From assembly GCA_002691145.1 (NCBI GenBank), contig NZHE01000023.1:1-64000 (forward strand): 64,000 nucleotides of DNA, written 5' to 3'. The position numbers and the translations under genes are program-made. Below the pieces are notes generated by a model, which saw only the letters and a list, made by a program, of their open reading frames with translations, made no database searches and was not told the DNA's origin. This document shows positions 1 to 64,000 of the stretch, piece after piece (the first letter of the stretch is position 1; the number at the start of each line of letters is the position of its first letter). This stretch comes from Rickettsiales bacterium. GTDB taxonomy: Bacteria > Pseudomonadota > Alphaproteobacteria > Methylaequorales > Methylaequoraceae.

Positions 1-72
1 TTCACTGCAATCCTAAAAGGGACAGATGTTGATCAGCCTAGAAATTTGGCAAAATCTGTTACTGTTGAGTAG
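1..72 (+). CDS. C-terminal fragment of a CDS truncated by the window edge (...FTAILKGTDVDQPRNLAKSVTVE*)
   Basis: Open frame from base 1 to TAG at 70-72; family not identified. Confidence 0.45.
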   Translation, partial: FTAILKGTDVDQPRNLAKSVTVE

Positions 73-101
73 ATTTGAAAAGTGAAAGGGTTTAAATTTA
101 A

Positions 102-523
102 ATGCTTTACGGAATTAAACAAATAATGATAGACAAGCGGAGATTAAAATTAATCCTGGGAATTCTTTTTATTTTTTTGGTAACAAATGTTTGTTTTGCA
201 GATTTCAATTGGAAACTTATGGGTAAAGCGGGTAATGGAGACAAATATTTTATAGATCTCTCATCCATACAAAAACACAAGCAAATGCGTAATTATATTA
301 GGTTGAGAGACTATGCGATTACTGATTCCCATGGAGAAAATTCAAGTATCATTACATTGAGACAAATTGTGAAGATCAAACTGTTCGGTTTTTGAAGGAC
401 GTTTATTTTAAGGGTAATATGGGAAATGGAGAATATGTCGTGTTGGAAGAGAGAGGTGATTGGCAGAAATTTGAATCTGAGTCGATAGGGGGATCATTCA
501 CCAAATTTGTTTGCTCTCAATAA
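102..523 (+). pseudogene. Small secreted protein resembling the surface-adhesin E type (DFNWKLMGKAGNGDKYFIDLSSI...), apparently frameshifted
   Basis: ORF 102-395 has a signal peptide. The next frame continues ...KYHYIETNCEDQTVRFLKDVYFKGNMGNGEYVVLEERGDWQKFESESIGGSFTKFVCSQ* to 523. One missing base around 330-362 would join them. Confidence 0.55.
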
Positions 524-833
524 AGGTGAATGTCTAACTGAATTTCTGGACTTTGCATCTAAGATTAGAACTTCTGCTTTAACATTTCAATTATCGTATT
601 CTGAAACCAATGTTTTTCAAGTAAATTGACTGAGGTTAATAAAAATACTCTTCCGAATCAATAGGTAACTACTAAGTGAACTCGTTAATGTTCAAAGATT
701 CGTTCACATAAAATTCATAGTAAAAGTGTTTAATTTTATTAAAGTTGAATATCTGTTGGTGTAGCAACGACCTTATGCGTTCTAATTTCAATATATATTC
801 TTTGGTAAATGCAAATTTTAACAAGGAGTAAAC

Positions 834-1169
834 ATGAGAACAATTCAAACATCTGCAATAATAGGTAAAATTAAAGTTTTTTATGAGTATCAAGAGGATG
901 AAAAATCAAATACTTTAACTCAATTAGGACAGTATTATAGAAGAAAATTTATCCACTCAAATACACAAAGGTTTATGGAAAGCTACTTGAATAATAAATT
1001 AGAACCAACTATTGGTGAAGTAATTAATTCAGATAAGACAAATTATAAATTAAAAATAATTGATGTAATTTTTAATTATAAAAGGACAACAGATGAAAAG
1101 ATGATTTACAAATTAGAGAAAGAATTTTTAAAACAAAAACCTATTATAAGTCGAAATAAAACACAATAA
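834..1169 (+). CDS. Hypothetical protein
   Basis: 111 aa ORF, AAGGAG upstream of the ATG. Confidence 0.55.
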   Translation: MRTIQTSAIIGKIKVFYEYQEDEKSNTLTQLGQYYRRKFIHSNTQRFMESYLNNKLEPTIGEVINSDKTNYKLKIIDVIFNYKRTTDEKMIYKLEKEFLKQKPIISRNKTQ

Positions 1170-1300
1170 CATTTCTCATGACTCAAGACGTTCATAATTG
1201 AGTGCTTCATACTTTGTATGTAGATTAAAAATATAGTAAAATAAATTAAAAGAAAGAAATAATACCAATAAAATATATACTTAATTTAATGAACTGAACA

Positions 1301-1660
1301 ATGAAAATTTTATTATTGATTTTGACTGGTATTTTTTATTTTAATTTCTCTTTTAGCATCGAGCTGTTAGGAAAATCAGTTAAGTGTGAAACACAAAGAG
1401 AAAATATAAGAGGTTATCCGTTCTTTTTTTTTGAAAATGAAACAAATGTAAAAAGTTTTTATATATCTGCTGAGGGAGATATAAGATTCCATATAATTGA
1501 TTATAAAGAAGTAAAACCAAATTTAATTGATATAAGGTATATCGGACAAATAAATAAGAGTAATTTAATTTTAAAACATAACAAGGGTAAGCGAGAATAT
1601 ACTTGTAGTTTTTTACCTACAAAAGAAAATATTGATGAAGAATTACAAATATTTAAATAA
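1301..1660 (+). CDS. Hypothetical secreted protein
   Basis: N-terminal signal peptide-like hydrophobic segment; no family recognised. Confidence 0.5.
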   Translation: MKILLLILTGIFYFNFSFSIELLGKSVKCETQRENIRGYPFFFFENETNVKSFYISAEGDIRFHIIDYKEVKPNLIDIRYIGQINKSNLILKHNKGKREYTCSFLPTKENIDEELQIFK

Positions 1661-1697
1661 ATATTAGTTAATAAATTATTTTATAGGAAATTAGATT

Positions 1698-2111
1698 TTG
1701 GGGTATGTTAAAGAAACAATAGGAAATAAAGAAAAAATCGTTTACACAGTTGAATTTCATTGGGTTTATAATTTTATTGCTTTATTCAATCTTTTATTTC
1801 TTGGAGTTTTCATTATTGGAATAGTTATATTTTTCAAAATGATGATTAATAAATGGACAACTGAGAGAGTGCTAACAAATTTAAGATATATTCAAAAAAC
1901 TGGATGGATTTCCAGGGATACTGAAGAAATTAGTATACACAAAATAGAAGAGGTGGAATTGAAGCAATCAATCATAGGCCGTATTCTTGGATATGGTTCA
2001 ATAAATATTTCAGGAACTGGATCAGGCAAAATAGTATTAGAATCAATTGATAATCCTTTAGTGTTTCAAAAACATTTAAATAATCAAAAATCTCAAAAAA
2101 TTTATGATTAA
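1698..2111 (+). CDS. Membrane protein with bacterial PH (bPH2/DUF304-like) domain
   Basis: TM segments followed by TERVLTNLRYIQKTGWISRDTEEISIHKIEEVELKQSIIGRILGYGSINISGTGSG; TTG start as drawn. Confidence 0.75.
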   Translation: MGYVKETIGNKEKIVYTVEFHWVYNFIALFNLLFLGVFIIGIVIFFKMMINKWTTERVLTNLRYIQKTGWISRDTEEISIHKIEEVELKQSIIGRILGYGSINISGTGSGKIVLESIDNPLVFQKHLNNQKSQKIYD

Positions 2112-2176
2112 AAATATTTGTAGAAAAAATTTAAATTTAGATGACTAATAATTTATAAAACAACTTTATAGTAAAT

Positions 2177-2235
2177 TTAAAAGGGACAGATCTAAACTAG
2201 CCTCGATATTAGTAAAATCCATAATATTGAATAGA
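2177..2235 (+). repeat. Degenerate second copy of the sequence at about 15-72
   Basis: Shared core AAAAGGGACAGAT then ..AGCCT...GTAAAATC...ATTGAATAGA; interrupted reading frame. Confidence 0.5.
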
Positions 2236-2746
2236 ATTAACTGGTAATGTGATGTATCTCCAAAGAGCATTTATAATTTAATTCGAAGCACACAATGAAA
2301 AGAGTATTCTAATTTTTTAGGAAAATTTTAGCCTTTTAAAAATAAAAATATACATCTATTTTTCATTTTCATGTATAAGTGTTGTAATTAACACTAAACA
2401 AATATCTTTAAATTTTATGAAAATTAAAATCAAAACCAAAATTATAATTAAAGTACTAATTGTTTTCTGGTCATGTTTCTTTATTTTTTGGTTTTTTTTA
2501 AAAGATTTTTTTAAGACATTTTAAATCAGTTTGATATTAAATATCGGGATTTTACAAAATATTATTGTCTTGGTTGGAAGATCAGATATTAGATGTCTTT
2601 TTAATAAAAAATTAAGATTTTAAGTTATGAATGAATACTTTATTTGATAACTTTTTTAAAATTTAAAACTAGTGAAATTCATCATACATAACTTTTTAAA
2701 TTAAGAAGTTTTTTGCTTTTTTAATTTAAGTGGGCTATTTTGTATC

Positions 2747-3107
2747 ATGCTAAAATTAAAAAAATTCCCATTTGTATTTTTGTTTTTAATTTTTATGGTT
2801 TCATGTGACAATCATTCAGACGTTATTGTAAAGATATATGGTGCTTATGAATATAATTGTACTACTGATCAATATAGAGTGCTATCCAATAATCCAATTC
2901 TTCCTTTTATGAAAAAAAAAAAAATGGTACACAAAAGAAGAATTTCATGAATCTCATGTTAAACATATTTTAAAATCGTATAAAGATTTACCCATGTCTG
3001 AAGATTTATTAAATGATATTAAGCCAACAGAACAAGATAGCTATAGCATGCTTTTAGAATTTACACAGGATGTGGACTGTAAAAACCCAAAGGATATTAT
3101 GTTTTAA
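2747..3107 (+). pseudogene. Putative lipoprotein, frameshifted at a poly-A13 tract
   Basis: Lipobox-like FLIFMVSC. The first frame ends at 2950. After the A13 run (2912-2924) the +1 frame continues WYTKEEFHESHVKHILKSYKDLPMSEDLLNDIKPTEQDSYSMLLEFTQDVDCKNPKDIMF*. Confidence 0.6.
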
Positions 3108-3212
3108 AAAGTGTTAATACATATTCTTAAAATTTGAAACAAGAATAATTTATTATTGATTAAAATTTTAATAATATTATTTATAAACTTTTAATTATTA
3201 AAAATTTAATAA

Positions 3213-3455
3213 ATGAATTTAAAAACGAGTTTCTCTTTGTCAATTATAATTTTTTTACTGGTTTCTTTTAAAAGTGAGATATCACTGAGCAAAAAATCAA
3301 TGAAAGTTGATGGAAAGTATGTGGAATGTAAGTCTCCAAAAAATTCGTTTGAAAGAACAAGAGGAGTTAGAACCAGGATTTGTATATTTAAAAAAGATGA
3401 TGAGTTAATTCAAGATAAAACAGAAAAAAAAAAGCTAATTAATGAAAATCACTAG
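3213..3455 (+). CDS. Hypothetical small secreted protein
   Basis: Signal peptide-like N-terminus, 80 aa. Confidence 0.4.
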   Translation: MNLKTSFSLSIIIFLLVSFKSEISLSKKSMKVDGKYVECKSPKNSFERTRGVRTRICIFKKDDELIQDKTEKKKLINENH

Positions 3456-3480
3456 ATTTAACATCTGTAATTAAATTCTA

Positions 3481-3660
3481 ATGAGAAACAGAACTAAATT
3501 TTGTAATTATTGTAAAGAAGAGTATAAGACACTTTATCGTTGTAAATATGAAAATAGTAAATTTTGGGAATTTTTATGCGAGTCTTGTATAAAAAAAATT
3601 AAAAAATTGTATTACAAAAGTTATAAATATGGTGGAACTTGGAAGAGTAAAAAGGCTTGA
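3481..3660 (+). CDS. Small zinc-ribbon-like protein (59 aa)
   Basis: MRNRTKFCNYCKEEYKTLYRCKYENSKFWEFLCESCIKKIKKLYYKSYKYGGTWKSKKA*: two CxxC motifs; below the ORF-track cutoff. Confidence 0.6.
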   Translation: MRNRTKFCNYCKEEYKTLYRCKYENSKFWEFLCESCIKKIKKLYYKSYKYGGTWKSKKA

Positions 3661-3666
3661 GTAAAA

Positions 3667-4230
3667 ATGTGTGGCAGGTATGCATTGTTTGATCTTTCAA
3701 AATCAAAAATCAAAAAGAAAATAAACATAATTCCAAATTACAATATTGTACCAGGTTCTAATGTTCTTTTGATTAATAATAAAAATGAACTTTTTTATCT
3801 GCCATGGTCTTTAAGATTTTCGTGGTCAAAATCTTTCAACGTTATAAACGCTAGATCGGAAACACTTCATCAAAAAAAAATCTTCAAAAATACCAAGAGG
3901 TGTATTTTTGTTGCTAACGGTTATTATGAGTGGAAAAAAGGTCATAATAAAAAAACTCCTTATTATCATACTTTTTTTAATAAAAATATTTATTTTGCAG
4001 GTTTGTTTAATGATTACGGAGCCTGCATTGTTACTAGAATGAGTTATTCAAATACAATGAGGATACATAAAAGACAACCTGTCTTATTAAAATACAATGA
4101 GTTTCCGAATTGGTTTTTAGGAACACACAATTTTGAATGTAAAAGCACTAAAAAACTTAAAATTATTGAAGTATCGACTCAGGTTAATTTTCCGAGCAAT
4201 AATAAACCAGATAATATTATAGGGGTATAG
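3667..4230 (+). CDS. SOS response-associated peptidase (SRAP/YedK/HMCES family)
   Basis: MCGRYALFD (Cys2), NARSETL, GYYEWKK, IHKRQPV motifs. Confidence 0.88.
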   Translation: MCGRYALFDLSKSKIKKKINIIPNYNIVPGSNVLLINNKNELFYLPWSLRFSWSKSFNVINARSETLHQKKIFKNTKRCIFVANGYYEWKKGHNKKTPYYHTFFNKNIYFAGLFNDYGACIVTRMSYSNTMRIHKRQPVLLKYNEFPNWFLGTHNFECKSTKKLKIIEVSTQVNFPSNNKPDNIIGV

Positions 4231-4246
4231 TAATTTTAGATTTAAA

Positions 4247-5029
4247 TTAATTTTTTATTTTTTTACACGGAAGTGGATACGTGATTGTACCCTTTTTGTA
4301 TTCTTTATTATCTTCGAAACAGGTGACAACATTTGACCCATCAGCCCAATATTTGTGGGGATTAAGTGAGCTGAAGTAATCTTTTATAAAATATTTGCAA
4401 CCCCAATTAGACTTTTCTTTTTTTTTGCAATATTTTTGGCCAATCTGAAGATGAAGATGGCGAACTCGAGCCATGCATCTATACTTTATCTTTTCTGGCA
4501 ACTTTGCTATTATTTCACCCCTTTTAACTTCATCATCTTCAGTAACTAGAAATTCACCTACATGACCGTAAATCGTAATTAGGTTTTCACCATTAATCGA
4601 TTTACCATGGTCGATTACTACGGTTGCACCCCAACAATCTTCAATGGTAGTTTCCAAAACCTTTCCGTCGGCAATAGCAATTATGGGTTGATTTTGAGGA
4701 CCAATAATATCTATACCTTGGTGCATTTGATCTCTTGGTCTCGTATTTACACCATTCATAGCTCCAAAATCAGACAATATTGGGTTTGTACTGAAGCCCG
4801 AAGGACTAACATTTTTTGAATATGTTTTGCAATATTCTAAAACACGGGTAAACTCACCGTTGTAACCTGGATGGTCATCGTACCACTCTAATGCGTCATC
4901 ACAATATGTTTCAATTGATGTTAGTTGCAAATTTTTTTCTTCAGCCCAGAGCAAACTATAAGTAACAAAAGACACTATAAAAATAAAAGCTTTTTTAACT
5001 AAAAAATTTTTTGATTTTAATTTGAGCAT
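4247..5029 (-). CDS. M23 family metallopeptidase
   Basis: HQGIDIIGPQNQPIIAIADGKV...VIDHG...YGHV...RHLHLQIG. Confidence 0.85.
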   Translation of the reverse strand: MLKLKSKNFLVKKAFIFIVSFVTYSLLWAEEKNLQLTSIETYCDDALEWYDDHPGYNGEFTRVLEYCKTYSKNVSPSGFSTNPILSDFGAMNGVNTRPRDQMHQGIDIIGPQNQPIIAIADGKVLETTIEDCWGATVVIDHGKSINGENLITIYGHVGEFLVTEDDEVKRGEIIAKLPEKIKYRCMARVRHLHLQIGQKYCKKKEKSNWGCKYFIKDYFSSLNPHKYWADGSNVVTCFEDNKEYKKGTITYPLPCKKIKN

Positions 5030-5232
5030 TATCTTAATATATGTTTTTTTTTAAATTAATAAAGTATATCTTTTCTGATTGAAAAAAACTTTTTCAAATT
5101 AGAAAAAAATTATTTAGAAATATCAAAAAAAGGTTGAGTAAAAAAGATTTGAATATTAAATAAATAAAATCGCATAATTTTAAAAGTAAATTATATACAG
5201 TTTTAAAGAACTAATGTGATAGGATTTTTTAT

Positions 5233-5910
5233 ATGTTTTTTTTGGGACTTTTACTTTTGTTGCTAACTTTTTTACCAATCGTCTGGGTTAACTTTATAAT
5301 GAAAAAATATGATAAATTACTGATAAATATGCCTTTTGATGGACTTGAATTCGGCAGAGAAGTTCTTCAAGAAAATGGGCTTAATAATGTTAAAATAGAA
5401 AAAACATCAGTTGCAGATCATTATGATTTAAACGAAAAAAAAGTTAAAGTTTTAGAAAGTAGACTTTTTAGGAAAAGTCTAACTTCTATTTCAATTGTTT
5501 GCCATGAAATAGGACACGCTATTCAGCATAAGCAAGAGTATAAACCTCTTTTAAGAAGAAATACTATTGTTAAAAAAACATCCTGGTTAATTAATTTAAC
5601 TAATTTGATTATATATGTAGGTTTGCCTATAATCTTAACCACAGGTTCGTTTTATCTCATAAAACTTTGTATTGGACTATTTTTATTGTCAGCAGTTCTC
5701 AGTACATTAATCCATATAGTTACTCTTGATGTTGAATTAGATGCAAGTTTCAATAAAGCTTTTCCTATTATTCAAAAAAAAGTGCCTGTTCAATACCATG
5801 AAGCGTGTAGGAGCATTCTTAAAGCTGCAGCTCTCACCTATGTGGTTGGCATTTTTAGAAATATTTTTTCTTTAAGATTTATATGGATGCTAATTTCAAG
5901 AATAAGATAA
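5233..5910 (+). CDS. Neutral zinc metallopeptidase, YugP-like
   Basis: CHEIGHAIQH motif with flanking TM segments and DVELDASFNKA. Confidence 0.8.
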   Translation: MFFLGLLLLLLTFLPIVWVNFIMKKYDKLLINMPFDGLEFGREVLQENGLNNVKIEKTSVADHYDLNEKKVKVLESRLFRKSLTSISIVCHEIGHAIQHKQEYKPLLRRNTIVKKTSWLINLTNLIIYVGLPIILTTGSFYLIKLCIGLFLLSAVLSTLIHIVTLDVELDASFNKAFPIIQKKVPVQYHEACRSILKAAALTYVVGIFRNIFSLRFIWMLISRIR

Positions 5911-5955
5911 ATATTTCTCTATTTTTGTATTGAATTTAACTAAAAGTTCATTAAT

Positions 5956-6456
5956 TTGATATTAAATAATTTTTCGGTGAGAAAATTGATTAAGATTTTA
6001 TTTTTTTTCGCTTTATGTAATGTTGTTTTTTTTAAAAAACATATACTGAAAGCTGATGTCGTATTGCCTCAATGTATTGGTAACTCTGCTGACTGGACTG
6101 ATTGTAGAGGAGCATTTACCAAAGATTTAACTTCATATGTTGGAGAATTTAAAAATGGCTTGCCAGATGGTTTAGGTACATTTACGTATTCTGATGGTGC
6201 CACTTATCATGGATATTTTAAAGTAGGTAAAGAGCATGGGTTTGGAACTTTTAGATGTTGGCAACATGGTTCAGAATATGTTGGGGAATTTAAAAATGGC
6301 GAGAAAGATGGGAAAGGATTGTACACATACCCGGATGGAGTTGTTTATTCAGGAGATTGGAAATTAGGAAAAAGACACGGAATTGGGACACTTACTTATT
6401 TAAACGGAGAAGTAGTTAAAGGAAATTTTTTGAATGATTATTATATTGAAAAATAG
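5956..6456 (+). CDS. MORN-repeat protein
   Basis: YVGEFKNGLPDGLGTFTYSDGATYHGYFKVGKEHGFGTF...YVGEFKNGEKDGKGLYTYPDGVVYSGDWKLGKRHGIGTL. Confidence 0.85.
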   Translation: MILNNFSVRKLIKILFFFALCNVVFFKKHILKADVVLPQCIGNSADWTDCRGAFTKDLTSYVGEFKNGLPDGLGTFTYSDGATYHGYFKVGKEHGFGTFRCWQHGSEYVGEFKNGEKDGKGLYTYPDGVVYSGDWKLGKRHGIGTLTYLNGEVVKGNFLNDYYIEK

Positions 6457-6640
6457 TGTTTTTTTTTTGAGATTAATTTCAAGTAATCAAGATTTGTAAA
6501 CTTCTTAAATTTTTGTACTATAATGAAGAAATTCATTCCACTGATTTTTTTTTTATTTTTACTTCTATACGGGGTGATATCAAGTTACAAAACTAAACTT
6601 GTTATATTTGAGAAAATGTTTCATTCTGATGTAATCTCGA

Positions 6641-7691
6641 ATGATTAGTATAAAAATATTTTTAAATTATATATTTATATATCTGTTCACATTTTTTATC
6701 TATATTTACCCAGCGATTACTATAATCTTTTTGAACTTTGGTCTTAATTTTTTTAATACCGTTTCTTTATTTGTTAATGTTTTTCCTTTTATTTTGACAA
6801 TATATTATTTTAAATCAAAAAATTCCTCAAGTGTTCTGAAGATTATAATTTATAATGGTATTGGTGTTGGATTTATTGGCTTTAATATTTCAAGTATAGG
6901 TCTCCTATTGACTTTGTTTTTGAAGAATACAGATAAGATAGGCTTTATTTCAATTTTTTATATTATTCTAATTTCAATAGTTGCCTTTTTTAATGCTACA
7001 AATATTAATTTAAAAAAAATAAGTTTAAAAAGCAAAAAAATTAAAAAAAAAACTAAAGTAGTTTTTTTTTAGTGATGTTCATTTAGGTTCAAATTCTAAA
7101 AAGCATCTTTTAAAAATTTTTAAAAAGGTATCTAGCATTAATTGTGATCTCGTTTTGATTGGAGGTGATCTATATGACTCAAGTCAATTTGATTTGAATG
7201 AACTTAAAATTTTTAAAAAAATAGGAAAACCAATTTTATATGTTACTGGAAATCATGAATTTTATTTGAAGAACGCTGCACAAAAATTAAGTTACCTAAA
7301 GAATTACAATTTAAACGTAATTGATAATAAACCTTATTTGTATCAAAATTTAAATATAATTGGAATCGGAGATAATCAAAAGCTAAAGTTTAAAGAACGC
7401 ACAATTAAAAAATTGTATTCAAAAAACAAATTTAATTTGATTCTTATACATAAACCTGAGATATGGAAAAAATTGCATAAAAAAATTGATCTTATGCTTG
7501 CAGGACATACCCATAATGGTCAAATTTTCCCTTTTAATTTTATAGTTAAAACAAAATTTAGAAACATATATGGTTTGTTCCAAAAAAAAAATTCCTATTT
7601 ATACACTTCATCAGGTTCTGGTTGTTGGGGACCAAAAATGCGTTTAGGTTCAGTAAATGAAATATTAGAAATAACAATAAATTCTGAATAG
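6641..7691 (+). pseudogene. Membrane-anchored calcineurin-like metallophosphoesterase (YkuE-like), frameshifted at a T9 run
   Basis: ORF 6641-7072 (multi-TM) ends KTKVVFF*. The next frame from 7071 reads SDVHLGSNSKKHLLKIFKKVSSINCDLVLIGGDLYDSS and runs in phase into ORF 7155-7691 (GNHEF, AGHTHNGQIFP). Confidence 0.8.
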
Positions 7692-7835
7692 ATAACTTTA
7701 AGTTGAATAGACCAAAAAATATTTATTTTTTATCGCCAAAATAAAAGTTTTAATTATAAAACTATCATAGTAATTCCTTTAAAAAATAATATTATGTGTG
7801 AAAGTTATAGTAACTAGTCAACTTTAAGGAGATAT

Positions 7836-8012
7836 ATGATAAAAGTAAATTTAGGCCTTACAGGAATTTTAATTCTACTAATCTTAACATCTTATAATAC
7901 ATATCTTACATATTATTTTGTTAATTCGGTTTATGAAAAGATGGAATTAGTTACTTCGATGTTGGAGGATCTTGATAATGATATTCATGTTATTGAAGAG
8001 AAGCTTGAATAA
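7836..8012 (+). CDS. Small single-TM protein (58 aa)
   Basis: MIKVNLGLTGILILLILTSYNTYLTYYFVNSVYEKMELVTSMLEDLDNDIHVIEEKLE*; strong AAGGAG upstream. Confidence 0.55.
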   Translation: MIKVNLGLTGILILLILTSYNTYLTYYFVNSVYEKMELVTSMLEDLDNDIHVIEEKLE

Positions 8013-8024
8013 TAAAACTTTTTT

Positions 8025-8303
8025 TTAGGATTTTTCAACAATAAATTCTCTTTCACCTTCAAAAGATTCAATTTTCATATTGTTGTTTTTCTTGAAATTG
8101 TTTATGTATACTTTTCTTGATTTTTCTAATGCTTCTTGAGTTTGAAACTTTAAAACTGCTACAGCCTTTGTTTCTGTGATTGAAAAGACTTCTATAGAGA
8201 TGACTCCTTCTAATTTATTTATCATTTCGTATCTAGCTAGTGCTTTCATAGCTTCTGATTCTATGGCAGATGCAAATTGGATTACATTTACTCTTACAAA
8301 CAT
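8025..8303 (-). CDS. Hypothetical small protein, possibly a dimeric alpha-beta barrel fold
   Basis: 92 aa ORF with coding-like composition. Confidence 0.55.
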   Translation of the reverse strand: MFVRVNVIQFASAIESEAMKALARYEMINKLEGVISIEVFSITETKAVAVLKFQTQEALEKSRKVYINNFKKNNNMKIESFEGEREFIVEKS

Positions 8304-8382
8304 AAATAAAATATATCACTTTTTTAACAAAACTTAAATATTTTGTATTCTAAAATAAACATTTATCAGATATAACTACGAA

Positions 8383-9750
8383 ATGACAAAAGTTTTAAGG
8401 ATATTTGATACTCTTCAAAAAAAAAAAGTAGATTTTGTTCCCAATAATGCAAAACATATTAAAGTTTATGCGTGTGGTCCAACCGTCTATAACTATGCAC
8501 ACATCGGCAATGCCAGGATGGCTGTTTCATGTGACTTACTGGTCAAAGTTTTAAAAACGATTTATCCAAAAGTTACCTATGTTTCAAACATAACAGATGT
8601 TGATGATAAAATCATAGAAGAATCAAAAAAAAGCAATACTTCAATAAAAAATTTAACAGAAAAATTTTCTTCAATTTATAACGAAGATATGAGTTATTTA
8701 AATGTTGAAAAACCAGATATACAGCCAAAAGCAACTGATTACATTGATCATATGATTAAATTTATCATTAATCTAATAGAAAATAAGGTTGCGTATGTTA
8801 GGGATGGTCATGTTTTATTTCATGTGCCTTCTTACAAATTTTATGGAATTCTTTCAAAAAGAACAATTGATGAACAGATTGCAGGTAGCAGAGTAGAAAT
8901 CGCTCCATACAAAAAATATCCTGGAGATTTTGTATTATGGAAACCAAGTAAAGATAATGAACCTGGATGGAACTCTCCATGGGGTTTTGGTAGACCAGGC
9001 TGGCATCTTGAATGTTCAGCTATGTCAAAAGAATGCTTAGGATTCCCATTTGATATTCATGCTGGTGGAATTGACTTGACTTTTCCTCATCATGAAAATG
9101 AAATAGCTCAAAGTTGCTCTTTGAATTGTAACCATGAACCCCAAAGTTTTTGTAAATATTGGTTCCATAATGGATTTGTGATGTCTGATGGAGAAAAAAT
9201 GTCAAAATCTCTGGGTAATATTAAACTGGTTCATGATTTAAAAAATTCTTTTTCAGGTTCCGTGCTTAGATTAGCACTGTTAAAAAGTCATTATAGACAA
9301 CCACTTAACTGGACTAAAAAGCTTTTAGAGGAATCAGAGAAAAATCTTCAAAAGATTCAGAATATTTTTGGACAATCAGAAATGAAAAATTTTAAAAAAT
9401 ATGATTCTAACGAAATTCCTAACGAGATTTGGGATGCGCTATATGACGATTTAAATACTCCGAAGGTTTTTGCGTATCTCCTTTCCATGGTAAAAAATGT
9501 AACTGAGTCAAAAAAATCTGAAGATTTGAAAAAAAAAATAATTAGTACAGTTTCACTTTTAGGAATTTATCCTTTAAGTAAAGATAAAAAAAGTTTAGAT
9601 ATTTCTTTTATTGAAAATCTTATAAAAAAAAGAAATAATGCCAGAAGTAATAAGGAGTATGAATTAGCAGATAAAATAAGAAAAGAAATTGAAAGTATGG
9701 GGGTAACAATTGAAGATAAAAAAAATGAAACAACATGGATCCAAAAATAA
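8383..9750 (+). CDS. cysS: Cysteine--tRNA ligase
   Basis: YACGPTVYNYAHIGNAR, GWHLECSAMS, DIHAGGIDLTFPHHENEIAQS, KMSKSLGN. Confidence 0.97.
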   Translation: MTKVLRIFDTLQKKKVDFVPNNAKHIKVYACGPTVYNYAHIGNARMAVSCDLLVKVLKTIYPKVTYVSNITDVDDKIIEESKKSNTSIKNLTEKFSSIYNEDMSYLNVEKPDIQPKATDYIDHMIKFIINLIENKVAYVRDGHVLFHVPSYKFYGILSKRTIDEQIAGSRVEIAPYKKYPGDFVLWKPSKDNEPGWNSPWGFGRPGWHLECSAMSKECLGFPFDIHAGGIDLTFPHHENEIAQSCSLNCNHEPQSFCKYWFHNGFVMSDGEKMSKSLGNIKLVHDLKNSFSGSVLRLALLKSHYRQPLNWTKKLLEESEKNLQKIQNIFGQSEMKNFKKYDSNEIPNEIWDALYDDLNTPKVFAYLLSMVKNVTESKKSEDLKKKIISTVSLLGIYPLSKDKKSLDISFIENLIKKRNNARSNKEYELADKIRKEIESMGVTIEDKKNETTWIQK

Positions 9751-9991
9751 ATTTAGATTTTTTTTAATTTTTAATTATTTTTTCATTTTTCTTGTATATT
9801 TTTATAAGATATTTATATCTCCAATAATGCGCGGTAACTGCAGATTTTATCCAACATGTTCTGATTATGCAATCCAAGCATTAAAAGTTCATTCTTTCTG
9901 GAAAGCTACTTTATTGATTATTTTAAGAATTCTTAAATGTAATCCATTCGGTGGTAAAGGCTATGACCCAGTTCCATTTAAAAAAAAATAA
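9710..9991 (+). CDS. yidD: Membrane protein insertion efficiency factor YidD (likely start ATG 9725)
   Basis: KIFISPIMRGNCRFYPTCSDYAIQALKVHSFWKA...RILKCNPFGGKGYDPVP. Confidence 0.93.
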   Translation: MKIKKMKQHGSKNKFRFFLIFNYFFIFLVYFYKIFISPIMRGNCRFYPTCSDYAIQALKVHSFWKATLLIILRILKCNPFGGKGYDPVPFKKK

Positions 9992-10478
9992 TAAATTAAA
10001 AAAAAAATTCAGTATTTTAAGTTTACTTGAACTTGAAGTAATTAGAGATTTTAGAAAGGATAATTTATACCAAAATTTAAATGGAAATTTTGAACTTTAC
10101 AAAGATGACAGTAATTCCTCTACAAAACACTTTGGACTTTTTATTAATAAAGAATTAATAAGCGCTTTAACACTTATAGAAAATACCTTTTTAGAGAATA
10201 GCAAATTAAAAGCTATTCAGATTAGAGGAATGTCAACAAAAAAAAAATTTCAGAAAAAAGGTTTTGGCTCTGCTTTAATCGAAAAGGTAATTAATATTCT
10301 TAAATTTGAAAAAAAATATGAAATCTTATGGTGTAATTCTAGAATAGAGTCCTTAGGTTTTTATAAAAATAATTACTTTACTCCTGTCGGTAACATTTTT
10401 AATATAAAGAATATAGGAAAACATCAAAAATTATATATTGTTCTAAAAGAATGGCAAAAGATTCAAAATTTCACATAG
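9951..10478 (+). CDS. GNAT-like N-acetyltransferase
   Basis: IQIRGMSTKKKFQKKGFGSALIEKVI...SLGFYKNNYF. Confidence 0.75.
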   Translation: MVKAMTQFHLKKNNKLKKKFSILSLLELEVIRDFRKDNLYQNLNGNFELYKDDSNSSTKHFGLFINKELISALTLIENTFLENSKLKAIQIRGMSTKKKFQKKGFGSALIEKVINILKFEKKYEILWCNSRIESLGFYKNNYFTPVGNIFNIKNIGKHQKLYIVLKEWQKIQNFT

Positions 10479-11029
10479 ATTTAAATAAGGCTAAAAATTT
10501 TTTTAAAAAAAAAATGGAAAAAAATTTTAGTTCTGATTCAGATTCAGAAAAACAAAACTTTAGAGATTATGATGAAGAAACAATCAAAATAAGTAAATTA
10601 TCTGCAAGGATTGATTTTTTAAAAGATTCACTTGGGAATAAACAGAAAAGAAATAAAAAAGTAAAAATAGAGCCCTTAGAGAAAAAGAGTGTTTTAAATA
10701 AAAAAAAGGTTTTTATTCCTTCCCTGAAAAATAAAGATGTAAACAAAAGACCCCTTAGGAATTACATTATGGATGTTTTGGGTGGTGAGAGTAATGAGTG
10801 TGTAATAATGAAAGATTTTGAAATTAACCAAAAATTATATTTGTCCGGAAACGTAAATCATATTCCAGAGAATTTGATAAAACTTTTAGTAAAAGATAGG
10901 ATGATAAGACTTGTTAGTGAAAAATACGAACAGAAAAAAAACTTAAAGAAAACTTACTTTGTAAAAGAGACTTTTGGTATATCTGAATTGAAAAGATCAA
11001 AATTAAGAAATAACAAAAAATTTAAATAG
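10451..11029 (+). CDS. Hypothetical Lys-rich protein
   Basis: 192 aa ORF overlapping the upstream gene. Confidence 0.6.
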   Translation: MAKDSKFHIDLNKAKNFFKKKMEKNFSSDSDSEKQNFRDYDEETIKISKLSARIDFLKDSLGNKQKRNKKVKIEPLEKKSVLNKKKVFIPSLKNKDVNKRPLRNYIMDVLGGESNECVIMKDFEINQKLYLSGNVNHIPENLIKLLVKDRMIRLVSEKYEQKKNLKKTYFVKETFGISELKRSKLRNNKKFK

Positions 11030-11032
11030 TAT

Positions 11033-11407
11033 ATGTCTGTAGTTCAACTAAATGTTTTTGATGAACCCCTAGAATTGTGTTCGAATGATCCTTTAACAGG
11101 TTTTACGAGAAATGGATGTTGTTCCTCTCATGAAAAAGATCATGGAGATCATTTTGTATGTAGTTCTGTTACAGAAAAGTTTTTAAAATTTTCCTTGGGG
11201 AAAGGTAACGATCTTATTACTCCAAATCCATCTTTTAACTTTAAGGGTCTAAAACCTGGAGATAAATGGTGCTTGTGCACCTCTAGATGGATAGAATCCT
11301 TAAAAAATGACGTTGCGCCTAAAGTTTATCTTAAATCAACAAATAAACTTGTGTTGGAAAAAATTAATTTAGTGATTTTGAAAAAATTTGCTATAGAAGT
11401 AAATTAA
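11033..11407 (+). CDS. DUF2237 family protein
   Basis: NVFDEPLELCSNDPLTGFTRNGCC...HFVCSSVTEKFLKFS...GDKWCLCTSRW. Confidence 0.85.
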   Translation: MSVVQLNVFDEPLELCSNDPLTGFTRNGCCSSHEKDHGDHFVCSSVTEKFLKFSLGKGNDLITPNPSFNFKGLKPGDKWCLCTSRWIESLKNDVAPKVYLKSTNKLVLEKINLVILKKFAIEVN

Positions 11408-11420
11408 TTGATTAAATAAA

Positions 11421-11945
11421 ATGAAAAAAATAATTATTATCTCAGCAACAAAAAACTCAAATTTTACATTATCAGAAAAAATAAATCTTTTTTTTGAAAG
11501 CAAAAATTTGTATGATTCAAACGTAGTTTCTCTGGAAGATTATAATTTACCTTTATATACTCCAACTTTAGAAGAAACTTTTCAAAAATCAAATAGCTTT
11601 CCCGATGAAATAGAAATAATTAAAGAATTGCTTTTAGATAGCGATGCTATGGTCTGGTGTAGCCCCGAATATAACGGTGGTATATCTCCGATTGTCACAA
11701 ACTCAATTGCTTGGATAAGCAGAGCGACAACAAATTGGAAGGATGCTTTTTTGGAAAAAAAGACTCTTGTATGTACCTCTTCTGGTGGAAATGGACAAAA
11801 TTTTATTGATGGTTTTAAAATGCAACTTAAGTATTTAGGAGCCGATGTAATTGATGACTCTTTTGTTCAGACTAAAAAAACTGGATTTGACTACAATTTA
11901 CTTGAACATACTTTAAATATCTTTCATGAATCAGTAACTAACTAA
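11421..11945 (+). CDS. NADPH-dependent FMN reductase family protein
   Basis: SATKNSNF..., WCSPEYNGGISPIVTNSIAW, TSSGG. Confidence 0.85.
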   Translation: MKKIIIISATKNSNFTLSEKINLFFESKNLYDSNVVSLEDYNLPLYTPTLEETFQKSNSFPDEIEIIKELLLDSDAMVWCSPEYNGGISPIVTNSIAWISRATTNWKDAFLEKKTLVCTSSGGNGQNFIDGFKMQLKYLGADVIDDSFVQTKKTGFDYNLLEHTLNIFHESVTN

Positions 11946-12000
11946 ATTTTATAGATTTAAGTCGTAAATTATTATGCAAGCTTGCTTTCCATTAACTATA

Positions 12001-12036
12001 AAAGGGATGTTTTTAAACATCCCTTTTTATTTAACT
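12001..12036 (+). terminator. Rho-independent terminator
   Basis: AAAGGGATGTTT-TT-AAACATCCCTTT hairpin-like inverted repeat followed by a T-rich tract. Confidence 0.85.
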
Positions 12037-12057
12037 TTTTTATATTATCTATAAACT

Positions 12058-13485
12058 ATGCTTAAGAGTGTAAATTATAACTCGCTTGTTAATGGTGAGT
12101 GGGTTAATGGGAATAGTAAATTTGGGGTTTTTAATCCAGCCAATCAATCCCTAATTGGCGAAGTCTTTGATGTAGGAAAAAAAGGCGCAGAGACTGCGAT
12201 TATTTCAGCACAAAGAGCTTTCTCAACTTGGTCTTTGAGAACTTCAGATGAGAGAGCAAATATTCTTATGAACTGGTTTAATCTCATTTTAAAAAATAGA
12301 GAAGAAATTTCAAAAATTATTACTCTCGAGTCAGGGAAACCAATAGGCGAATCTCTTATTGAGGTAGAATATGGAGCTTCATTTATAAAATGGTTTGCGG
12401 AACAAGCCAAAAGAATCAAAGGTAATGTGTTAAGTACGAATGATAATTCTAAAAGGATGCTAATTTACAAGCAACCAATTGGTGTGGTATCTGCTATTAC
12501 ACCATGGAATTTCCCATTAGCAATGATAACACGCAAAGCTTCCGCTGCACTAGCTGCGGGTTGCACAGTTGTTCTTAAACCGAGTGAATTAACTCCAATA
12601 ACTGCAAATAGGATTGCAGAATTGTCCTTAGAAGCAGGATTTCCAAAAGGTATTTTTAATGTGATAAATGGAAATCCACTCCAAATAGGTGAGGTTATGT
12701 CTACACATAAATTTGTAAAAAAGATAACCTTTACCGGTTCTACAAAAGTTGGTAAGTATCTTATGAAAAATGCATCAGATTCTATAAAGGGAATTTCTTT
12801 GGAGCTTGGAGGAAATGCGCCATTTGTAATTTTTGACGATGCTGATTTGAATGATTCAGTTGAAGGTTTTATTTTGTGTAAGTTTAGAAACGCAGGACAA
12901 ACCTGCATTTCAGCTAATCGTTTATTCGTTCATGAAAAAATTTATGATACGTTTATGGATAAATTAACAAAAAGAATAAAGAATCTTACAATTGATGATG
13001 GTTTAAAAAATCCTGATATTGGACCTTTGATTTCTGAAAAAGCAATTTTAAAAATCGAAGACCACATTCAAGATGCAATTTCAAAAGGCGCTAAAATCTT
13101 AATAGGAGGTAAAAAAAGTAGTAAAGGAAAATTTTTCTTTGAGCCTTCTGTAATAATTAATGTGTCGCAAGAGATGAAAGTGTTCAAAGAGGAAAATTTC
13201 GGTCCAATCATTCCTGTAATTAAATTTTCAACAGATGAGGAAGTTGTAAATTATTGCAATTCGACTAATTATGGTTTGGCAGCATATTTTTTTACTAAGA
13301 ACCAAAATAGAATTTGGAAATTTTCTGAGAATTTAGAATACGGTATGTTTGGGATTAATACTGGTAAGATATCAACTTATCAGAATCCTTTTGGAGGATG
13401 GAAAGAATCTGGAATAGGTAGAGAGGGTTCAGAAGAGGGTTTAGAGCCATTTTTAGAAAAAAAATTTGTTAATTGGAAAATTTAA
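12058..13485 (+). CDS. gabD: NAD(P)-dependent succinate-semialdehyde dehydrogenase-type aldehyde dehydrogenase
   Basis: ITPWNFPLAMITRKASAALAAGCTVVLKPSELTP, FTGSTKVGK, LELGGNAPF, NAGQTC. Confidence 0.88.
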   Translation: MLKSVNYNSLVNGEWVNGNSKFGVFNPANQSLIGEVFDVGKKGAETAIISAQRAFSTWSLRTSDERANILMNWFNLILKNREEISKIITLESGKPIGESLIEVEYGASFIKWFAEQAKRIKGNVLSTNDNSKRMLIYKQPIGVVSAITPWNFPLAMITRKASAALAAGCTVVLKPSELTPITANRIAELSLEAGFPKGIFNVINGNPLQIGEVMSTHKFVKKITFTGSTKVGKYLMKNASDSIKGISLELGGNAPFVIFDDADLNDSVEGFILCKFRNAGQTCISANRLFVHEKIYDTFMDKLTKRIKNLTIDDGLKNPDIGPLISEKAILKIEDHIQDAISKGAKILIGGKKSSKGKFFFEPSVIINVSQEMKVFKEENFGPIIPVIKFSTDEEVVNYCNSTNYGLAAYFFTKNQNRIWKFSENLEYGMFGINTGKISTYQNPFGGWKESGIGREGSEEGLEPFLEKKFVNWKI

Positions 13486-13494
13486 TTATACAAG

Positions 13495-14832
13495 ATGCAT
13501 TTTGATTTATTTGTTATAGGAGGCGGTTCCGGGGGTGTGAGGGCAGCAAGAGTGGCCAGCTCTAACGGAAAAAAGGTTGGTCTTGCCGAAGGCTCGGATC
13601 TTGGTGGAACATGTGTGAATAGGGGATGTATTCCCAAAAAACTGTATTCATACTCTTCTCATTTCTCAGAAGAAATTCAAGTTATGAAATCTTTTGGTTG
13701 GTCAGTAGGTAATATTAATTTTTCTTGGTCAGATTTAGTAAATAACAAAAAAAAAGAGATTCAGAGGTTAAATAAAATTTATCAAACCCTACTAGAAAAT
13801 TCTGGAGTTAAGATCTTTAACTGTTTTGCTGCTTTTAAAAACGAAAAAATAATTAAATTAAATAATATGGAGGTGTCAGCAGATAAAATTATAATTGCGG
13901 TCGGAGGAACACCTGTAATTCCGGATATAGAGGGTTCTGAGCACATTATCTCTTCTGATGAAGCATTTGATATAAAAAGACTTCCAAATAAAATTTTAAT
14001 TATAGGTGGCGGATATATAGCTTTAGAATTTGCTTCTATTTTTAATGGATTAGGTGTTGATACAACTATATGTATTAGAAGTGATAAAATTCTAAGAGAT
14101 TTTGATACAGAGGTTGCGTTATTCCTTAAAGCAGAAATGGAAAAAAAAGGAATTAAATTTATTCATAATTCAAATCTCAGTCAGATTGTTAAAAATTCTG
14201 AACAACTTTGCGTTAAAATTAACAATGAAAACTTTAAATTTGATGTAGTAATGGCCGCTACTGGAAGAAAGTCAAACTTAGATTTGTTAAATATAAAAAA
14301 TACAGATATAAAACTCAATAAAAATCAATCAATCATTGTTGATGATTTTTTTGAAACTTCAAGTAAGGATATATATGCCATAGGGGACGTTATAGATAGA
14401 GTTCAGTTAACACCTGTAGCTATAGCCGAAGCAATGACATTGATATCAAATATTTTTGAAAAAAAAAATAAATCTTTCGATTATAATTACATACCAACTG
14501 CTATTTTTGCTAATCCAAATATGGCATCAGTTGGTCTCAGTGAAGAACAAGCATCAAAGAAGTTTGATGAAATTGAGGTTTACATTAGTAAATTTAGACC
14601 TCTTAAATATTCTTTATCGAAACATAATGAGAAAGTTCTTATAAAATTAATAGTGGATAAAAGAACAAATATTGTGGTTGGCCTTCACTACATCGGTGCT
14701 GATGCAGCTGAAATAATTCAAGGTTTTTCTGTTGCAATTTTAAAAGGTATAACAAAAAAAGATTTAGACGATACGATTGGAATACATCCATCTAGCGCAG
14801 AAGAAATAGTAACTTTAAAAGAAAAAAGATAA
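13495..14832 (+). CDS. gor: Glutathione-disulfide reductase
   Basis: FVIGGGSGGVRAARVA, GGTCVNRGCIPKKL, IGGGYIALEFA, AIGDV, HPSSAEE. Confidence 0.93.
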   Translation: MHFDLFVIGGGSGGVRAARVASSNGKKVGLAEGSDLGGTCVNRGCIPKKLYSYSSHFSEEIQVMKSFGWSVGNINFSWSDLVNNKKKEIQRLNKIYQTLLENSGVKIFNCFAAFKNEKIIKLNNMEVSADKIIIAVGGTPVIPDIEGSEHIISSDEAFDIKRLPNKILIIGGGYIALEFASIFNGLGVDTTICIRSDKILRDFDTEVALFLKAEMEKKGIKFIHNSNLSQIVKNSEQLCVKINNENFKFDVVMAATGRKSNLDLLNIKNTDIKLNKNQSIIVDDFFETSSKDIYAIGDVIDRVQLTPVAIAEAMTLISNIFEKKNKSFDYNYIPTAIFANPNMASVGLSEEQASKKFDEIEVYISKFRPLKYSLSKHNEKVLIKLIVDKRTNIVVGLHYIGADAAEIIQGFSVAILKGITKKDLDDTIGIHPSSAEEIVTLKEKR

Positions 14833-14894
14833 AAAAATTCAAATTTAAAATTTTTCGTGTAAACATTGATATAAATTTTAAAAAAAATATTACT

Positions 14895-16241
14895 ATGAGA
14901 AATTGGAAGCCGAATAGCTGGAGCAATAAAAAAGCATTGCACCAACCAATTTATAGGGATAAGAAGAGACTTGAACTTACATTAGAAAAGCTCAAAAAAC
15001 TTCCTCCATTAGTCTTTGCTGGTGAAGTGCGAGATTTAAAAAAAGAATTGGCAGGATGTGTAGACGGAAGAGGATTTTTACTACAGGCGGGTGACTGCGC
15101 AGAAAGTTTTGCTGAATTTCATCCTGATAATATTAGGGACACATTCAGGGTAATATTGCAAATGGCAGTGCTTCTAACATTTGCCGCTAATGTTCCAGTT
15201 GTAAAGGTAGGAAGAATGGCAGGACAATTTGCAAAGCCTAGGTCCTCACCTGTTGAGAATAAAAATGGAGTAGAGCTTCCAAGTTACTTGGGCGACAGTA
15301 TAAATTCAATTGAATTTAATGAAATCTCCAGACTGCCTGAACCTAATAGAATGATAGAAGCTTACAATCAATCAGCAGCAACGCAAAATCTGTTAAGAGC
15401 GTTTGCCAATGGGGGTTATGCAGATTTATCTTATGTTCAAAATTGGAATTTAGACTTTGTTAAAAAATCTTCACAGGGTTCAGCGTTTAAAAAGATTGCA
15501 GACAGAATTTCAGAAAGTATTAATTTTATGAAAGCATGCGGAGTAAATAGCAAAACTTCAAAAGAATTAGCAGAGTGTAAATTTTATACTTCACATGAAG
15601 CACTTTTATTACCTTTTGAAGAGTCTTTTTCTAGAATTGATAGTACTACTGGTGATTGGTACGATGTATCAGCCCACATGTTATGGATTGGGGATAGAAC
15701 TAAACAACTTAATGGGTCACATGTAGAGTTTTGTAGTGGTATTAGTAACCCAATTGGGATTAAAGTGGGTCCTTCAACTGACGTAGATGAACTAATGAAA
15801 GTAATTGAGTTCTTAAATCCAGAAAATGAGGCAGGAAAAATTACATTAATTATAAGAATGGGTATAGAAAAAATAGAAAACTGCTTTCCTCCTATTTTAA
15901 AAAAAATCAAACAGGCAGGTTATAAAGTTATTTGGTCTTGTGATCCTATGCATGGAAACATTGAAAAAACTAATAATGGATATAAAACCAGAAATTTTTT
16001 AAATATATTAAAAGAAGTTAAAATTTTTTTTAACATACATAAAGTTGAGGGCACATATGCTGGTGGTATTCATCTCGAAATGACTGGACAAAACGTTACA
16101 GAATGTTTGGGTGGTATGCAAAAGATTACAGATGAGGATCTAGAAGCCAGGTATCATACATTTTGTGATCCAAGATTAAATGCATCTCAATCTATAGAAC
16201 TTGCTTTTTTATTAGCTGGTTCTATAAAAGAATTTGAATAA
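14895..16241 (+). CDS. Class II 3-deoxy-7-phosphoheptulonate synthase
   Basis: LQAGDCAESF, VGRMAGQFAKPRS, CDPMHGN, GGIHLEMTGQNVTECLGG. Confidence 0.95.
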   Translation: MRNWKPNSWSNKKALHQPIYRDKKRLELTLEKLKKLPPLVFAGEVRDLKKELAGCVDGRGFLLQAGDCAESFAEFHPDNIRDTFRVILQMAVLLTFAANVPVVKVGRMAGQFAKPRSSPVENKNGVELPSYLGDSINSIEFNEISRLPEPNRMIEAYNQSAATQNLLRAFANGGYADLSYVQNWNLDFVKKSSQGSAFKKIADRISESINFMKACGVNSKTSKELAECKFYTSHEALLLPFEESFSRIDSTTGDWYDVSAHMLWIGDRTKQLNGSHVEFCSGISNPIGIKVGPSTDVDELMKVIEFLNPENEAGKITLIIRMGIEKIENCFPPILKKIKQAGYKVIWSCDPMHGNIEKTNNGYKTRNFLNILKEVKIFFNIHKVEGTYAGGIHLEMTGQNVTECLGGMQKITDEDLEARYHTFCDPRLNASQSIELAFLLAGSIKEFE

Positions 16242-17916
16242 ACAAATTGGTAAAATCTTGAGTTTAAAATTTCAAATTTTTCAAAGACATACAATAGTTG
16301 GTGATATTGAGAATAACTTTATACTATTAAAAAAGGCTTATTTAGATTCAGTAAAACTAAAATGTGATTTTTTTTTAACCCCTGAAATGTATTTAAGCGG
16401 ATATCCACCGAAAGATCTATTGCTAAGGAATGACTTTAATAAAAAACTAATTGTATTCCAGGAAAAGATAAAAAAGCTGACTAGAAATAGGAAAACTTTA
16501 CTTGTTTTGGGTACTCCCCAAAAAAAGTATGATGGTTTGTTCAATTCGGCAATAGTTTTTCAGGATGGAAAAATACTTAAAGAATTTACAAAGATTGTAC
16601 TACCAAATTATGGAGTTTTTGATGAAAAAAGATATTTTATTAGTGGAGCTATAAGTGATGATTATTTTCTATTTCAAGACAAAAAAATAAGAATATTAAT
16701 TTGTGAGGATATTTGGGATGACAATTTAATAAGTAAAATTTCAAATAAAGGGTATGATTTTTTGTTAGTTATAAATGCTTCCCCATTCGAAAAAGATAAG
16801 TTTATGCTGAGGTATAAATTAATAAAAAAAAGAGTTAGGCAATTCAACGCGCCACTTATTTATCTGAATTCTTCAGGTTCACAAGATGATTTAATTTTTG
16901 ATGGAGGTTCTTTTTTGATGAATGAAAATGGAGAAATTGAACATCAAAATCCATTTTTTATAAACTCTTCTAATACTTTTACTTATAATCCAAGAAAAAA
17001 AAATAAGAAAAAAAAGAAGATAGTAAAATTAAATTACAATAAAAATTTATATGATGCACTTGTAGTGAGTTTGAGAAATTATTTTAATGCTCTAGACTTT
17101 AAAAATATTGTAGTAGCTATTTCGGGTGGAATTGATTCCGCACTTTCTGCAGTAATTGCCTGTGATGCAGTTGGAAATAAAAACGTAAAAGGATATTACC
17201 TTCCTTCTAAATTTTCCTCTAACGAAAGTATGAATGATGCAAAAACTCTATCAAAAAATTTAAAAATTCAGCTTGTAGAACTCTCTATTATTAATCTTTT
17301 TAATGAATATATTAATACTTTAAATCCTGAATTTAAAAACTTTTCAAATGATGTTACAGAAGAAAATATTCAGTCAAGGATAAGAGGATCTATGATGATG
17401 GCAATATCAAATAAATTTAATTCACTTTTAATTACCACTGGAAATAAGTCAGAATTAGCAGTTGGTTATTCGACAATTTATGGTGATATGTGCGGCGGAT
17501 ATTCAATACTTAAAGATGTTTATAAAACAGAAGTTATGAAATTAGCTAAATTTAGGAATTTGAATTTTTCAGATTTATGTTTATTAAAAAAATTTAAAAT
17601 TATACCAAAAAATATTATTTCAAAAGAACCAACTGCTGAACTGCGTTACAATCAAAAAGATTCAGATTCTCTGCCCTCATACAAATTATTGGATAAGGTA
17701 CTTTTTTGTCTAATAGAAAAAAATATGAGCTTAGAGGAAATAAAAAATCTTGGCTTTGACAAGCAAATAATCTTAGATATATGGAATATGATAAAAAATT
17801 CTGAGTTTAAAAGATTTCAAAGTGTTCTAGGTCCAAAGATTTCAATCATGAATTTTGACAGTGATAGGAGATTTCCAATTATCAATAAATTTAAAATAGA
17901 TAATTTACCATGTTAA
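16234..17916 (+). CDS. nadE: Glutamine-dependent NAD+ synthetase
   Basis: Nitrilase-like N-terminus (LTPEMYLSGYPPKDLL, ICEDIWDD) plus SGGIDSALSA and TTGNKSELAVGYSTIYGDMCGGYSILKDVYKTEV. Confidence 0.95.
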   Translation: MNKQIGKILSLKFQIFQRHTIVGDIENNFILLKKAYLDSVKLKCDFFLTPEMYLSGYPPKDLLLRNDFNKKLIVFQEKIKKLTRNRKTLLVLGTPQKKYDGLFNSAIVFQDGKILKEFTKIVLPNYGVFDEKRYFISGAISDDYFLFQDKKIRILICEDIWDDNLISKISNKGYDFLLVINASPFEKDKFMLRYKLIKKRVRQFNAPLIYLNSSGSQDDLIFDGGSFLMNENGEIEHQNPFFINSSNTFTYNPRKKNKKKKKIVKLNYNKNLYDALVVSLRNYFNALDFKNIVVAISGGIDSALSAVIACDAVGNKNVKGYYLPSKFSSNESMNDAKTLSKNLKIQLVELSIINLFNEYINTLNPEFKNFSNDVTEENIQSRIRGSMMMAISNKFNSLLITTGNKSELAVGYSTIYGDMCGGYSILKDVYKTEVMKLAKFRNLNFSDLCLLKKFKIIPKNIISKEPTAELRYNQKDSDSLPSYKLLDKVLFCLIEKNMSLEEIKNLGFDKQIILDIWNMIKNSEFKRFQSVLGPKISIMNFDSDRRFPIINKFKIDNLPC

Positions 17917-19226
17917 GATTTGCACCAAGTCCAACTGGTTTTTTACATGTTGGAAATGCAAGAGTTGCACTATTAAATTTTATTTTTGCAAGAAAAAATA
18001 ATAAAAAGTTTTTACTCAGGATTGATGATACTGACTCTGAAAGATCCAAAAAAAAATTTGTTGAAGCTATAAAAGAAGACTTAAACTGGTTAGGAATCAA
18101 ATTTGATGATTGCTTTTCTCAATCACAAAGAATTAAAGAATACGATATCATTGTTAAAAAACTAAAATCTGAAAAAAAAATATATCCATGCTTTGAGACT
18201 CCTAATGAATTAGAAATAAAAAGAAGAATTCAACTTAAAACTGGCAAACCTCCAATTTACGATCGAGAGGCTTTGAAGTTAACTGAAAAAGAAATAGTTA
18301 ATTTACAGAAATTAGGAAAGAAACCTCATTGGAGGTTATTTCTTGATGATAATCCAATTGAATGGATGGATTTAATTCATGATACAATTAAGTTTGAAAA
18401 TTTGTCAATTTCCGATCCAATAGTAATTAGATCTGATAACACTCCATTATTTACTCTTACTTCAGTTATAGACGATGCGTATTACGGAATAACTCATGTT
18501 TTACGAGGAGATGATCATATTACTAATACTGCTGCTCAAATCAAACTGTTTCAGTACATTGATGCTAAAATTCCTACTTTTGGACATTTCCCTTTATTAA
18601 AAAGTTCAAGTGGTGGGGAAATGTCCAAAAGATTTAACTCCTTTTCGTTAAGAGAGATAAAAAAAAAAGAAATAAGTCCCGACGTTTTGACCACAATACT
18701 CTCTAGATTGGGAACAAATCTACCAATGGACTCGAATTTATCTTTGAAAGAATTAATTAAGGAGTTTAATATTAAAAGTTACGCAAAAAATGTAATAAAA
18801 TTCAGCTTTGAAGAAGTAAAAAAGCTTAATGCTAAGTATTTAAAAAGTAATGATTATCAAGAAATTAAACACAAAGTTGATTTTGATTTTTCTAAGGAGT
18901 TTTGGTTGGCTATAAGAGATAATATTGATAATTTAGAGGATATAAAAATATGGTTTGAAATTGTGTACAAAAATAAACTTTTTAAAAATGAAAAAAAAAT
19001 AGATGACAAAGTAATAAGAGCTGCAATTAAATGTTTGCCAGTTCAAATTGATACTAGCTCTTGGTATGGGTGGACAAAAAAGATTAGCTTGATGACTAAT
19101 GTTAAAGGGAAAAAATTATATTTATCTTTGAGATTAAAACTTACAGGCATGGAAAAAGGACCTGAGATGAATTTACTGTTGCCATTATTGCAAAGAGAAA
19201 AAATTTTTCAAAGACTGAATAGTTAA
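17910..19226 (+). CDS. gltX: Glutamate--tRNA ligase
   Basis: RFAPSPTGFLHVGNARVALLN, HVLRGDDHITNTAAQI, MSKRFN. Confidence 0.95.
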   Translation: MLRFAPSPTGFLHVGNARVALLNFIFARKNNKKFLLRIDDTDSERSKKKFVEAIKEDLNWLGIKFDDCFSQSQRIKEYDIIVKKLKSEKKIYPCFETPNELEIKRRIQLKTGKPPIYDREALKLTEKEIVNLQKLGKKPHWRLFLDDNPIEWMDLIHDTIKFENLSISDPIVIRSDNTPLFTLTSVIDDAYYGITHVLRGDDHITNTAAQIKLFQYIDAKIPTFGHFPLLKSSSGGEMSKRFNSFSLREIKKKEISPDVLTTILSRLGTNLPMDSNLSLKELIKEFNIKSYAKNVIKFSFEEVKKLNAKYLKSNDYQEIKHKVDFDFSKEFWLAIRDNIDNLEDIKIWFEIVYKNKLFKNEKKIDDKVIRAAIKCLPVQIDTSSWYGWTKKISLMTNVKGKKLYLSLRLKLTGMEKGPEMNLLLPLLQREKIFQRLNS

Positions 19227-19231
19227 AAATT

Positions 19232-20803
19232 ATGAAAAATGATATTAAAATTTATGATAGTACTTTACGTGATGGAGCTCAAACAAAGGGTGTAGCATTT
19301 ACTTTTCAGGATAAAATTAAAATTGCAGAAAAATTAGATTTAATTGGGGTAGATTATATCGAAGGGGGATGGCCAGGAGCTAACCCAACTGATGACCAAT
19401 TCTTTAATAATCTTCCTAAATTTAAAAATTCTAAAGTTGTTGCCTTCGGAATGACAAGAAAAAATGGTAATAGTGCTGAAAATGATCCTGGACTAAATTT
19501 TATTTTAAATTCTGGTGCAAAAGCAGCGTGTATTGTAGGAAAGACTTGGGATTTTCACGTTAAAAAAGCTCTCAATATAAGATTAATCCAAAATCTTGAC
19601 ATGATAGGCGATACCATAAAATATTCTAAGCTTAAAATGAAAGAAGTTATGTTTGATGCTGAACATTTCTTTGATGGTTATAAAGCAAATCCTTTATATG
19701 CAATTGATTCATTAAAAGTTGCATATAACTCCGGAGCTGATTGGATAATACTTTGTGATACAAATGGTGGAACACTTCCACATGAGTTAAATGAAATTCT
19801 GAACTCAGTTTTTAAAATTATTCCTAAAAATCAAGTTGGTGTACATTTTCATAATGATACTGATAATGCAACTGCTAATTCAATTGAGTCAGTTAGACAA
19901 GGTGTTTGTCAGGTGCAGGGTACTTTCAATGGTTTGGGTGAAAGATGTGGGAATGCAAATCTAGTGAATGTAGTCACCAATTTATGTTTAAAGTTAAATT
20001 ATAATTTAAAAATGAAGAAAAATTTAAAAAAGATCACTCATTTAAGTAGATTCATAGATGAGACATTAAACAGAAAATCGGAAAGGAATTTGCCTTTCGT
20101 AGGCTCTGCCGCATTTGCTCATAAAGGAGGTCTTCATATATCCGCGGTAAAAAAAGATCCAAGGAGTTATGAACATATTGATCCTAAGCTTGTTGGAAAT
20201 GAGAGAGTTTTAGTGGTTTCCAATCAGTCAGGAATATCAAATATTATTGAGCGACTCCATAAGTTTAAAATTAAAATAAAAAAGGGGGAGAAAAAATTAA
20301 AAGAATTTTTGGAAATTATAAAGAAACAAGAATTTCTTGGTTATGCCTATGATGGAGCTGAGGCGAGTTTTGAAATTTTGGCAAAAAGAAAGTTTAATCA
20401 ACTTCGAGAGTTTTATGAATTAAAAAGTTTCAAAGTTTCAAACGAAAGAGTAAAGGGTATCAATGATAAGTTTGATACCTTATCTTTAGCCGAGATTGAA
20501 GTAAAAGTAAAAAATAAAAGTTTTAAATGCTCAGCAGAAGGGTTAGGTCCCATTAATGCTTTAGACAAATCTTTAAGAAAAGCTTTAATTGAATTTTATC
20601 CAAAATTAAGTGACTTAAATCTAATTGACTATAAAGTAAGAATTTTAACTCCTCAAGACGGCACTCAAGCATTAGTAAGAGTAAGAATTGAATCATCAAA
20701 TAAAAAAAAATCCTGGTCTACAATAGGTGTTTCGAATAATGTAATAGAGGCTTCTTACATTGCCTTAGATGACAGTGTTACTTATCATTTAATGAAAGTG
20801 TAA
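19232..20803 (+). CDS. cimA: (R)-citramalate synthase
   Basis: YDSTLRDGAQTKGVAFTFQDKIKIAEKLD, GGWPGANPTDD, HFHNDTDNATANS, GLGERCGNANL. Confidence 0.93.
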   Translation: MKNDIKIYDSTLRDGAQTKGVAFTFQDKIKIAEKLDLIGVDYIEGGWPGANPTDDQFFNNLPKFKNSKVVAFGMTRKNGNSAENDPGLNFILNSGAKAACIVGKTWDFHVKKALNIRLIQNLDMIGDTIKYSKLKMKEVMFDAEHFFDGYKANPLYAIDSLKVAYNSGADWIILCDTNGGTLPHELNEILNSVFKIIPKNQVGVHFHNDTDNATANSIESVRQGVCQVQGTFNGLGERCGNANLVNVVTNLCLKLNYNLKMKKNLKKITHLSRFIDETLNRKSERNLPFVGSAAFAHKGGLHISAVKKDPRSYEHIDPKLVGNERVLVVSNQSGISNIIERLHKFKIKIKKGEKKLKEFLEIIKKQEFLGYAYDGAEASFEILAKRKFNQLREFYELKSFKVSNERVKGINDKFDTLSLAEIEVKVKNKSFKCSAEGLGPINALDKSLRKALIEFYPKLSDLNLIDYKVRILTPQDGTQALVRVRIESSNKKKSWSTIGVSNNVIEASYIALDDSVTYHLMKV

Positions 20804-20810
20804 AAGATTC

Positions 20811-21545
20811 TTGAATAGTAAAAGGTATTTTCCAACAATTATTTTAGTGAAAACGCAGTTAGCCGAAAATTTCGGTGCTGTGGCTAGGAGTATGGAAAAT
20901 TTCAATTTTACTAATTTAAGACTTGTTCATCCAAAATTTGATTTGAATAGCGAAAAAATTTTACCGTTGGCAGCCGGTGCTAGCAAAGTCCTAAGAAATG
21001 TATCAATATTTAATAGTCTAGAAGAGGCCGTATCAGATTTTAATTTTTTAATAGGTTTTACAGCTAGAAATCGAACATTTAATAAAAAATTTATATCTAT
21101 AGACGATGGTATGAATCAGATAATTGAAAAATTTTCTCATGAAAATAAGATTGCAATTATTTTTGGTCCAGAGAATTCTGGTTTGTCTAATAATGATCTT
21201 ACACTCATTGATAGATTGATTACAATCAAGTCAAATCCAATTTTTTCATCAATTAATCTTTCTCATGCAGTAATTTTATTTTGTTATGAATGGAGTAAAT
21301 TTATTAGTCAAAATGAAAGTTTTGAAATAAAAAGTCAAAAAAAAATATTGGCAAAAAAAGAGGACTTGCTCAATTTTTTTCATAGACTTGAGCTGTTATT
21401 ATCTAAGAGTGGATTTATTAAAACAAAGCAAAGAAAAAAAACAATCACAACCAAACTTAAAAATATTTTTAATCGAATGGACCTTACAAAAAACGAATTG
21501 GATGCTCTTATGGGTATAATCAATAGTCTATATAAAAGTAGGTAA
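20811..21545 (+). CDS. trmJ: RNA 2'-O-methyltransferase, TrmH/TrmJ (SpoU) family
   Basis: LVKTQLAENFGAVARSMENF, GPENSGLSNNDL, SINLSHAVILFCYEW; TTG start. Confidence 0.85.
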   Translation: MNSKRYFPTIILVKTQLAENFGAVARSMENFNFTNLRLVHPKFDLNSEKILPLAAGASKVLRNVSIFNSLEEAVSDFNFLIGFTARNRTFNKKFISIDDGMNQIIEKFSHENKIAIIFGPENSGLSNNDLTLIDRLITIKSNPIFSSINLSHAVILFCYEWSKFISQNESFEIKSQKKILAKKEDLLNFFHRLELLLSKSGFIKTKQRKKTITTKLKNIFNRMDLTKNELDALMGIINSLYKSR

Positions 21546-21562
21546 TTTTTTTTTAAATAAAT

Positions 21563-21590
21563 TTGACTTAAATTAATTAGAAGTTATATT
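21563..21590 (+). promoter_or_regulatory. Candidate sigma70-type promoter for rpsD
   Basis: TTGACT - 16 bp - TATATT just upstream of the rpsD ATG at 21599; the short distance is a caveat. Confidence 0.4.
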
Positions 21591-21598
21591 TCGTACTC

Positions 21599-22216
21599 AT
21601 GACTAGAATTTTAAAAGCAAAGTACAAAATTGATAGAAGATTAAAATGTAATCTTTGGGGTAGACCAAAGAGTCCTTTTAACAAAAAAGAGTATCCACCA
21701 GGCATACATGGTCAAAACAAAAGAAGGAAGCCTTCCGATTACGGAATTCAATTAATGGCGAAGCAGAAACTAAAAAATTATTATGGTTATATCACTGAAA
21801 AGCAATTTTATAATCTTTTTGTAAAAGCTAACAAGCTTAAAGGTGATACTAGTCAGAACTTTGTACAGTTGCTTGAAAGAAGATTAGATGCTGTGGTTTA
21901 CAGAATGAAATTCGTTTCTACAATATTTTCTGCAAGACAATTTGTAAGTCATGGACATATAACAGTTAATGGAAAAAAAGTAACAATACCATCTTATAAC
22001 GTTAGTGATGAAGACATTATTGAGGTAAAAGAAAAAAGTAGAGAAATTCCAATAGTTTTAGAAGCTATAAGTTCCAATGAGAGAGATGTTCCGGATTATA
22101 TATCTGTCGATTATGACAAAATGAAAGGAAAATTCGTAAAAGGTCCCAAGCTTGACGAAATACCTTATCCTGTCCAGATGGAACCTAATCTAGTTATTGA
22201 ATATTATTCCAGATAA
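21599..22216 (+). CDS. rpsD: 30S ribosomal protein S4
   Basis: Start [63 protein letters not shown]. Confidence 0.97.
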
Positions 22217-22217
22217 T

Positions 22218-22742
22218 TTAACTATTTAACTTATCTAGTATATTTTGAGGAGATGATTCTTTATAGGGATCTTCTTCAGCATTATCCTTATAGCCTGATT
22301 CAACAAATGAGTGTTTTATAACATTATTTTCAACGATTGCTGCGTATCTCCATGATCGCATTCCAAATCCCAAATTATCTTTTTTAACAAGCATACCCAT
22401 TTTTCTTGTAAACTCTCCATTACCATCAGGTATAACTTGTACTTTACCAATATTGTGATGCTTAGCCCAAGCATTCATAACAAATGAGTCATTTACTGAT
22501 AGACAATAAATTTGTTCAATACCCTTAGCTTGAAATTCGTCATACAGTTTGTTAAAATCAGGTAATTGATATGTAGAACATGTTGGTGTGAATGCACTTG
22601 GTAAGGAAAAAAGAATTACTTTTTTATTAGAAAAGAAATCTGAAGTAGTTTTTGATATCCATTTAAACGGATTATCTCCACTAATAGAGTCGTCTCTTAC
22701 TCTAATTTTAAAAGTAACTTCGGGCAATTTTTTATTTATCAT
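22218..22742 (-). CDS. Peroxiredoxin (glutaredoxin-type Prx5-like)
   Basis: FSLPSAFTPTCSTYQLPDF...CLSVNDSFVMNAWAK...MRSWRYA. Confidence 0.93.
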   Translation of the reverse strand: MINKKLPEVTFKIRVRDDSISGDNPFKWISKTTSDFFSNKKVILFSLPSAFTPTCSTYQLPDFNKLYDEFQAKGIEQIYCLSVNDSFVMNAWAKHHNIGKVQVIPDGNGEFTRKMGMLVKKDNLGFGMRSWRYAAIVENNVIKHSFVESGYKDNAEEDPYKESSPQNILDKLNS

Positions 22743-22827
22743 TAGTAAACCTTTCTTAAAATTGTTTTAAATAAAAATTTAGAATAGTTCTAAGTAAATT
22801 TTTATCAAGTGTTTATTAAAAATATTT

Positions 22828-23586
22828 ATGAGTATTTCAGCATTAATTATAGCCAGGAACGAGCAATCAAAAATTAAAGCGTGTTTAAAATCTATTCAGT
22901 TTGTTGATGAGATAGTAGTTGTCCTTGACAGGTCTTCAGATGATACTAAGAAAATAGCAAAAAACACAAATGCTAGAATATTTTCAGGAGAGTGGGAATT
23001 TGAAGGAGATAGAAGGAACTTTGGAATTAATAAATGTAAAGGGGATTGGATTCTTGAAATTGATGCTGACGAAAGAGTAGGTAAAAAACTTAAAAATGAA
23101 ATCATAGATAAAAGTAAAAATCATAAATTTGACTTTCATTATATAAAATTGCTCAATTTTGTAGGTAATAATCCAGTCCAAAATGGGTGGATGTCTTGCT
23201 TAGCGCCAGATGGAAAGTTTTTATTTTTTAAAAAAGGCGCAAAAGTCTGGAAAAATCAAAGAGTTCATCCAGATTATAATTTAAGTGGAAATAAAGGATG
23301 TGAATTTAAAAATCATCTAGATCATAAAATGTCAGACGACATAAGCGAACTTTTGTTAAGATTTGATAGAAACACAGAATTAAAATCATTAGATTTAATA
23401 ACAAATAATGAAGCCTACAAAAAAAACTTTTCAATAAGAAAAATGTTCTCAAGATTTTTGAAATCTTTTTTTGCAAGAAAAGGTTATAAAGAGGGATTAT
23501 TAGGTCTTTTAATTAGTATATTAAATGCAATTTATCCAATTGTTGTAGGAATTAAAGCCGATTTTAAGAAAGATCGTTTTCATTAA
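22828..23586 (+). CDS. Family 2 glycosyltransferase
   Basis: SALIIARNEQSKIKACLKSIQFVDEIVVVLDRSSDDT...DWILEIDADERV. Confidence 0.9.
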   Translation: MSISALIIARNEQSKIKACLKSIQFVDEIVVVLDRSSDDTKKIAKNTNARIFSGEWEFEGDRRNFGINKCKGDWILEIDADERVGKKLKNEIIDKSKNHKFDFHYIKLLNFVGNNPVQNGWMSCLAPDGKFLFFKKGAKVWKNQRVHPDYNLSGNKGCEFKNHLDHKMSDDISELLLRFDRNTELKSLDLITNNEAYKKNFSIRKMFSRFLKSFFARKGYKEGLLGLLISILNAIYPIVVGIKADFKKDRFH

Positions 23587-23911
23587 TTGAATATTCAATC
23601 TTATTTTTCTTCAAAATTTCGATTATCTCTCCATTTTCGGCGATTTCTTTCAAAATATCACATCCTCCAATAAACTCCCCTTTAATATAAATTTGGGGTA
23701 TCGTTGGCCAACTTGAAAAGTCTTTTATATTTTGCCTTAATTCAGAGTCCTCTAAAACATTATAGCTTTTATAGTTAATGTTGAAATAATTTAAGATACC
23801 AACAACTTGGGCAGAAAACCCACATTGAGGAAAATCTGGATCGCCTTTCATAAATAATACAACATCATTTTTTTTTATCATATTTTCTATTTTCTCTAGA
23901 ATTTGGCTCAT
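23564..23911 (-). CDS. grxD: Monothiol glutaredoxin (Grx4/GrxD family)
   Basis: VVLFMKGDPDFPQCGFSAQVV...WPTIPQIYIKGEFIGGCDI. Confidence 0.95.
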   Translation of the reverse strand: MSQILEKIENMIKKNDVVLFMKGDPDFPQCGFSAQVVGILNYFNINYKSYNVLEDSELRQNIKDFSSWPTIPQIYIKGEFIGGCDILKEIAENGEIIEILKKNKIEYSINENDLS

Positions 23912-23927
23912 TGTATGTTTCTCCTAA

Positions 23928-24164
23928 TTAAGTTTCTAATGTTGTTAATTTTAACGCATGAAGTTTAGTTCCCATATCATCACCAAGTGCTTTATATACT
24001 AATTGATGTTGTTGAACCTTACTTAAGCCATTAAATCTTGATGACTTAATTGTTGCATGGTAATGGTTTTCATCCCCTCTTAAATCAATTATAGAAATAT
24101 CAGAATCCTCAAAATTCTTTTCTAAAACATCATTTAATTCTTTTAAAGACATTGGCATAATCAA
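23928..24164 (-). CDS. BolA family protein
   Basis: [37 protein letters not shown]. Confidence 0.92.
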
Positions 24165-26335
24165 TTGTTATAATTAATAAACCATTTTTTGTTTTTTTCA
24201 ATCATTTCTTTAACTGAAATTATTATGTCATTATTTATATTCAATTCGTTTTCAACTACGTGACCAATATGTTTCACATAAATTTTTTTTTCTTTTGCTG
24301 TTTTTAATATTAAATCTTTATCTTTCGCAATTATAATATATCTAGATTGATCTTCTCCAAATAACCAATTTACTCGTATATTTCTTTTATTCAAAGTTAT
24401 TTTAGCACCTAAATTATTTGCAATTATCATTTCTGCTAATGCAATCAAGAATCCTCCATCTGAAATATCATGACAACCTGTAATATGATTTGACAGAATT
24501 AAATTATGAAGAAATAAACCATTTTTTTTTTCCAAGTCTAGGTCTATTTTAGGGGGTAATCCCATCTCATTTTTATTAATTACTTTGTAAAAAGCAGAAC
24601 ATCCAAGATGTCCATCTGTCTTTCCTAGTATAAAAATATTATGGTTCAATAACATTTTAAAAGAACATGCATTCTTTAAGTTTTTGATTAAACCAACACC
24701 ACCAATTACTGGTGTTGGGTAGATGCTTTTTCCTTTTGTTTCGTTGTAAAGAGAAACATTTCCTGAAACCACAGGGAAGTTTAACTTCTTACAAGCATAA
24801 CCTATCCCCTTTATAGATTCTTTAATTTCAAACATAATTTCTTTTTTTTCTGGATTACCAAAGTTAAGATTATCTGTTATGGCCAGGGGTTTAGAACCAG
24901 CAGCAATTAAATTTCTCCAATTTTCAGCAACGGAAATTATAGAACCTAAAAAGGGATCTGATTTGCAATATATAGGATTACAATCGCAAGCAATTGCAAT
25001 TGCTTTATTGGTATTATGAATTCTTATAATTGCTGAGTCTGACTGTTCTGAGCTTTTTAAAGTGTCACCCATTACAGTTTTATCGTACTGGTTGAAAATC
25101 CACTCTTTTGAAGAATAATTAGGGCTAGACAAAATTTTGAGTAAGACATTTTTAATATTATATTTCTTTAATTTTAATTTTGTAATACGCTTTACGTGAT
25201 TTTTTCTTGATGGTCTATCATACTCAGGCGCGTGCTCTACAAGAGGTTTTATTGGTAATTTTGCTTGTAAATTTTTTTTAAGAAATATTCTCATCTCTCC
25301 AGATTTGTTTAAGACTCCGATTTCAGAGTAATTTAGTCCCCACTTTTTAAAAATATTTTTTGAAAGCTTTCTAAAACTTGGATTAATCACCATTAACATT
25401 CTTTCTTGTGTTTCAGACAACATTATTTCATAAGGTTGCATTTTAGATTCTCTAGTTGGAATTTTATCTAGAAATAAATCAATGCCACAATCTCCTTTTG
25501 AAGCCATTTCAAATGAAGAAGATGTTAATCCAGCTGCCCCCATATCCTGAATTGCTATTATTGCTTCACTATTCATTAATTCTAAACAGGCCTCCATAAG
25601 TAACTTTTCTGTAAATGGATCTCCTACTTGTACTTGAGGTCTTTTATTTTTTGATTCATCATCAAATTCAGCAGACGCCATTGTGGCACCATGAATGCCA
25701 TCACGTCCTGTTTTTGCACCAACATATATTACTGGATAGTTATTACCTTTAGCTATTGAATAAAAAATTTTATTTTTTTTTACCAATCCGACGCACATGG
25801 CATTTACAAGATTATTATTATTGTAACTTTCATGAAAAAAACATTCTCCACCAACAGTCGGCACACCTACGCAATTTCCATAATCTCCTATACCAGAGAC
25901 AACTCCAGATAATAGATATTTAGTTTTCTTATTATTAGTAGAACCAAATCTTAATGAATTTAAATTTGCAATAGGTCTTGCGCCCATTGTAAATATATCT
26001 CTCATTATTCCTCCAACTCCTGTAGCTGCCCCTTGATATGGTTCTATAAAGGATGGATGGTTATGACTTTCCATTTTAAAAACTATTGCATCTTGATTAC
26101 CAATATCGATTATTCCTGCATTTTCTCCAGGACCACATATAATCCACGGAGCTTTTGAAGGAAGAGTTTTTAACCACTTTTTTGTGGACTTATATGAGCA
26201 ATGTTCACTCCACATTACCGAAAAAATTCCAAGTTCTACTAAATTTGGATAACGACCCAAAATTTTTAAAATTAATTTAAATTCTTTCTTAGTAAGATTA
26301 TGTTTTTTAATTTCTTTATCAGAAAAGTTGTTCAT
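24161..26335 (-). CDS. purL: Phosphoribosylformylglycinamidine synthase, large subunit
   Basis: [52 protein letters not shown]. Confidence 0.97.
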
Positions 26336-27018
26336 AAAATATTTCCTAAATTTTCTAAAAAAAACTTTCCATCCTGGTTGTCTTGGTCTATAGCTCTCTC
26401 AGGATGGGGCATCATACCAATAATATTTCCCTTTTTATTTTGAATTGCAGCAATATTATTTACTGAACCATTTGGATTTGATTGAAAATCAATGGTTCCG
26501 TCTTGACTGCAATATTGAAGAATAATTTGTTCATTATCTTGAATTTTTTTTAATTTTTCATTGTCTATAAAATAATTACCTTGCCCATGCGCAATGGGTA
26601 ATTTTATTATGTTATTATCATTTGATTTTGATTTAAATTTATGAAATTTTAATTTTAAAAATATATCCTTGTTTAAGAATTTAGTGTTCTTATTTTTTAT
26701 TAGTGCACCTGGTAATAAATTACTTTCTGTCAAAATCTGAAACCCATTACAAATTCCTACTATTGGATAGTTTTTTTCCGATAATCTTATTATCTCTTTA
26801 ATTGCTGGAGATTTTGTCGCTATTACTCCAGCTCTTAAGTAATCGCCAAACGAAAATCCACCAGGTATAAATATAATATCAGTATTTTCTATGTGTGACT
26901 CTGTATACCAAATAAGTTGAGGTTTACATTTATAAATCTTCTCAATAGCATTTTTTAGGTCTCTATCACAATTAGAACCGGGAAAAATTATTATAGAAAC
27001 TCTTAGTTTAGACAACAC
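26332..27018 (-). CDS. purQ: Phosphoribosylformylglycinamidine synthase, glutaminase subunit
   Basis: [47 protein letters not shown]. Confidence 0.97.
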
Positions 27019-27291
27019 TTAACTTTTTAATTTTATAATTTTAAAGTTTTCTATTACCGGATTTGCTAACAGATCACTGCTGATTGATGAAATCTTTTCT
27101 TCATTACTGTCTAATTCAACATTATTCATTTCGATATCAAAATATTTCCCTCTAGATAGATTTTTGATATTATCATATCCTAAATTTTTAATGGTTTTTT
27201 TGATTTCCTCGGCTTCTGGATCTAAAATTCCATTTCTAAGTGAAACAAAAACTCTATATTTCATTTTTAATTTCCTTTGCAGAAAAATCAT
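27019..27291 (-). CDS. purS: Phosphoribosylformylglycinamidine synthase, PurS subunit
   Basis: [42 protein letters not shown]; position between purC and purQ. Confidence 0.93.
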
Positions 27292-28009
27292 TATTTAATA
27301 GACCTAATCTGGATGCAACTTCTTGATATGCAGTATCAACTTCGCCAAGATCATTCCTAAATCTGTCTTTATCTAGTTTTTTATTAGTTTTAAGGTCCCA
27401 AAGTCTACAATTATCCGGACTTATTTCATCAGCTAACATAATTATACATTCATCAGAGTTCCAATATCTTCCAAATTCAAGCTTAAAATCGACTAATCTT
27501 ATATTTTGTGCAAGAAAAAAACCCATCAGAAAATCATTTACTTTAAAGCTTAAATTTATAATTTCTTCTATTTCCATACTATTTGCCCATTCAAATATAA
27601 GAATGTGTTCCTCAGAAATAATGGGATCATTTAAGCTATCATTTTTTAGATAAAACTCTATTAATGGTCTTTGTAATATTTTGCCTTCATCAATACCAAG
27701 TCTTTTTACAAGTGAACCTGCTGATATATTTCTTATAACTACCTCTATAGGCAGTATATCAACTTTATGAATTAATTGTTCGCGCATATTGAGCCTTTTT
27801 ATCAAATGATTAGGTATATTAATTGAACTTAATCTCTTCATAAGTAATTCAGAAATTAAATTATTAATTACACCTTTGCCTGGGATATTACCTTTTTTTT
27901 TATTATTAAATGCTGTAGCCTCATCCTTAAAATACTGAATAAGTGTGTTAGGTTTATCTCCTAAATAAATTATTTTTGCTTTGCCCTCGTATAACTTCTT
28001 TTTTTTCAT
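27254..28009 (-). CDS. purC: SAICAR synthase
   Basis: [42 protein letters not shown]. Confidence 0.97.
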
Positions 28010-29304
28010 TACTTACCCAAAACTTTATTGAAGATATTATCAATATTTTTAAAATGATAATTTAAATCGAAAATTTTTGAGATCTCAGAAGATTTCAAGA
28101 ATTGCTTTATTTGTTTATCTTTATTTAACAACAATTTAAAACTGACATTTTTTTTCCAAGACTCCATCGCGATTTTTTGTACTTTTTTATATGCGTCCTC
28201 TCTTGTTAACCCTTTTTTTATTAAAACTAACATCACTCTTTGAGAGTTGTATAACCCGTTAGTATTATCCAAATTTTCTTTCATTTTTGATTTATTTACA
28301 ACAAGATTTTTTATGACATTTTTTAATCTATTGATTGAAAAATCTAAAAGCACCAAAGTATCGGGACATAATAACCTTTCAACAGATGAATGCGAAATAT
28401 CTCTTTCATGCCACAAAGATATATTTTCCATCATAGGATACACAGTTGAACGAATTACTCTTGATAACCCTGTTAAATTTTCGCTTAAAACTGGATTTCT
28501 TTTATGTGGCATTGCTGAGGAACCCTTTTGATTTTTTGCAAAAAATTCCTCTACTTCATTTACCTCGCTTCGTTGCAAATGTCGAATTTCAGTAGCAAGA
28601 TTTTCAATAGAGCTAGCTATAATTCCTAAAACAGAAAATAGATAAGCATGCCTGTCTCTTGGTATTATTTGAGTGGAAACTGATTCAACCTTTAATCCTA
28701 ATTTTTTTGCAACATAATTTTCAACTTCAGGACCTATGTTTGCATATGTTCCAACTGCACCGGAGATAGAGCAAATTGAAATTTCCTTTTCTGCATTCAG
28801 TAATCTTTCATAGTTTCTTTGAAACTCACAATATTTACCTAATAACTTTAAACCAAAAGTAGTTGGTTCAGCAAATATTCCATGGCTTCTTCCAATGCAT
28901 GGAGTTGTCTTGTACATTAATGCTTTATTTTTTAAAATAATAATCAAATCTTTAAGCTCTTTTTTAATTAAGCTACAAGATTGTTTTAATTGCACAGATA
29001 GACATGTATCAAGAACGTCAGAGGAAGTCATACCCTGATGTATAAATCTAGAATCTGAACCAATATATTCACTTAAGTTTGTAAGAAAAGCTATAACATC
29101 ATGCTTAACTTCATTTTCTATTTGTTCAATTCTTTCAATTTGAAAATTAGCCTTTTCCTTAATAATTTTCAAACTTTTTTGAGGGATAAACCCCAATTTT
29201 TCCTGAGCTTCGCAGGCCAAAATCTCGATTTGCAACCATATGGCGTACTTATTCTTTGGTTCCCAAATCTCTGCTAATTCTTTTCTAGAATATCTTGGTA
29301 TCAT
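28009..29304 (-). CDS. purB: Adenylosuccinate lyase
   Basis: [43 protein letters not shown]. Confidence 0.97.
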
Positions 29305-30101
29305 TTAGCAATATAAGGTGGAAAATTATACTCTTTTACAGATTTTGTAAAAATCTCATATCCAGTTTTTGTTACTCCAACAGAGTGTTCAAATTGTGCA
29401 GATAATGATTTGTCAGAGGTAACAGCTGTCCAGCCGTCAGATAAAACCTTAATTTTGAAATTTCCGATATTGATCATTGGTTCTATTGTAAAAAACATTC
29501 CTTCTTTTAGTACTTCTCCCTCTCCAGAATTTCCATAATGAAGTATACTTGGATAATCGTGAAACACTTCACCTAAACCATGACCACAAAAATCTCTAAC
29601 AACTGAATATTTTTTTTTTTCTGAAAATTTTTGTATTGCATACCCAATATCTCCGACTGTATTTCCTGGCTTTACCATTTCAATACCTCGCATCATAGCT
29701 TCATAAGTGGTTTCGACGAGTCTTTGTGCTTTTATACTTACTTTTCCCACATAAAACATTCTACTTGTATCACCATGCCATCCATTGAGAACTGGTGTTA
29801 CATCAATATTTAAAATATCTCCGTCTGTTAGAACTTTTTCACTTGGTATACCATGACAAACAACATGATTGACAGATGTGCAAATTGACATTGGAAAACC
29901 TTTATAGTTTAGTGGAGCAGGCATTGCACCATTCTTAGTTTGAAACTCATGACAAATATTATTTATCTCTAAAGTTGTAATTCCCGGTTTCACAAAATCA
30001 GTTATATGATCTAGGCAATCAGCTGCCAATTTACCTGCCATTCGCATCTTCTCAAAGGATTCTTTCTTATGGATTTTAATTAGACTTGAGTTTTTTATCA
30101 T
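29301..30101 (-). CDS. map: Methionine aminopeptidase type I
   Basis: MRMAGKLAADCLDHITDFVKPGITT, VCHGIPS, DVTPVLNGWHGDTSRMF, CGHGLGEVFHDYPSI. Confidence 0.97.
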   Translation of the reverse strand: MIKNSSLIKIHKKESFEKMRMAGKLAADCLDHITDFVKPGITTLEINNICHEFQTKNGAMPAPLNYKGFPMSICTSVNHVVCHGIPSEKVLTDGDILNIDVTPVLNGWHGDTSRMFYVGKVSIKAQRLVETTYEAMMRGIEMVKPGNTVGDIGYAIQKFSEKKKYSVVRDFCGHGLGEVFHDYPSILHYGNSGEGEVLKEGMFFTIEPMINIGNFKIKVLSDGWTAVTSDKSLSAQFEHSVGVTKTGYEIFTKSVKEYNFPPYIAK

Positions 30102-30166
30102 AAAATATTTGTTAAAATAAAATTAATCTATAATAATTTATAACAATTGTTTAGTAAAAATTAAAA

Positions 30167-30913
30167 ATGGTAGTTAAAAGAAAAATTTCAGGAATAATAA
30201 TCATTGGTGATGAGATTTTATCAGGAAAAACTCTCGATACAAACTCAAACTACATCTCTAAGGAATTAGGGTTGCGAGGCATCGATGTTAAAGAGATTTC
30301 GATAATCAATGATGATAAAAAAATAATAATAAATAAAACCTTGGAATTTTCAGGGAAATTTGACTATGTATTTACGACAGGTGGGATCGGGCCAACTCAT
30401 GATGATTTAACGACCGAAGCAATATCTACGGCATTTGATAAAGTTTTAGAACTTAATGAAGAGGCTCACTCATATCTAAAAAAACATTACACACAGGATG
30501 AACTTACCAAAGCAAGACTGAAAATGGCTTACTTACCAAAAGGAAGTAAATTAATATTAAACCCAGTAAGTTTAGCACCTGGTTTTTATATTAAAAATGT
30601 ATATGTTTTTCCAGGTGTGCCTGAGATATTAAAGGCCATGTTTTTTGAATTTATTGATAAGTTTTCTGATAAGGATATTATGCCTCAAATAAATATTTCA
30701 ACTTTGCTTTCTGAGGGTGTGATAGCTGATTATATTAAATCTATCCAACAAGAAAATCCTAAAGTTTCCATAGGAAGCTATCCATACTTTAAAAGTAATT
30801 TATTTGGAGTTTCATTAATTTTAAAAAGCCAGGACAAAGATTTGCTCCAAAACGTTGGTGAACAGATTTTTTATTTTCTCGACAAAAAAAAAGGAAAGCC
30901 TAAGTATTTTTAA
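30167..30913 (+). CDS. Molybdopterin-binding (MoCF/CinA N-terminal-like) protein
   Basis: IIIGDEILSGKTLDTNSNYISKELGLRGIDV...FTTGGIGPTHDDLTTEAI...VFPGVPEILKAMF. Confidence 0.88.
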   Translation: MVVKRKISGIIIIGDEILSGKTLDTNSNYISKELGLRGIDVKEISIINDDKKIIINKTLEFSGKFDYVFTTGGIGPTHDDLTTEAISTAFDKVLELNEEAHSYLKKHYTQDELTKARLKMAYLPKGSKLILNPVSLAPGFYIKNVYVFPGVPEILKAMFFEFIDKFSDKDIMPQINISTLLSEGVIADYIKSIQQENPKVSIGSYPYFKSNLFGVSLILKSQDKDLLQNVGEQIFYFLDKKKGKPKYF

Positions 30914-30916
30914 TTT

Positions 30917-31342
30917 TTATTCCAATAAAGCATTTGTTTTATTTTTTATTTTTATTTTTATTAAAGTATTAAGCTTTTGATTAGACCATTTAAGCATTTC
31001 CTTTCTGAAAACCTTTTCAGTAATCTTTTCTAATTCTTGAATACCTAAATTATTATAAACCTTGTTAAAATACTTATGTTTATTCCAATCATATTTTTCG
31101 TTTTTTTTAAAGTTTTTGAGGTTTTTTTTAGCTTCGAGTTTATCAAATTTTATAGAAGTATTATAAGATTTTGAATTTAACACATCTTCAATTTTTTCTT
31201 CTGATTCAATTAATGATTCTTTTTTTTCTGTTTTAAGCGGGAGTATTTTTCCTGTAGGGAGCTTTACTTTCTCATTTCTAGCTGTTTCTAATAAATTGTT
31301 TATAGATAATATGATATTTTCAAGACTTCTTTTTTTATTCAT
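30917..31342 (-). CDS. Hypothetical protein with a possible PopZ/DUF2497-like C-terminus
   Basis: C-term LEKITEKVFRKEMLKWSNQKLNTLIKIKIKNKT resembles the amphipathic helical PopZ C-terminus; weak. Confidence 0.5.
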   Translation of the reverse strand: MNKKRSLENIILSINNLLETARNEKVKLPTGKILPLKTEKKESLIESEEKIEDVLNSKSYNTSIKFDKLEAKKNLKNFKKNEKYDWNKHKYFNKVYNNLGIQELEKITEKVFRKEMLKWSNQKLNTLIKIKIKNKTNALLE

Positions 31343-31389
31343 GTTAATATTCTATATTTTCATTACATGGTTAGAGGGTTTAAATAAAA

Positions 31390-31832
31390 TGATTAATGAA
31401 ATATTCCCATATTTTTTATACTTTTTAGTAATCTTATTTTATTTAGCTTCTATTAGAAATAAAGAAAAAAAAAATATCTATGAAAGTAAATCTAGAGAAA
31501 AATTTTTAAATGTAGAATCTTTTCTTCTGGACGCTGAGAAAAAATTATTAGCTCTTAAGGAATTATATCAACAAGAATTAATAAATTATGAATTATATTT
31601 AATTAAATCTAATCTTATTGGAGATTCAGTTAAAAAATATATAAATTATGATAACTTGCAAATTGATAAATACAAAAATAAAAGAGTAATTGATGATCTT
31701 AAAATAGAATTAACAAGTAGAATTAAAAAAGAGAAAATGGTTCAAATAAAAAATATAGATTTTGATTCAGCATTAGATTCTATTGACCAAAAAATAAGAA
31801 AAAAAGAGAAAGAGTTTAAAAATGAAGCCTGA
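31390..31832 (+). CDS. Hypothetical single-TM, coiled-coil-like protein
   Basis: MINEIFPYFLYFLVILFYLASIRNKEKK... followed by a charged helical region; start chosen at internal ATG 31390 within ORF 31296-31832. Confidence 0.55.
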
Positions 31833-32064
31833 TAATAAAAAATTAATAGATGATGTGAAGAACCATCTTAAAATTAAAAAAAATAAAAAAGAGATAGTAA
31901 GTAATAAAAGGCCAGATGATTTGATAGAAAAGCTTTCAAATAGCCAAATTAAAGTAGCAGAAAAAATCATTGAGAAAGAGGTAAAAGCATGGATAAATTG
32001 CAATGCTTTGAATCTCTCAAAAGAATTAATATCTAAAGAAATAGACAAAAAATTTAAAAAATAA
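31822..32064 (+). CDS. Small protein resembling the PopZ (DUF2497) C-terminal domain
   Basis: VAEKIIEKEVKAWINCNALNLSKELISKEIDKKFKK is similar in pattern to the PopZ C-terminal helices (WLDxNLPxLVExLVxxEIxR). Confidence 0.5.
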   Translation: MKPDNKKLIDDVKNHLKIKKNKKEIVSNKRPDDLIEKLSNSQIKVAEKIIEKEVKAWINCNALNLSKELISKEIDKKFKK

Positions 32065-32112
32065 ACATTTTTTTATGGCACAATAATTGCTCTTTTTTGT
32101 AAAGGTGGTTAT

Positions 32113-33093
32113 ATGAAGCTTTTAATAACAAATATTGTTTATGGGCAAGTTTATGCTGGAATATTTTTAAATCAACATTTAAAAAGCATATTAGATAAAT
32201 CTAATCTTCCTTCAATTGTGCCTGATTGTGAAGTTAAATATATTTTATATACTGATCATCATACAAAGTTTCTCATTGAATATCATCCAATGTGGATAGC
32301 TTTATCCAAGTTAGTTAAAACAGAAATAAAATTTTTTGATACAAACCTAACATTTGAAGGTCGTTATACGTATTTGAGATCAATGTTGATAGATTCCATG
32401 AAAATAGCAATGGAAGGGGATTATATACTATCACCTATTGTAGCTGATTTATATTTTGCAAAAGATTTTTACCCTAGGATTTTGAAAAGATTTAAAGAAG
32501 GATATGATTCAGTCTTAGTCACTGGAATGCGAAGTTCTGCTGAAGCAATGATACCTAGATTAAATCAATCGCAAGGTGCACTAACTGATATGGAACTTTT
32601 TGATTATGGCTATGAATGTCTCCATCCTTTGTGGGTGGCATGTCATTGGGATGCTGTCCAATTTTCAAGAATACCTTATGTCCTACTTTGGAATGCATAC
32701 CCTGGTTTTATGTTACGAGCTTTTTCAGTTACCCCTATAGCATTTATTCCAAATAGTGAAATGTTAGATTGCAATATGATTGATGCAGATGTCCCTTATC
32801 ACTGTAAGAAACCATTTTGGGCTTTGGACTGGGTTGATGCACCAGTTATGGGAATAGAGCCATTAGAGTGTTTCTATCCACCTTTCAGTAACCACAAAGC
32901 TACCACCAAATACGTTGGAATAGATTTCGCAAGTAAAGCAATTAACCCAAAGCAATATGATTTTTTGAAAGTCAAAAGTTATTTTCCATGTAAGGAAAGA
33001 GTAAAATTAAGTGATAAGCAAATCAAACAATCAGATAACGTGGTTAAAGAAATATTAGAGTACGTTGAATCTTCAAAACGCAAAGCTTCATAA
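32113..33093 (+). CDS. Uncharacterised protein, copy 1 of a tandem paralog pair (glycosyltransferase-like architecture possible)
   Basis: Intact 326 aa ORF sharing extended blocks with the next ORF. Confidence 0.8.
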   Translation: MKLLITNIVYGQVYAGIFLNQHLKSILDKSNLPSIVPDCEVKYILYTDHHTKFLIEYHPMWIALSKLVKTEIKFFDTNLTFEGRYTYLRSMLIDSMKIAMEGDYILSPIVADLYFAKDFYPRILKRFKEGYDSVLVTGMRSSAEAMIPRLNQSQGALTDMELFDYGYECLHPLWVACHWDAVQFSRIPYVLLWNAYPGFMLRAFSVTPIAFIPNSEMLDCNMIDADVPYHCKKPFWALDWVDAPVMGIEPLECFYPPFSNHKATTKYVGIDFASKAINPKQYDFLKVKSYFPCKERVKLSDKQIKQSDNVVKEILEYVESSKRKAS

Positions 33094-34105
33094 AATGAAA
33101 AGTTTAAAGAAAAAGTACATAATTACAAATATTTTATACGGAAATATGTACACTGATATATTTTTAAATCACCACTTAAAAAGCTTAGCAGACATTTCCA
33201 ACATACCCAATATCAGCAAAGAATTTCAAATACAATATGTACTGTATATAGACAAATTTAATCTTCCAATTGTAGAAAAAAATTTTTATACAAAAAAATT
33301 AAGTGAGCTTATACGCTTTGAATTTCAAATTGTAGATTTAGCTGAAAAGAATTGGAATTATGAGTCTAGGTACGGAGTTTTAGAAAACACACTTCAAGAC
33401 GGATTGAAACGGGCTATTTCTGAAAACGCACTTTTTAGTCCATTATGTGCTGATTTAGTAGTTGCAAAGAACTTCTTTTCTAAAATCACTAAAAAAATAG
33501 AAGAAGGATATGATTCAGTCAATGTTTTACCAATGAGAACGGCTGCCGAACCGATGACTCAGTTTTTAAATCAACATAATGGTGCTTTAAGTGATATGGA
33601 TCTTTTTGAATATGGATATGCATGTCTTCATCCACTTTGGGGTGCATGCCACTGGGATTCTCCTCAATTTTCAAAACTTCCTATCTGCTTCATATGGAAT
33701 ACATATCCAGGTATGTTTGTTAGGTCATTTTCAATCAGCCCAACAATCTTTATTCCAAACAAAAAAATGCTTAATTGTAAAATGATAGATGTGGACGTAT
33801 TACAATTTTTAAATAATCCATTCTTAGCAGAAAACTGGACTGATTGTCCAATCATCAATGTTGAACCAATAAGATGTTTTTATCCTGCTTTTAAAAATAA
33901 AAAAGCTAATTCTTTAAACTGTGCAAAAGATATTTCTAAAAATTTCGTTGCTAAGTTAGCAAAGTGCCAAATTCCTTACATAAAAAATAAATTATATTAT
34001 CCTAATAAAAAATGTGTAAAAATATCATCTAAAAAGGTAAAACAGTCTAACGATGTTGTAAGAACTCTTTTAGAGAATTATAACAGTCAAAAGGAAGTAT
34101 CATAA
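33065..34105 (+). CDS. Uncharacterised protein, copy 2 of a tandem paralog pair (likely start ATG 33095)
   Basis: Shared blocks: ITNI.YG..Y..IFLN.HLKS, EGYDSV.V..MR..AE.M, LNQ..GAL.DM.LF.YGY.CLHPLW.ACHWD..QFS. Confidence 0.8.
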   Translation: MNLQNAKLHKMKSLKKKYIITNILYGNMYTDIFLNHHLKSLADISNIPNISKEFQIQYVLYIDKFNLPIVEKNFYTKKLSELIRFEFQIVDLAEKNWNYESRYGVLENTLQDGLKRAISENALFSPLCADLVVAKNFFSKITKKIEEGYDSVNVLPMRTAAEPMTQFLNQHNGALSDMDLFEYGYACLHPLWGACHWDSPQFSKLPICFIWNTYPGMFVRSFSISPTIFIPNKKMLNCKMIDVDVLQFLNNPFLAENWTDCPIINVEPIRCFYPAFKNKKANSLNCAKDISKNFVAKLAKCQIPYIKNKLYYPNKKCVKISSKKVKQSNDVVRTLLENYNSQKEVS

Positions 34106-34186
34106 TTTTTCTCATCTTTAATTAAATTTGCAATAAGAGATAAAATGATATAATGATCTTAATATTATTTTTACTTTTTAATACTA

Positions 34187-35056
34187 ATGCAAAATCTAAA
34201 AAATTTGTTATTTAAATTAAGGTTTAGCCATTTTTTCTTAAAAGTTTACTATTATTCAAAGAAATTTATTTCAAATTATAATAATTTTAAATTCTGTAAA
34301 AAAGAAACTATAAAAAGATCGGTTGGATTCAAAAAAGTTGAATTAAAAAATAATAAAGTATTAGAGGAGGCAATATTATTTTCAAAAAAAAAGTTTGATT
34401 TTTCGTATATGAAAAAAAATGCAATAAAAACTGATCTAAAGAAAGATTTTCTTAACATTTGCGAATTTAGTGTTTTAGATTTTGAACCACTTAAAAATTT
34501 AGCAATTGAAAAAAATATAATTGAAATTTCTTCAAATTATTTAAGAACTCAACCTATTCTGTATAGTTCTACGGTATGGTTAAGTAATTATGTAAAAGAG
34601 GAACCTTCTTCCTCACAACTTTATCACTTTGATAGAGAGGATTTATTTCAGCTAAAAGTTTTTATTCCTTTAGAACCAATTATAGAAAGTTCAGGTCCGT
34701 TATCTGTAATATCTTCAAAGCAAAGTTCAGAATTTATTTGGAATAATCTTAAAAAATTCAAAATTATTACTCTGAAAGATAGAATTTGTGATAATGAAAT
34801 AAACAATAATATCAAAAATTTACAAGAATCTTCTCAAATTGCAAACCCTGGACAACTTATATTTGTTGATACTACAAACTGTTTGCATTATGGGAGCAGG
34901 TATTCCAAAAGTATTAAATATCACTTATCTTTCCAATATATTTCACCTTTCTCAGAAAGATTAAATTCTTTTATGAAAAGTTTTAAAAAGAATGAATATT
35001 CAAATAGTTTAGATACATTGAGTTATGTTGAATGGAAATATCACAATCAAACCTAA
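34187..35056 (+). CDS. Phytanoyl-CoA dioxygenase (PhyH)-like Fe(II)/2OG oxygenase
   Basis: YHFDREDLFQLKVFIPLEPIIESSGPLSVI...PGQLIFVDTTNCLHYGSRYSKSIKYHLSFQY (HxD...H...R arrangement). Confidence 0.7.
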   Translation: MQNLKNLLFKLRFSHFFLKVYYYSKKFISNYNNFKFCKKETIKRSVGFKKVELKNNKVLEEAILFSKKKFDFSYMKKNAIKTDLKKDFLNICEFSVLDFEPLKNLAIEKNIIEISSNYLRTQPILYSSTVWLSNYVKEEPSSSQLYHFDREDLFQLKVFIPLEPIIESSGPLSVISSKQSSEFIWNNLKKFKIITLKDRICDNEINNNIKNLQESSQIANPGQLIFVDTTNCLHYGSRYSKSIKYHLSFQYISPFSERLNSFMKSFKKNEYSNSLDTLSYVEWKYHNQT

Positions 35057-36132
35057 TCTTGAATTTTTTTTCCTTGGTTAAGTTTAATAAATTGGTTTAT
35101 GTTATTTATATTTAAATACTGATTTATCTCATTATCAATTTCAGATAATTTAGCTAACATCCTCGCTGAAACCGTTTGTCCATAAGAATATGGGTTCAAA
35201 AACTCTGAATCACTTGTATTTAATTCAGAAGGATCGGTAAAATAAAATATACTCTTGTTTAGTTTTAAATTAAATAGTTTCTTTGATTTTTCAATGTAAA
35301 AACTCTTTTGTTTTTTTTTCATTTCTTTATAGATTGATGGTGCAAACGGAGGAACAATTATTATTGCTTTACTTCCATATTTTTCAACTAAATCAATAAA
35401 TTTAATTAATGAATTAATATTTTCCTTATTTACTTTTGGAGATGTATTCAATTCAATGGAATTTTTTAAATCATCCTTATTATATTCAAAATTGATAGAT
35501 GTATTTCCATAATGCCATGAACCATCTTTTTTTGTTCCGTGTTTATCTTTTGCTAGAGCTCTCAGTCCTATAGGACACTTATCTTTCCTTTTCAGGATTG
35601 TTAAAAACTCTGAAAAATTCAAGTCACCTCTGTAGATCCATACATATGGTAAATACAATTTGTAAATAAGAGATGTCCACCTTCTTAAAAGAAAAAACTT
35701 ATTCTGAGATCCCGTATTATCTAAATTTGATAACCACCATGGATCAATTGTTAAAATAACCACCTCGGGCGAAAAAATCTCAAAAACTTTATTAATTTCG
35801 TAAATTGAATTTTTTGAACTCGAAATATACTGACCAAGAACATAACTTGTCATAGAAAAAAAATCTCCACTATAATTATTTGCAGTTCCTGGCCCTGTAA
35901 CAACTATTTTAGGTCGAATCTGTTTTATCACTTCATAACCAAGTTCCCATTTTTGAATTCCAGCTGAAACTTGTTGAACCACACATTCATCCGAGTTTAT
36001 CTGAATTAACGCTGAATTTTGTGCATTTGAATATTCACCTGCTTTAAATTGAAAAAAAATTGAGGGTAAACTTATAAATAAAAAGATAATAAAAACAATA
36101 ATTATTCCATATATAAACTTTTTAATTTCCAT
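35053..36132 (-). CDS. AlgJ/SGNH-hydrolase-like membrane-anchored protein, MBOAT partner
   Basis: N-terminal TM; adjacent to MBOAT; VVILTIDPWWLSN, AIIIVPPFAPS. Confidence 0.55.
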   Translation of the reverse strand: MEIKKFIYGIIIVFIIFLFISLPSIFFQFKAGEYSNAQNSALIQINSDECVVQQVSAGIQKWELGYEVIKQIRPKIVVTGPGTANNYSGDFFSMTSYVLGQYISSSKNSIYEINKVFEIFSPEVVILTIDPWWLSNLDNTGSQNKFFLLRRWTSLIYKLYLPYVWIYRGDLNFSEFLTILKRKDKCPIGLRALAKDKHGTKKDGSWHYGNTSINFEYNKDDLKNSIELNTSPKVNKENINSLIKFIDLVEKYGSKAIIIVPPFAPSIYKEMKKKQKSFYIEKSKKLFNLKLNKSIFYFTDPSELNTSDSEFLNPYSYGQTVSARMLAKLSEIDNEINQYLNINNINQFIKLNQGKKIQD

Positions 36133-36134
36133 TT

Positions 36135-37693
36135 TTAAAAGCTAAAATATAAAAAGTCCACAGTGATATTTGACCAAAAAATTGAGGTGCTTAGAATTAA
36201 AAGGCATGTTACAAACACTCCGTTGCTAAAACTTAGTTTAAAATTAGTTCCATTATTATTTTTGTTTAAAAAGTTGAATCTTTCCATATTATTAGAGAAA
36301 AAATATATTATTATAACTGATATTGATAAAATAATGAATACTTCAGAATTTAGATTACCAAGCCAACCCAATCCGCTAGGTGGATAAGAAAATATTTTTT
36401 CAAAAATTGGAAAATTTTCAATTAATCTTGGAGTCATTTGAACTCCATTTAGTCCCAACATAGATTTAAAGATTACGACGGCACTAGAAACTGAATCCGA
36501 TCTAAATAAAACCCAACCAAAATTTACCGATAGAGTTGTAATTAAGAATGATATAATTTTTATGTGCAGCTGTTCCATATTTAAAATTTTATATTCTCTA
36601 TTGTAAACTTTAAATACGTGATTTATGCATACTAATATACCGTGATAAATTCCCCATAGTATAAATGTATACCCAGCTCCATGCCAAAACCCGCTTATAA
36701 AAAAAGTAATCATTATTGGAAAAATTATAAAATAAAAAGTTTGCCTAGGATTCTTTAAATTTAAAAAAGAGTCCTTTTGAATAAAACCTTTAAATGGTTT
36801 ATAAATATAGTTTTTTAAAAAATCAGAGAGAGAAATATGCCATCTTCTCCAAAAGTCAATTATACTAAGTGATTTGTAAGGAGAATTAAAATTTATTGGA
36901 AGGATCACACCAAACATTAAACCTAAACCCAGTGCCATGTCACAGTATCCAGAAAAATCAAAATATAGTTGAAACATATAGCAAAAAGATCCAATCCAGG
37001 CCTCAAAAAACAATGGATTATGTCCATTTGCTACAGATTCAAATAAATTAGAGGCAAAAAGATTTAAATGATCTGCAATAAAAACTTTTTTAAAAAGACC
37101 TAGAACAAACAAACTTATTCCAAATAACAATTTGGATAAATTGAACTTACCAAAATTTTTATCAGCATATTGTTTTAGGGCAAATTTTTGTTGAACTATT
37201 GGACCTGCAATTAATTGTGGAAAAAAAACTACAAAAAGAAAATATTCTAAAAAATTATGTTTTGAGGTTTCTGATTTGTATGAGTCAACCAAATAAGAAA
37301 TTTGTTGAAAAGTAAAAAAAGAAATTGCTAAGGGTAAGATAACTCCCTTGAAATTAATGCCATGTAAAATAAAGTTATTTAAATTTAAAATAATAAAATC
37401 AGTGTATTTAAAAAAGCTCAGTAACAAAATATTGAAAGTTATGCCTAAAACTAAAATTTTTTTTTTTATGATTTTGGGAATTACATATAAGCGTTCCAAA
37501 AAAGTAATTAGTAATAATTGATCCAATTAATAAAAATACATATTCAATTTTCCAATATCCGTAAAATAACAACGAAGAAATGCACAAAACAATAATTGAA
37601 GAATTTCTTCCCAAGAATTTATGACATAAAAAAAAAAATAATTAATGTTATAGGCAAAAATATGTAAATAAATTCTATTGAAGAGAATGACAT
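36135..37693 (-). pseudogene. MBOAT family O-acyltransferase (AlgI-like), interrupted by two homopolymer frameshifts
   Basis: Frames: MSFSSIEFIYIFLPITLIIFFF (start 37693) | LCHKFLGRNSSIIVLCISSLLFYGYWKIEYVFLLIGSIITNYFFGTLI | KKILVLGITFNILLLSFFKYTDF...; catalytic-type FWHGAGYTFILWG. Confidence 0.8.
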
Positions 37694-37851
37694 ATATTTA
37701 TTATACAAAATCTTTATTTAATACTAAAGATCTGTTTTCTTACTTAATAAGAAATCTTGAACACTTTCAAAGAAGCATTAAAATTGAGATAACATATATT
37801 ATTTAAAAAAAAGATAATTTTTATTTTCTTCAATTTAGAATATTTACAACA

Positions 37852-37879
37852 TTGAAATAAATAAAAATGATAATATACT
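37852..37879 (+). promoter_or_regulatory. Candidate sigma70-type promoter for tRNA-Leu
   Basis: TTGAAA - 16 bp - TATACT, about 25 bp upstream of the mature tRNA 5' end. Confidence 0.45.
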
Positions 37880-37904
37880 CATAGAAATTTATTTAGTTTG
37901 AATT

Positions 37905-37992
37905 GCGCTCGTGCTGAAATTGGTAAACAGACTGGACTTAAAATCCAGCGGAGTCTGACTCCTTGTCGGTTCAAGTCCGACCGAGCGCACCA
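37905..37992 (+). tRNA. tRNA-Leu (anticodon TAA), CCA encoded
   Basis: GCGCTCG/CGAGCGC acceptor, CTGGA-CTTAAAA-TCCAG anticodon arm, long variable arm, GTCGG-TTCAAGT-CCGAC T arm, terminal CCA. Confidence 0.96.
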
Positions 37993-38016
37993 TTAGATTT
38001 TTTTGTTTTATTAATT

Positions 38017-38733
38017 ATGTTTAAATTTTCTTTTATTTTTTTAATTTTCATCTTTAATTTATCTTTTTCCAATGAGAGAACTATTCAAAATGATTTTGAT
38101 AATAAAATTAAAAATTTTATTCTAAAAAACCCAGAGGTAATTATTAAATCACTCAAGATTTATGAGGAAAATCAAGCAAAAGAAGAAGAGAAGGAAAAAA
38201 ATAAATTTATTTCTGAAAATTCTGAAGAAATTTATAAAAGTAATGGAAATTTATATGATGGGAAAGTGGATTCGGATTTAATAATTGTTGAATATTTTGA
38301 TTACAATTGTGGATATTGTAAGAAATTTCATCAGGAACTTAGGTCTGCTTTGAAAGAGGAACAAAATCTTAAAGTTGTGTATAAGAATTTACCTGTTCTT
38401 TCTGAAAATTCAAAATTTTTGGCGAAAATTTCGATTGCAATTGGTCTTACAAGCAATAAAAATTTTCTTAGTTTTCATGAGTTTGTAATGAACTCAAAAA
38501 AGCAAATAAAGGAAAATGATTTAAAAATGAAGATTCAAAATTTGAATCTAGATTACTCTAAAATATTGGAACTATCGAAATCAAAAGAAATAGAAAAAAT
38601 AATCGAAAAAAACTTTATTCAAGCTAACAGTCTCGGCATTAGAGGTACGCCAGCGATAGTTGTAAAAAATGAAGTAATTGAGGGATATGTTAGTAGAAAA
38701 TTAATTAGATCGCTTTTACAAACTCAACAATAA
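38017..38733 (+). CDS. DsbA family thioredoxin-domain protein
   Basis: Signal peptide from ATG 38017; IIVEYFDYNCGYCKKFHQEL (CGYC), IRGTPAIVV; the ORF-track start lies inside the tRNA and is rejected. Confidence 0.92.
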   Translation: MFKFSFIFLIFIFNLSFSNERTIQNDFDNKIKNFILKNPEVIIKSLKIYEENQAKEEEKEKNKFISENSEEIYKSNGNLYDGKVDSDLIIVEYFDYNCGYCKKFHQELRSALKEEQNLKVVYKNLPVLSENSKFLAKISIAIGLTSNKNFLSFHEFVMNSKKQIKENDLKMKIQNLNLDYSKILELSKSKEIEKIIEKNFIQANSLGIRGTPAIVVKNEVIEGYVSRKLIRSLLQTQQ

Positions 38734-39182
38734 ATATTATTTTTACTATTTTTTCCAGTTTTAAACTTTGCAGCAAAACCATTGCTATATAAGATTTTTT
38801 TTCCGTGGTGACTTAGAAAAAGATTGTGACTTACTAATGCGTTCATTTCCCTAAGATGTTTTTTTGTATTGTCCTCATACTCTGCAGCAAATTCATTCTC
38901 TTGTTGTATCACATGAATAATTTCATGTAAGAGAATTCCCTGGGCACAAACATCCTTAAGTGGATTTAGAGAATTAATTAAAAAAATTTCATTGTTTTTA
39001 TTCATAGGTGTGTAAGCTATTATTTCACATGGTCTTCCACAAGCAAGATCTTGTAACTCTTTTTGTTCAATAAAATTCAAATTAATTGGGTTTATTGGTT
39101 TTGGGTGTTCAGTATTACTTGTAATCCACAAAATTAAAGATAATATTACTTCGTTTATATTTTCAAATTTCATATTTAACAT
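38724..39182 (-). CDS. Putative HExxH zinc peptidase-like hypothetical protein
   Basis: GILLHEIIHVIQQENEFAAEYEDN motif. Confidence 0.65.
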   Translation of the reverse strand: MLNMKFENINEVILSLILWITSNTEHPKPINPINLNFIEQKELQDLACGRPCEIIAYTPMNKNNEIFLINSLNPLKDVCAQGILLHEIIHVIQQENEFAAEYEDNTKKHLREMNALVSHNLFLSHHGKKILYSNGFAAKFKTGKNSKNNIYC

Positions 39183-39199
39183 TATAAATTTTAAAGCAA

Positions 39200-40150
39200 A
39201 TGAGCAATAAAAAATTTTTTACACATTCTTCTCTACCCGAAATGTATGAACTTGATGTTGGTAATAATAATCTGATTTATTTAGAAATTAGTGGCAAAAA
39301 AGATGGATTACCAATTTTATTTTTACATGGAGGTCCTGGTGGACATTGTAGAAGTGATCATCACGGACTTTTTGATCCCAAAATCTTCAAATCAATAATA
39401 TATGATCAAAGAGGTTGCGGAAAAAGTAAACCGTATAGAATCTTAGAAAATAATAATACAAAAAATTTAATCTCTGATATAGAAAAAATTAGAGAATTTC
39501 TAAAAATTGACAAATTTATTTTAGTGGGAGGGTCTTGGGGGGCAACATTAGCGTTATGTTATGCTCAATTATATCCACAAAATATTAGAGGCATAATATT
39601 AAGATCAGTCTTTCTTGGCACAATGGCAGAGATAGATTGGGCATTTATAAATGCTCCTAAAATTTTTGCTCCTGAACTTTTCAATTCGTTTTGCGAACAA
39701 GCCAAAGCTAAAAATCATAAAGAAGTTTTAGAATTTTATATCAAAGCAATTCTTTCTGATCAATCTGTATATCATTCATGGATTTGGCATGATTATGAAA
39801 GAATACTATCACAAATAAACCCCAATTCTCATAGCTTTGAATCTAAAGAAAAAATATTACAAAGAAACGGATGTCCAAACTCTCCTTTAATGGAAACTCA
39901 TTTTATTAAAAATAAATTTTTTATTGAAGATAACCAAATTTTAAAAAACATGAAAAAAATAGAACATATTCCAGGTTATATTGTACAGGGAAGGTATGAT
40001 TTAATTTGTCCTCCTGAAAATGCTTTTAAACTTCATGAGAAATGGAAAAATTCGAATATTAAGATCATCAATACTGCTGGTCATTCTTCATCTGATGAAG
40101 GTATAACTGAAAATTTATTCTCAGCTTTAAGTGAGATTACGGAGTTTTAA
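39200..40150 (+). CDS. pip: Prolyl aminopeptidase (alpha/beta hydrolase)
   Basis: LFLHGGPGGHC, YDQRGCGKS, VGGSWGATLALCYAQ, GRYDLICPP, AGHSS. Confidence 0.92.
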   Translation: MSNKKFFTHSSLPEMYELDVGNNNLIYLEISGKKDGLPILFLHGGPGGHCRSDHHGLFDPKIFKSIIYDQRGCGKSKPYRILENNNTKNLISDIEKIREFLKIDKFILVGGSWGATLALCYAQLYPQNIRGIILRSVFLGTMAEIDWAFINAPKIFAPELFNSFCEQAKAKNHKEVLEFYIKAILSDQSVYHSWIWHDYERILSQINPNSHSFESKEKILQRNGCPNSPLMETHFIKNKFFIEDNQILKNMKKIEHIPGYIVQGRYDLICPPENAFKLHEKWKNSNIKIINTAGHSSSDEGITENLFSALSEITEF

Positions 40151-41259
40151 ACGCGCGATAATTCGAATAATACATAATTATTTTTCTCCTTTAATATTAA
40201 ATTTTTTTTTAATTTTTTAAATATTTTTTTATTTTCTAATTTACTCATAGACCAAATAGCAGCTCCTCTTATTATAGGTTCGCTGTGCTTGAGTAAGGGA
40301 GTAATTAGTTTTAATAATTCCCTATTTTTTGAATTGGCTGATGCTATCAAAACATTTCTTATGAAGCTAGTCCACCCAATTCTTTTAATGGGGGAGTCCG
40401 CGAAAAAATCTTCAAATTTTTCTTTATTGAATTTTAAAAAAAAACTCAAATTTACATTTTTTAGTTCAGACTTCTCCAATAGTGAATTTTCTTTGCTGAT
40501 AGAAGTAAATTTGTTCCAAGGACAAATTGATAGGCAATCATCACATCCATAAATCTTATTTCCAATCTTTCCTCTTAAACTTAATGGAATTGGCCCTTTA
40601 TATTCAATTGTTAGATATGAAATACATTTTTTAGTATTCAACTTATAATTATCTACAAATGCATCAGTGGGACAAATATTTATACATTTATTACATGTTC
40701 CACAATTATCTAATTCTGAAATATCGGTATCAACTTCAATAGGAAGAAAAACTTCACTTAAGAATAACCACGAGCCAAACTTTTTTGAAACTATATTTGT
40801 GTGTTTTCCATGCCAGCCTATCCCGGAAGATTGTGCTAGCGATTTTTCAAAAACCGGTGAAGTATCCACATAAACTTTTGACTCTATATTGAGATCTATT
40901 TTTAACCAATTTTTAAGTTTTTTTAGTTTATTTCCAATAACTTCATGATAATCCTTATTTCTTGCATAAACACTAATATTAGCAATTTTCTTTTTGCGAT
41001 TATCATTAAGGGGGTTATTTTTAGGTGTATAATTTAGTCCCAAAATAACGATTGTTTTGACCTCTTTCCAGAGTTTTTTAGGATTGATTTTTTTCTCAAA
41101 ATGATTTTCTAGCCATTTCATCTCTCCGTGCATCTTTTTATCAAGAAAATTTTTTAGGTTGATAACATCATTTTTTTTAATTTTTGGTTTTACAAATCGA
41201 ACAATATCAAATCCTAATTCTTTAGCTTTATTTAATATAGATTTTTTTATATTAATCAT
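40147..41259 (-). CDS. queG: Epoxyqueuosine reductase
   Basis: KSLAQSSGIGWHGKHTN, CGTCNKCINICPTDA, GCDDCLSICPWNKF, RNVLIASANS, IIRGAAIWSM. Confidence 0.95.
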   Translation of the reverse strand: MINIKKSILNKAKELGFDIVRFVKPKIKKNDVINLKNFLDKKMHGEMKWLENHFEKKINPKKLWKEVKTIVILGLNYTPKNNPLNDNRKKKIANISVYARNKDYHEVIGNKLKKLKNWLKIDLNIESKVYVDTSPVFEKSLAQSSGIGWHGKHTNIVSKKFGSWLFLSEVFLPIEVDTDISELDNCGTCNKCINICPTDAFVDNYKLNTKKCISYLTIEYKGPIPLSLRGKIGNKIYGCDDCLSICPWNKFTSISKENSLLEKSELKNVNLSFFLKFNKEKFEDFFADSPIKRIGWTSFIRNVLIASANSKNRELLKLITPLLKHSEPIIRGAAIWSMSKLENKKIFKKLKKNLILKEKNNYVLFELSRV

Positions 41260-41302
41260 TCATTATAAACTATAAATAATATTTAGAAAAAAAAAAATAA
41301 AA

Positions 41303-41974
41303 ATGAAAAAAAAAGCTGTGGTTTTATTAAGTGGTGGTTTAGATTCTTCTGTTGTATTGTCAATAACTAAAAAAACTAATTTTGAAATTTTTTGTATTTC
41401 TTTTGATTATGGTCAACGGCATGATCTGGAACTTTTTTTCGCCAAAAAACAAGTAAAACTTCAAAAAATTAAAAATCATAGAATATTTAAGGTTGATTTT
41501 TTTGGTGGTTCAGCATTGACAGATAATATTGAAGTCCCAGAGAATGAAAATGTAGAAAATATTCCGAAGACAATCCCGATAACTTATGTGCCCGCCAGAA
41601 ATACAATTTTCTTGTCTTATGCCTTAGGATATTGTGAGACAATCGATAGCACAGATATTTTTATAGGAGTTAATGCCGTAGATTATTCAGGATACCCAGA
41701 TTGTAGACAAGAATTTATTCTTGCATTTGAAAAACTTGCTAACTTAGCTACAAAGAAAGGAATTGATGGTCAAAAATTTTGCATTCATACTCCTTTAATT
41801 GACATGACAAAAAAACAAATTATTAAAGAAGGAATTAATAATAATGTTGATTTTAAAAATACCTTGAGTTGTTATAATCCAAAGAATAATAAACCGTGTG
41901 GTAAATGTGATGCATGTTTATTAAGAGATAAAGGATTTTCTGAGCTTAGAATAAAAGATCCACAATTTGTTTAA
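41303..41974 (+). CDS. queC: 7-cyano-7-deazaguanine synthase
   Basis: VVLLSGGLDSSV, FDYGQRHDLEL, YVPARNTIFLSYALGYCE, GVNAVDYSGYPDCR, CGKCDACLLR. Confidence 0.97.
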   Translation: MKKKAVVLLSGGLDSSVVLSITKKTNFEIFCISFDYGQRHDLELFFAKKQVKLQKIKNHRIFKVDFFGGSALTDNIEVPENENVENIPKTIPITYVPARNTIFLSYALGYCETIDSTDIFIGVNAVDYSGYPDCRQEFILAFEKLANLATKKGIDGQKFCIHTPLIDMTKKQIIKEGINNNVDFKNTLSCYNPKNNKPCGKCDACLLRDKGFSELRIKDPQFV

Positions 41975-41980
41975 ATTAAA

Positions 41981-42613
41981 ATGTTTTATATAAAAGAAAT
42001 TTTCAAATCAATTCAAGGAGAGGGATTTCATTCCGGTAAAGAGGCGGTTTTTATTCGTTTCTCTGGCTGTAACTTTTGGAATGGTAATTTAAAGGATAAA
42101 AATTCAGCTATTTGTAACTTTTGTGATACAAATTTTGTTGGAACAGATGGAGAAAACGGAGGTATTTACAATACAAAGGATCTAGTGAAGAAAACTTTGG
42201 ATGTATGGGAAAAACATTTCTCTTTACAGAATAAATTTGTTATTTTGACCGGGGGAGAGCCGTTACTCCAAGTTAATGATTTGCTTATCGAAAACCTAAA
42301 AAAAAAAGGTTTCTATATTGCTATCGAAACTAATGGGTCAATTAGTTGCGATTTTAATATTGATTGGATATGCGTGAGCCCAAAATCTAAAAAACAATGG
42401 GCTTTAAAAAGTGGTCATGAATTAAAAATTATATTCCCTCAACATAAATTTAATCTAAACGAATTAAAGAAATTAAAATTTAACTATTTTTTCCTTCAAC
42501 CTATGGATGGTATCAATAAACAATTAAATACTTGGAATATAATCAATTATTGTAAAGCTCACAAACCATGGTTTCCAAGTTTTCAGCTACACAAAACTTT
42601 AAATATTAGTTAA
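41981..42613 (+). CDS. queE: 7-carboxy-7-deazaguanine synthase
   Basis: EIFKSIQGEGFHSGKEAVFIRFSGCN...CNFCDTNF, LTGGEPLLQ, IETNGS. Confidence 0.95.
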   Translation: MFYIKEIFKSIQGEGFHSGKEAVFIRFSGCNFWNGNLKDKNSAICNFCDTNFVGTDGENGGIYNTKDLVKKTLDVWEKHFSLQNKFVILTGGEPLLQVNDLLIENLKKKGFYIAIETNGSISCDFNIDWICVSPKSKKQWALKSGHELKIIFPQHKFNLNELKKLKFNYFFLQPMDGINKQLNTWNIINYCKAHKPWFPSFQLHKTLNIS

Positions 42614-42620
42614 TTTAATA

Positions 42621-42974
42621 ATGCGAATTTATAAAAAATATTATTTTGATACTGCTCATTTTTTACCTTCGGAAAATTTAGATGAAAATTACAAAAATAT
42701 TCATGGTCATAGTTATGAACTAATAATTTATTTAGACGATAAATTAGATGAAAAAAAAGAATGGGTGATGGATTTTAAAGTTATTGATAATTTTGTGAAA
42801 CCTCTTATCAAGGAACTTGACCATAATTTATTAAATAATATTAAAGGTCTAGAAAATCCAACTAGTGAAAATATTGCTAAATGGTTTTGGAATAGGTTAA
42901 AAAAAAATTTACTTAACCTTGTAAGAATTGATATTAATAGGCCTAGAATTGGTGGATGTATTTATGAGCCATAA
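42621..42974 (+). CDS. queD: 6-carboxytetrahydropterin synthase
   Basis: FDTAHFLP, IHGHSYEL, VMDFKVI, LDHNLLN, NPTSENIAKWFW. Confidence 0.94.
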   Translation: MRIYKKYYFDTAHFLPSENLDENYKNIHGHSYELIIYLDDKLDEKKEWVMDFKVIDNFVKPLIKELDHNLLNNIKGLENPTSENIAKWFWNRLKKNLLNLVRIDINRPRIGGCIYEP

Positions 42975-42976
42975 CT

Positions 42977-43423
42977 TTATCTTCCTTTATAATAAGAAAC
43001 ATCATAGTCCTGAATCCATATGTCTTTAGGTTTATCGCTTGTTTGAAAAAAAATATCAATCGGAATTCCACCTCTAGGATTCCAAAAACCGCTAATTCTT
43101 AACCATTTTGGATCTATCGTTTGTAAAATTTTTTTTGCAATCAAAATTGTACAGTCTTCGTGAAAAGCTCCGTGATTTCTAAATGAATAAAGAAAAAGCT
43201 TAAAAGATTTGCTTTCTACGATTAATTTATCTGGTAAATAATCAATTACGATATTTCCGAAGTCTGGTTGCCCTGTTTTAGGACATATACTTGTAAACTC
43301 TGGAGATGACAATCTAACAACATAATTTAAATCCATATGCGGGTTTTCAATACTATCAAGCTTTACTTTTTCAGGATCATCTAAAATTTTAGATTTTTTT
43401 CCTAATTCATTAAGTTTTTTCAT
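42977..43423 (-). CDS. queF: NADPH-dependent 7-cyano-7-deazaguanine reductase
   Basis: EFTSICPKTGQPDFG, ESKSFKLFLYSFRNHGAFHEDC, NPRGGIPIDIF. Confidence 0.96.
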   Translation of the reverse strand: MKKLNELGKKSKILDDPEKVKLDSIENPHMDLNYVVRLSSPEFTSICPKTGQPDFGNIVIDYLPDKLIVESKSFKLFLYSFRNHGAFHEDCTILIAKKILQTIDPKWLRISGFWNPRGGIPIDIFFQTSDKPKDIWIQDYDVSYYKGR

Positions 43424-44528
43424 AAAAAATATTTTTTTCTTTATATTCGTTCATTAATTTTAAAAAACTTTTGTTTTTAATCGAATGTCTTATATCTGTC
43501 ATCATTTTTTCATAAAACGCTATATTATGTAAACTAATAATCATTGAGGACAGTATTTCATTACTTTTTGTAAGATGATGGATATATCCTCTAGTATAAT
43601 TTTTTGAAACAAAACATGAAACATTTTTATCTAAAGGTTCGCTGTCAAGTGCAAACCTTGAATTTCTTAAGTTTATTTCACCCCCTGATGTGAATGCTCT
43701 TCCATTCCTACCAAACCTCGTAGGCAAAACGCAATCAAACATATCAACCCCAAACTTTACAGCATTAAAAATATCTATTGGCCTTCCAACTCCCATTAAA
43801 TATCTTGGTTTATCAATGGGACAAAATTTAGTAACATATTTTACAATTTCTATCATATCTTTAAGTTTTTCTCCAACAGAAAGTCCTCCTAAAGCATATC
43901 CATCAAAATCTATGTTGATTAATTCCTGCATACTTTTTCTTCTCAATTCTTTATGAATACCTCCCTGATTAATTCCAAATAATGCAAAACCCTCCTTTTT
44001 CTTGTATATTTTTTTACATTTTTTTGCCCAATCAATTGTCAAATCTAATGATTCAGATGATTCCAAATAAGTGGCCGGATAATCTGTGCATTCATCAAGA
44101 ACCATAGTTATATTTGAATTTAATTTTTTTTGAATTTTAATAGATTTTTCAGGAGTTAATCTATATTTTTTTCCATCAATATGAGACGAGAAAGTTACTC
44201 CATTTGAATCAAGTTGTCTAAGTTTTGAAAGTGACCAAATTTGAAAACCACCTGAGTCTGTTAATATGGGTAAATTCCAATTAATAAACTTTTGTAACCC
44301 TCCCATTTGTTGAATTAACTCTTCACCAGGTCTTAGCATAAGGTGATATGTATTACCTAGTATTATCTTTACTCCAATTTTTTTTAAGTCTTCTGAAAAT
44401 ATTGATTTCACAGAACCTAAGGTTCCAACGGGCATAAAAACAGGGGTATGAATGTCTCCATGGGCAGTTCTAATTTTACCCAATCTTGCAAATCCATCAT
44501 TATTTAATAATTCAAAAAAATTATTCAC
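43410..44528 (-). CDS. tgt: tRNA-guanine transglycosylase
   Basis: TPVFMPVGTLGSVK, LGNTYHLMLRPG, LTDSGGFQIWSL, LMGVGRPIDI, FDCVLPTRFGRNG. Confidence 0.97.
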   Translation of the reverse strand: MNNFFELLNNDGFARLGKIRTAHGDIHTPVFMPVGTLGSVKSIFSEDLKKIGVKIILGNTYHLMLRPGEELIQQMGGLQKFINWNLPILTDSGGFQIWSLSKLRQLDSNGVTFSSHIDGKKYRLTPEKSIKIQKKLNSNITMVLDECTDYPATYLESSESLDLTIDWAKKCKKIYKKKEGFALFGINQGGIHKELRRKSMQELINIDFDGYALGGLSVGEKLKDMIEIVKYVTKFCPIDKPRYLMGVGRPIDIFNAVKFGVDMFDCVLPTRFGRNGRAFTSGGEINLRNSRFALDSEPLDKNVSCFVSKNYTRGYIHHLTKSNEILSSMIISLHNIAFYEKMMTDIRHSIKNKSFLKLMNEYKEKNIFYEKT

Positions 44529-44534
44529 AAAAAT

Positions 44535-45581
44535 CTAGACCCAAATTAAACAAGCATCTCCATAAGAAAAAAATCTTAAGTTGTTTTTTATTGCATATTT
44601 ATATAATTTTTTTGCATTTTTAATCCCTACTATTGCACATATCAGTACAAATAGAGTAGACTTTGGCGTGTGAAAATTTGTTATTAAACCGTCAACTGTT
44701 GTTACCTTCCACCCCGGTTTTATAAAAATATCTGTATTTCCGGAAAATGTACTAACCTTTCCATGCTTATTTTTCGAGCTTTCAAGTAAACGAAGAACTG
44801 TTGTGCCAACCGCAATGCAATTTTTCCCCTGATTTCTAGTTTGATTTATTATTGCTGCAGAATCTTTTGAAATTATTCCAAACTCATTATGCATAACATG
44901 TTTACAAATGTTTTTTGTTCGTATTGGCAAAAAAGTTCCGCCATTTACGTGCAAAGTTACATTAACAATTTTTATATTTTTGGATTTGAGTTTTTTTATA
45001 AGTTTATGAGTAAAATGAAGACTTGCAGTTGGAGCTGCCACAGCCCCAAGCTTTTTTGAAAAGATGGTCTGATAGTCTTTTAGATCATTTTTATTAACAA
45101 CTCTTTTACTCGTGATATATGGAGGTAATGCTACAGTACCAAGTGAATTTATTTTTTTAAAAAAAAATGAAGTTGAACAATTAAATTCAACTAAAATTTC
45201 ACCATATTCTTTAATGTCAATTATTTTACAAAAAAAATCTTTTGAAAAAAAAATCTTTCCGTTTACATTAATTTTTTTTTTGGGCTTAACAAAAGCACTC
45301 CACACAACCTTTGGATTATTCTTAATATTTTTATTTAGTGTAATGTGAACTTTTTTATTTTCAAATAATCCAATAAGTTTTGCTGGAATTACTTTTGTGT
45401 CGTTAATTACAATACAATCTCCGTCATTAAGTATATGTGATAAATTATCAAAGGAATGAAGAACATATTCATTCCTGACTTCTAATAGTTTGGCTGAATC
45501 TTTTGGAAAAACAGGATCTAATGCTATTAATTTTTCTGGAAGTTTAAAATCAAATCTACTTGTTTCCATAATCAACAACAA
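44535..45581 (-). CDS. queA: S-adenosylmethionine:tRNA ribosyltransferase-isomerase (likely start ATG 45569)
   Basis: FDFKLPEKLIA, NDTKVIPAKL, LPPYI, GAVAAPTASLHFT, LHVNGGTFLPI, TNFHTPKSTLFVLI. Confidence 0.96.
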   Translation of the reverse strand: MLLIMETSRFDFKLPEKLIALDPVFPKDSAKLLEVRNEYVLHSFDNLSHILNDGDCIVINDTKVIPAKLIGLFENKKVHITLNKNIKNNPKVVWSAFVKPKKKINVNGKIFFSKDFFCKIIDIKEYGEILVEFNCSTSFFFKKINSLGTVALPPYITSKRVVNKNDLKDYQTIFSKKLGAVAAPTASLHFTHKLIKKLKSKNIKIVNVTLHVNGGTFLPIRTKNICKHVMHNEFGIISKDSAAIINQTRNQGKNCIAVGTTVLRLLESSKNKHGKVSTFSGNTDIFIKPGWKVTTVDGLITNFHTPKSTLFVLICAIVGIKNAKKLYKYAIKNNLRFFSYGDACLIWV

Positions 45582-46708
45582 CTGTTAACTATATTTTTTA
45601 AAAAAACTTCGCATTTCTTAAGTTGCTCTATTTCAATGTATTCATTGGGCTTATGTGCTTGTTCAATACTACCGGGTCCGCAAACAATTGTCTGTAAATT
45701 TAACTTATCAAATATCCCAGCTTCAGTTCCGAAACTTACAGTTCCTAATTTATTGCTTTTATTTGAGTTTAAACAAAGGTTAATAACTTCCTCGTCTTTA
45801 TCTGTATCCAAACCAGGAAAATTATTCGTTATCTCAAAATTAATAAAACATTTTTTATTTAATTTTTTCATTTTTTTTTCTAAATTTCCAAAAAGATAAT
45901 TTTTAATTTCATTTAATAACTTTTTAGTATCATCTGACGGAAGATTACGAATTTCAAATTCAACCTGACAATTTTTGGGGATTATATTTAAAGCAATACC
46001 TCCGGAAATAGTTCCAACATTTATTGAAGAATATGGAGGAAAAAATTCTTTATTTACTTTTTTCATTAAGTCTGTTTGTTTTTTATTTAAAAAATTTATA
46101 AAATCCGCTGCATAATTTATCGAATTGACTCCACTCTCAATTAATGAGCTATGAGCCTCAATACCGTTAAAAGTGATTAGAAAATTTTTTTTTCCTTTAT
46201 GTTTATTTATTACCTGCATTTTAGTGGGCTCACCTACAATACATTTTGTTGGTTTAATCTTAAGATTTTTTAAAAATGGAATTGCTTTTTGTATACCTAT
46301 ACAACCAATTTCTTCATCATAACTAAACATAAAATGAATTGGTTTTTTAAGACTAGAATTCTGAATTTTGGGAAGAAGACTTAGTGTAACTGCAATAAAT
46401 CCTTTCATATCAGTTGTTCCCCTTCCGTAAAGTTTTGTTCCAACTTTTTTTAAACTAAATGGATTAGAATTCCAATTTTGTCCTTCAACTGGAACGACAT
46501 CCGTATGTCCTGAAAACATTATTCCATCTAAATTATCCGGTCCAATTCTGGCATATAAATTTACTCTATCTTTTTCTCCTTTTATAATTTGTGGTCTTAC
46601 ACCAAGTAACTTAAAATGTGAGGAAATATAATCTATTATTGAAAGATTTTCTTTCAAGCTTATTGATTTAAAGCTTACAAGCTTATGTAAAATCTTCTGT
46701 ATTTTCAT
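45572..46708 (-). CDS. argE: Acetylornithine deacetylase
   Basis: MFSGHTDVVPVEGQNW, YGRGTTDMKGFIAV, YDEEIGCIG, GTEAGIF, CGPGSIEQAHKPNEYIE. Confidence 0.9.
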   Translation of the reverse strand: MKIQKILHKLVSFKSISLKENLSIIDYISSHFKLLGVRPQIIKGEKDRVNLYARIGPDNLDGIMFSGHTDVVPVEGQNWNSNPFSLKKVGTKLYGRGTTDMKGFIAVTLSLLPKIQNSSLKKPIHFMFSYDEEIGCIGIQKAIPFLKNLKIKPTKCIVGEPTKMQVINKHKGKKNFLITFNGIEAHSSLIESGVNSINYAADFINFLNKKQTDLMKKVNKEFFPPYSSINVGTISGGIALNIIPKNCQVEFEIRNLPSDDTKKLLNEIKNYLFGNLEKKMKKLNKKCFINFEITNNFPGLDTDKDEEVINLCLNSNKSNKLGTVSFGTEAGIFDKLNLQTIVCGPGSIEQAHKPNEYIEIEQLKKCEVFLKNIVNSCC

Positions 46709-46710
46709 TT

Positions 46711-47478
46711 TTAATAAATAAATTGTTCATTAATAATTCTTTCTTCTAAGTCGTGCCCTTTATCAAACAATAGGTTAATATAGTTTTTCTTATCCAATGT
46801 TACTTCAATTTTTTTTATATCATTAACTTCAAAAAAATCAGCTTCGGCTCTTACGGGTCTTTTTTTTGTCTCAAGCGCAGTCAAAGTTATCTTTACACTA
46901 TTGGGTAATAAAGCTCCTCTCCATCTTCTTGGTCTATAAGGGCTGATTGGAGTTAATGCTAAAAGCTCAGCTCCGACCGGAACAACGGGACCTCTTAAAG
47001 ATAGGTTATAAGCTGTACTCCCAGCAGGGGTAGAGATCAAGCAACCATCACATAAAAGATTTTTAATTTTTTCAATATTGTTTATTTTAATAGAAATTTT
47101 AGCAATTTGTCTAGTTTTCCTTATTAACGATACATCATTGAAGGCTAAACACTCCTTAATATTTCCACTAACATCAAAAGTTCTAATTTTTAAAGGATAT
47201 AATCTAGTCGAATTCGCTTGTTCTATTCTACTAATCAAGCTTTCCTCAGAATATTGATTCATTAGAAATCCCACGTGCCCTCTATTCATGCCATAAATAA
47301 GTTTTCTTTCTTGAAGAAATTTATGAAAGGTCTCTAAAATAGTTCCATCACCGCCCAGAGCAATAATGATATCCGCATCTTCCGGTTTAAAATTTTTATA
47401 TTTTTTTTTTAGCTGTTTTAGAGATTTTTTTGCTAAAGAGTCTTTAGAAGAAATAAAACTGATTTTTTTTTCAAACAT
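46711..47478 (-). CDS. nadK: NAD kinase
   Basis: IIALGGDGTILETFH, GMNRGHVGFLMN, LISTPAGSTAYNLSLRGPVVP. Confidence 0.94.
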   Translation of the reverse strand: MFEKKISFISSKDSLAKKSLKQLKKKYKNFKPEDADIIIALGGDGTILETFHKFLQERKLIYGMNRGHVGFLMNQYSEESLISRIEQANSTRLYPLKIRTFDVSGNIKECLAFNDVSLIRKTRQIAKISIKINNIEKIKNLLCDGCLISTPAGSTAYNLSLRGPVVPVGAELLALTPISPYRPRRWRGALLPNSVKITLTALETKKRPVRAEADFFEVNDIKKIEVTLDKKNYINLLFDKGHDLEERIINEQFIY

Positions 47479-47482
47479 AAAC

Positions 47483-48499
47483 TTAACCTCCCGTTAAATT
47501 CATATTTCTATTAATTTTTGGGTTGTTTTCATTAATATTAAAATGATGCTTTTCAGGTTTATTGAAGATAGCAATTTTAATTGCGTTGTAGAGTTTTGTA
47601 TAATTCTTTTTAAGTAATAACTTTTTTACATCAATTGAACCGTTATCCCCTAGGCACCCGAATAATAATCCATTGCTAGTAAGTCTTATTCGATTGCACG
47701 TTTTACAAAAATTATTACTAATTGGACTTATAAAACCAACAATTAAATCAATTTTTTCGGTCATAAAATATCTTGAAGGTCCATTTGATTTAAAATCAGA
47801 GGAAACTAAACCAAATTCTTTCTCAATAGTTTCCATAGCTTTAAATGTAGGAAAGTAGTTTAACGCTCTATCCTGTTCAACCTGTCCTAAAGGCATTGTT
47901 TCTATAAAAGAAATTTTGAAATGATTAACTGAACACCACTTGCATAAAGAGATTATTTCATCTTCATTAAAATCTTTAATTAAAACGGTATTAATTTTTA
48001 TCTTGAATCCTAATTCTCGAGCAAGAAATATTCCATTTAAAACCTTTTTTAAATTTCCACCGTTTGTAATAAAATTATACTTTTCTTCGATTAGACTATC
48101 TAAAGATATATTAATTCTTTTGATTCCATTTTTCTTTAGTTTTTCTGCATTTTTTTCTAACTGGGTTCCATTACTTGTAATCGAAACCTCTTTTAGTAAG
48201 TCCTTTTGAATAAACGTATAAAGATATGAAAAAACATCGTGAACATTCTTTCTAACTAAAGGTTCACCTCCAGTGACCCTGATTTTTTTGATTCCCAAGG
48301 ATACAAAAATACGTATAAGTGTTTTTAAATCACTTACAGATAGAATTTCTTCATTGTTATTAAATGTCATTTTTTGTGGCATACAATATTTACATCTAAG
48401 ATCACATCGATCAGTTACCGAAATTCTTAAGTAATCAATCTTTCTTCCAAATGAATCTAACATTATTTTATTTTTTAATCTTTCATAGTATATAGTCAA
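47483..48499 (-). CDS. moaA: GTP 3',8-cyclase
   Basis: DYLRISVTDRCDLRCKYCMP, VTGGEPLVRKN, CKTCNRIRLTSNGLLFGCLG; ends in GG. Confidence 0.96.
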   Translation of the reverse strand: MTIYYERLKNKIMLDSFGRKIDYLRISVTDRCDLRCKYCMPQKMTFNNNEEILSVSDLKTLIRIFVSLGIKKIRVTGGEPLVRKNVHDVFSYLYTFIQKDLLKEVSITSNGTQLEKNAEKLKKNGIKRINISLDSLIEEKYNFITNGGNLKKVLNGIFLARELGFKIKINTVLIKDFNEDEIISLCKWCSVNHFKISFIETMPLGQVEQDRALNYFPTFKAMETIEKEFGLVSSDFKSNGPSRYFMTEKIDLIVGFISPISNNFCKTCNRIRLTSNGLLFGCLGDNGSIDVKKLLLKKNYTKLYNAIKIAIFNKPEKHHFNINENNPKINRNMNLTGG

Positions 48500-48534
48500 T
48501 GTATAATAATAGAAATTAAGCGCTAAAACAAACT

Positions 48535-49332
48535 ATGAAAATTTTTCCTGATTTAAATAATCCTAAGCTTACAAGAAAAGTAAAAGCTTTGGATGAAAAT
48601 ATGGAAACAAAAAATCTTGATGTGATCGAAGAGACACCCTTGACACTTTTTTTGAACAATCAGGAGATTGTAACTATGATGACAATCAATGATCACCCTA
48701 AGTTTCTCGCATTAGGCTATCTTCTTAATCAAAATATGATTAATGAAAATGAGAATATTGAAGCTATAGATTATGAAGATGACATAAAAACCGTTGTTGT
48801 TAGAACTAAAAAGAAAACAAACTATGAAAATAAATTAAAAAAAAAAACTTTAACATCAGGATGCGCGCAAGGAACTGCTTTCGGAAATATTATGGAAAAA
48901 TTTAAAAATATAAATTTAAATATTTCTAATAAATTTAGAATAGAGTGGATATATGAGTTGTCAAAAAAAATTAATTTGACACCTAGTCTTTATCTCAAGG
49001 CAGGTGCAATTCATGGATGTGTTTTGTGTAAAAAAAATGAACCATTAGTTTATATGGAGGATGTTGGTAGACACAATGCAATTGATAAAATTGCTGGTTT
49101 CATGTTTTTAGAAAAAATAAAGCCAGATGATAAGATTTTTTATACAACAGGACGTTTAACTAGTGAAATGGTAATTAAATCTGTGCAGATGAAAATTCCA
49201 ATAGTAATTTCTCGTTCTGGATTTACAGCATGGGGAATTGAATTGGCAAAAAAAGCTAATCTGACTTTGGTTGGAAGAGCGAAAGGAAAAAAATTTACAA
49301 TTTTATCAGGGGAAAAAAGACTTGAAAGTTAA
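48535..49332 (+). CDS. fdhD: Formate dehydrogenase accessory sulfurtransferase FdhD
   Basis: LTSGCAQGTAFG, GAIHGCVLCKKNEPLVYMEDVGRHNAIDKIAGF, YTTGRLTSEMVIK. Confidence 0.93.
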   Translation: MKIFPDLNNPKLTRKVKALDENMETKNLDVIEETPLTLFLNNQEIVTMMTINDHPKFLALGYLLNQNMINENENIEAIDYEDDIKTVVVRTKKKTNYENKLKKKTLTSGCAQGTAFGNIMEKFKNINLNISNKFRIEWIYELSKKINLTPSLYLKAGAIHGCVLCKKNEPLVYMEDVGRHNAIDKIAGFMFLEKIKPDDKIFYTTGRLTSEMVIKSVQMKIPIVISRSGFTAWGIELAKKANLTLVGRAKGKKFTILSGEKRLES

Positions 49333-49942
49333 GAATTCCAATATTGCTGGTTTAATTCTAGCGGGGGGTAAATCGAGAAGAATGTTTTTTAAAGATAAAT
49401 CCCTAAAAACAATTGAATCTATTAGTTTGATTGATTTAGTTTTAGCAAGAGTTAAAAATCAAATCAAAGTTGTTGGAATTAATTCTAATAATTCAGATTT
49501 TGGAGAAATGTATAAAAATACTTTTGTTTTAAAAGATTGTATTAAGGGAAATTTAGGACCACTTGTTGGCGTCTTAACTGGTCTTAAATGGCTAGAACTT
49601 AAATATCCTGAAATTGATTGGTTGGTAACTTTTCCTGTAGACACCCCTTTTTTCCCAGCTACATTAATAGATAAAATTTTTGAAAATATTACTGATGAGT
49701 TAATTATTTCTGTAAAAAGTAAGAATAGAACCCATCCAGCTCTAGCTGCGTGGAACATCAGATTGACTGATAATTTAGAGGCAAGTATCCAAAAAAAAAA
49801 TTTAAAAATTGATGAATTTACAAAAAATTTTAAAATGAGGGTAGTTAATTTTCAAAATATTGATTATGATCCTTTTTTTAATATAAATAACGATGACGAT
49901 TTAAAGATTGCTAGAAATATTTATAAAAAGTACATTAAATAA
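49322..49942 (+). CDS. mobA: Molybdenum cofactor guanylyltransferase
   Basis: IAGLILAGGKSRRMFFKDKSL, GPLVGVLTGL, TFPVDTPFFP; ORF track extends upstream to 49271 but TTG 49322 is more plausible. Confidence 0.9.
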   Translation: MKVKNSNIAGLILAGGKSRRMFFKDKSLKTIESISLIDLVLARVKNQIKVVGINSNNSDFGEMYKNTFVLKDCIKGNLGPLVGVLTGLKWLELKYPEIDWLVTFPVDTPFFPATLIDKIFENITDELIISVKSKNRTHPALAAWNIRLTDNLEASIQKKNLKIDEFTKNFKMRVVNFQNIDYDPFFNINNDDDLKIARNIYKKYIK

Positions 49943-49956
49943 AATAGGGGAACTAA

Positions 49957-51726
49957 ATGAGTTTTGTTGAGCGCCTAAAAAAAAAAAACATTATTGCTAA
50001 ACCTGGATTTAATAGATGGTTAGTTCCTCCAGCATCAATTGCTATCCATTTGTGTATTGGTTCCGTTTATGCATGGAGTATGTTTAATCCTGCACTTGTA
50101 AAAATAATGGGTGTTGTAACTTCTTCTGGAGACGATTGGAGTTTAAGCCAGGTTGTTTGGATTTTTTCAGTTGCTATTGTTTGTTTAGGTTTTACTGCAG
50201 CTTACGCAGGTAAGTGGTTGGAAAAAGTTGGTCCCAGAATGGTTGGCTTTGTAGCCGCTTGTTGTTGGGGAGGAGGATTTTTAATAGGAGCTTTTGGAAT
50301 ATATCTACAAGAAATGGGTGTTGAAATTAACTTTGCTTTTGGTTCATCTGAAATTAATCTCCAACTTGGATTATATCTTCTTTACTTGGGTTACGGAGTT
50401 TTAGGTGGTGCTGGGTTAGGCTTGGGCTATGTTTCACCGGTTTCGACCCTTATAAGATGGTTTCCTGATAGACGAGGTATGGCAACTGGTATGGCAATTA
50501 TGGGCTTTGGTGGCGGGGCAATGATTGCAAAGTTTACTATTGATAAGCTTTTGGAGAGATTTTACAAAGTTCCTGAATATCTTGGTGCCATTGATTCTGT
50601 CGAATTAATTACTGAGGGTGGAAGAAGATTTGCTGAAATTTCTGGTTCTATGGTTGAAGTTGTAGTTGTGGGTATTAATGAGGTTTCAAGAATGATTGTT
50701 CCAGGAGAGCCTGGAGTTTACATAGTTGGGACTGGTTCAAGTGGTGCCGCGCAAACCTTTTTAGTTTTGGGTATCGTATATTTTATTATCATGACTATAG
50801 CTGCTTTTTCCTACAGGATTCCTCCCGAAGGTTGGACTCCAAAGGGATGGGTGCCGCCCAAAGATTCAAAATCAAAACTAGTTACTCAGAATCATGTTCA
50901 TATAGATCAGGCACTTAAAACACCTCAATTTTATCTTTTATGGATCGTTCTTTGTTTTAATGTGACTGCAGGAATTGGAGTAATTGGTGTTGCAAAGACA
51001 ATGATGATTGAAATTTTTGGTTCTTCACTTCCATATATTGTGACTGCGGCTTTTGCAGGCACTTATGTTTTAATGATTAGTGTATTTAATATGATTGGTA
51101 GAATATTTTGGGCATCAATGTCTGATTATATAGGACGAAAAACTACTTATTTTATATTCTTTTCGCTTGGAATCTTGTTGTATTTATCCATACCATTTAG
51201 TGCAAAATCTATGAGTATTGACCCATCTATTACATATTTAGTTTTATTTTATGTAGCGTCAATGGTCATTTTTACAATGTATGGTGGTGGTTTTGCAACT
51301 ATACCAGCTTATCTTGCTGATATTTTTGGTACCAGATACGTCGGAGGCATTCATGGACGATTGTTAACTGCTTGGTCAACAGCTGGAGTTTTAGGACCTT
51401 TGGCTATAACACAATTGAGACAGAGATCTTTAGAAGATTCAATTAATAAATTAGCTGCAAAAGTTGAACCTGAAGTTTTTTTAGCAACTTATGGTGAGTC
51501 AATAGACAATTTATCTGAACTTGTAAAACAGAAAACTGTTACCATCAGTAATTTGATGCAAGTTGTTCCTGAGGGTACGGCTGATCCGTCGGCAACTTTG
51601 TATAACACAACAATGTATGCAATGGCTGGATTGCTTGCAATAGCTTTTATTGCTAACTTATTAATATCTGCAGTTAATAGTAAGCATCATATGACAAAAG
51701 AAGAACTATCTAGGCAGGATAATTAA
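49957..51726 (+). CDS. OFA (oxalate/formate antiporter) family MFS transporter
   Basis: 12-TM-type MFS; SIAIHLCIGSVYAWSMFNPAL, GLGLGYVSPVSTLIRWFPDRRGMATGMAIMGFGGGAMI; elongated to 589 aa. Confidence 0.9.
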   Translation: MSFVERLKKKNIIAKPGFNRWLVPPASIAIHLCIGSVYAWSMFNPALVKIMGVVTSSGDDWSLSQVVWIFSVAIVCLGFTAAYAGKWLEKVGPRMVGFVAACCWGGGFLIGAFGIYLQEMGVEINFAFGSSEINLQLGLYLLYLGYGVLGGAGLGLGYVSPVSTLIRWFPDRRGMATGMAIMGFGGGAMIAKFTIDKLLERFYKVPEYLGAIDSVELITEGGRRFAEISGSMVEVVVVGINEVSRMIVPGEPGVYIVGTGSSGAAQTFLVLGIVYFIIMTIAAFSYRIPPEGWTPKGWVPPKDSKSKLVTQNHVHIDQALKTPQFYLLWIVLCFNVTAGIGVIGVAKTMMIEIFGSSLPYIVTAAFAGTYVLMISVFNMIGRIFWASMSDYIGRKTTYFIFFSLGILLYLSIPFSAKSMSIDPSITYLVLFYVASMVIFTMYGGGFATIPAYLADIFGTRYVGGIHGRLLTAWSTAGVLGPLAITQLRQRSLEDSINKLAAKVEPEVFLATYGESIDNLSELVKQKTVTISNLMQVVPEGTADPSATLYNTTMYAMAGLLAIAFIANLLISAVNSKHHMTKEELSRQDN

Positions 51727-54489
51727 TTAAACATTAATTTTGCTAATTTTTGCAGCGCAGTATTTTAATTCTGGTATTTTTCCATCTGGATCAAGAGCTT
51801 GATTTGTAAGTAAGTTCACTGGTGCCTTTTCAAAACAAAATGGCATAAACACTAAACCATCGGGAATCATTCTATCTTTACGAACTTTAACAGTTATTTT
51901 ACCTCTTCTGGTTTGCAACTCAATCGTATCATTTTGTGTAAGATTATTATTTTTCATATCGTTCTTTGAAATGTGAACATATGGTTCGGGCTCAATAGAA
52001 TTTAAGATTTTCGCCCTCATTGTCATAGAACCTGTGTGCCAATGTTCTAAGAGTCTCCCAGTTGTAAGTACAAAAGGAAAATCTTTATCAGGTTTTTCAT
52101 CAGGATCGATAAGTTTAGCTGGGACCAATCTACCTTTTTTATTATTTGTAGGAAAACCTTCTCCAAAAATAACTTCATTACCTGGTTTGTCTTCAGCATC
52201 ACAAGGATATGTAACAGCACCTTCTTTAACTAATCTTTCCCATGAAATATTCTTAATTGATTCCATACAATTTCTTAGTTCATCGTAAATCTCATCTGGA
52301 CCAGAATAACTCCATCCCAAGTCAAATCTTTTTGCTAATTCTTGAATAATCCACCAATCTTGTTTGGCTTCACCTGGAGGGTTTACAGCCTTTCTTGCAA
52401 GTTGAACTCTTCGATCAGTATTGGTAAAAGTACCGGTTTTTTCGGGAAATGCTGATGCTGGAAGTACAATGTCTGCTAGGTAAGCTGTTTCGGTTAAAAA
52501 AATATCTTGTACTATCAAGGTATCTAATCTAGACAAAGCTTCTCTTGCATGATTGGCATTAGGGTCAGACATAGCAGGGTTTTCACCCATAACATAAAGA
52601 CCTTTTATTTTCCTCTCATAAATAGACTCCATAATTTCAACAACAGTCAAACCAGGATTTGGATCAAGTTTTGTTTCCCAATATTGTTCAAAAAACTTTA
52701 CATTATTGGCATCTGAAATTGGCAGATAATCAGGAAAAACCATAGGAATGAGCCCCACATCAGAAGCACCCTGTACATTATTCTGCCCTCTTAAAGGATG
52801 GAGTCCAGTTCCTGGTCTACCAACATTCCCTGTAATCAAAGCAAGAGAAATTAAACACCTAGAATTATCAGTGCCGTGAATATGTTGGGATATACCCATT
52901 CCCCAAAAAATCATAGCTGATTTTGCGTTTGCAAATAATCTTGCAGTTTCTCTTATTTCTTCTGCCGGTATATTACATATCTTTTCCATTTCCTCTGGTG
53001 TAAAATCTTTTACATGCTCTTTTAATTCAAGGTATCCTTCAGTAAACTTTTCTATATATTGTCTATCAGCCAAACCCTCTTCAATAATAACATTGATCAT
53101 CCCGTTTAAAAGAGATACATCAGTTCCAGGTTTAAAATGAAGATTTTTTTCAGCAAGTTTCGATAGTTCTTGCTCTCTTGGATCAGCAATGACAAGTTTT
53201 AAGCCTTTTTTTACTGCATTTTTTATATACGTTGCAGCAACTGGATGATTTTGAGATGGTCTAGCTCCAATTATAATTGCTACCTCGGCATTTTTAATTT
53301 CAGAAACTGGTGCGGTAACAGCTCCAGTGCCAATGGCTTCCATAAGTGCAGCAACAGAAGATGCATGGCACATTCTTGTGCAATGATCAACATTATTATT
53401 ATTAAAACCTGTCCTGACTAGCTTTTGAAATAAATAAGCTTCTTCATTAGAACCTTTTGCACAACCTAGTCCTGCCAAAGCTTTACCTGGACTATTATCT
53501 CTTATATTTTTTAATCTCGAAGCTGCTAAATTTAATGCTTCTTCCCACGAGGCTTCCCTAAAGTGAGAGGATGGATCCAATGGATTTATCTTTTCATTAG
53601 CAATCTTTTTTGCACCTTTTTTTCTAATCAAAGGTTTAGTAATTCTCTCTGGGTTATGAATGTAGTCAAAACCAAATCTACCTTTTACACAAAGTCTATT
53701 ATTATTAGCAGGGCCATCTCTTCCAACTGCTGATACAATTTTGTCATCTTTTATTTGATATGTAAGCTGACACCCTACTCCACAATATGGACAAAGAGAG
53801 TCAACTTCTCTATCAGGCTTTCCTTTATGTTTTCCATTTTCGTCTAACAAATTAGCTTCCATTAAGGCTCCTGTTGGACAAGCTTGTACGCATTCGCCAC
53901 AACTTACACATGTAGAATCCCCCATAGGATCATCAAAATCAAAAATTATTTTAGAAGTATGACCTCTTTGTCCCATTCCGATCACATCATTAACTTGTAC
54001 TTCTCTGCAAGCTCTTACACATAGATTGCAATGTATGCATGCGTCTAGATTTACTGACATGGCATTATTTGAATTGTCAGCAATGGGAGTGTCTGATGCA
54101 ATTTTTTTATCGAAACGACTTCCGTCCACTTTTGTTTTTTTTGCCATGTTCCAAAAGTGAGAATTTGGATCATGTGAATTTCTTTTTTCAGGTTGATCGG
54201 TTACTAAAAGTTCAATAACCATCTCTCTAGATTTTGTAGAACGTTCGTCAAGAGTAGTGACTTTCATTCCCTCAGCGGGTTTTCTTATACAAGAGGCAGC
54301 TAAAACTCTTTCTCCCTCAATATTGACCATACAAGCTCTACAATTTCCGTCTGCCCTGTAACCCGGTTTATCTGCATAGCATAGATGAGGTAAGGTTGTA
54401 CCATATCTTTTTGCAACCTGCCATATAGTCTCATTTCCAGAAGCTTCTACTTCCAAATTATCAATAAAAAATTTAGTAACTTTTTTCAT
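51727..54489 (-). CDS. fdsA: NAD-dependent formate dehydrogenase alpha subunit (FdsA type, Cys active site)
   Basis: NuoG-like 2Fe-2S N-terminus, CIHCNLCVRAC, CVSCGECVQACPTGAL, CPYCGVGCQL, NVDHCTRMCHASSVAAL, GENPAMSDPNANH. Confidence 0.95.
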   Translation of the reverse strand: MKKVTKFFIDNLEVEASGNETIWQVAKRYGTTLPHLCYADKPGYRADGNCRACMVNIEGERVLAASCIRKPAEGMKVTTLDERSTKSREMVIELLVTDQPEKRNSHDPNSHFWNMAKKTKVDGSRFDKKIASDTPIADNSNNAMSVNLDACIHCNLCVRACREVQVNDVIGMGQRGHTSKIIFDFDDPMGDSTCVSCGECVQACPTGALMEANLLDENGKHKGKPDREVDSLCPYCGVGCQLTYQIKDDKIVSAVGRDGPANNNRLCVKGRFGFDYIHNPERITKPLIRKKGAKKIANEKINPLDPSSHFREASWEEALNLAASRLKNIRDNSPGKALAGLGCAKGSNEEAYLFQKLVRTGFNNNNVDHCTRMCHASSVAALMEAIGTGAVTAPVSEIKNAEVAIIIGARPSQNHPVAATYIKNAVKKGLKLVIADPREQELSKLAEKNLHFKPGTDVSLLNGMINVIIEEGLADRQYIEKFTEGYLELKEHVKDFTPEEMEKICNIPAEEIRETARLFANAKSAMIFWGMGISQHIHGTDNSRCLISLALITGNVGRPGTGLHPLRGQNNVQGASDVGLIPMVFPDYLPISDANNVKFFEQYWETKLDPNPGLTVVEIMESIYERKIKGLYVMGENPAMSDPNANHAREALSRLDTLIVQDIFLTETAYLADIVLPASAFPEKTGTFTNTDRRVQLARKAVNPPGEAKQDWWIIQELAKRFDLGWSYSGPDEIYDELRNCMESIKNISWERLVKEGAVTYPCDAEDKPGNEVIFGEGFPTNNKKGRLVPAKLIDPDEKPDKDFPFVLTTGRLLEHWHTGSMTMRAKILNSIEPEPYVHISKNDMKNNNLTQNDTIELQTRRGKITVKVRKDRMIPDGLVFMPFCFEKAPVNLLTNQALDPDGKIPELKYCAAKISKINV

Positions 54490-56169
54490 TTAAATGTCGT
54501 CTGAAAAATAATTAAGTGCGCTTTTTATTGGGTTACCTGCAGCTTGACCAAGACCACAAATAGATGCATCTCTCATAATTTTGACAAGTTCTAATAACAA
54601 ATCCTTATTCCAATTATTCTTTTCTAACAATTTAACCGCCTTTTCAGTTCCAACTCTGCACGGAGTGCACTGACCACAACTTTCATCTTCAAAGAATTTG
54701 AGTAAATTCAATACTATTTTTGTTATATCATCTTTGTCGGAAAAAACAACTATTGCACCAGACCCTATAAAGCAACCATGCTCCTCTAGTGTTCCAAAAT
54801 CTAAGGGGATATCAGCTTTTGATGCCGGAAGAATACCCCCTGAAGCACCTCCAGGCAGATAACCATAAAATTTATGACCATCTTCCATTCCCCCGCAATG
54901 TTCTTTTAGAAGCTCATTCATAGTAATGCCTGCAGGTACAAGTTTTACACCCGGTTTTTTTATTCTTCCAGATACAGAAAAACTGTGTGGCCCTTTTCTA
55001 CCTCTTGTACCTTGCTTTGAAAACCAAGAGGACCCTTTTTCAAGTATATCTCTTACCCAAAAAACTGTCTCAATGTTGTGGTTTAAAGTTGGAAGCCCAA
55101 ATAGACCAACCTTTGATACAAAAGGTGGTTTATGTCGAGGCAAACCTCTTTTTCCTTCAATTGATTCAATCATAGCAGATTCTTCGCCGCAGATATAAGC
55201 TCCAGCTCCACGTCTGATGTGAACTTTGGTGTTTTTTATAATGTTATTATCATAAAGTTTCTTTAATTCTCTGAACATTTTTATTCTTATTCCTGGATAT
55301 TCATCTCTCATGTAAATATATACATCACTGGCTTCTACTGCCCAAGCTGCTATTAACATACCTTCAAAAAATCTATGCATGTCATTCTCTAGGTAAAGTT
55401 TATCCTTAAATGTTCCAGGTTCTCCTTCATCGCCATTAATTGTCATCAATCTAGGACCATTTTCCATTTTGACAAATTTCCATTTTTGTCCAGATGGAAA
55501 ACCAGCACCACCCATCCCTTTAAGACCAGAATCATTCAAAGTTTCAACAATTTTTTCAAAAGGGATTTCTCCATCATAACATTTTTCAAGAATTTTATAA
55601 CCTCCTGACTTTATGTACTCTTCATATTCAATTCCATTAACTATTTTTGGATGTAGTTCATTACTTTCAATTACCTTTGTTACTTTATCTGAAGTAATTT
55701 TTGTAACGTGTTTATGTCCCACCTCGCAGGCAGGGGCTAAATCACATAGCCCCATACACGGGGCTCTTAATATTCTCACTTTATTTTTATCAACACTCTT
55801 ATTTAGTTCATTGATTATATTCTGAGAGCCTTTTAGTTCGCATGTTAAGCTGTCGCAAACTCTAACAGTAATTTCAGGTGGAGAGTCGCAATGATCATCA
55901 ATTACATCAAAATGAGCATAAAATGTGGCAACTTCAAATGATTCAGCAAAAGGTATTTTCAAAATATGGGAAATAGCTGCTAGATGCTTTTTCCTGATGC
56001 ATCTGTATTTATCTTGTATTAGATGAAAATATTCTATTAGTAGATCTCTTTTTAATGGAAGATGAAAAATTAGTTCCTTAATTTCTGAAAGAGAATCTTC
56101 ATCAATGTCTCTACCCTTAGGGTACGGAACATTCTTTTTTTTTTTATTTAAATCAAAGTTATCTAACAT
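54490..56169 (-). CDS. Fused NuoE/NuoF-type formate dehydrogenase subunit (FdsG-FdsB fusion)
   Basis: N-term NuoE-like 2Fe-2S (CDSLTC...CMGLC), then NuoF (GLKGMGGAGFPSGQKWKF, NGDEGEPGTFKD, ESCGQCTPCRVGT). Confidence 0.92.
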   Translation of the reverse strand: MLDNFDLNKKKKNVPYPKGRDIDEDSLSEIKELIFHLPLKRDLLIEYFHLIQDKYRCIRKKHLAAISHILKIPFAESFEVATFYAHFDVIDDHCDSPPEITVRVCDSLTCELKGSQNIINELNKSVDKNKVRILRAPCMGLCDLAPACEVGHKHVTKITSDKVTKVIESNELHPKIVNGIEYEEYIKSGGYKILEKCYDGEIPFEKIVETLNDSGLKGMGGAGFPSGQKWKFVKMENGPRLMTINGDEGEPGTFKDKLYLENDMHRFFEGMLIAAWAVEASDVYIYMRDEYPGIRIKMFRELKKLYDNNIIKNTKVHIRRGAGAYICGEESAMIESIEGKRGLPRHKPPFVSKVGLFGLPTLNHNIETVFWVRDILEKGSSWFSKQGTRGRKGPHSFSVSGRIKKPGVKLVPAGITMNELLKEHCGGMEDGHKFYGYLPGGASGGILPASKADIPLDFGTLEEHGCFIGSGAIVVFSDKDDITKIVLNLLKFFEDESCGQCTPCRVGTEKAVKLLEKNNWNKDLLLELVKIMRDASICGLGQAAGNPIKSALNYFSDDI

Positions 56170-56232
56170 ATGAACACTTTTTTTATAATATATATATGAA
56201 CTTTAATCATAATTTTAATAGCAAAAGTAAGA

Positions 56233-56736
56233 TTAATTTAAAATTTTTTGTATCATATCAAAAATATCGCCTCCTTCAAAAAGAAAACCTTTAATTCTTG
56301 CATTTTTAGCGGCCTGCAGATCCGTCTGCTTATCTCCTATAAAAAAGCATTGATTTCTTTCTAAGTTATATTTTTTTATAGCCTCATTTATCATTTCTGG
56401 ACTGGGCTTCCTTCTAGATTTAAGAATATTTTCTTTTGGCAAGTCTGTACAATAGAAAAAATCATCAATATACGCATTGTTTTTTTTAAGTTCTTGATTT
56501 ATCCACTCGTGAAGTTTATTTAGTTCTTCCTCTGTAAAATATCCTCTTTTAACCCCAGATTGATTTGTAATTACAATCACTACGTAATTAAGTTTATTAA
56601 GTAATTTAATTGTTTTTTTTATGCCTTTAATCCACCTAAAGTCTTGAATTTTATGAACATATCCCGTATCAAGATTTATAACTCCATCCCTATCTAGAAA
56701 TGCTCCTTTTTTTTTTTTAAATTTTTCTTGATTCAT
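56233..56736 (-). CDS. HAD-IIIA phosphatase, GmhB-like
   Basis: AFLDRDGVINLDTGYVHK, VVIVITNQSGVKRGYFTEEEL, RKPSPEMI, IGDKQTDLQAAKNA. Confidence 0.9.
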   Translation of the reverse strand: MNQEKFKKKKGAFLDRDGVINLDTGYVHKIQDFRWIKGIKKTIKLLNKLNYVVIVITNQSGVKRGYFTEEELNKLHEWINQELKKNNAYIDDFFYCTDLPKENILKSRRKPSPEMINEAIKKYNLERNQCFFIGDKQTDLQAAKNARIKGFLFEGGDIFDMIQKILN

Positions 56737-56788
56737 TTTTTTTCCAAATATAATTATATGCTTTATATTAATTTATTTGTAACTTTTT

Positions 56789-57223
56789 TTGGACAATACA
56801 ATGAAGTCAAAAAATTTAAAAAAATATGAGCCAAATAAAAATGAAGATTTTATGAATTCAAAGCAATTAGAATATTTTAAACAAAAACTTTTGACTTGGA
56901 AAAAAGAAGTGCTGAGGGACTCAAATATAACTCTTATGAAGTTAAAAGAAGAATCAACAAATAAACCTGATGCAACAGATAGAGCTTCTCTTGAGTCTGA
57001 TAGAACGCTAGAACTTAGAACAAGAGATAGACTCAGAAAACTTCTGTCTAAAATTGATAAAGCGCTATCAAAAATTGATGATGGAAGTTATGGATATTGC
57101 GAACAAACTCTTGAACCAATTTCTTTAGAAAGACTTAAAGCAAGGCCTATAGCTACATTATCACTTGAAGCGCAGGAGAATCACGAAAAAAGTGAGAGAA
57201 TATACAAAGAAAAAGAATATTAA
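56789..57223 (+). CDS. dksA: RNA polymerase-binding protein DksA
   Basis: FKQKLLTWKKEVL, KPDATDRASLESDRTLELRTRDRLRKLLSKIDKALSKIDDGSYGYCEQTLEPISLERLKARP. Confidence 0.95.
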   Translation: MDNTMKSKNLKKYEPNKNEDFMNSKQLEYFKQKLLTWKKEVLRDSNITLMKLKEESTNKPDATDRASLESDRTLELRTRDRLRKLLSKIDKALSKIDDGSYGYCEQTLEPISLERLKARPIATLSLEAQENHEKSERIYKEKEY

Positions 57224-57265
57224 ATTTTACTTTATCATTCAAAATTTTTTGTGTATGATAAAAAA

Positions 57266-57280
57266 GAACATTTATAGAAC
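57266..57280 (+). promoter_or_regulatory. LexA/SOS box, alphaproteobacterial type, upstream of recA
   Basis: GAAC-ATTTATA-GAAC (GTTC-N7-GTTC on the other strand), 6 bp before the recA ATG, next to TATGAT. Confidence 0.8.
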
Positions 57281-57286
57281 AAATAT

Positions 57287-58318
57287 ATGGACAAATTAAA
57301 AAGTTTAGAATCTACAATTAGCCAAATTGAAAGAAATTTTGGTAAAGGTTCCGTTATGAGACTTGGGCAACAAGAACAAGTTGATATAGAAACAATCTCT
57401 ACAGGATCTCTCACTCTTGATTTAGAATTGGGTATTGGCGGTTTTCCCAAAGGAAGAATAATTGAAATTTATGGTCCTGAAAGTTCAGGGAAAACAACAC
57501 TAGCTTTGCATGCATTAGCAGAATCGCAAAAGTCTGGTGGTACATGTGCTTTTATTGACGCAGAGCACGCTTTAGACCCAATTTATGCAAAAAAATTGGG
57601 AGTAGACACAGATAATATGTTAATTTCGCAACCTGATAATGGTGAACAAGCATTGGAAATTGCTGATACACTGGTTGGTTCAAGTGCAATCGATCTTTTA
57701 GTGGTTGATTCAGTTGCAGCTCTTGTACCCAGAGCCGAAATTGAGGGTGATATGGGTGATTCTCATATGGGACTTCATGCGAGACTAATGAGCCAAGCTT
57801 TGAGAAAACTTACTGGTTCAATTTCTAGATCAAATACTTTAGTTATTTTTATCAATCAAATAAGACAAAAAATAGGAATAATGTTTGGCAATCCTGAAAC
57901 TACAACGGGGGGAAATGCTCTAAAATTTTATGCTTCTGTGAGACTTGATATTCGAAGAATTGGTGCAATTAAAGATAGAGACCAAATTATTGGTAATCAA
58001 ACAAAGGTAAAAGTTGTAAAAAATAAATTAGCTCCACCATTTAAAACGGTCGAATTTGACATTATGTATGGTGAGGGAATTTCAAAAACCGGAGAGATAC
58101 TTGATTTAGCCACAAAATCAGGTTTAATTGACAAAGCCGGCGCATGGTACTCGTATAAAAATGAAAGAATTGGACAGGGAAGAGAAAATGCTAAAATTTT
58201 TCTAAAAGAAAATAAGACAATTTCTGACGAAATTGAAAATATTTTAAGAAAAAATAATTTAGAACAAATTACAAATGAAGAAGTTAATCAGGATGATACA
58301 ACTGCTAAAGAAAAATAA
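57287..58318 (+). CDS. recA: Recombinase RecA
   Basis: [70 protein letters not shown]. Confidence 0.99.
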
Positions 58319-58375
58319 CATCAAAGGATGATTGAAAATAATTATTGAATAATCTATTTTTAAATTCTTAGAATA

Positions 58376-61012
58376 ATGATTAAGTCAAAAGAAATAAGAG
58401 AAAAATTTTTGGATTTTTTTGAAAGCAATGGTCATAAAATCATTAATTCTTCTCCTCTAATTCCGGACAACGATCCATCTCTATTATTTACAAACGCAGG
58501 AATGGTTCAATTCAAAAATATTTTTACAGGAAAGGAGAAGTCAAAGTTTTTAAATGTAGTCTCTGCGCAAAAATGTATAAGGGCTGGAGGAAAACATAAT
58601 GACTTAAATAATGTTGGATATACTCCAAGACATCATACCTTTTTTGAAATGCTTGGAAATTTTTCTTTTGGTTCATACTTTAAACAGGAGGCTATTGAAT
58701 TTGCATGGAAATTTTTGACAAAAGATTGTTTGTTGAAACCAGAAAAACTTGTAGTTACTGTTTACGAAGAGGACATTGATTCTTTTAAAATCTGGAAGAA
58801 ATTATTAAGTAATAAAAACACCAAAATAATTAAAATTTCGTCATCCGATAATTTTTGGTCTATGGGTGAGAAAGGTCCTTGTGGTCCCTGTAGCGAAATA
58901 TTCTATGATAATGGAGAGAAAATTTATGGAGGTCTGCCTGGTAGTAAAGAGCAAGAAGGTGAGAGATTTGTAGAAGTGTGGAATTTAGTGTTTATGCAAT
59001 TTGAAAAGGATGGGAATAAACTAAAAGAACTTCCGAAAAAATGCGTTGACACAGGTATGGGACTCGAGAGAATTACAGCAGTGTTGAACGGTTTAACAAA
59101 TAACTTTGAGACTGATATTTTTCTTAATTTAATAAATAAAATCGAGGAATTAACGAAAATTTCCTGTAATAGTCAAAATATAGCCTCTTTTAGAATAATT
59201 TCTGATCATATGAGGTCAATTGTGTTCTTAATTTCTGAGGGTTTAATTCCTTCAAACGAGGGGAGGGGTTATGTTCTTAGAAGGATTATTAGAAGAGCGG
59301 CAAGACACATAAGCTTAATTGGCTTTGAAAAATCCATAATGTATAAATTAGTAGAATATGTTTGTTGTGAATATAATGAAATATATTTTGATCTTAAACA
59401 AAATGAGAAGTACATCATTGAAACACTTGAAAACGAGGAAAAAAAATTCTCATTGACCCTAAAAGATGGACTTAGACTTTTAAATTTTGAAATTAAAAAT
59501 CTTAAAACTAAAAACTTTCCTGAAAAAACTGCTTTTAAACTTTATGATACTTATGGTTTTCCATATGATATGACAGAAAATATTCTGAAAGAAAATAATT
59601 TAACTTTAGATATGAAAAAGTTACAGAAAATAATAAATAAACAGAAATTTATTTCAAAAAAAAGTTGGAGAGGTAGTGGTGATTTAGAAGAGGAAAATGT
59701 TTTAATAGAATTAAAAAATAAATTTGAGAAAACAAACTTTCTTGGATACGAGCACACCAATTTGAAATCAAAGTTAATAGGCATTATCAACAAAGGTTCA
59801 TTTACGGAAAGGGTATGTGATGGTGATTCGGCTTATCTCATATTTGAATCAACTCCATTTTTTGCAGAGTCTGGAGGACAAATTGGGGACTCTGGAAAAT
59901 TGTTATGTGCTTCAAATAATTCTGTTCTTTGTGAAATAAGTAAGACTATTAAAATCCAAGGAGATATATTTCTTCATGATGCAAAAAATATAAAAAAAGA
60001 ATTATACATACACAATTCTTACGAGCTTCTAATTGATAAGGAATCAAGAAATAAGATAAGAAATAATCATTCCGCTACTCATCTCTTGAATGAAAGTTTA
60101 AGAAGAATTCTAGGGGACCATATAAAGCAAAAAGGCTCGCTTGTTTCTGAATCGAAACTAAGATTTGATTATTCACACAATTCACCCCTTACACAAAAAG
60201 AAATTTTTTTAATTGAAGATTTAGTTAATTCTCAAATTAGAGAAAATCTAAAAATAAACATTAAATTCATGAAACCAAAGGATGCGATTGAATCTGGCAC
60301 ATTGGGGTTGTTTGGAGAGAAATACCCAGATCTCGCTAGAGTAGTTAACATGTCATATTCAGATAGCAAGAAAATTGATTCTTTCTCTTCGGAATTATGT
60401 GGAGGAACCCATGTAGATTTTACTGGTGAGATAGGCTACTTTAAAATTTTATCTGACACTTCAATTTCATCTGGGGTAAGAAGAATGGAGGCTATTACTG
60501 GTGAATACGCGCAAAAGTTTGTAAATCAAAAGGTTGAATTGATCAGCAATTTAGCTTTTTTAGTTAAAACTGATGAGAGAAATATATTAGAAAAAATTAA
60601 AAATCTACTTCAAGAAAATAAATCTCTTAAATCCGCAGGAGCAAAAAATAATGAAGTAAAATTAAATGAGAAGTTCCTCTCAGTTATTAATGGGATAAGT
60701 GTTTATTGCCAGGAGGTTGAAACCAATTCCAAGGAAATAAAAAAGTATGCTGACCAAGTAAAATTAAAAAATAATTCATGTGCAAGTATAATTATAAACA
60801 GGCAAGACAAAAAAATTACATTTCTAATCTCATTAACCGATGATTTAACAAAAAAACTTGACGCGCAAATAATTGCTAGAAAAGTGTCATCTATTTTGGG
60901 AGGAAAAGGTGGAGGTGGAAGAAAAGATTTAGCCCAAGGAGGAGGAATAGATGTAAGCAAGCTAAATGATGCTTTTAGTTTTTTTAAAGATCTATTTAAG
61001 GAAAATTTTTAA
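58376..61012 (+). CDS. alaS: Alanine--tRNA ligase
   Basis: LFTNAGMVQFKNIFTG, VVSAQKCIRAGGKHNDLNNVG, RRIIRRAARH, NHSATHLLN, ELCGGTHV. Confidence 0.98.
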   Translation: MIKSKEIREKFLDFFESNGHKIINSSPLIPDNDPSLLFTNAGMVQFKNIFTGKEKSKFLNVVSAQKCIRAGGKHNDLNNVGYTPRHHTFFEMLGNFSFGSYFKQEAIEFAWKFLTKDCLLKPEKLVVTVYEEDIDSFKIWKKLLSNKNTKIIKISSSDNFWSMGEKGPCGPCSEIFYDNGEKIYGGLPGSKEQEGERFVEVWNLVFMQFEKDGNKLKELPKKCVDTGMGLERITAVLNGLTNNFETDIFLNLINKIEELTKISCNSQNIASFRIISDHMRSIVFLISEGLIPSNEGRGYVLRRIIRRAARHISLIGFEKSIMYKLVEYVCCEYNEIYFDLKQNEKYIIETLENEEKKFSLTLKDGLRLLNFEIKNLKTKNFPEKTAFKLYDTYGFPYDMTENILKENNLTLDMKKLQKIINKQKFISKKSWRGSGDLEEENVLIELKNKFEKTNFLGYEHTNLKSKLIGIINKGSFTERVCDGDSAYLIFESTPFFAESGGQIGDSGKLLCASNNSVLCEISKTIKIQGDIFLHDAKNIKKELYIHNSYELLIDKESRNKIRNNHSATHLLNESLRRILGDHIKQKGSLVSESKLRFDYSHNSPLTQKEIFLIEDLVNSQIRENLKINIKFMKPKDAIESGTLGLFGEKYPDLARVVNMSYSDSKKIDSFSSELCGGTHVDFTGEIGYFKILSDTSISSGVRRMEAITGEYAQKFVNQKVELISNLAFLVKTDERNILEKIKNLLQENKSLKSAGAKNNEVKLNEKFLSVINGISVYCQEVETNSKEIKKYADQVKLKNNSCASIIINRQDKKITFLISLTDDLTKKLDAQIIARKVSSILGGKGGGGRKDLAQGGGIDVSKLNDAFSFFKDLFKENF

Positions 61013-62209
61013 CTTACTTTTTATCTCATGAATGAATTCATTGGTAGTTAGCCACTTTTGTTCTGGCCCCACGATTAGAGCAAGATCTTTTGTCATAAAA
61101 CCAGATTCAACCATTTCAATGCAGATTTTTTCAAGTTGTTGTGTGAAAAATTGTAATTTTTCATTTTTATCAATGAAGCCCCGGAACCATAGGGCTCTTG
61201 ACCATGCAAATATAGATGCTATTGGATTTGTAGAAGTTTCAAGTCCATTTTCATGCTGTCTAAAATGACTTGTGACGGTACCGTGAGCTGCCTCTGTTTC
61301 AATGATTTTTCCGTCAGGACTTTGTAAAATGGAGGTCATTAGTCCTAATGAACCATATCCCTGAGCGACCAAATCTGACATAACATCTCCATCATAATTT
61401 TTGCATGCCCATAAGTAGTCTCCTCGCCATTTTAATAAACAAGCAACCATATCATCTATTAACCTATGTTGATAAGTGATTTTAAAAGATTTAAATTTTT
61501 TTTTAAAATATTTTTCATATATTCCATCAAATATTTCCTTGAACTTTTCATCATAATGCTGCAAAATTGTATTTTTTGTTGATAAGAAAACTGAAATTTT
61601 TTTTGATAAAGCATAATTAAAACATGAATGTGCAAAGTCACTTATTGATTTGTCAATATTATACATACCCATAGCAACACCAGGACTATCAAACTTAAAA
61701 ATATTTAATTTTTTAATTTTATTTGAATTTTTAGATTTAAAATTTAAAGTCAACTCACCAGGCTCAGTAATTCTTAAATCTTTAGATTTATAAATATCTC
61801 CAAAAGCATGTCTTGCGATAATTACTGGTTTTTCCCAGTGTGGTATCAATTTAGGAATATTTTTACAAATAATTGGTTCTCTAAAAATCGTTCCATTAAG
61901 AATATTTCTTATAGTACCATTGGGTGAATTAAATTTTTTTTTTAATTTAAATTCTTCGACCCTTTTGTCATCAGGAGTAATAGTTGCACATTTAACTCCT
62001 ATTTTATTTTTTTTTATTGCTTTTGCTGCTTCTGTGGTAACTAAGTCATTGGTTAAATTTCTATTTTTAATGCCAAGGTCATATTCTAGTAATTCAATTT
62101 CAAGATGTGGTAAAATTAACTCATCTTTTATTTTTTTCCAGATAACTCTGGCCATTTCGTCTCCATTGATATCAACAATTGGGTTATTAACTTTAATTTT
62201 TGACATCAA
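60992..62209 (-). CDS. icd: NADP-dependent isocitrate dehydrogenase
   Basis: NPIVDINGDEMARVIWKKIK, CATITPDDKRVEEF, SPNGTIRNILNGTIFREPI, YDGDVMSDLVAQGYGSLGLMTS, EAAHGTVTSHF. Confidence 0.96.
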   Translation of the reverse strand: MMSKIKVNNPIVDINGDEMARVIWKKIKDELILPHLEIELLEYDLGIKNRNLTNDLVTTEAAKAIKKNKIGVKCATITPDDKRVEEFKLKKKFNSPNGTIRNILNGTIFREPIICKNIPKLIPHWEKPVIIARHAFGDIYKSKDLRITEPGELTLNFKSKNSNKIKKLNIFKFDSPGVAMGMYNIDKSISDFAHSCFNYALSKKISVFLSTKNTILQHYDEKFKEIFDGIYEKYFKKKFKSFKITYQHRLIDDMVACLLKWRGDYLWACKNYDGDVMSDLVAQGYGSLGLMTSILQSPDGKIIETEAAHGTVTSHFRQHENGLETSTNPIASIFAWSRALWFRGFIDKNEKLQFFTQQLEKICIEMVESGFMTKDLALIVGPEQKWLTTNEFIHEIKSKLKIFLK

Positions 62210-62742
62210 TGCTCCTCATATGTCTAATATTTTTAGGTTCTAAAAAAATTATATTTTTTTTTATCGAATCTTTTTTGATCATATTTTTTTCTGTTAAATA
62301 ATTTAGATATTTAAAAAAAGGATTCCAAAGTTCATCACTTATTAAAAAAATATTTTTTTGTAACCTCTTCATATTCTCTTTTTACAATTAAATCTAAAAG
62401 CTCATTTAACGTTCCTAAACCTCCGGGTAAAAAAATAAAGCAATCTGACCTAGCAATAAATTGTTTTTTTCTTTCCTCAAGAGTTCTGGTTATAATTAAA
62501 TCAGTTATATACTTATTCTTTTTTACCTCATGTTTAAAATTATAATTTATAATGCCAAAAACCCTGATTTTTTCCTCAAACGCTGTCTTTGATAGACTAT
62601 GCATAAGTCCTGTCGATTCTCCACCTATTACTAGATTAAACTTATTGAGCTTGAGCCATTTAACTAATTCTGAAATTATCATTGAGTAATTTTTATTAGG
62701 TTTTAATCTTGAACTACAAAAAATTCCAATATTCTTGAGCAT
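62193..62742 (-). pseudogene. LOG family (TIGR00730-like) protein, frameshifted
   Basis: GIFCSSR...VIGGESTGLMHSL...LPGGLGTLNELLDLIVKREYEEVTKK; the next frame continues FLISDELWNPFFKYLNYLTEKNMIKKDSIKKNIIFLEPKNIRHMRSIDVKN* to 62193. Confidence 0.75.
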
Positions 62743-62812
62743 TTTATTTTAAAAAAAAGATAAATAATTATGAAAACTAAGTTATAATAAAGAAAATTTA
62801 ATACTCTGTATA

Positions 62813-63754
62813 ATGAAAAAAGAATTTTTATTATTAATCACTTTATTTTCAGCCGGTTTTTTGGTTTATGTATTTTTACCTGATCTTGATAATAAAAAAA
62901 AAGTCGATGAAGATACTCAAGCTCAAACTAAAATTTTAGATGAAAATAAGGATAATGAATTACTTTCCTTTGATATTGTAAGAATTACTAAAGAGGGTGA
63001 TGCTGTGATTGCTGGAAGATCTAGTCCTAATCAAAACGTAATGATTTTTGAAGGTGAGCAAAAATTAGCTACTGTAAAAGCAGATATGAATGGTGAGTGG
63101 GTTTGGACTAGTGAAACCCCAATAGGATTTGGAGTAAAAAGGTTGTATTTGAAAACAAATGATTTAAATAATGAAGATATTTTATCTTCACAAACTATAA
63201 TTGTATTTTTAGAAGATAACAAAGCAAGCAAACCAATTGTATTGAGGTATAATAATAATGAACAAATTAATTCTGAAATTTTAAATCTAGAAAAAATAGA
63301 TGATGGCATAGTTTTGGACATTTTAGAATATTCTGAAGAAGGGAAACTTATGCTTTCAGGAAGAACAACTCCAAAAAAAAAAGTTACTTTGTATTTAAAT
63401 GATGGTTTATTTGGTCATACTGTATCTAACATAGATGGTTTTTGGAATTTTGTATCAAATGAAAAAATTAAGGCTGGAAAATCTTCATTAAGAATAGATA
63501 TGATTAACAATGGTGAATCAAAAACATTCACAACAACAATTTTTGGTGAGAGTATTAACAACTTTAAAACTGAGCTGAAAAATACAAAATTTATTGTTCA
63601 ACCAGGAAATAGTCTCTGGAGAATTGCGAGAAAAACTCTTGGAGGAGGCATCTTATATTCTGAAATTTATAAAAAAAATTTTATAAAGATAAAAAATCCC
63701 AACATGATTTTTCCTGGCCAAGTATTTGATATACCCATAATTTCAAAAGAATAA
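62813..63754 (+). CDS. LysM peptidoglycan-binding protein with two Ig-like repeats
   Basis: N-terminal TM; GDAVIAGRSSPNQNVMIFEG... and GKLMLSGRTTPKKKVTLYLN... repeats; C-terminal FIVQPGNSLWRIARKTLGGG...YPGQVFDIP-type LysM. Confidence 0.88.
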   Translation: MKKEFLLLITLFSAGFLVYVFLPDLDNKKKVDEDTQAQTKILDENKDNELLSFDIVRITKEGDAVIAGRSSPNQNVMIFEGEQKLATVKADMNGEWVWTSETPIGFGVKRLYLKTNDLNNEDILSSQTIIVFLEDNKASKPIVLRYNNNEQINSEILNLEKIDDGIVLDILEYSEEGKLMLSGRTTPKKKVTLYLNDGLFGHTVSNIDGFWNFVSNEKIKAGKSSLRIDMINNGESKTFTTTIFGESINNFKTELKNTKFIVQPGNSLWRIARKTLGGGILYSEIYKKNFIKIKNPNMIFPGQVFDIPIISKE

Positions 63755-63769
63755 AACAAGAGAAAACCT

Positions 63770-64000
63770 ATGAGTAAAAATAATAATACACCTCAAAAAA
63801 TTACATTTAAGCAAGTTTTAGAAAATATTAAATACTTTTTAAATGACATTGAAATATTAAAAACAGTATTGGTTCCCATTCACAAGACAGGTATTCCTTT
63901 CATAATAATTTTTGCATTAATTTCTTTAATAATTGGTTCTTTTTCCGATTTTCTTGGTTGGCTTGGTTTGTTGTTGACCATGTGGTGCGTATATTTTTTT
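63770..64000 (+). CDS. psd: Phosphatidylserine decarboxylase proenzyme, 5' part (runs off the window)
   Basis: [42 protein letters not shown] resembles the Psd N-terminus. Confidence 0.7.

Follow-up and report, generated by a model that had tools for sequence, protein, structure and literature searches.

The closest described systems to the tandem gene pair considered here, which lies in a window of 64,000 nucleotides (i.e., the whole stretch of DNA that was analysed), are glycosyltransferases. The GT2 family and AvpGT, a nucleoside 3'-O-glucosyltransferase (PDB 9JN3 and 9JMA), have the GT-A fold, AvpGT being the best PDB match of both models of family members, but they differ by an identity of 11-14%, by the absence of any GT2 Pfam match, by an incomplete DXD motif in the window family, and by another genomic context. 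The bacterial GT6 enzymes, represented by BoGT6a, are also matched through their GT-A fold, and BoGT6a is likewise devoid of a DXD motif and works independently of metal (PMC7185993; PMC3961637), whereas neither a profile search of the PDB sequences nor the GT6 Pfam model reveals any sequence similarity. The GT25-like COLGALT1 is the second-best PDB match, with about 155 aligned columns at an rmsd of 3.3-3.6, although the N-terminal nucleotide-binding half alone aligns and COLGALT1 is a eukaryotic collagen enzyme. Finally, TIGR04372 glycosyltransferases are encoded close to family members both in Solidesulfovibrio and in the genomic island of a third copy, but they constitute a separate family to which the window proteins show no match; a literature search on TIGR04372 found nothing on it. 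No family-level similarity to characterised GT6, GT25, or other CAZy families was obtained by PDB sequence profile search, Pfam, or NCBIfam.

Taken together, the homology, predicted fold, and invariant residues, along with the island and the glycan context of the family, make it very likely that the pair encodes GT-A glycosyltransferases, whose catalytic activity we infer, and that these add sugars to a strain-variable surface glycan. The N-terminal alpha/beta half would bind the nucleotide-sugar, with Asp112 taking the place of the DXD motif, the sugar would pass to the growing surface glycan, and the C-terminal half would hold the acceptor. Both genes are carried as cargo in a variable surface-glycan island, in which an O-acyltransferase is encoded as well (Table 1). 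The two copies may act on successive or related acceptors; a division of labour, by two related substrates or by successive transfers, would be a sensible guess, if somewhat less than an even one. The fold and the role are of familiar kinds; the family has no name, and its donor-site motif is atypical.

Table 1. Features of the tandem pair, of the variable site, and of its flanks (positions in the window)
Feature	Position	Strand	Remarks
Molybdopterin-binding-domain (CinA/MoaB-like) gene	30167..30913	+	Conserved left flank; syntenic in relatives
Small conserved gene	31822..32064	+	80 aa; next to left edge of variable site; no Pfam match; several relatives have a similar gene in this position
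Paralogue 1	32113..33093	+	326 aa; predicted GT-A-fold glycosyltransferase, unnamed family
Asp112 codon, paralogue 1	32446..32448	+	Invariant in 32 members; loop after the fourth strand
Paralogue 2	33095..34105	+	Same family as paralogue 1; 336 aa from ATG 33095, 346 aa from TTG 33065
Island gene	34187..35056	+	289 aa; by motif reading only, H-x-D...H, reminiscent of Fe(II)/2-oxoglutarate (PhyH-like) oxygenases
Island gene	35053..36132	-	359 aa; no family match; adjoins the MBOAT gene
Membrane-bound O-acyltransferase (MBOAT/DltB/AlgI type)	36135..37526	-	PF03062, E 4e-29; same island
tRNA-Leu(taa)	37905..37992	+	Right edge of variable site
DsbA-like thioredoxin-fold gene	37963..38733	+	Conserved right flank; syntenic in relatives

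The original prediction, made by a model from the bare DNA, described two overlapping tandem paralogues sharing conserved blocks. Both open reading frames are present, their products align from end to end at 45-47% identity (BLASTP: 149/329 identities, 45%, E 7e-108) with an alignment score of 782, where none of 300 shuffles exceeds 65, and the quoted blocks, among them ITNI.YG..Y..IFLN.HLKS, EGYDSV.V..MR..AE.M, and LHPLW.ACHWD, were recovered by alignment. Besides, the identity by codon position (56/69/43%) fits two diverged coding genes. While the adjacency of the two genes stands, their overlap does not, unless paralogue 2 starts at TTG 33065: the stop codon of the first gene occupies positions 33091-33093 and the ATG at 33095 of the second comes one base after, this ATG being favoured as the start since it fits the paralogue alignment. 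A ribosome-binding-site-like AAGGTGG is found just 5' of the ATG of paralogue 1. A third copy, 51% identical, is located elsewhere in the same genome (G000:C4:21157-22134, minus strand) and forms, together with the window pair, one clade (100/100) on a long stem, within which the tandem copies are weakly placed as nearest to each other (91/63). These tandem copies probably go back to a duplication inside this lineage. The region around the third copy (G000:C4:6000-40000; L004 / L005) is a large surface-glycan island in which NeuC, NeuB/PseI-like, and PseF-like genes occur together with several DegT-like aminotransferases and a pair of TPP-enzyme systems.

The statement that the pair belongs to no named family also holds, as the window proteins matched none of the Pfam, NCBIfam, and PHROG models and no direct match to a characterised family was found. 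When 20 family members were compared with Pfam, the best value for GT2 was 0.06, in one of the 20, and did not reach the cut-off. In addition, a profile search of all PDB sequences found no glycosyltransferase, and a comparison by hhalign with a small GT2 profile was without result (0.6%). Scanning viral and genome contigs for patterns of the window trio yielded no match, and no significant hit came from a tblastn search of annotated phages. A profile of the three copies detected distant relatives in 15 other alphaproteobacterial genomes, and the 20-row profile A2 extended the membership to 26 of 385 alphaproteobacterial genomes (about 7%, source genome included); for use in pattern scanning, A2 and a further profile, A3, had diverged too far. 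In the phylum-wide sample, members occur in 3 of 399 genomes, namely the source genome, another one of the class, and one outside the class. The named carriers include Azospirillum cavernae and metagenome-assembled genomes (MAGs) of Rhodospirillales/Rhodospirillaceae, together with an Acidobacteria MAG whose assignment may be a binning error. The plasmid pDCAR1 of Solidesulfovibrio carbinolicus carries two members close together, annotated only as 'hypothetical protein'. On this plasmid (L091:3831-14978), radical SAM, methyltransferase, RmlD-like, and family-member genes recur in two parallel sets, which give the appearance of a duplicated cassette. Two to five copies, often adjacent, are present in several genomes, and some relatives possess a C-terminal fasciclin domain. 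The family would add to the GT-A enzymes an unnamed branch that keeps one Asp of the DXD motif and extends across Alphaproteobacteria, Desulfovibrionia, an Acidobacteria MAG, and tailed phages. Since no library covers its members, and those of Solidesulfovibrio are labelled as hypothetical, its step is missing from surface-glycan predictions.

As for the fold, the conserved middle blocks had been taken as a hint of a GT-A-like transferase, and the structure prediction and Foldseek comparison then proposed as a check agree with it, the models of two members matching folds of the GT-A superfamily in the PDB. The AlphaFold model of paralogue 1, built with seven sequences, has a pLDDT of 70 and a pTM of 0.72; residues 1-175 are mostly above 80 pLDDT, while residues 176-203 and 256-326 are below 50, so that its C-terminal half is not established. 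Its secondary structure (E2-8, H11-26, E40-47, H49-56, H59-67, E69-74, H81-102, E105-110) contains the Rossmann-like alternating beta/alpha N-terminal nucleotide-sugar domain expected of GT-A enzymes. Against the PDB, this model gives 131 matches at E <= 0.001, the best 50 of which are GT-A glycosyltransferases or related sugar-nucleotide transferases, with AvpGT (E 3e-6), COLGALT1 (1.4e-5), BoGT6a (7e-5), and SpsA (1e-4) among the matches, at TM-scores to the solved structures of only about 0.3-0.45. The second model, for which a Rhodospirillales member with 16% identity to the window protein was taken, also retrieves AvpGT first, followed by RmlA and RmlT.

Across the 32 members aligned, Gly11, Asn31, and Asp112 never vary, Trp193 is conserved in 97% and His171 in 94%, and both window copies keep the five residues. 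Asp112 follows the strand 105-110, where GT-A enzymes carry the DXD motif, a placement made by secondary structure and not by superposition. The motif itself is intact in none of the 32 members: they read [P/A/V/S/G]-D, the first Asp being missing and the second corresponding to D112. Candidates for the catalytic xED base, the G-loop glycine, and the metal-binding C-terminal His are E144 (72% E, 16% D), G198 (81%), and H171, respectively, but the C-terminal model is too poor to place them, and no xED base is assignable in the family. These gaps would suit proteins of which one or both are non-catalytic and assist another glycosyltransferase as its scaffold or partner, in the way that COSMC assists T-synthase, all the more since motif losses of this sort have been noted in GT-A proteins (PMC7185993) and since the tandem pairs common in the family would suit an active and an inactive partner. 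This is nevertheless improbable, as Asp112 persists in every member and each window copy keeps the invariant residues, so that neither looks dead. Moreover, GT14 and the bacterial GT6 enzymes have lost the DXD motif and are metal-independent yet active (PMC7185993), which indicates that such a loss does not exclude a GT-A fold.

The Rossmann-like core of the GT-A enzymes is also common to the sugar-nucleotide nucleotidyltransferases of the RmlA type, which would make the activated sugar instead of transferring it. In line with such an activity, the model of the distant member matches many RmlA chains (E about 1e-4), and that of paralogue 1 also lists RmlA-like and GDP-mannose pyrophosphorylase chains. 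The best match of both models is nevertheless a glycosyltransferase, AvpGT, and no nucleotidyltransferase Pfam model is matched. RmlA-type enzymes are marked by a G-x-G-x-R-L loop at their N terminus; this loop is absent from the window family, where ITNI.YG is its equivalent, and we regard a nucleotidyltransferase as very doubtful.

Turning back to the predicted glycosyltransferase pair, its genomic setting is that of a variable site, spanning positions 32065-37900 between the conserved flank genes and the tRNA-Leu. Both flanks co-occur in most sampled genomes of the organism's family, Methylaequoraceae, and the cargo consists here of the two paralogues, the 289-aa and 359-aa genes, and the MBOAT O-acyltransferase. 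In seven relatives the site is empty save for small conserved genes, while in others it is filled with unrelated cargo: a GT41/TPR protein (L044), a GT2 protein accompanied by methyltransferase and further genes (L041), a GT2-like protein (L047), or sugar-nucleotide genes, as judged by reading (L043). The paralogues are absent from all 31 other sampled genomes of the family. With flanks conserved, the site empty or differently filled in relatives, and no paralogue in these 31 genomes, the pair is variable cargo and not a retained core gene. The argument that retention of both diverged copies in a streamlined genome points to two related substrates is accordingly weak: the genome, at 2.03 Mb, is larger than those of the sampled relatives of its family (0.9-1.6 Mb, many of them incomplete), and tandem copies are common in the wider family. 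Surface glycans are targets of phage attack and belong to the most variable parts of marine bacterial genomes. Regarding the other cargo, the adjacency of the 359-aa gene to the MBOAT gene suggests that it encodes an acylation partner protein. The 289-aa gene had no match in a Pfam search, and its assignment to the same family as a PhyH gene near the third copy was rejected, the alignment score being no better than those of shuffles. In one relative (G006), a fasciclin-domain gene occupies the cargo site (L040:5787-6380).

Inspection of homologues and their neighbours, the other check initially proposed, shows that the members found by profile cluster with surface-polysaccharide genes, often in tandem. 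They are encountered among genes for Wzm/Wzt-type polysaccharide ABC exporters, GT2 proteins, sulfotransferases, radical SAM proteins, asnB-like proteins, and methyltransferases, some of which were assigned by reading. That the pair would act outside glycans, on a small molecule such as a nucleoside or a lipid, is highly implausible: AvpGT, the top PDB match, does glucosylate nucleosides (PMC11959488), but its likeness is at the fold level only, with 11% identity, the setting in the several other lineages whose contexts were examined is a surface-polysaccharide locus, and relatives carry genes for protein or glycan glycosylation at the corresponding site.

For the transfer of sugars to a surface glycan, the best lead to the donor sugar is the neighbourhood common to the third copy and Solidesulfovibrio. 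The third copy has a radical SAM/SPASM gene on one side and an RmlD-like gene on the other; PhyH, E1/transketolase, DegT-like, NeuC, NeuB/PseI-like, and TIGR04372 glycosyltransferase genes are nearby. In Solidesulfovibrio, the two members are accompanied by radical SAM/SPASM, RmlD-like, transketolase, and TIGR04372 genes, and the radical SAM/SPASM protein there shares 36% identity across 370 aa with its counterpart encoded next to the third copy.

The family also has a member in a tailed phage. An A5-pattern scan identified it on the IMG/VR contig IMGVR_UViG_3300050016_000100, with 25% identity to the A5 reference and an E of 2e-39 with A2. On this tailed-phage contig (L089:4983-10085), genes for the head maturation protease, the major head protein, and tail completion immediately precede the member, which is followed by an uncharacterised gene, E1/transketolase-like genes (two overlapping open reading frames), and a DegT aminotransferase. 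Tentatively, one may picture a GT-A family outside the protein-family libraries, with a metal-independent or single-Asp donor site and an unusual sugar to transfer; this donor would come from the partly conserved radical SAM/SPASM, RmlD-like reductase, and transketolase neighbourhood of the third-copy island and the Solidesulfovibrio plasmid, and from transketolase and DegT aminotransferase in the tailed phage. If so, phages would carry the transferase together with part of its donor pathway. By Foldseek, the viral structure nearest to the model of paralogue 1 is A0A6J5PWU5 (E 1.9e-17, TM 0.66, 260 columns), an uncharacterised protein of similar length from an uncultured Caudovirales phage, which at 21% identity is the nearest structural relative found.
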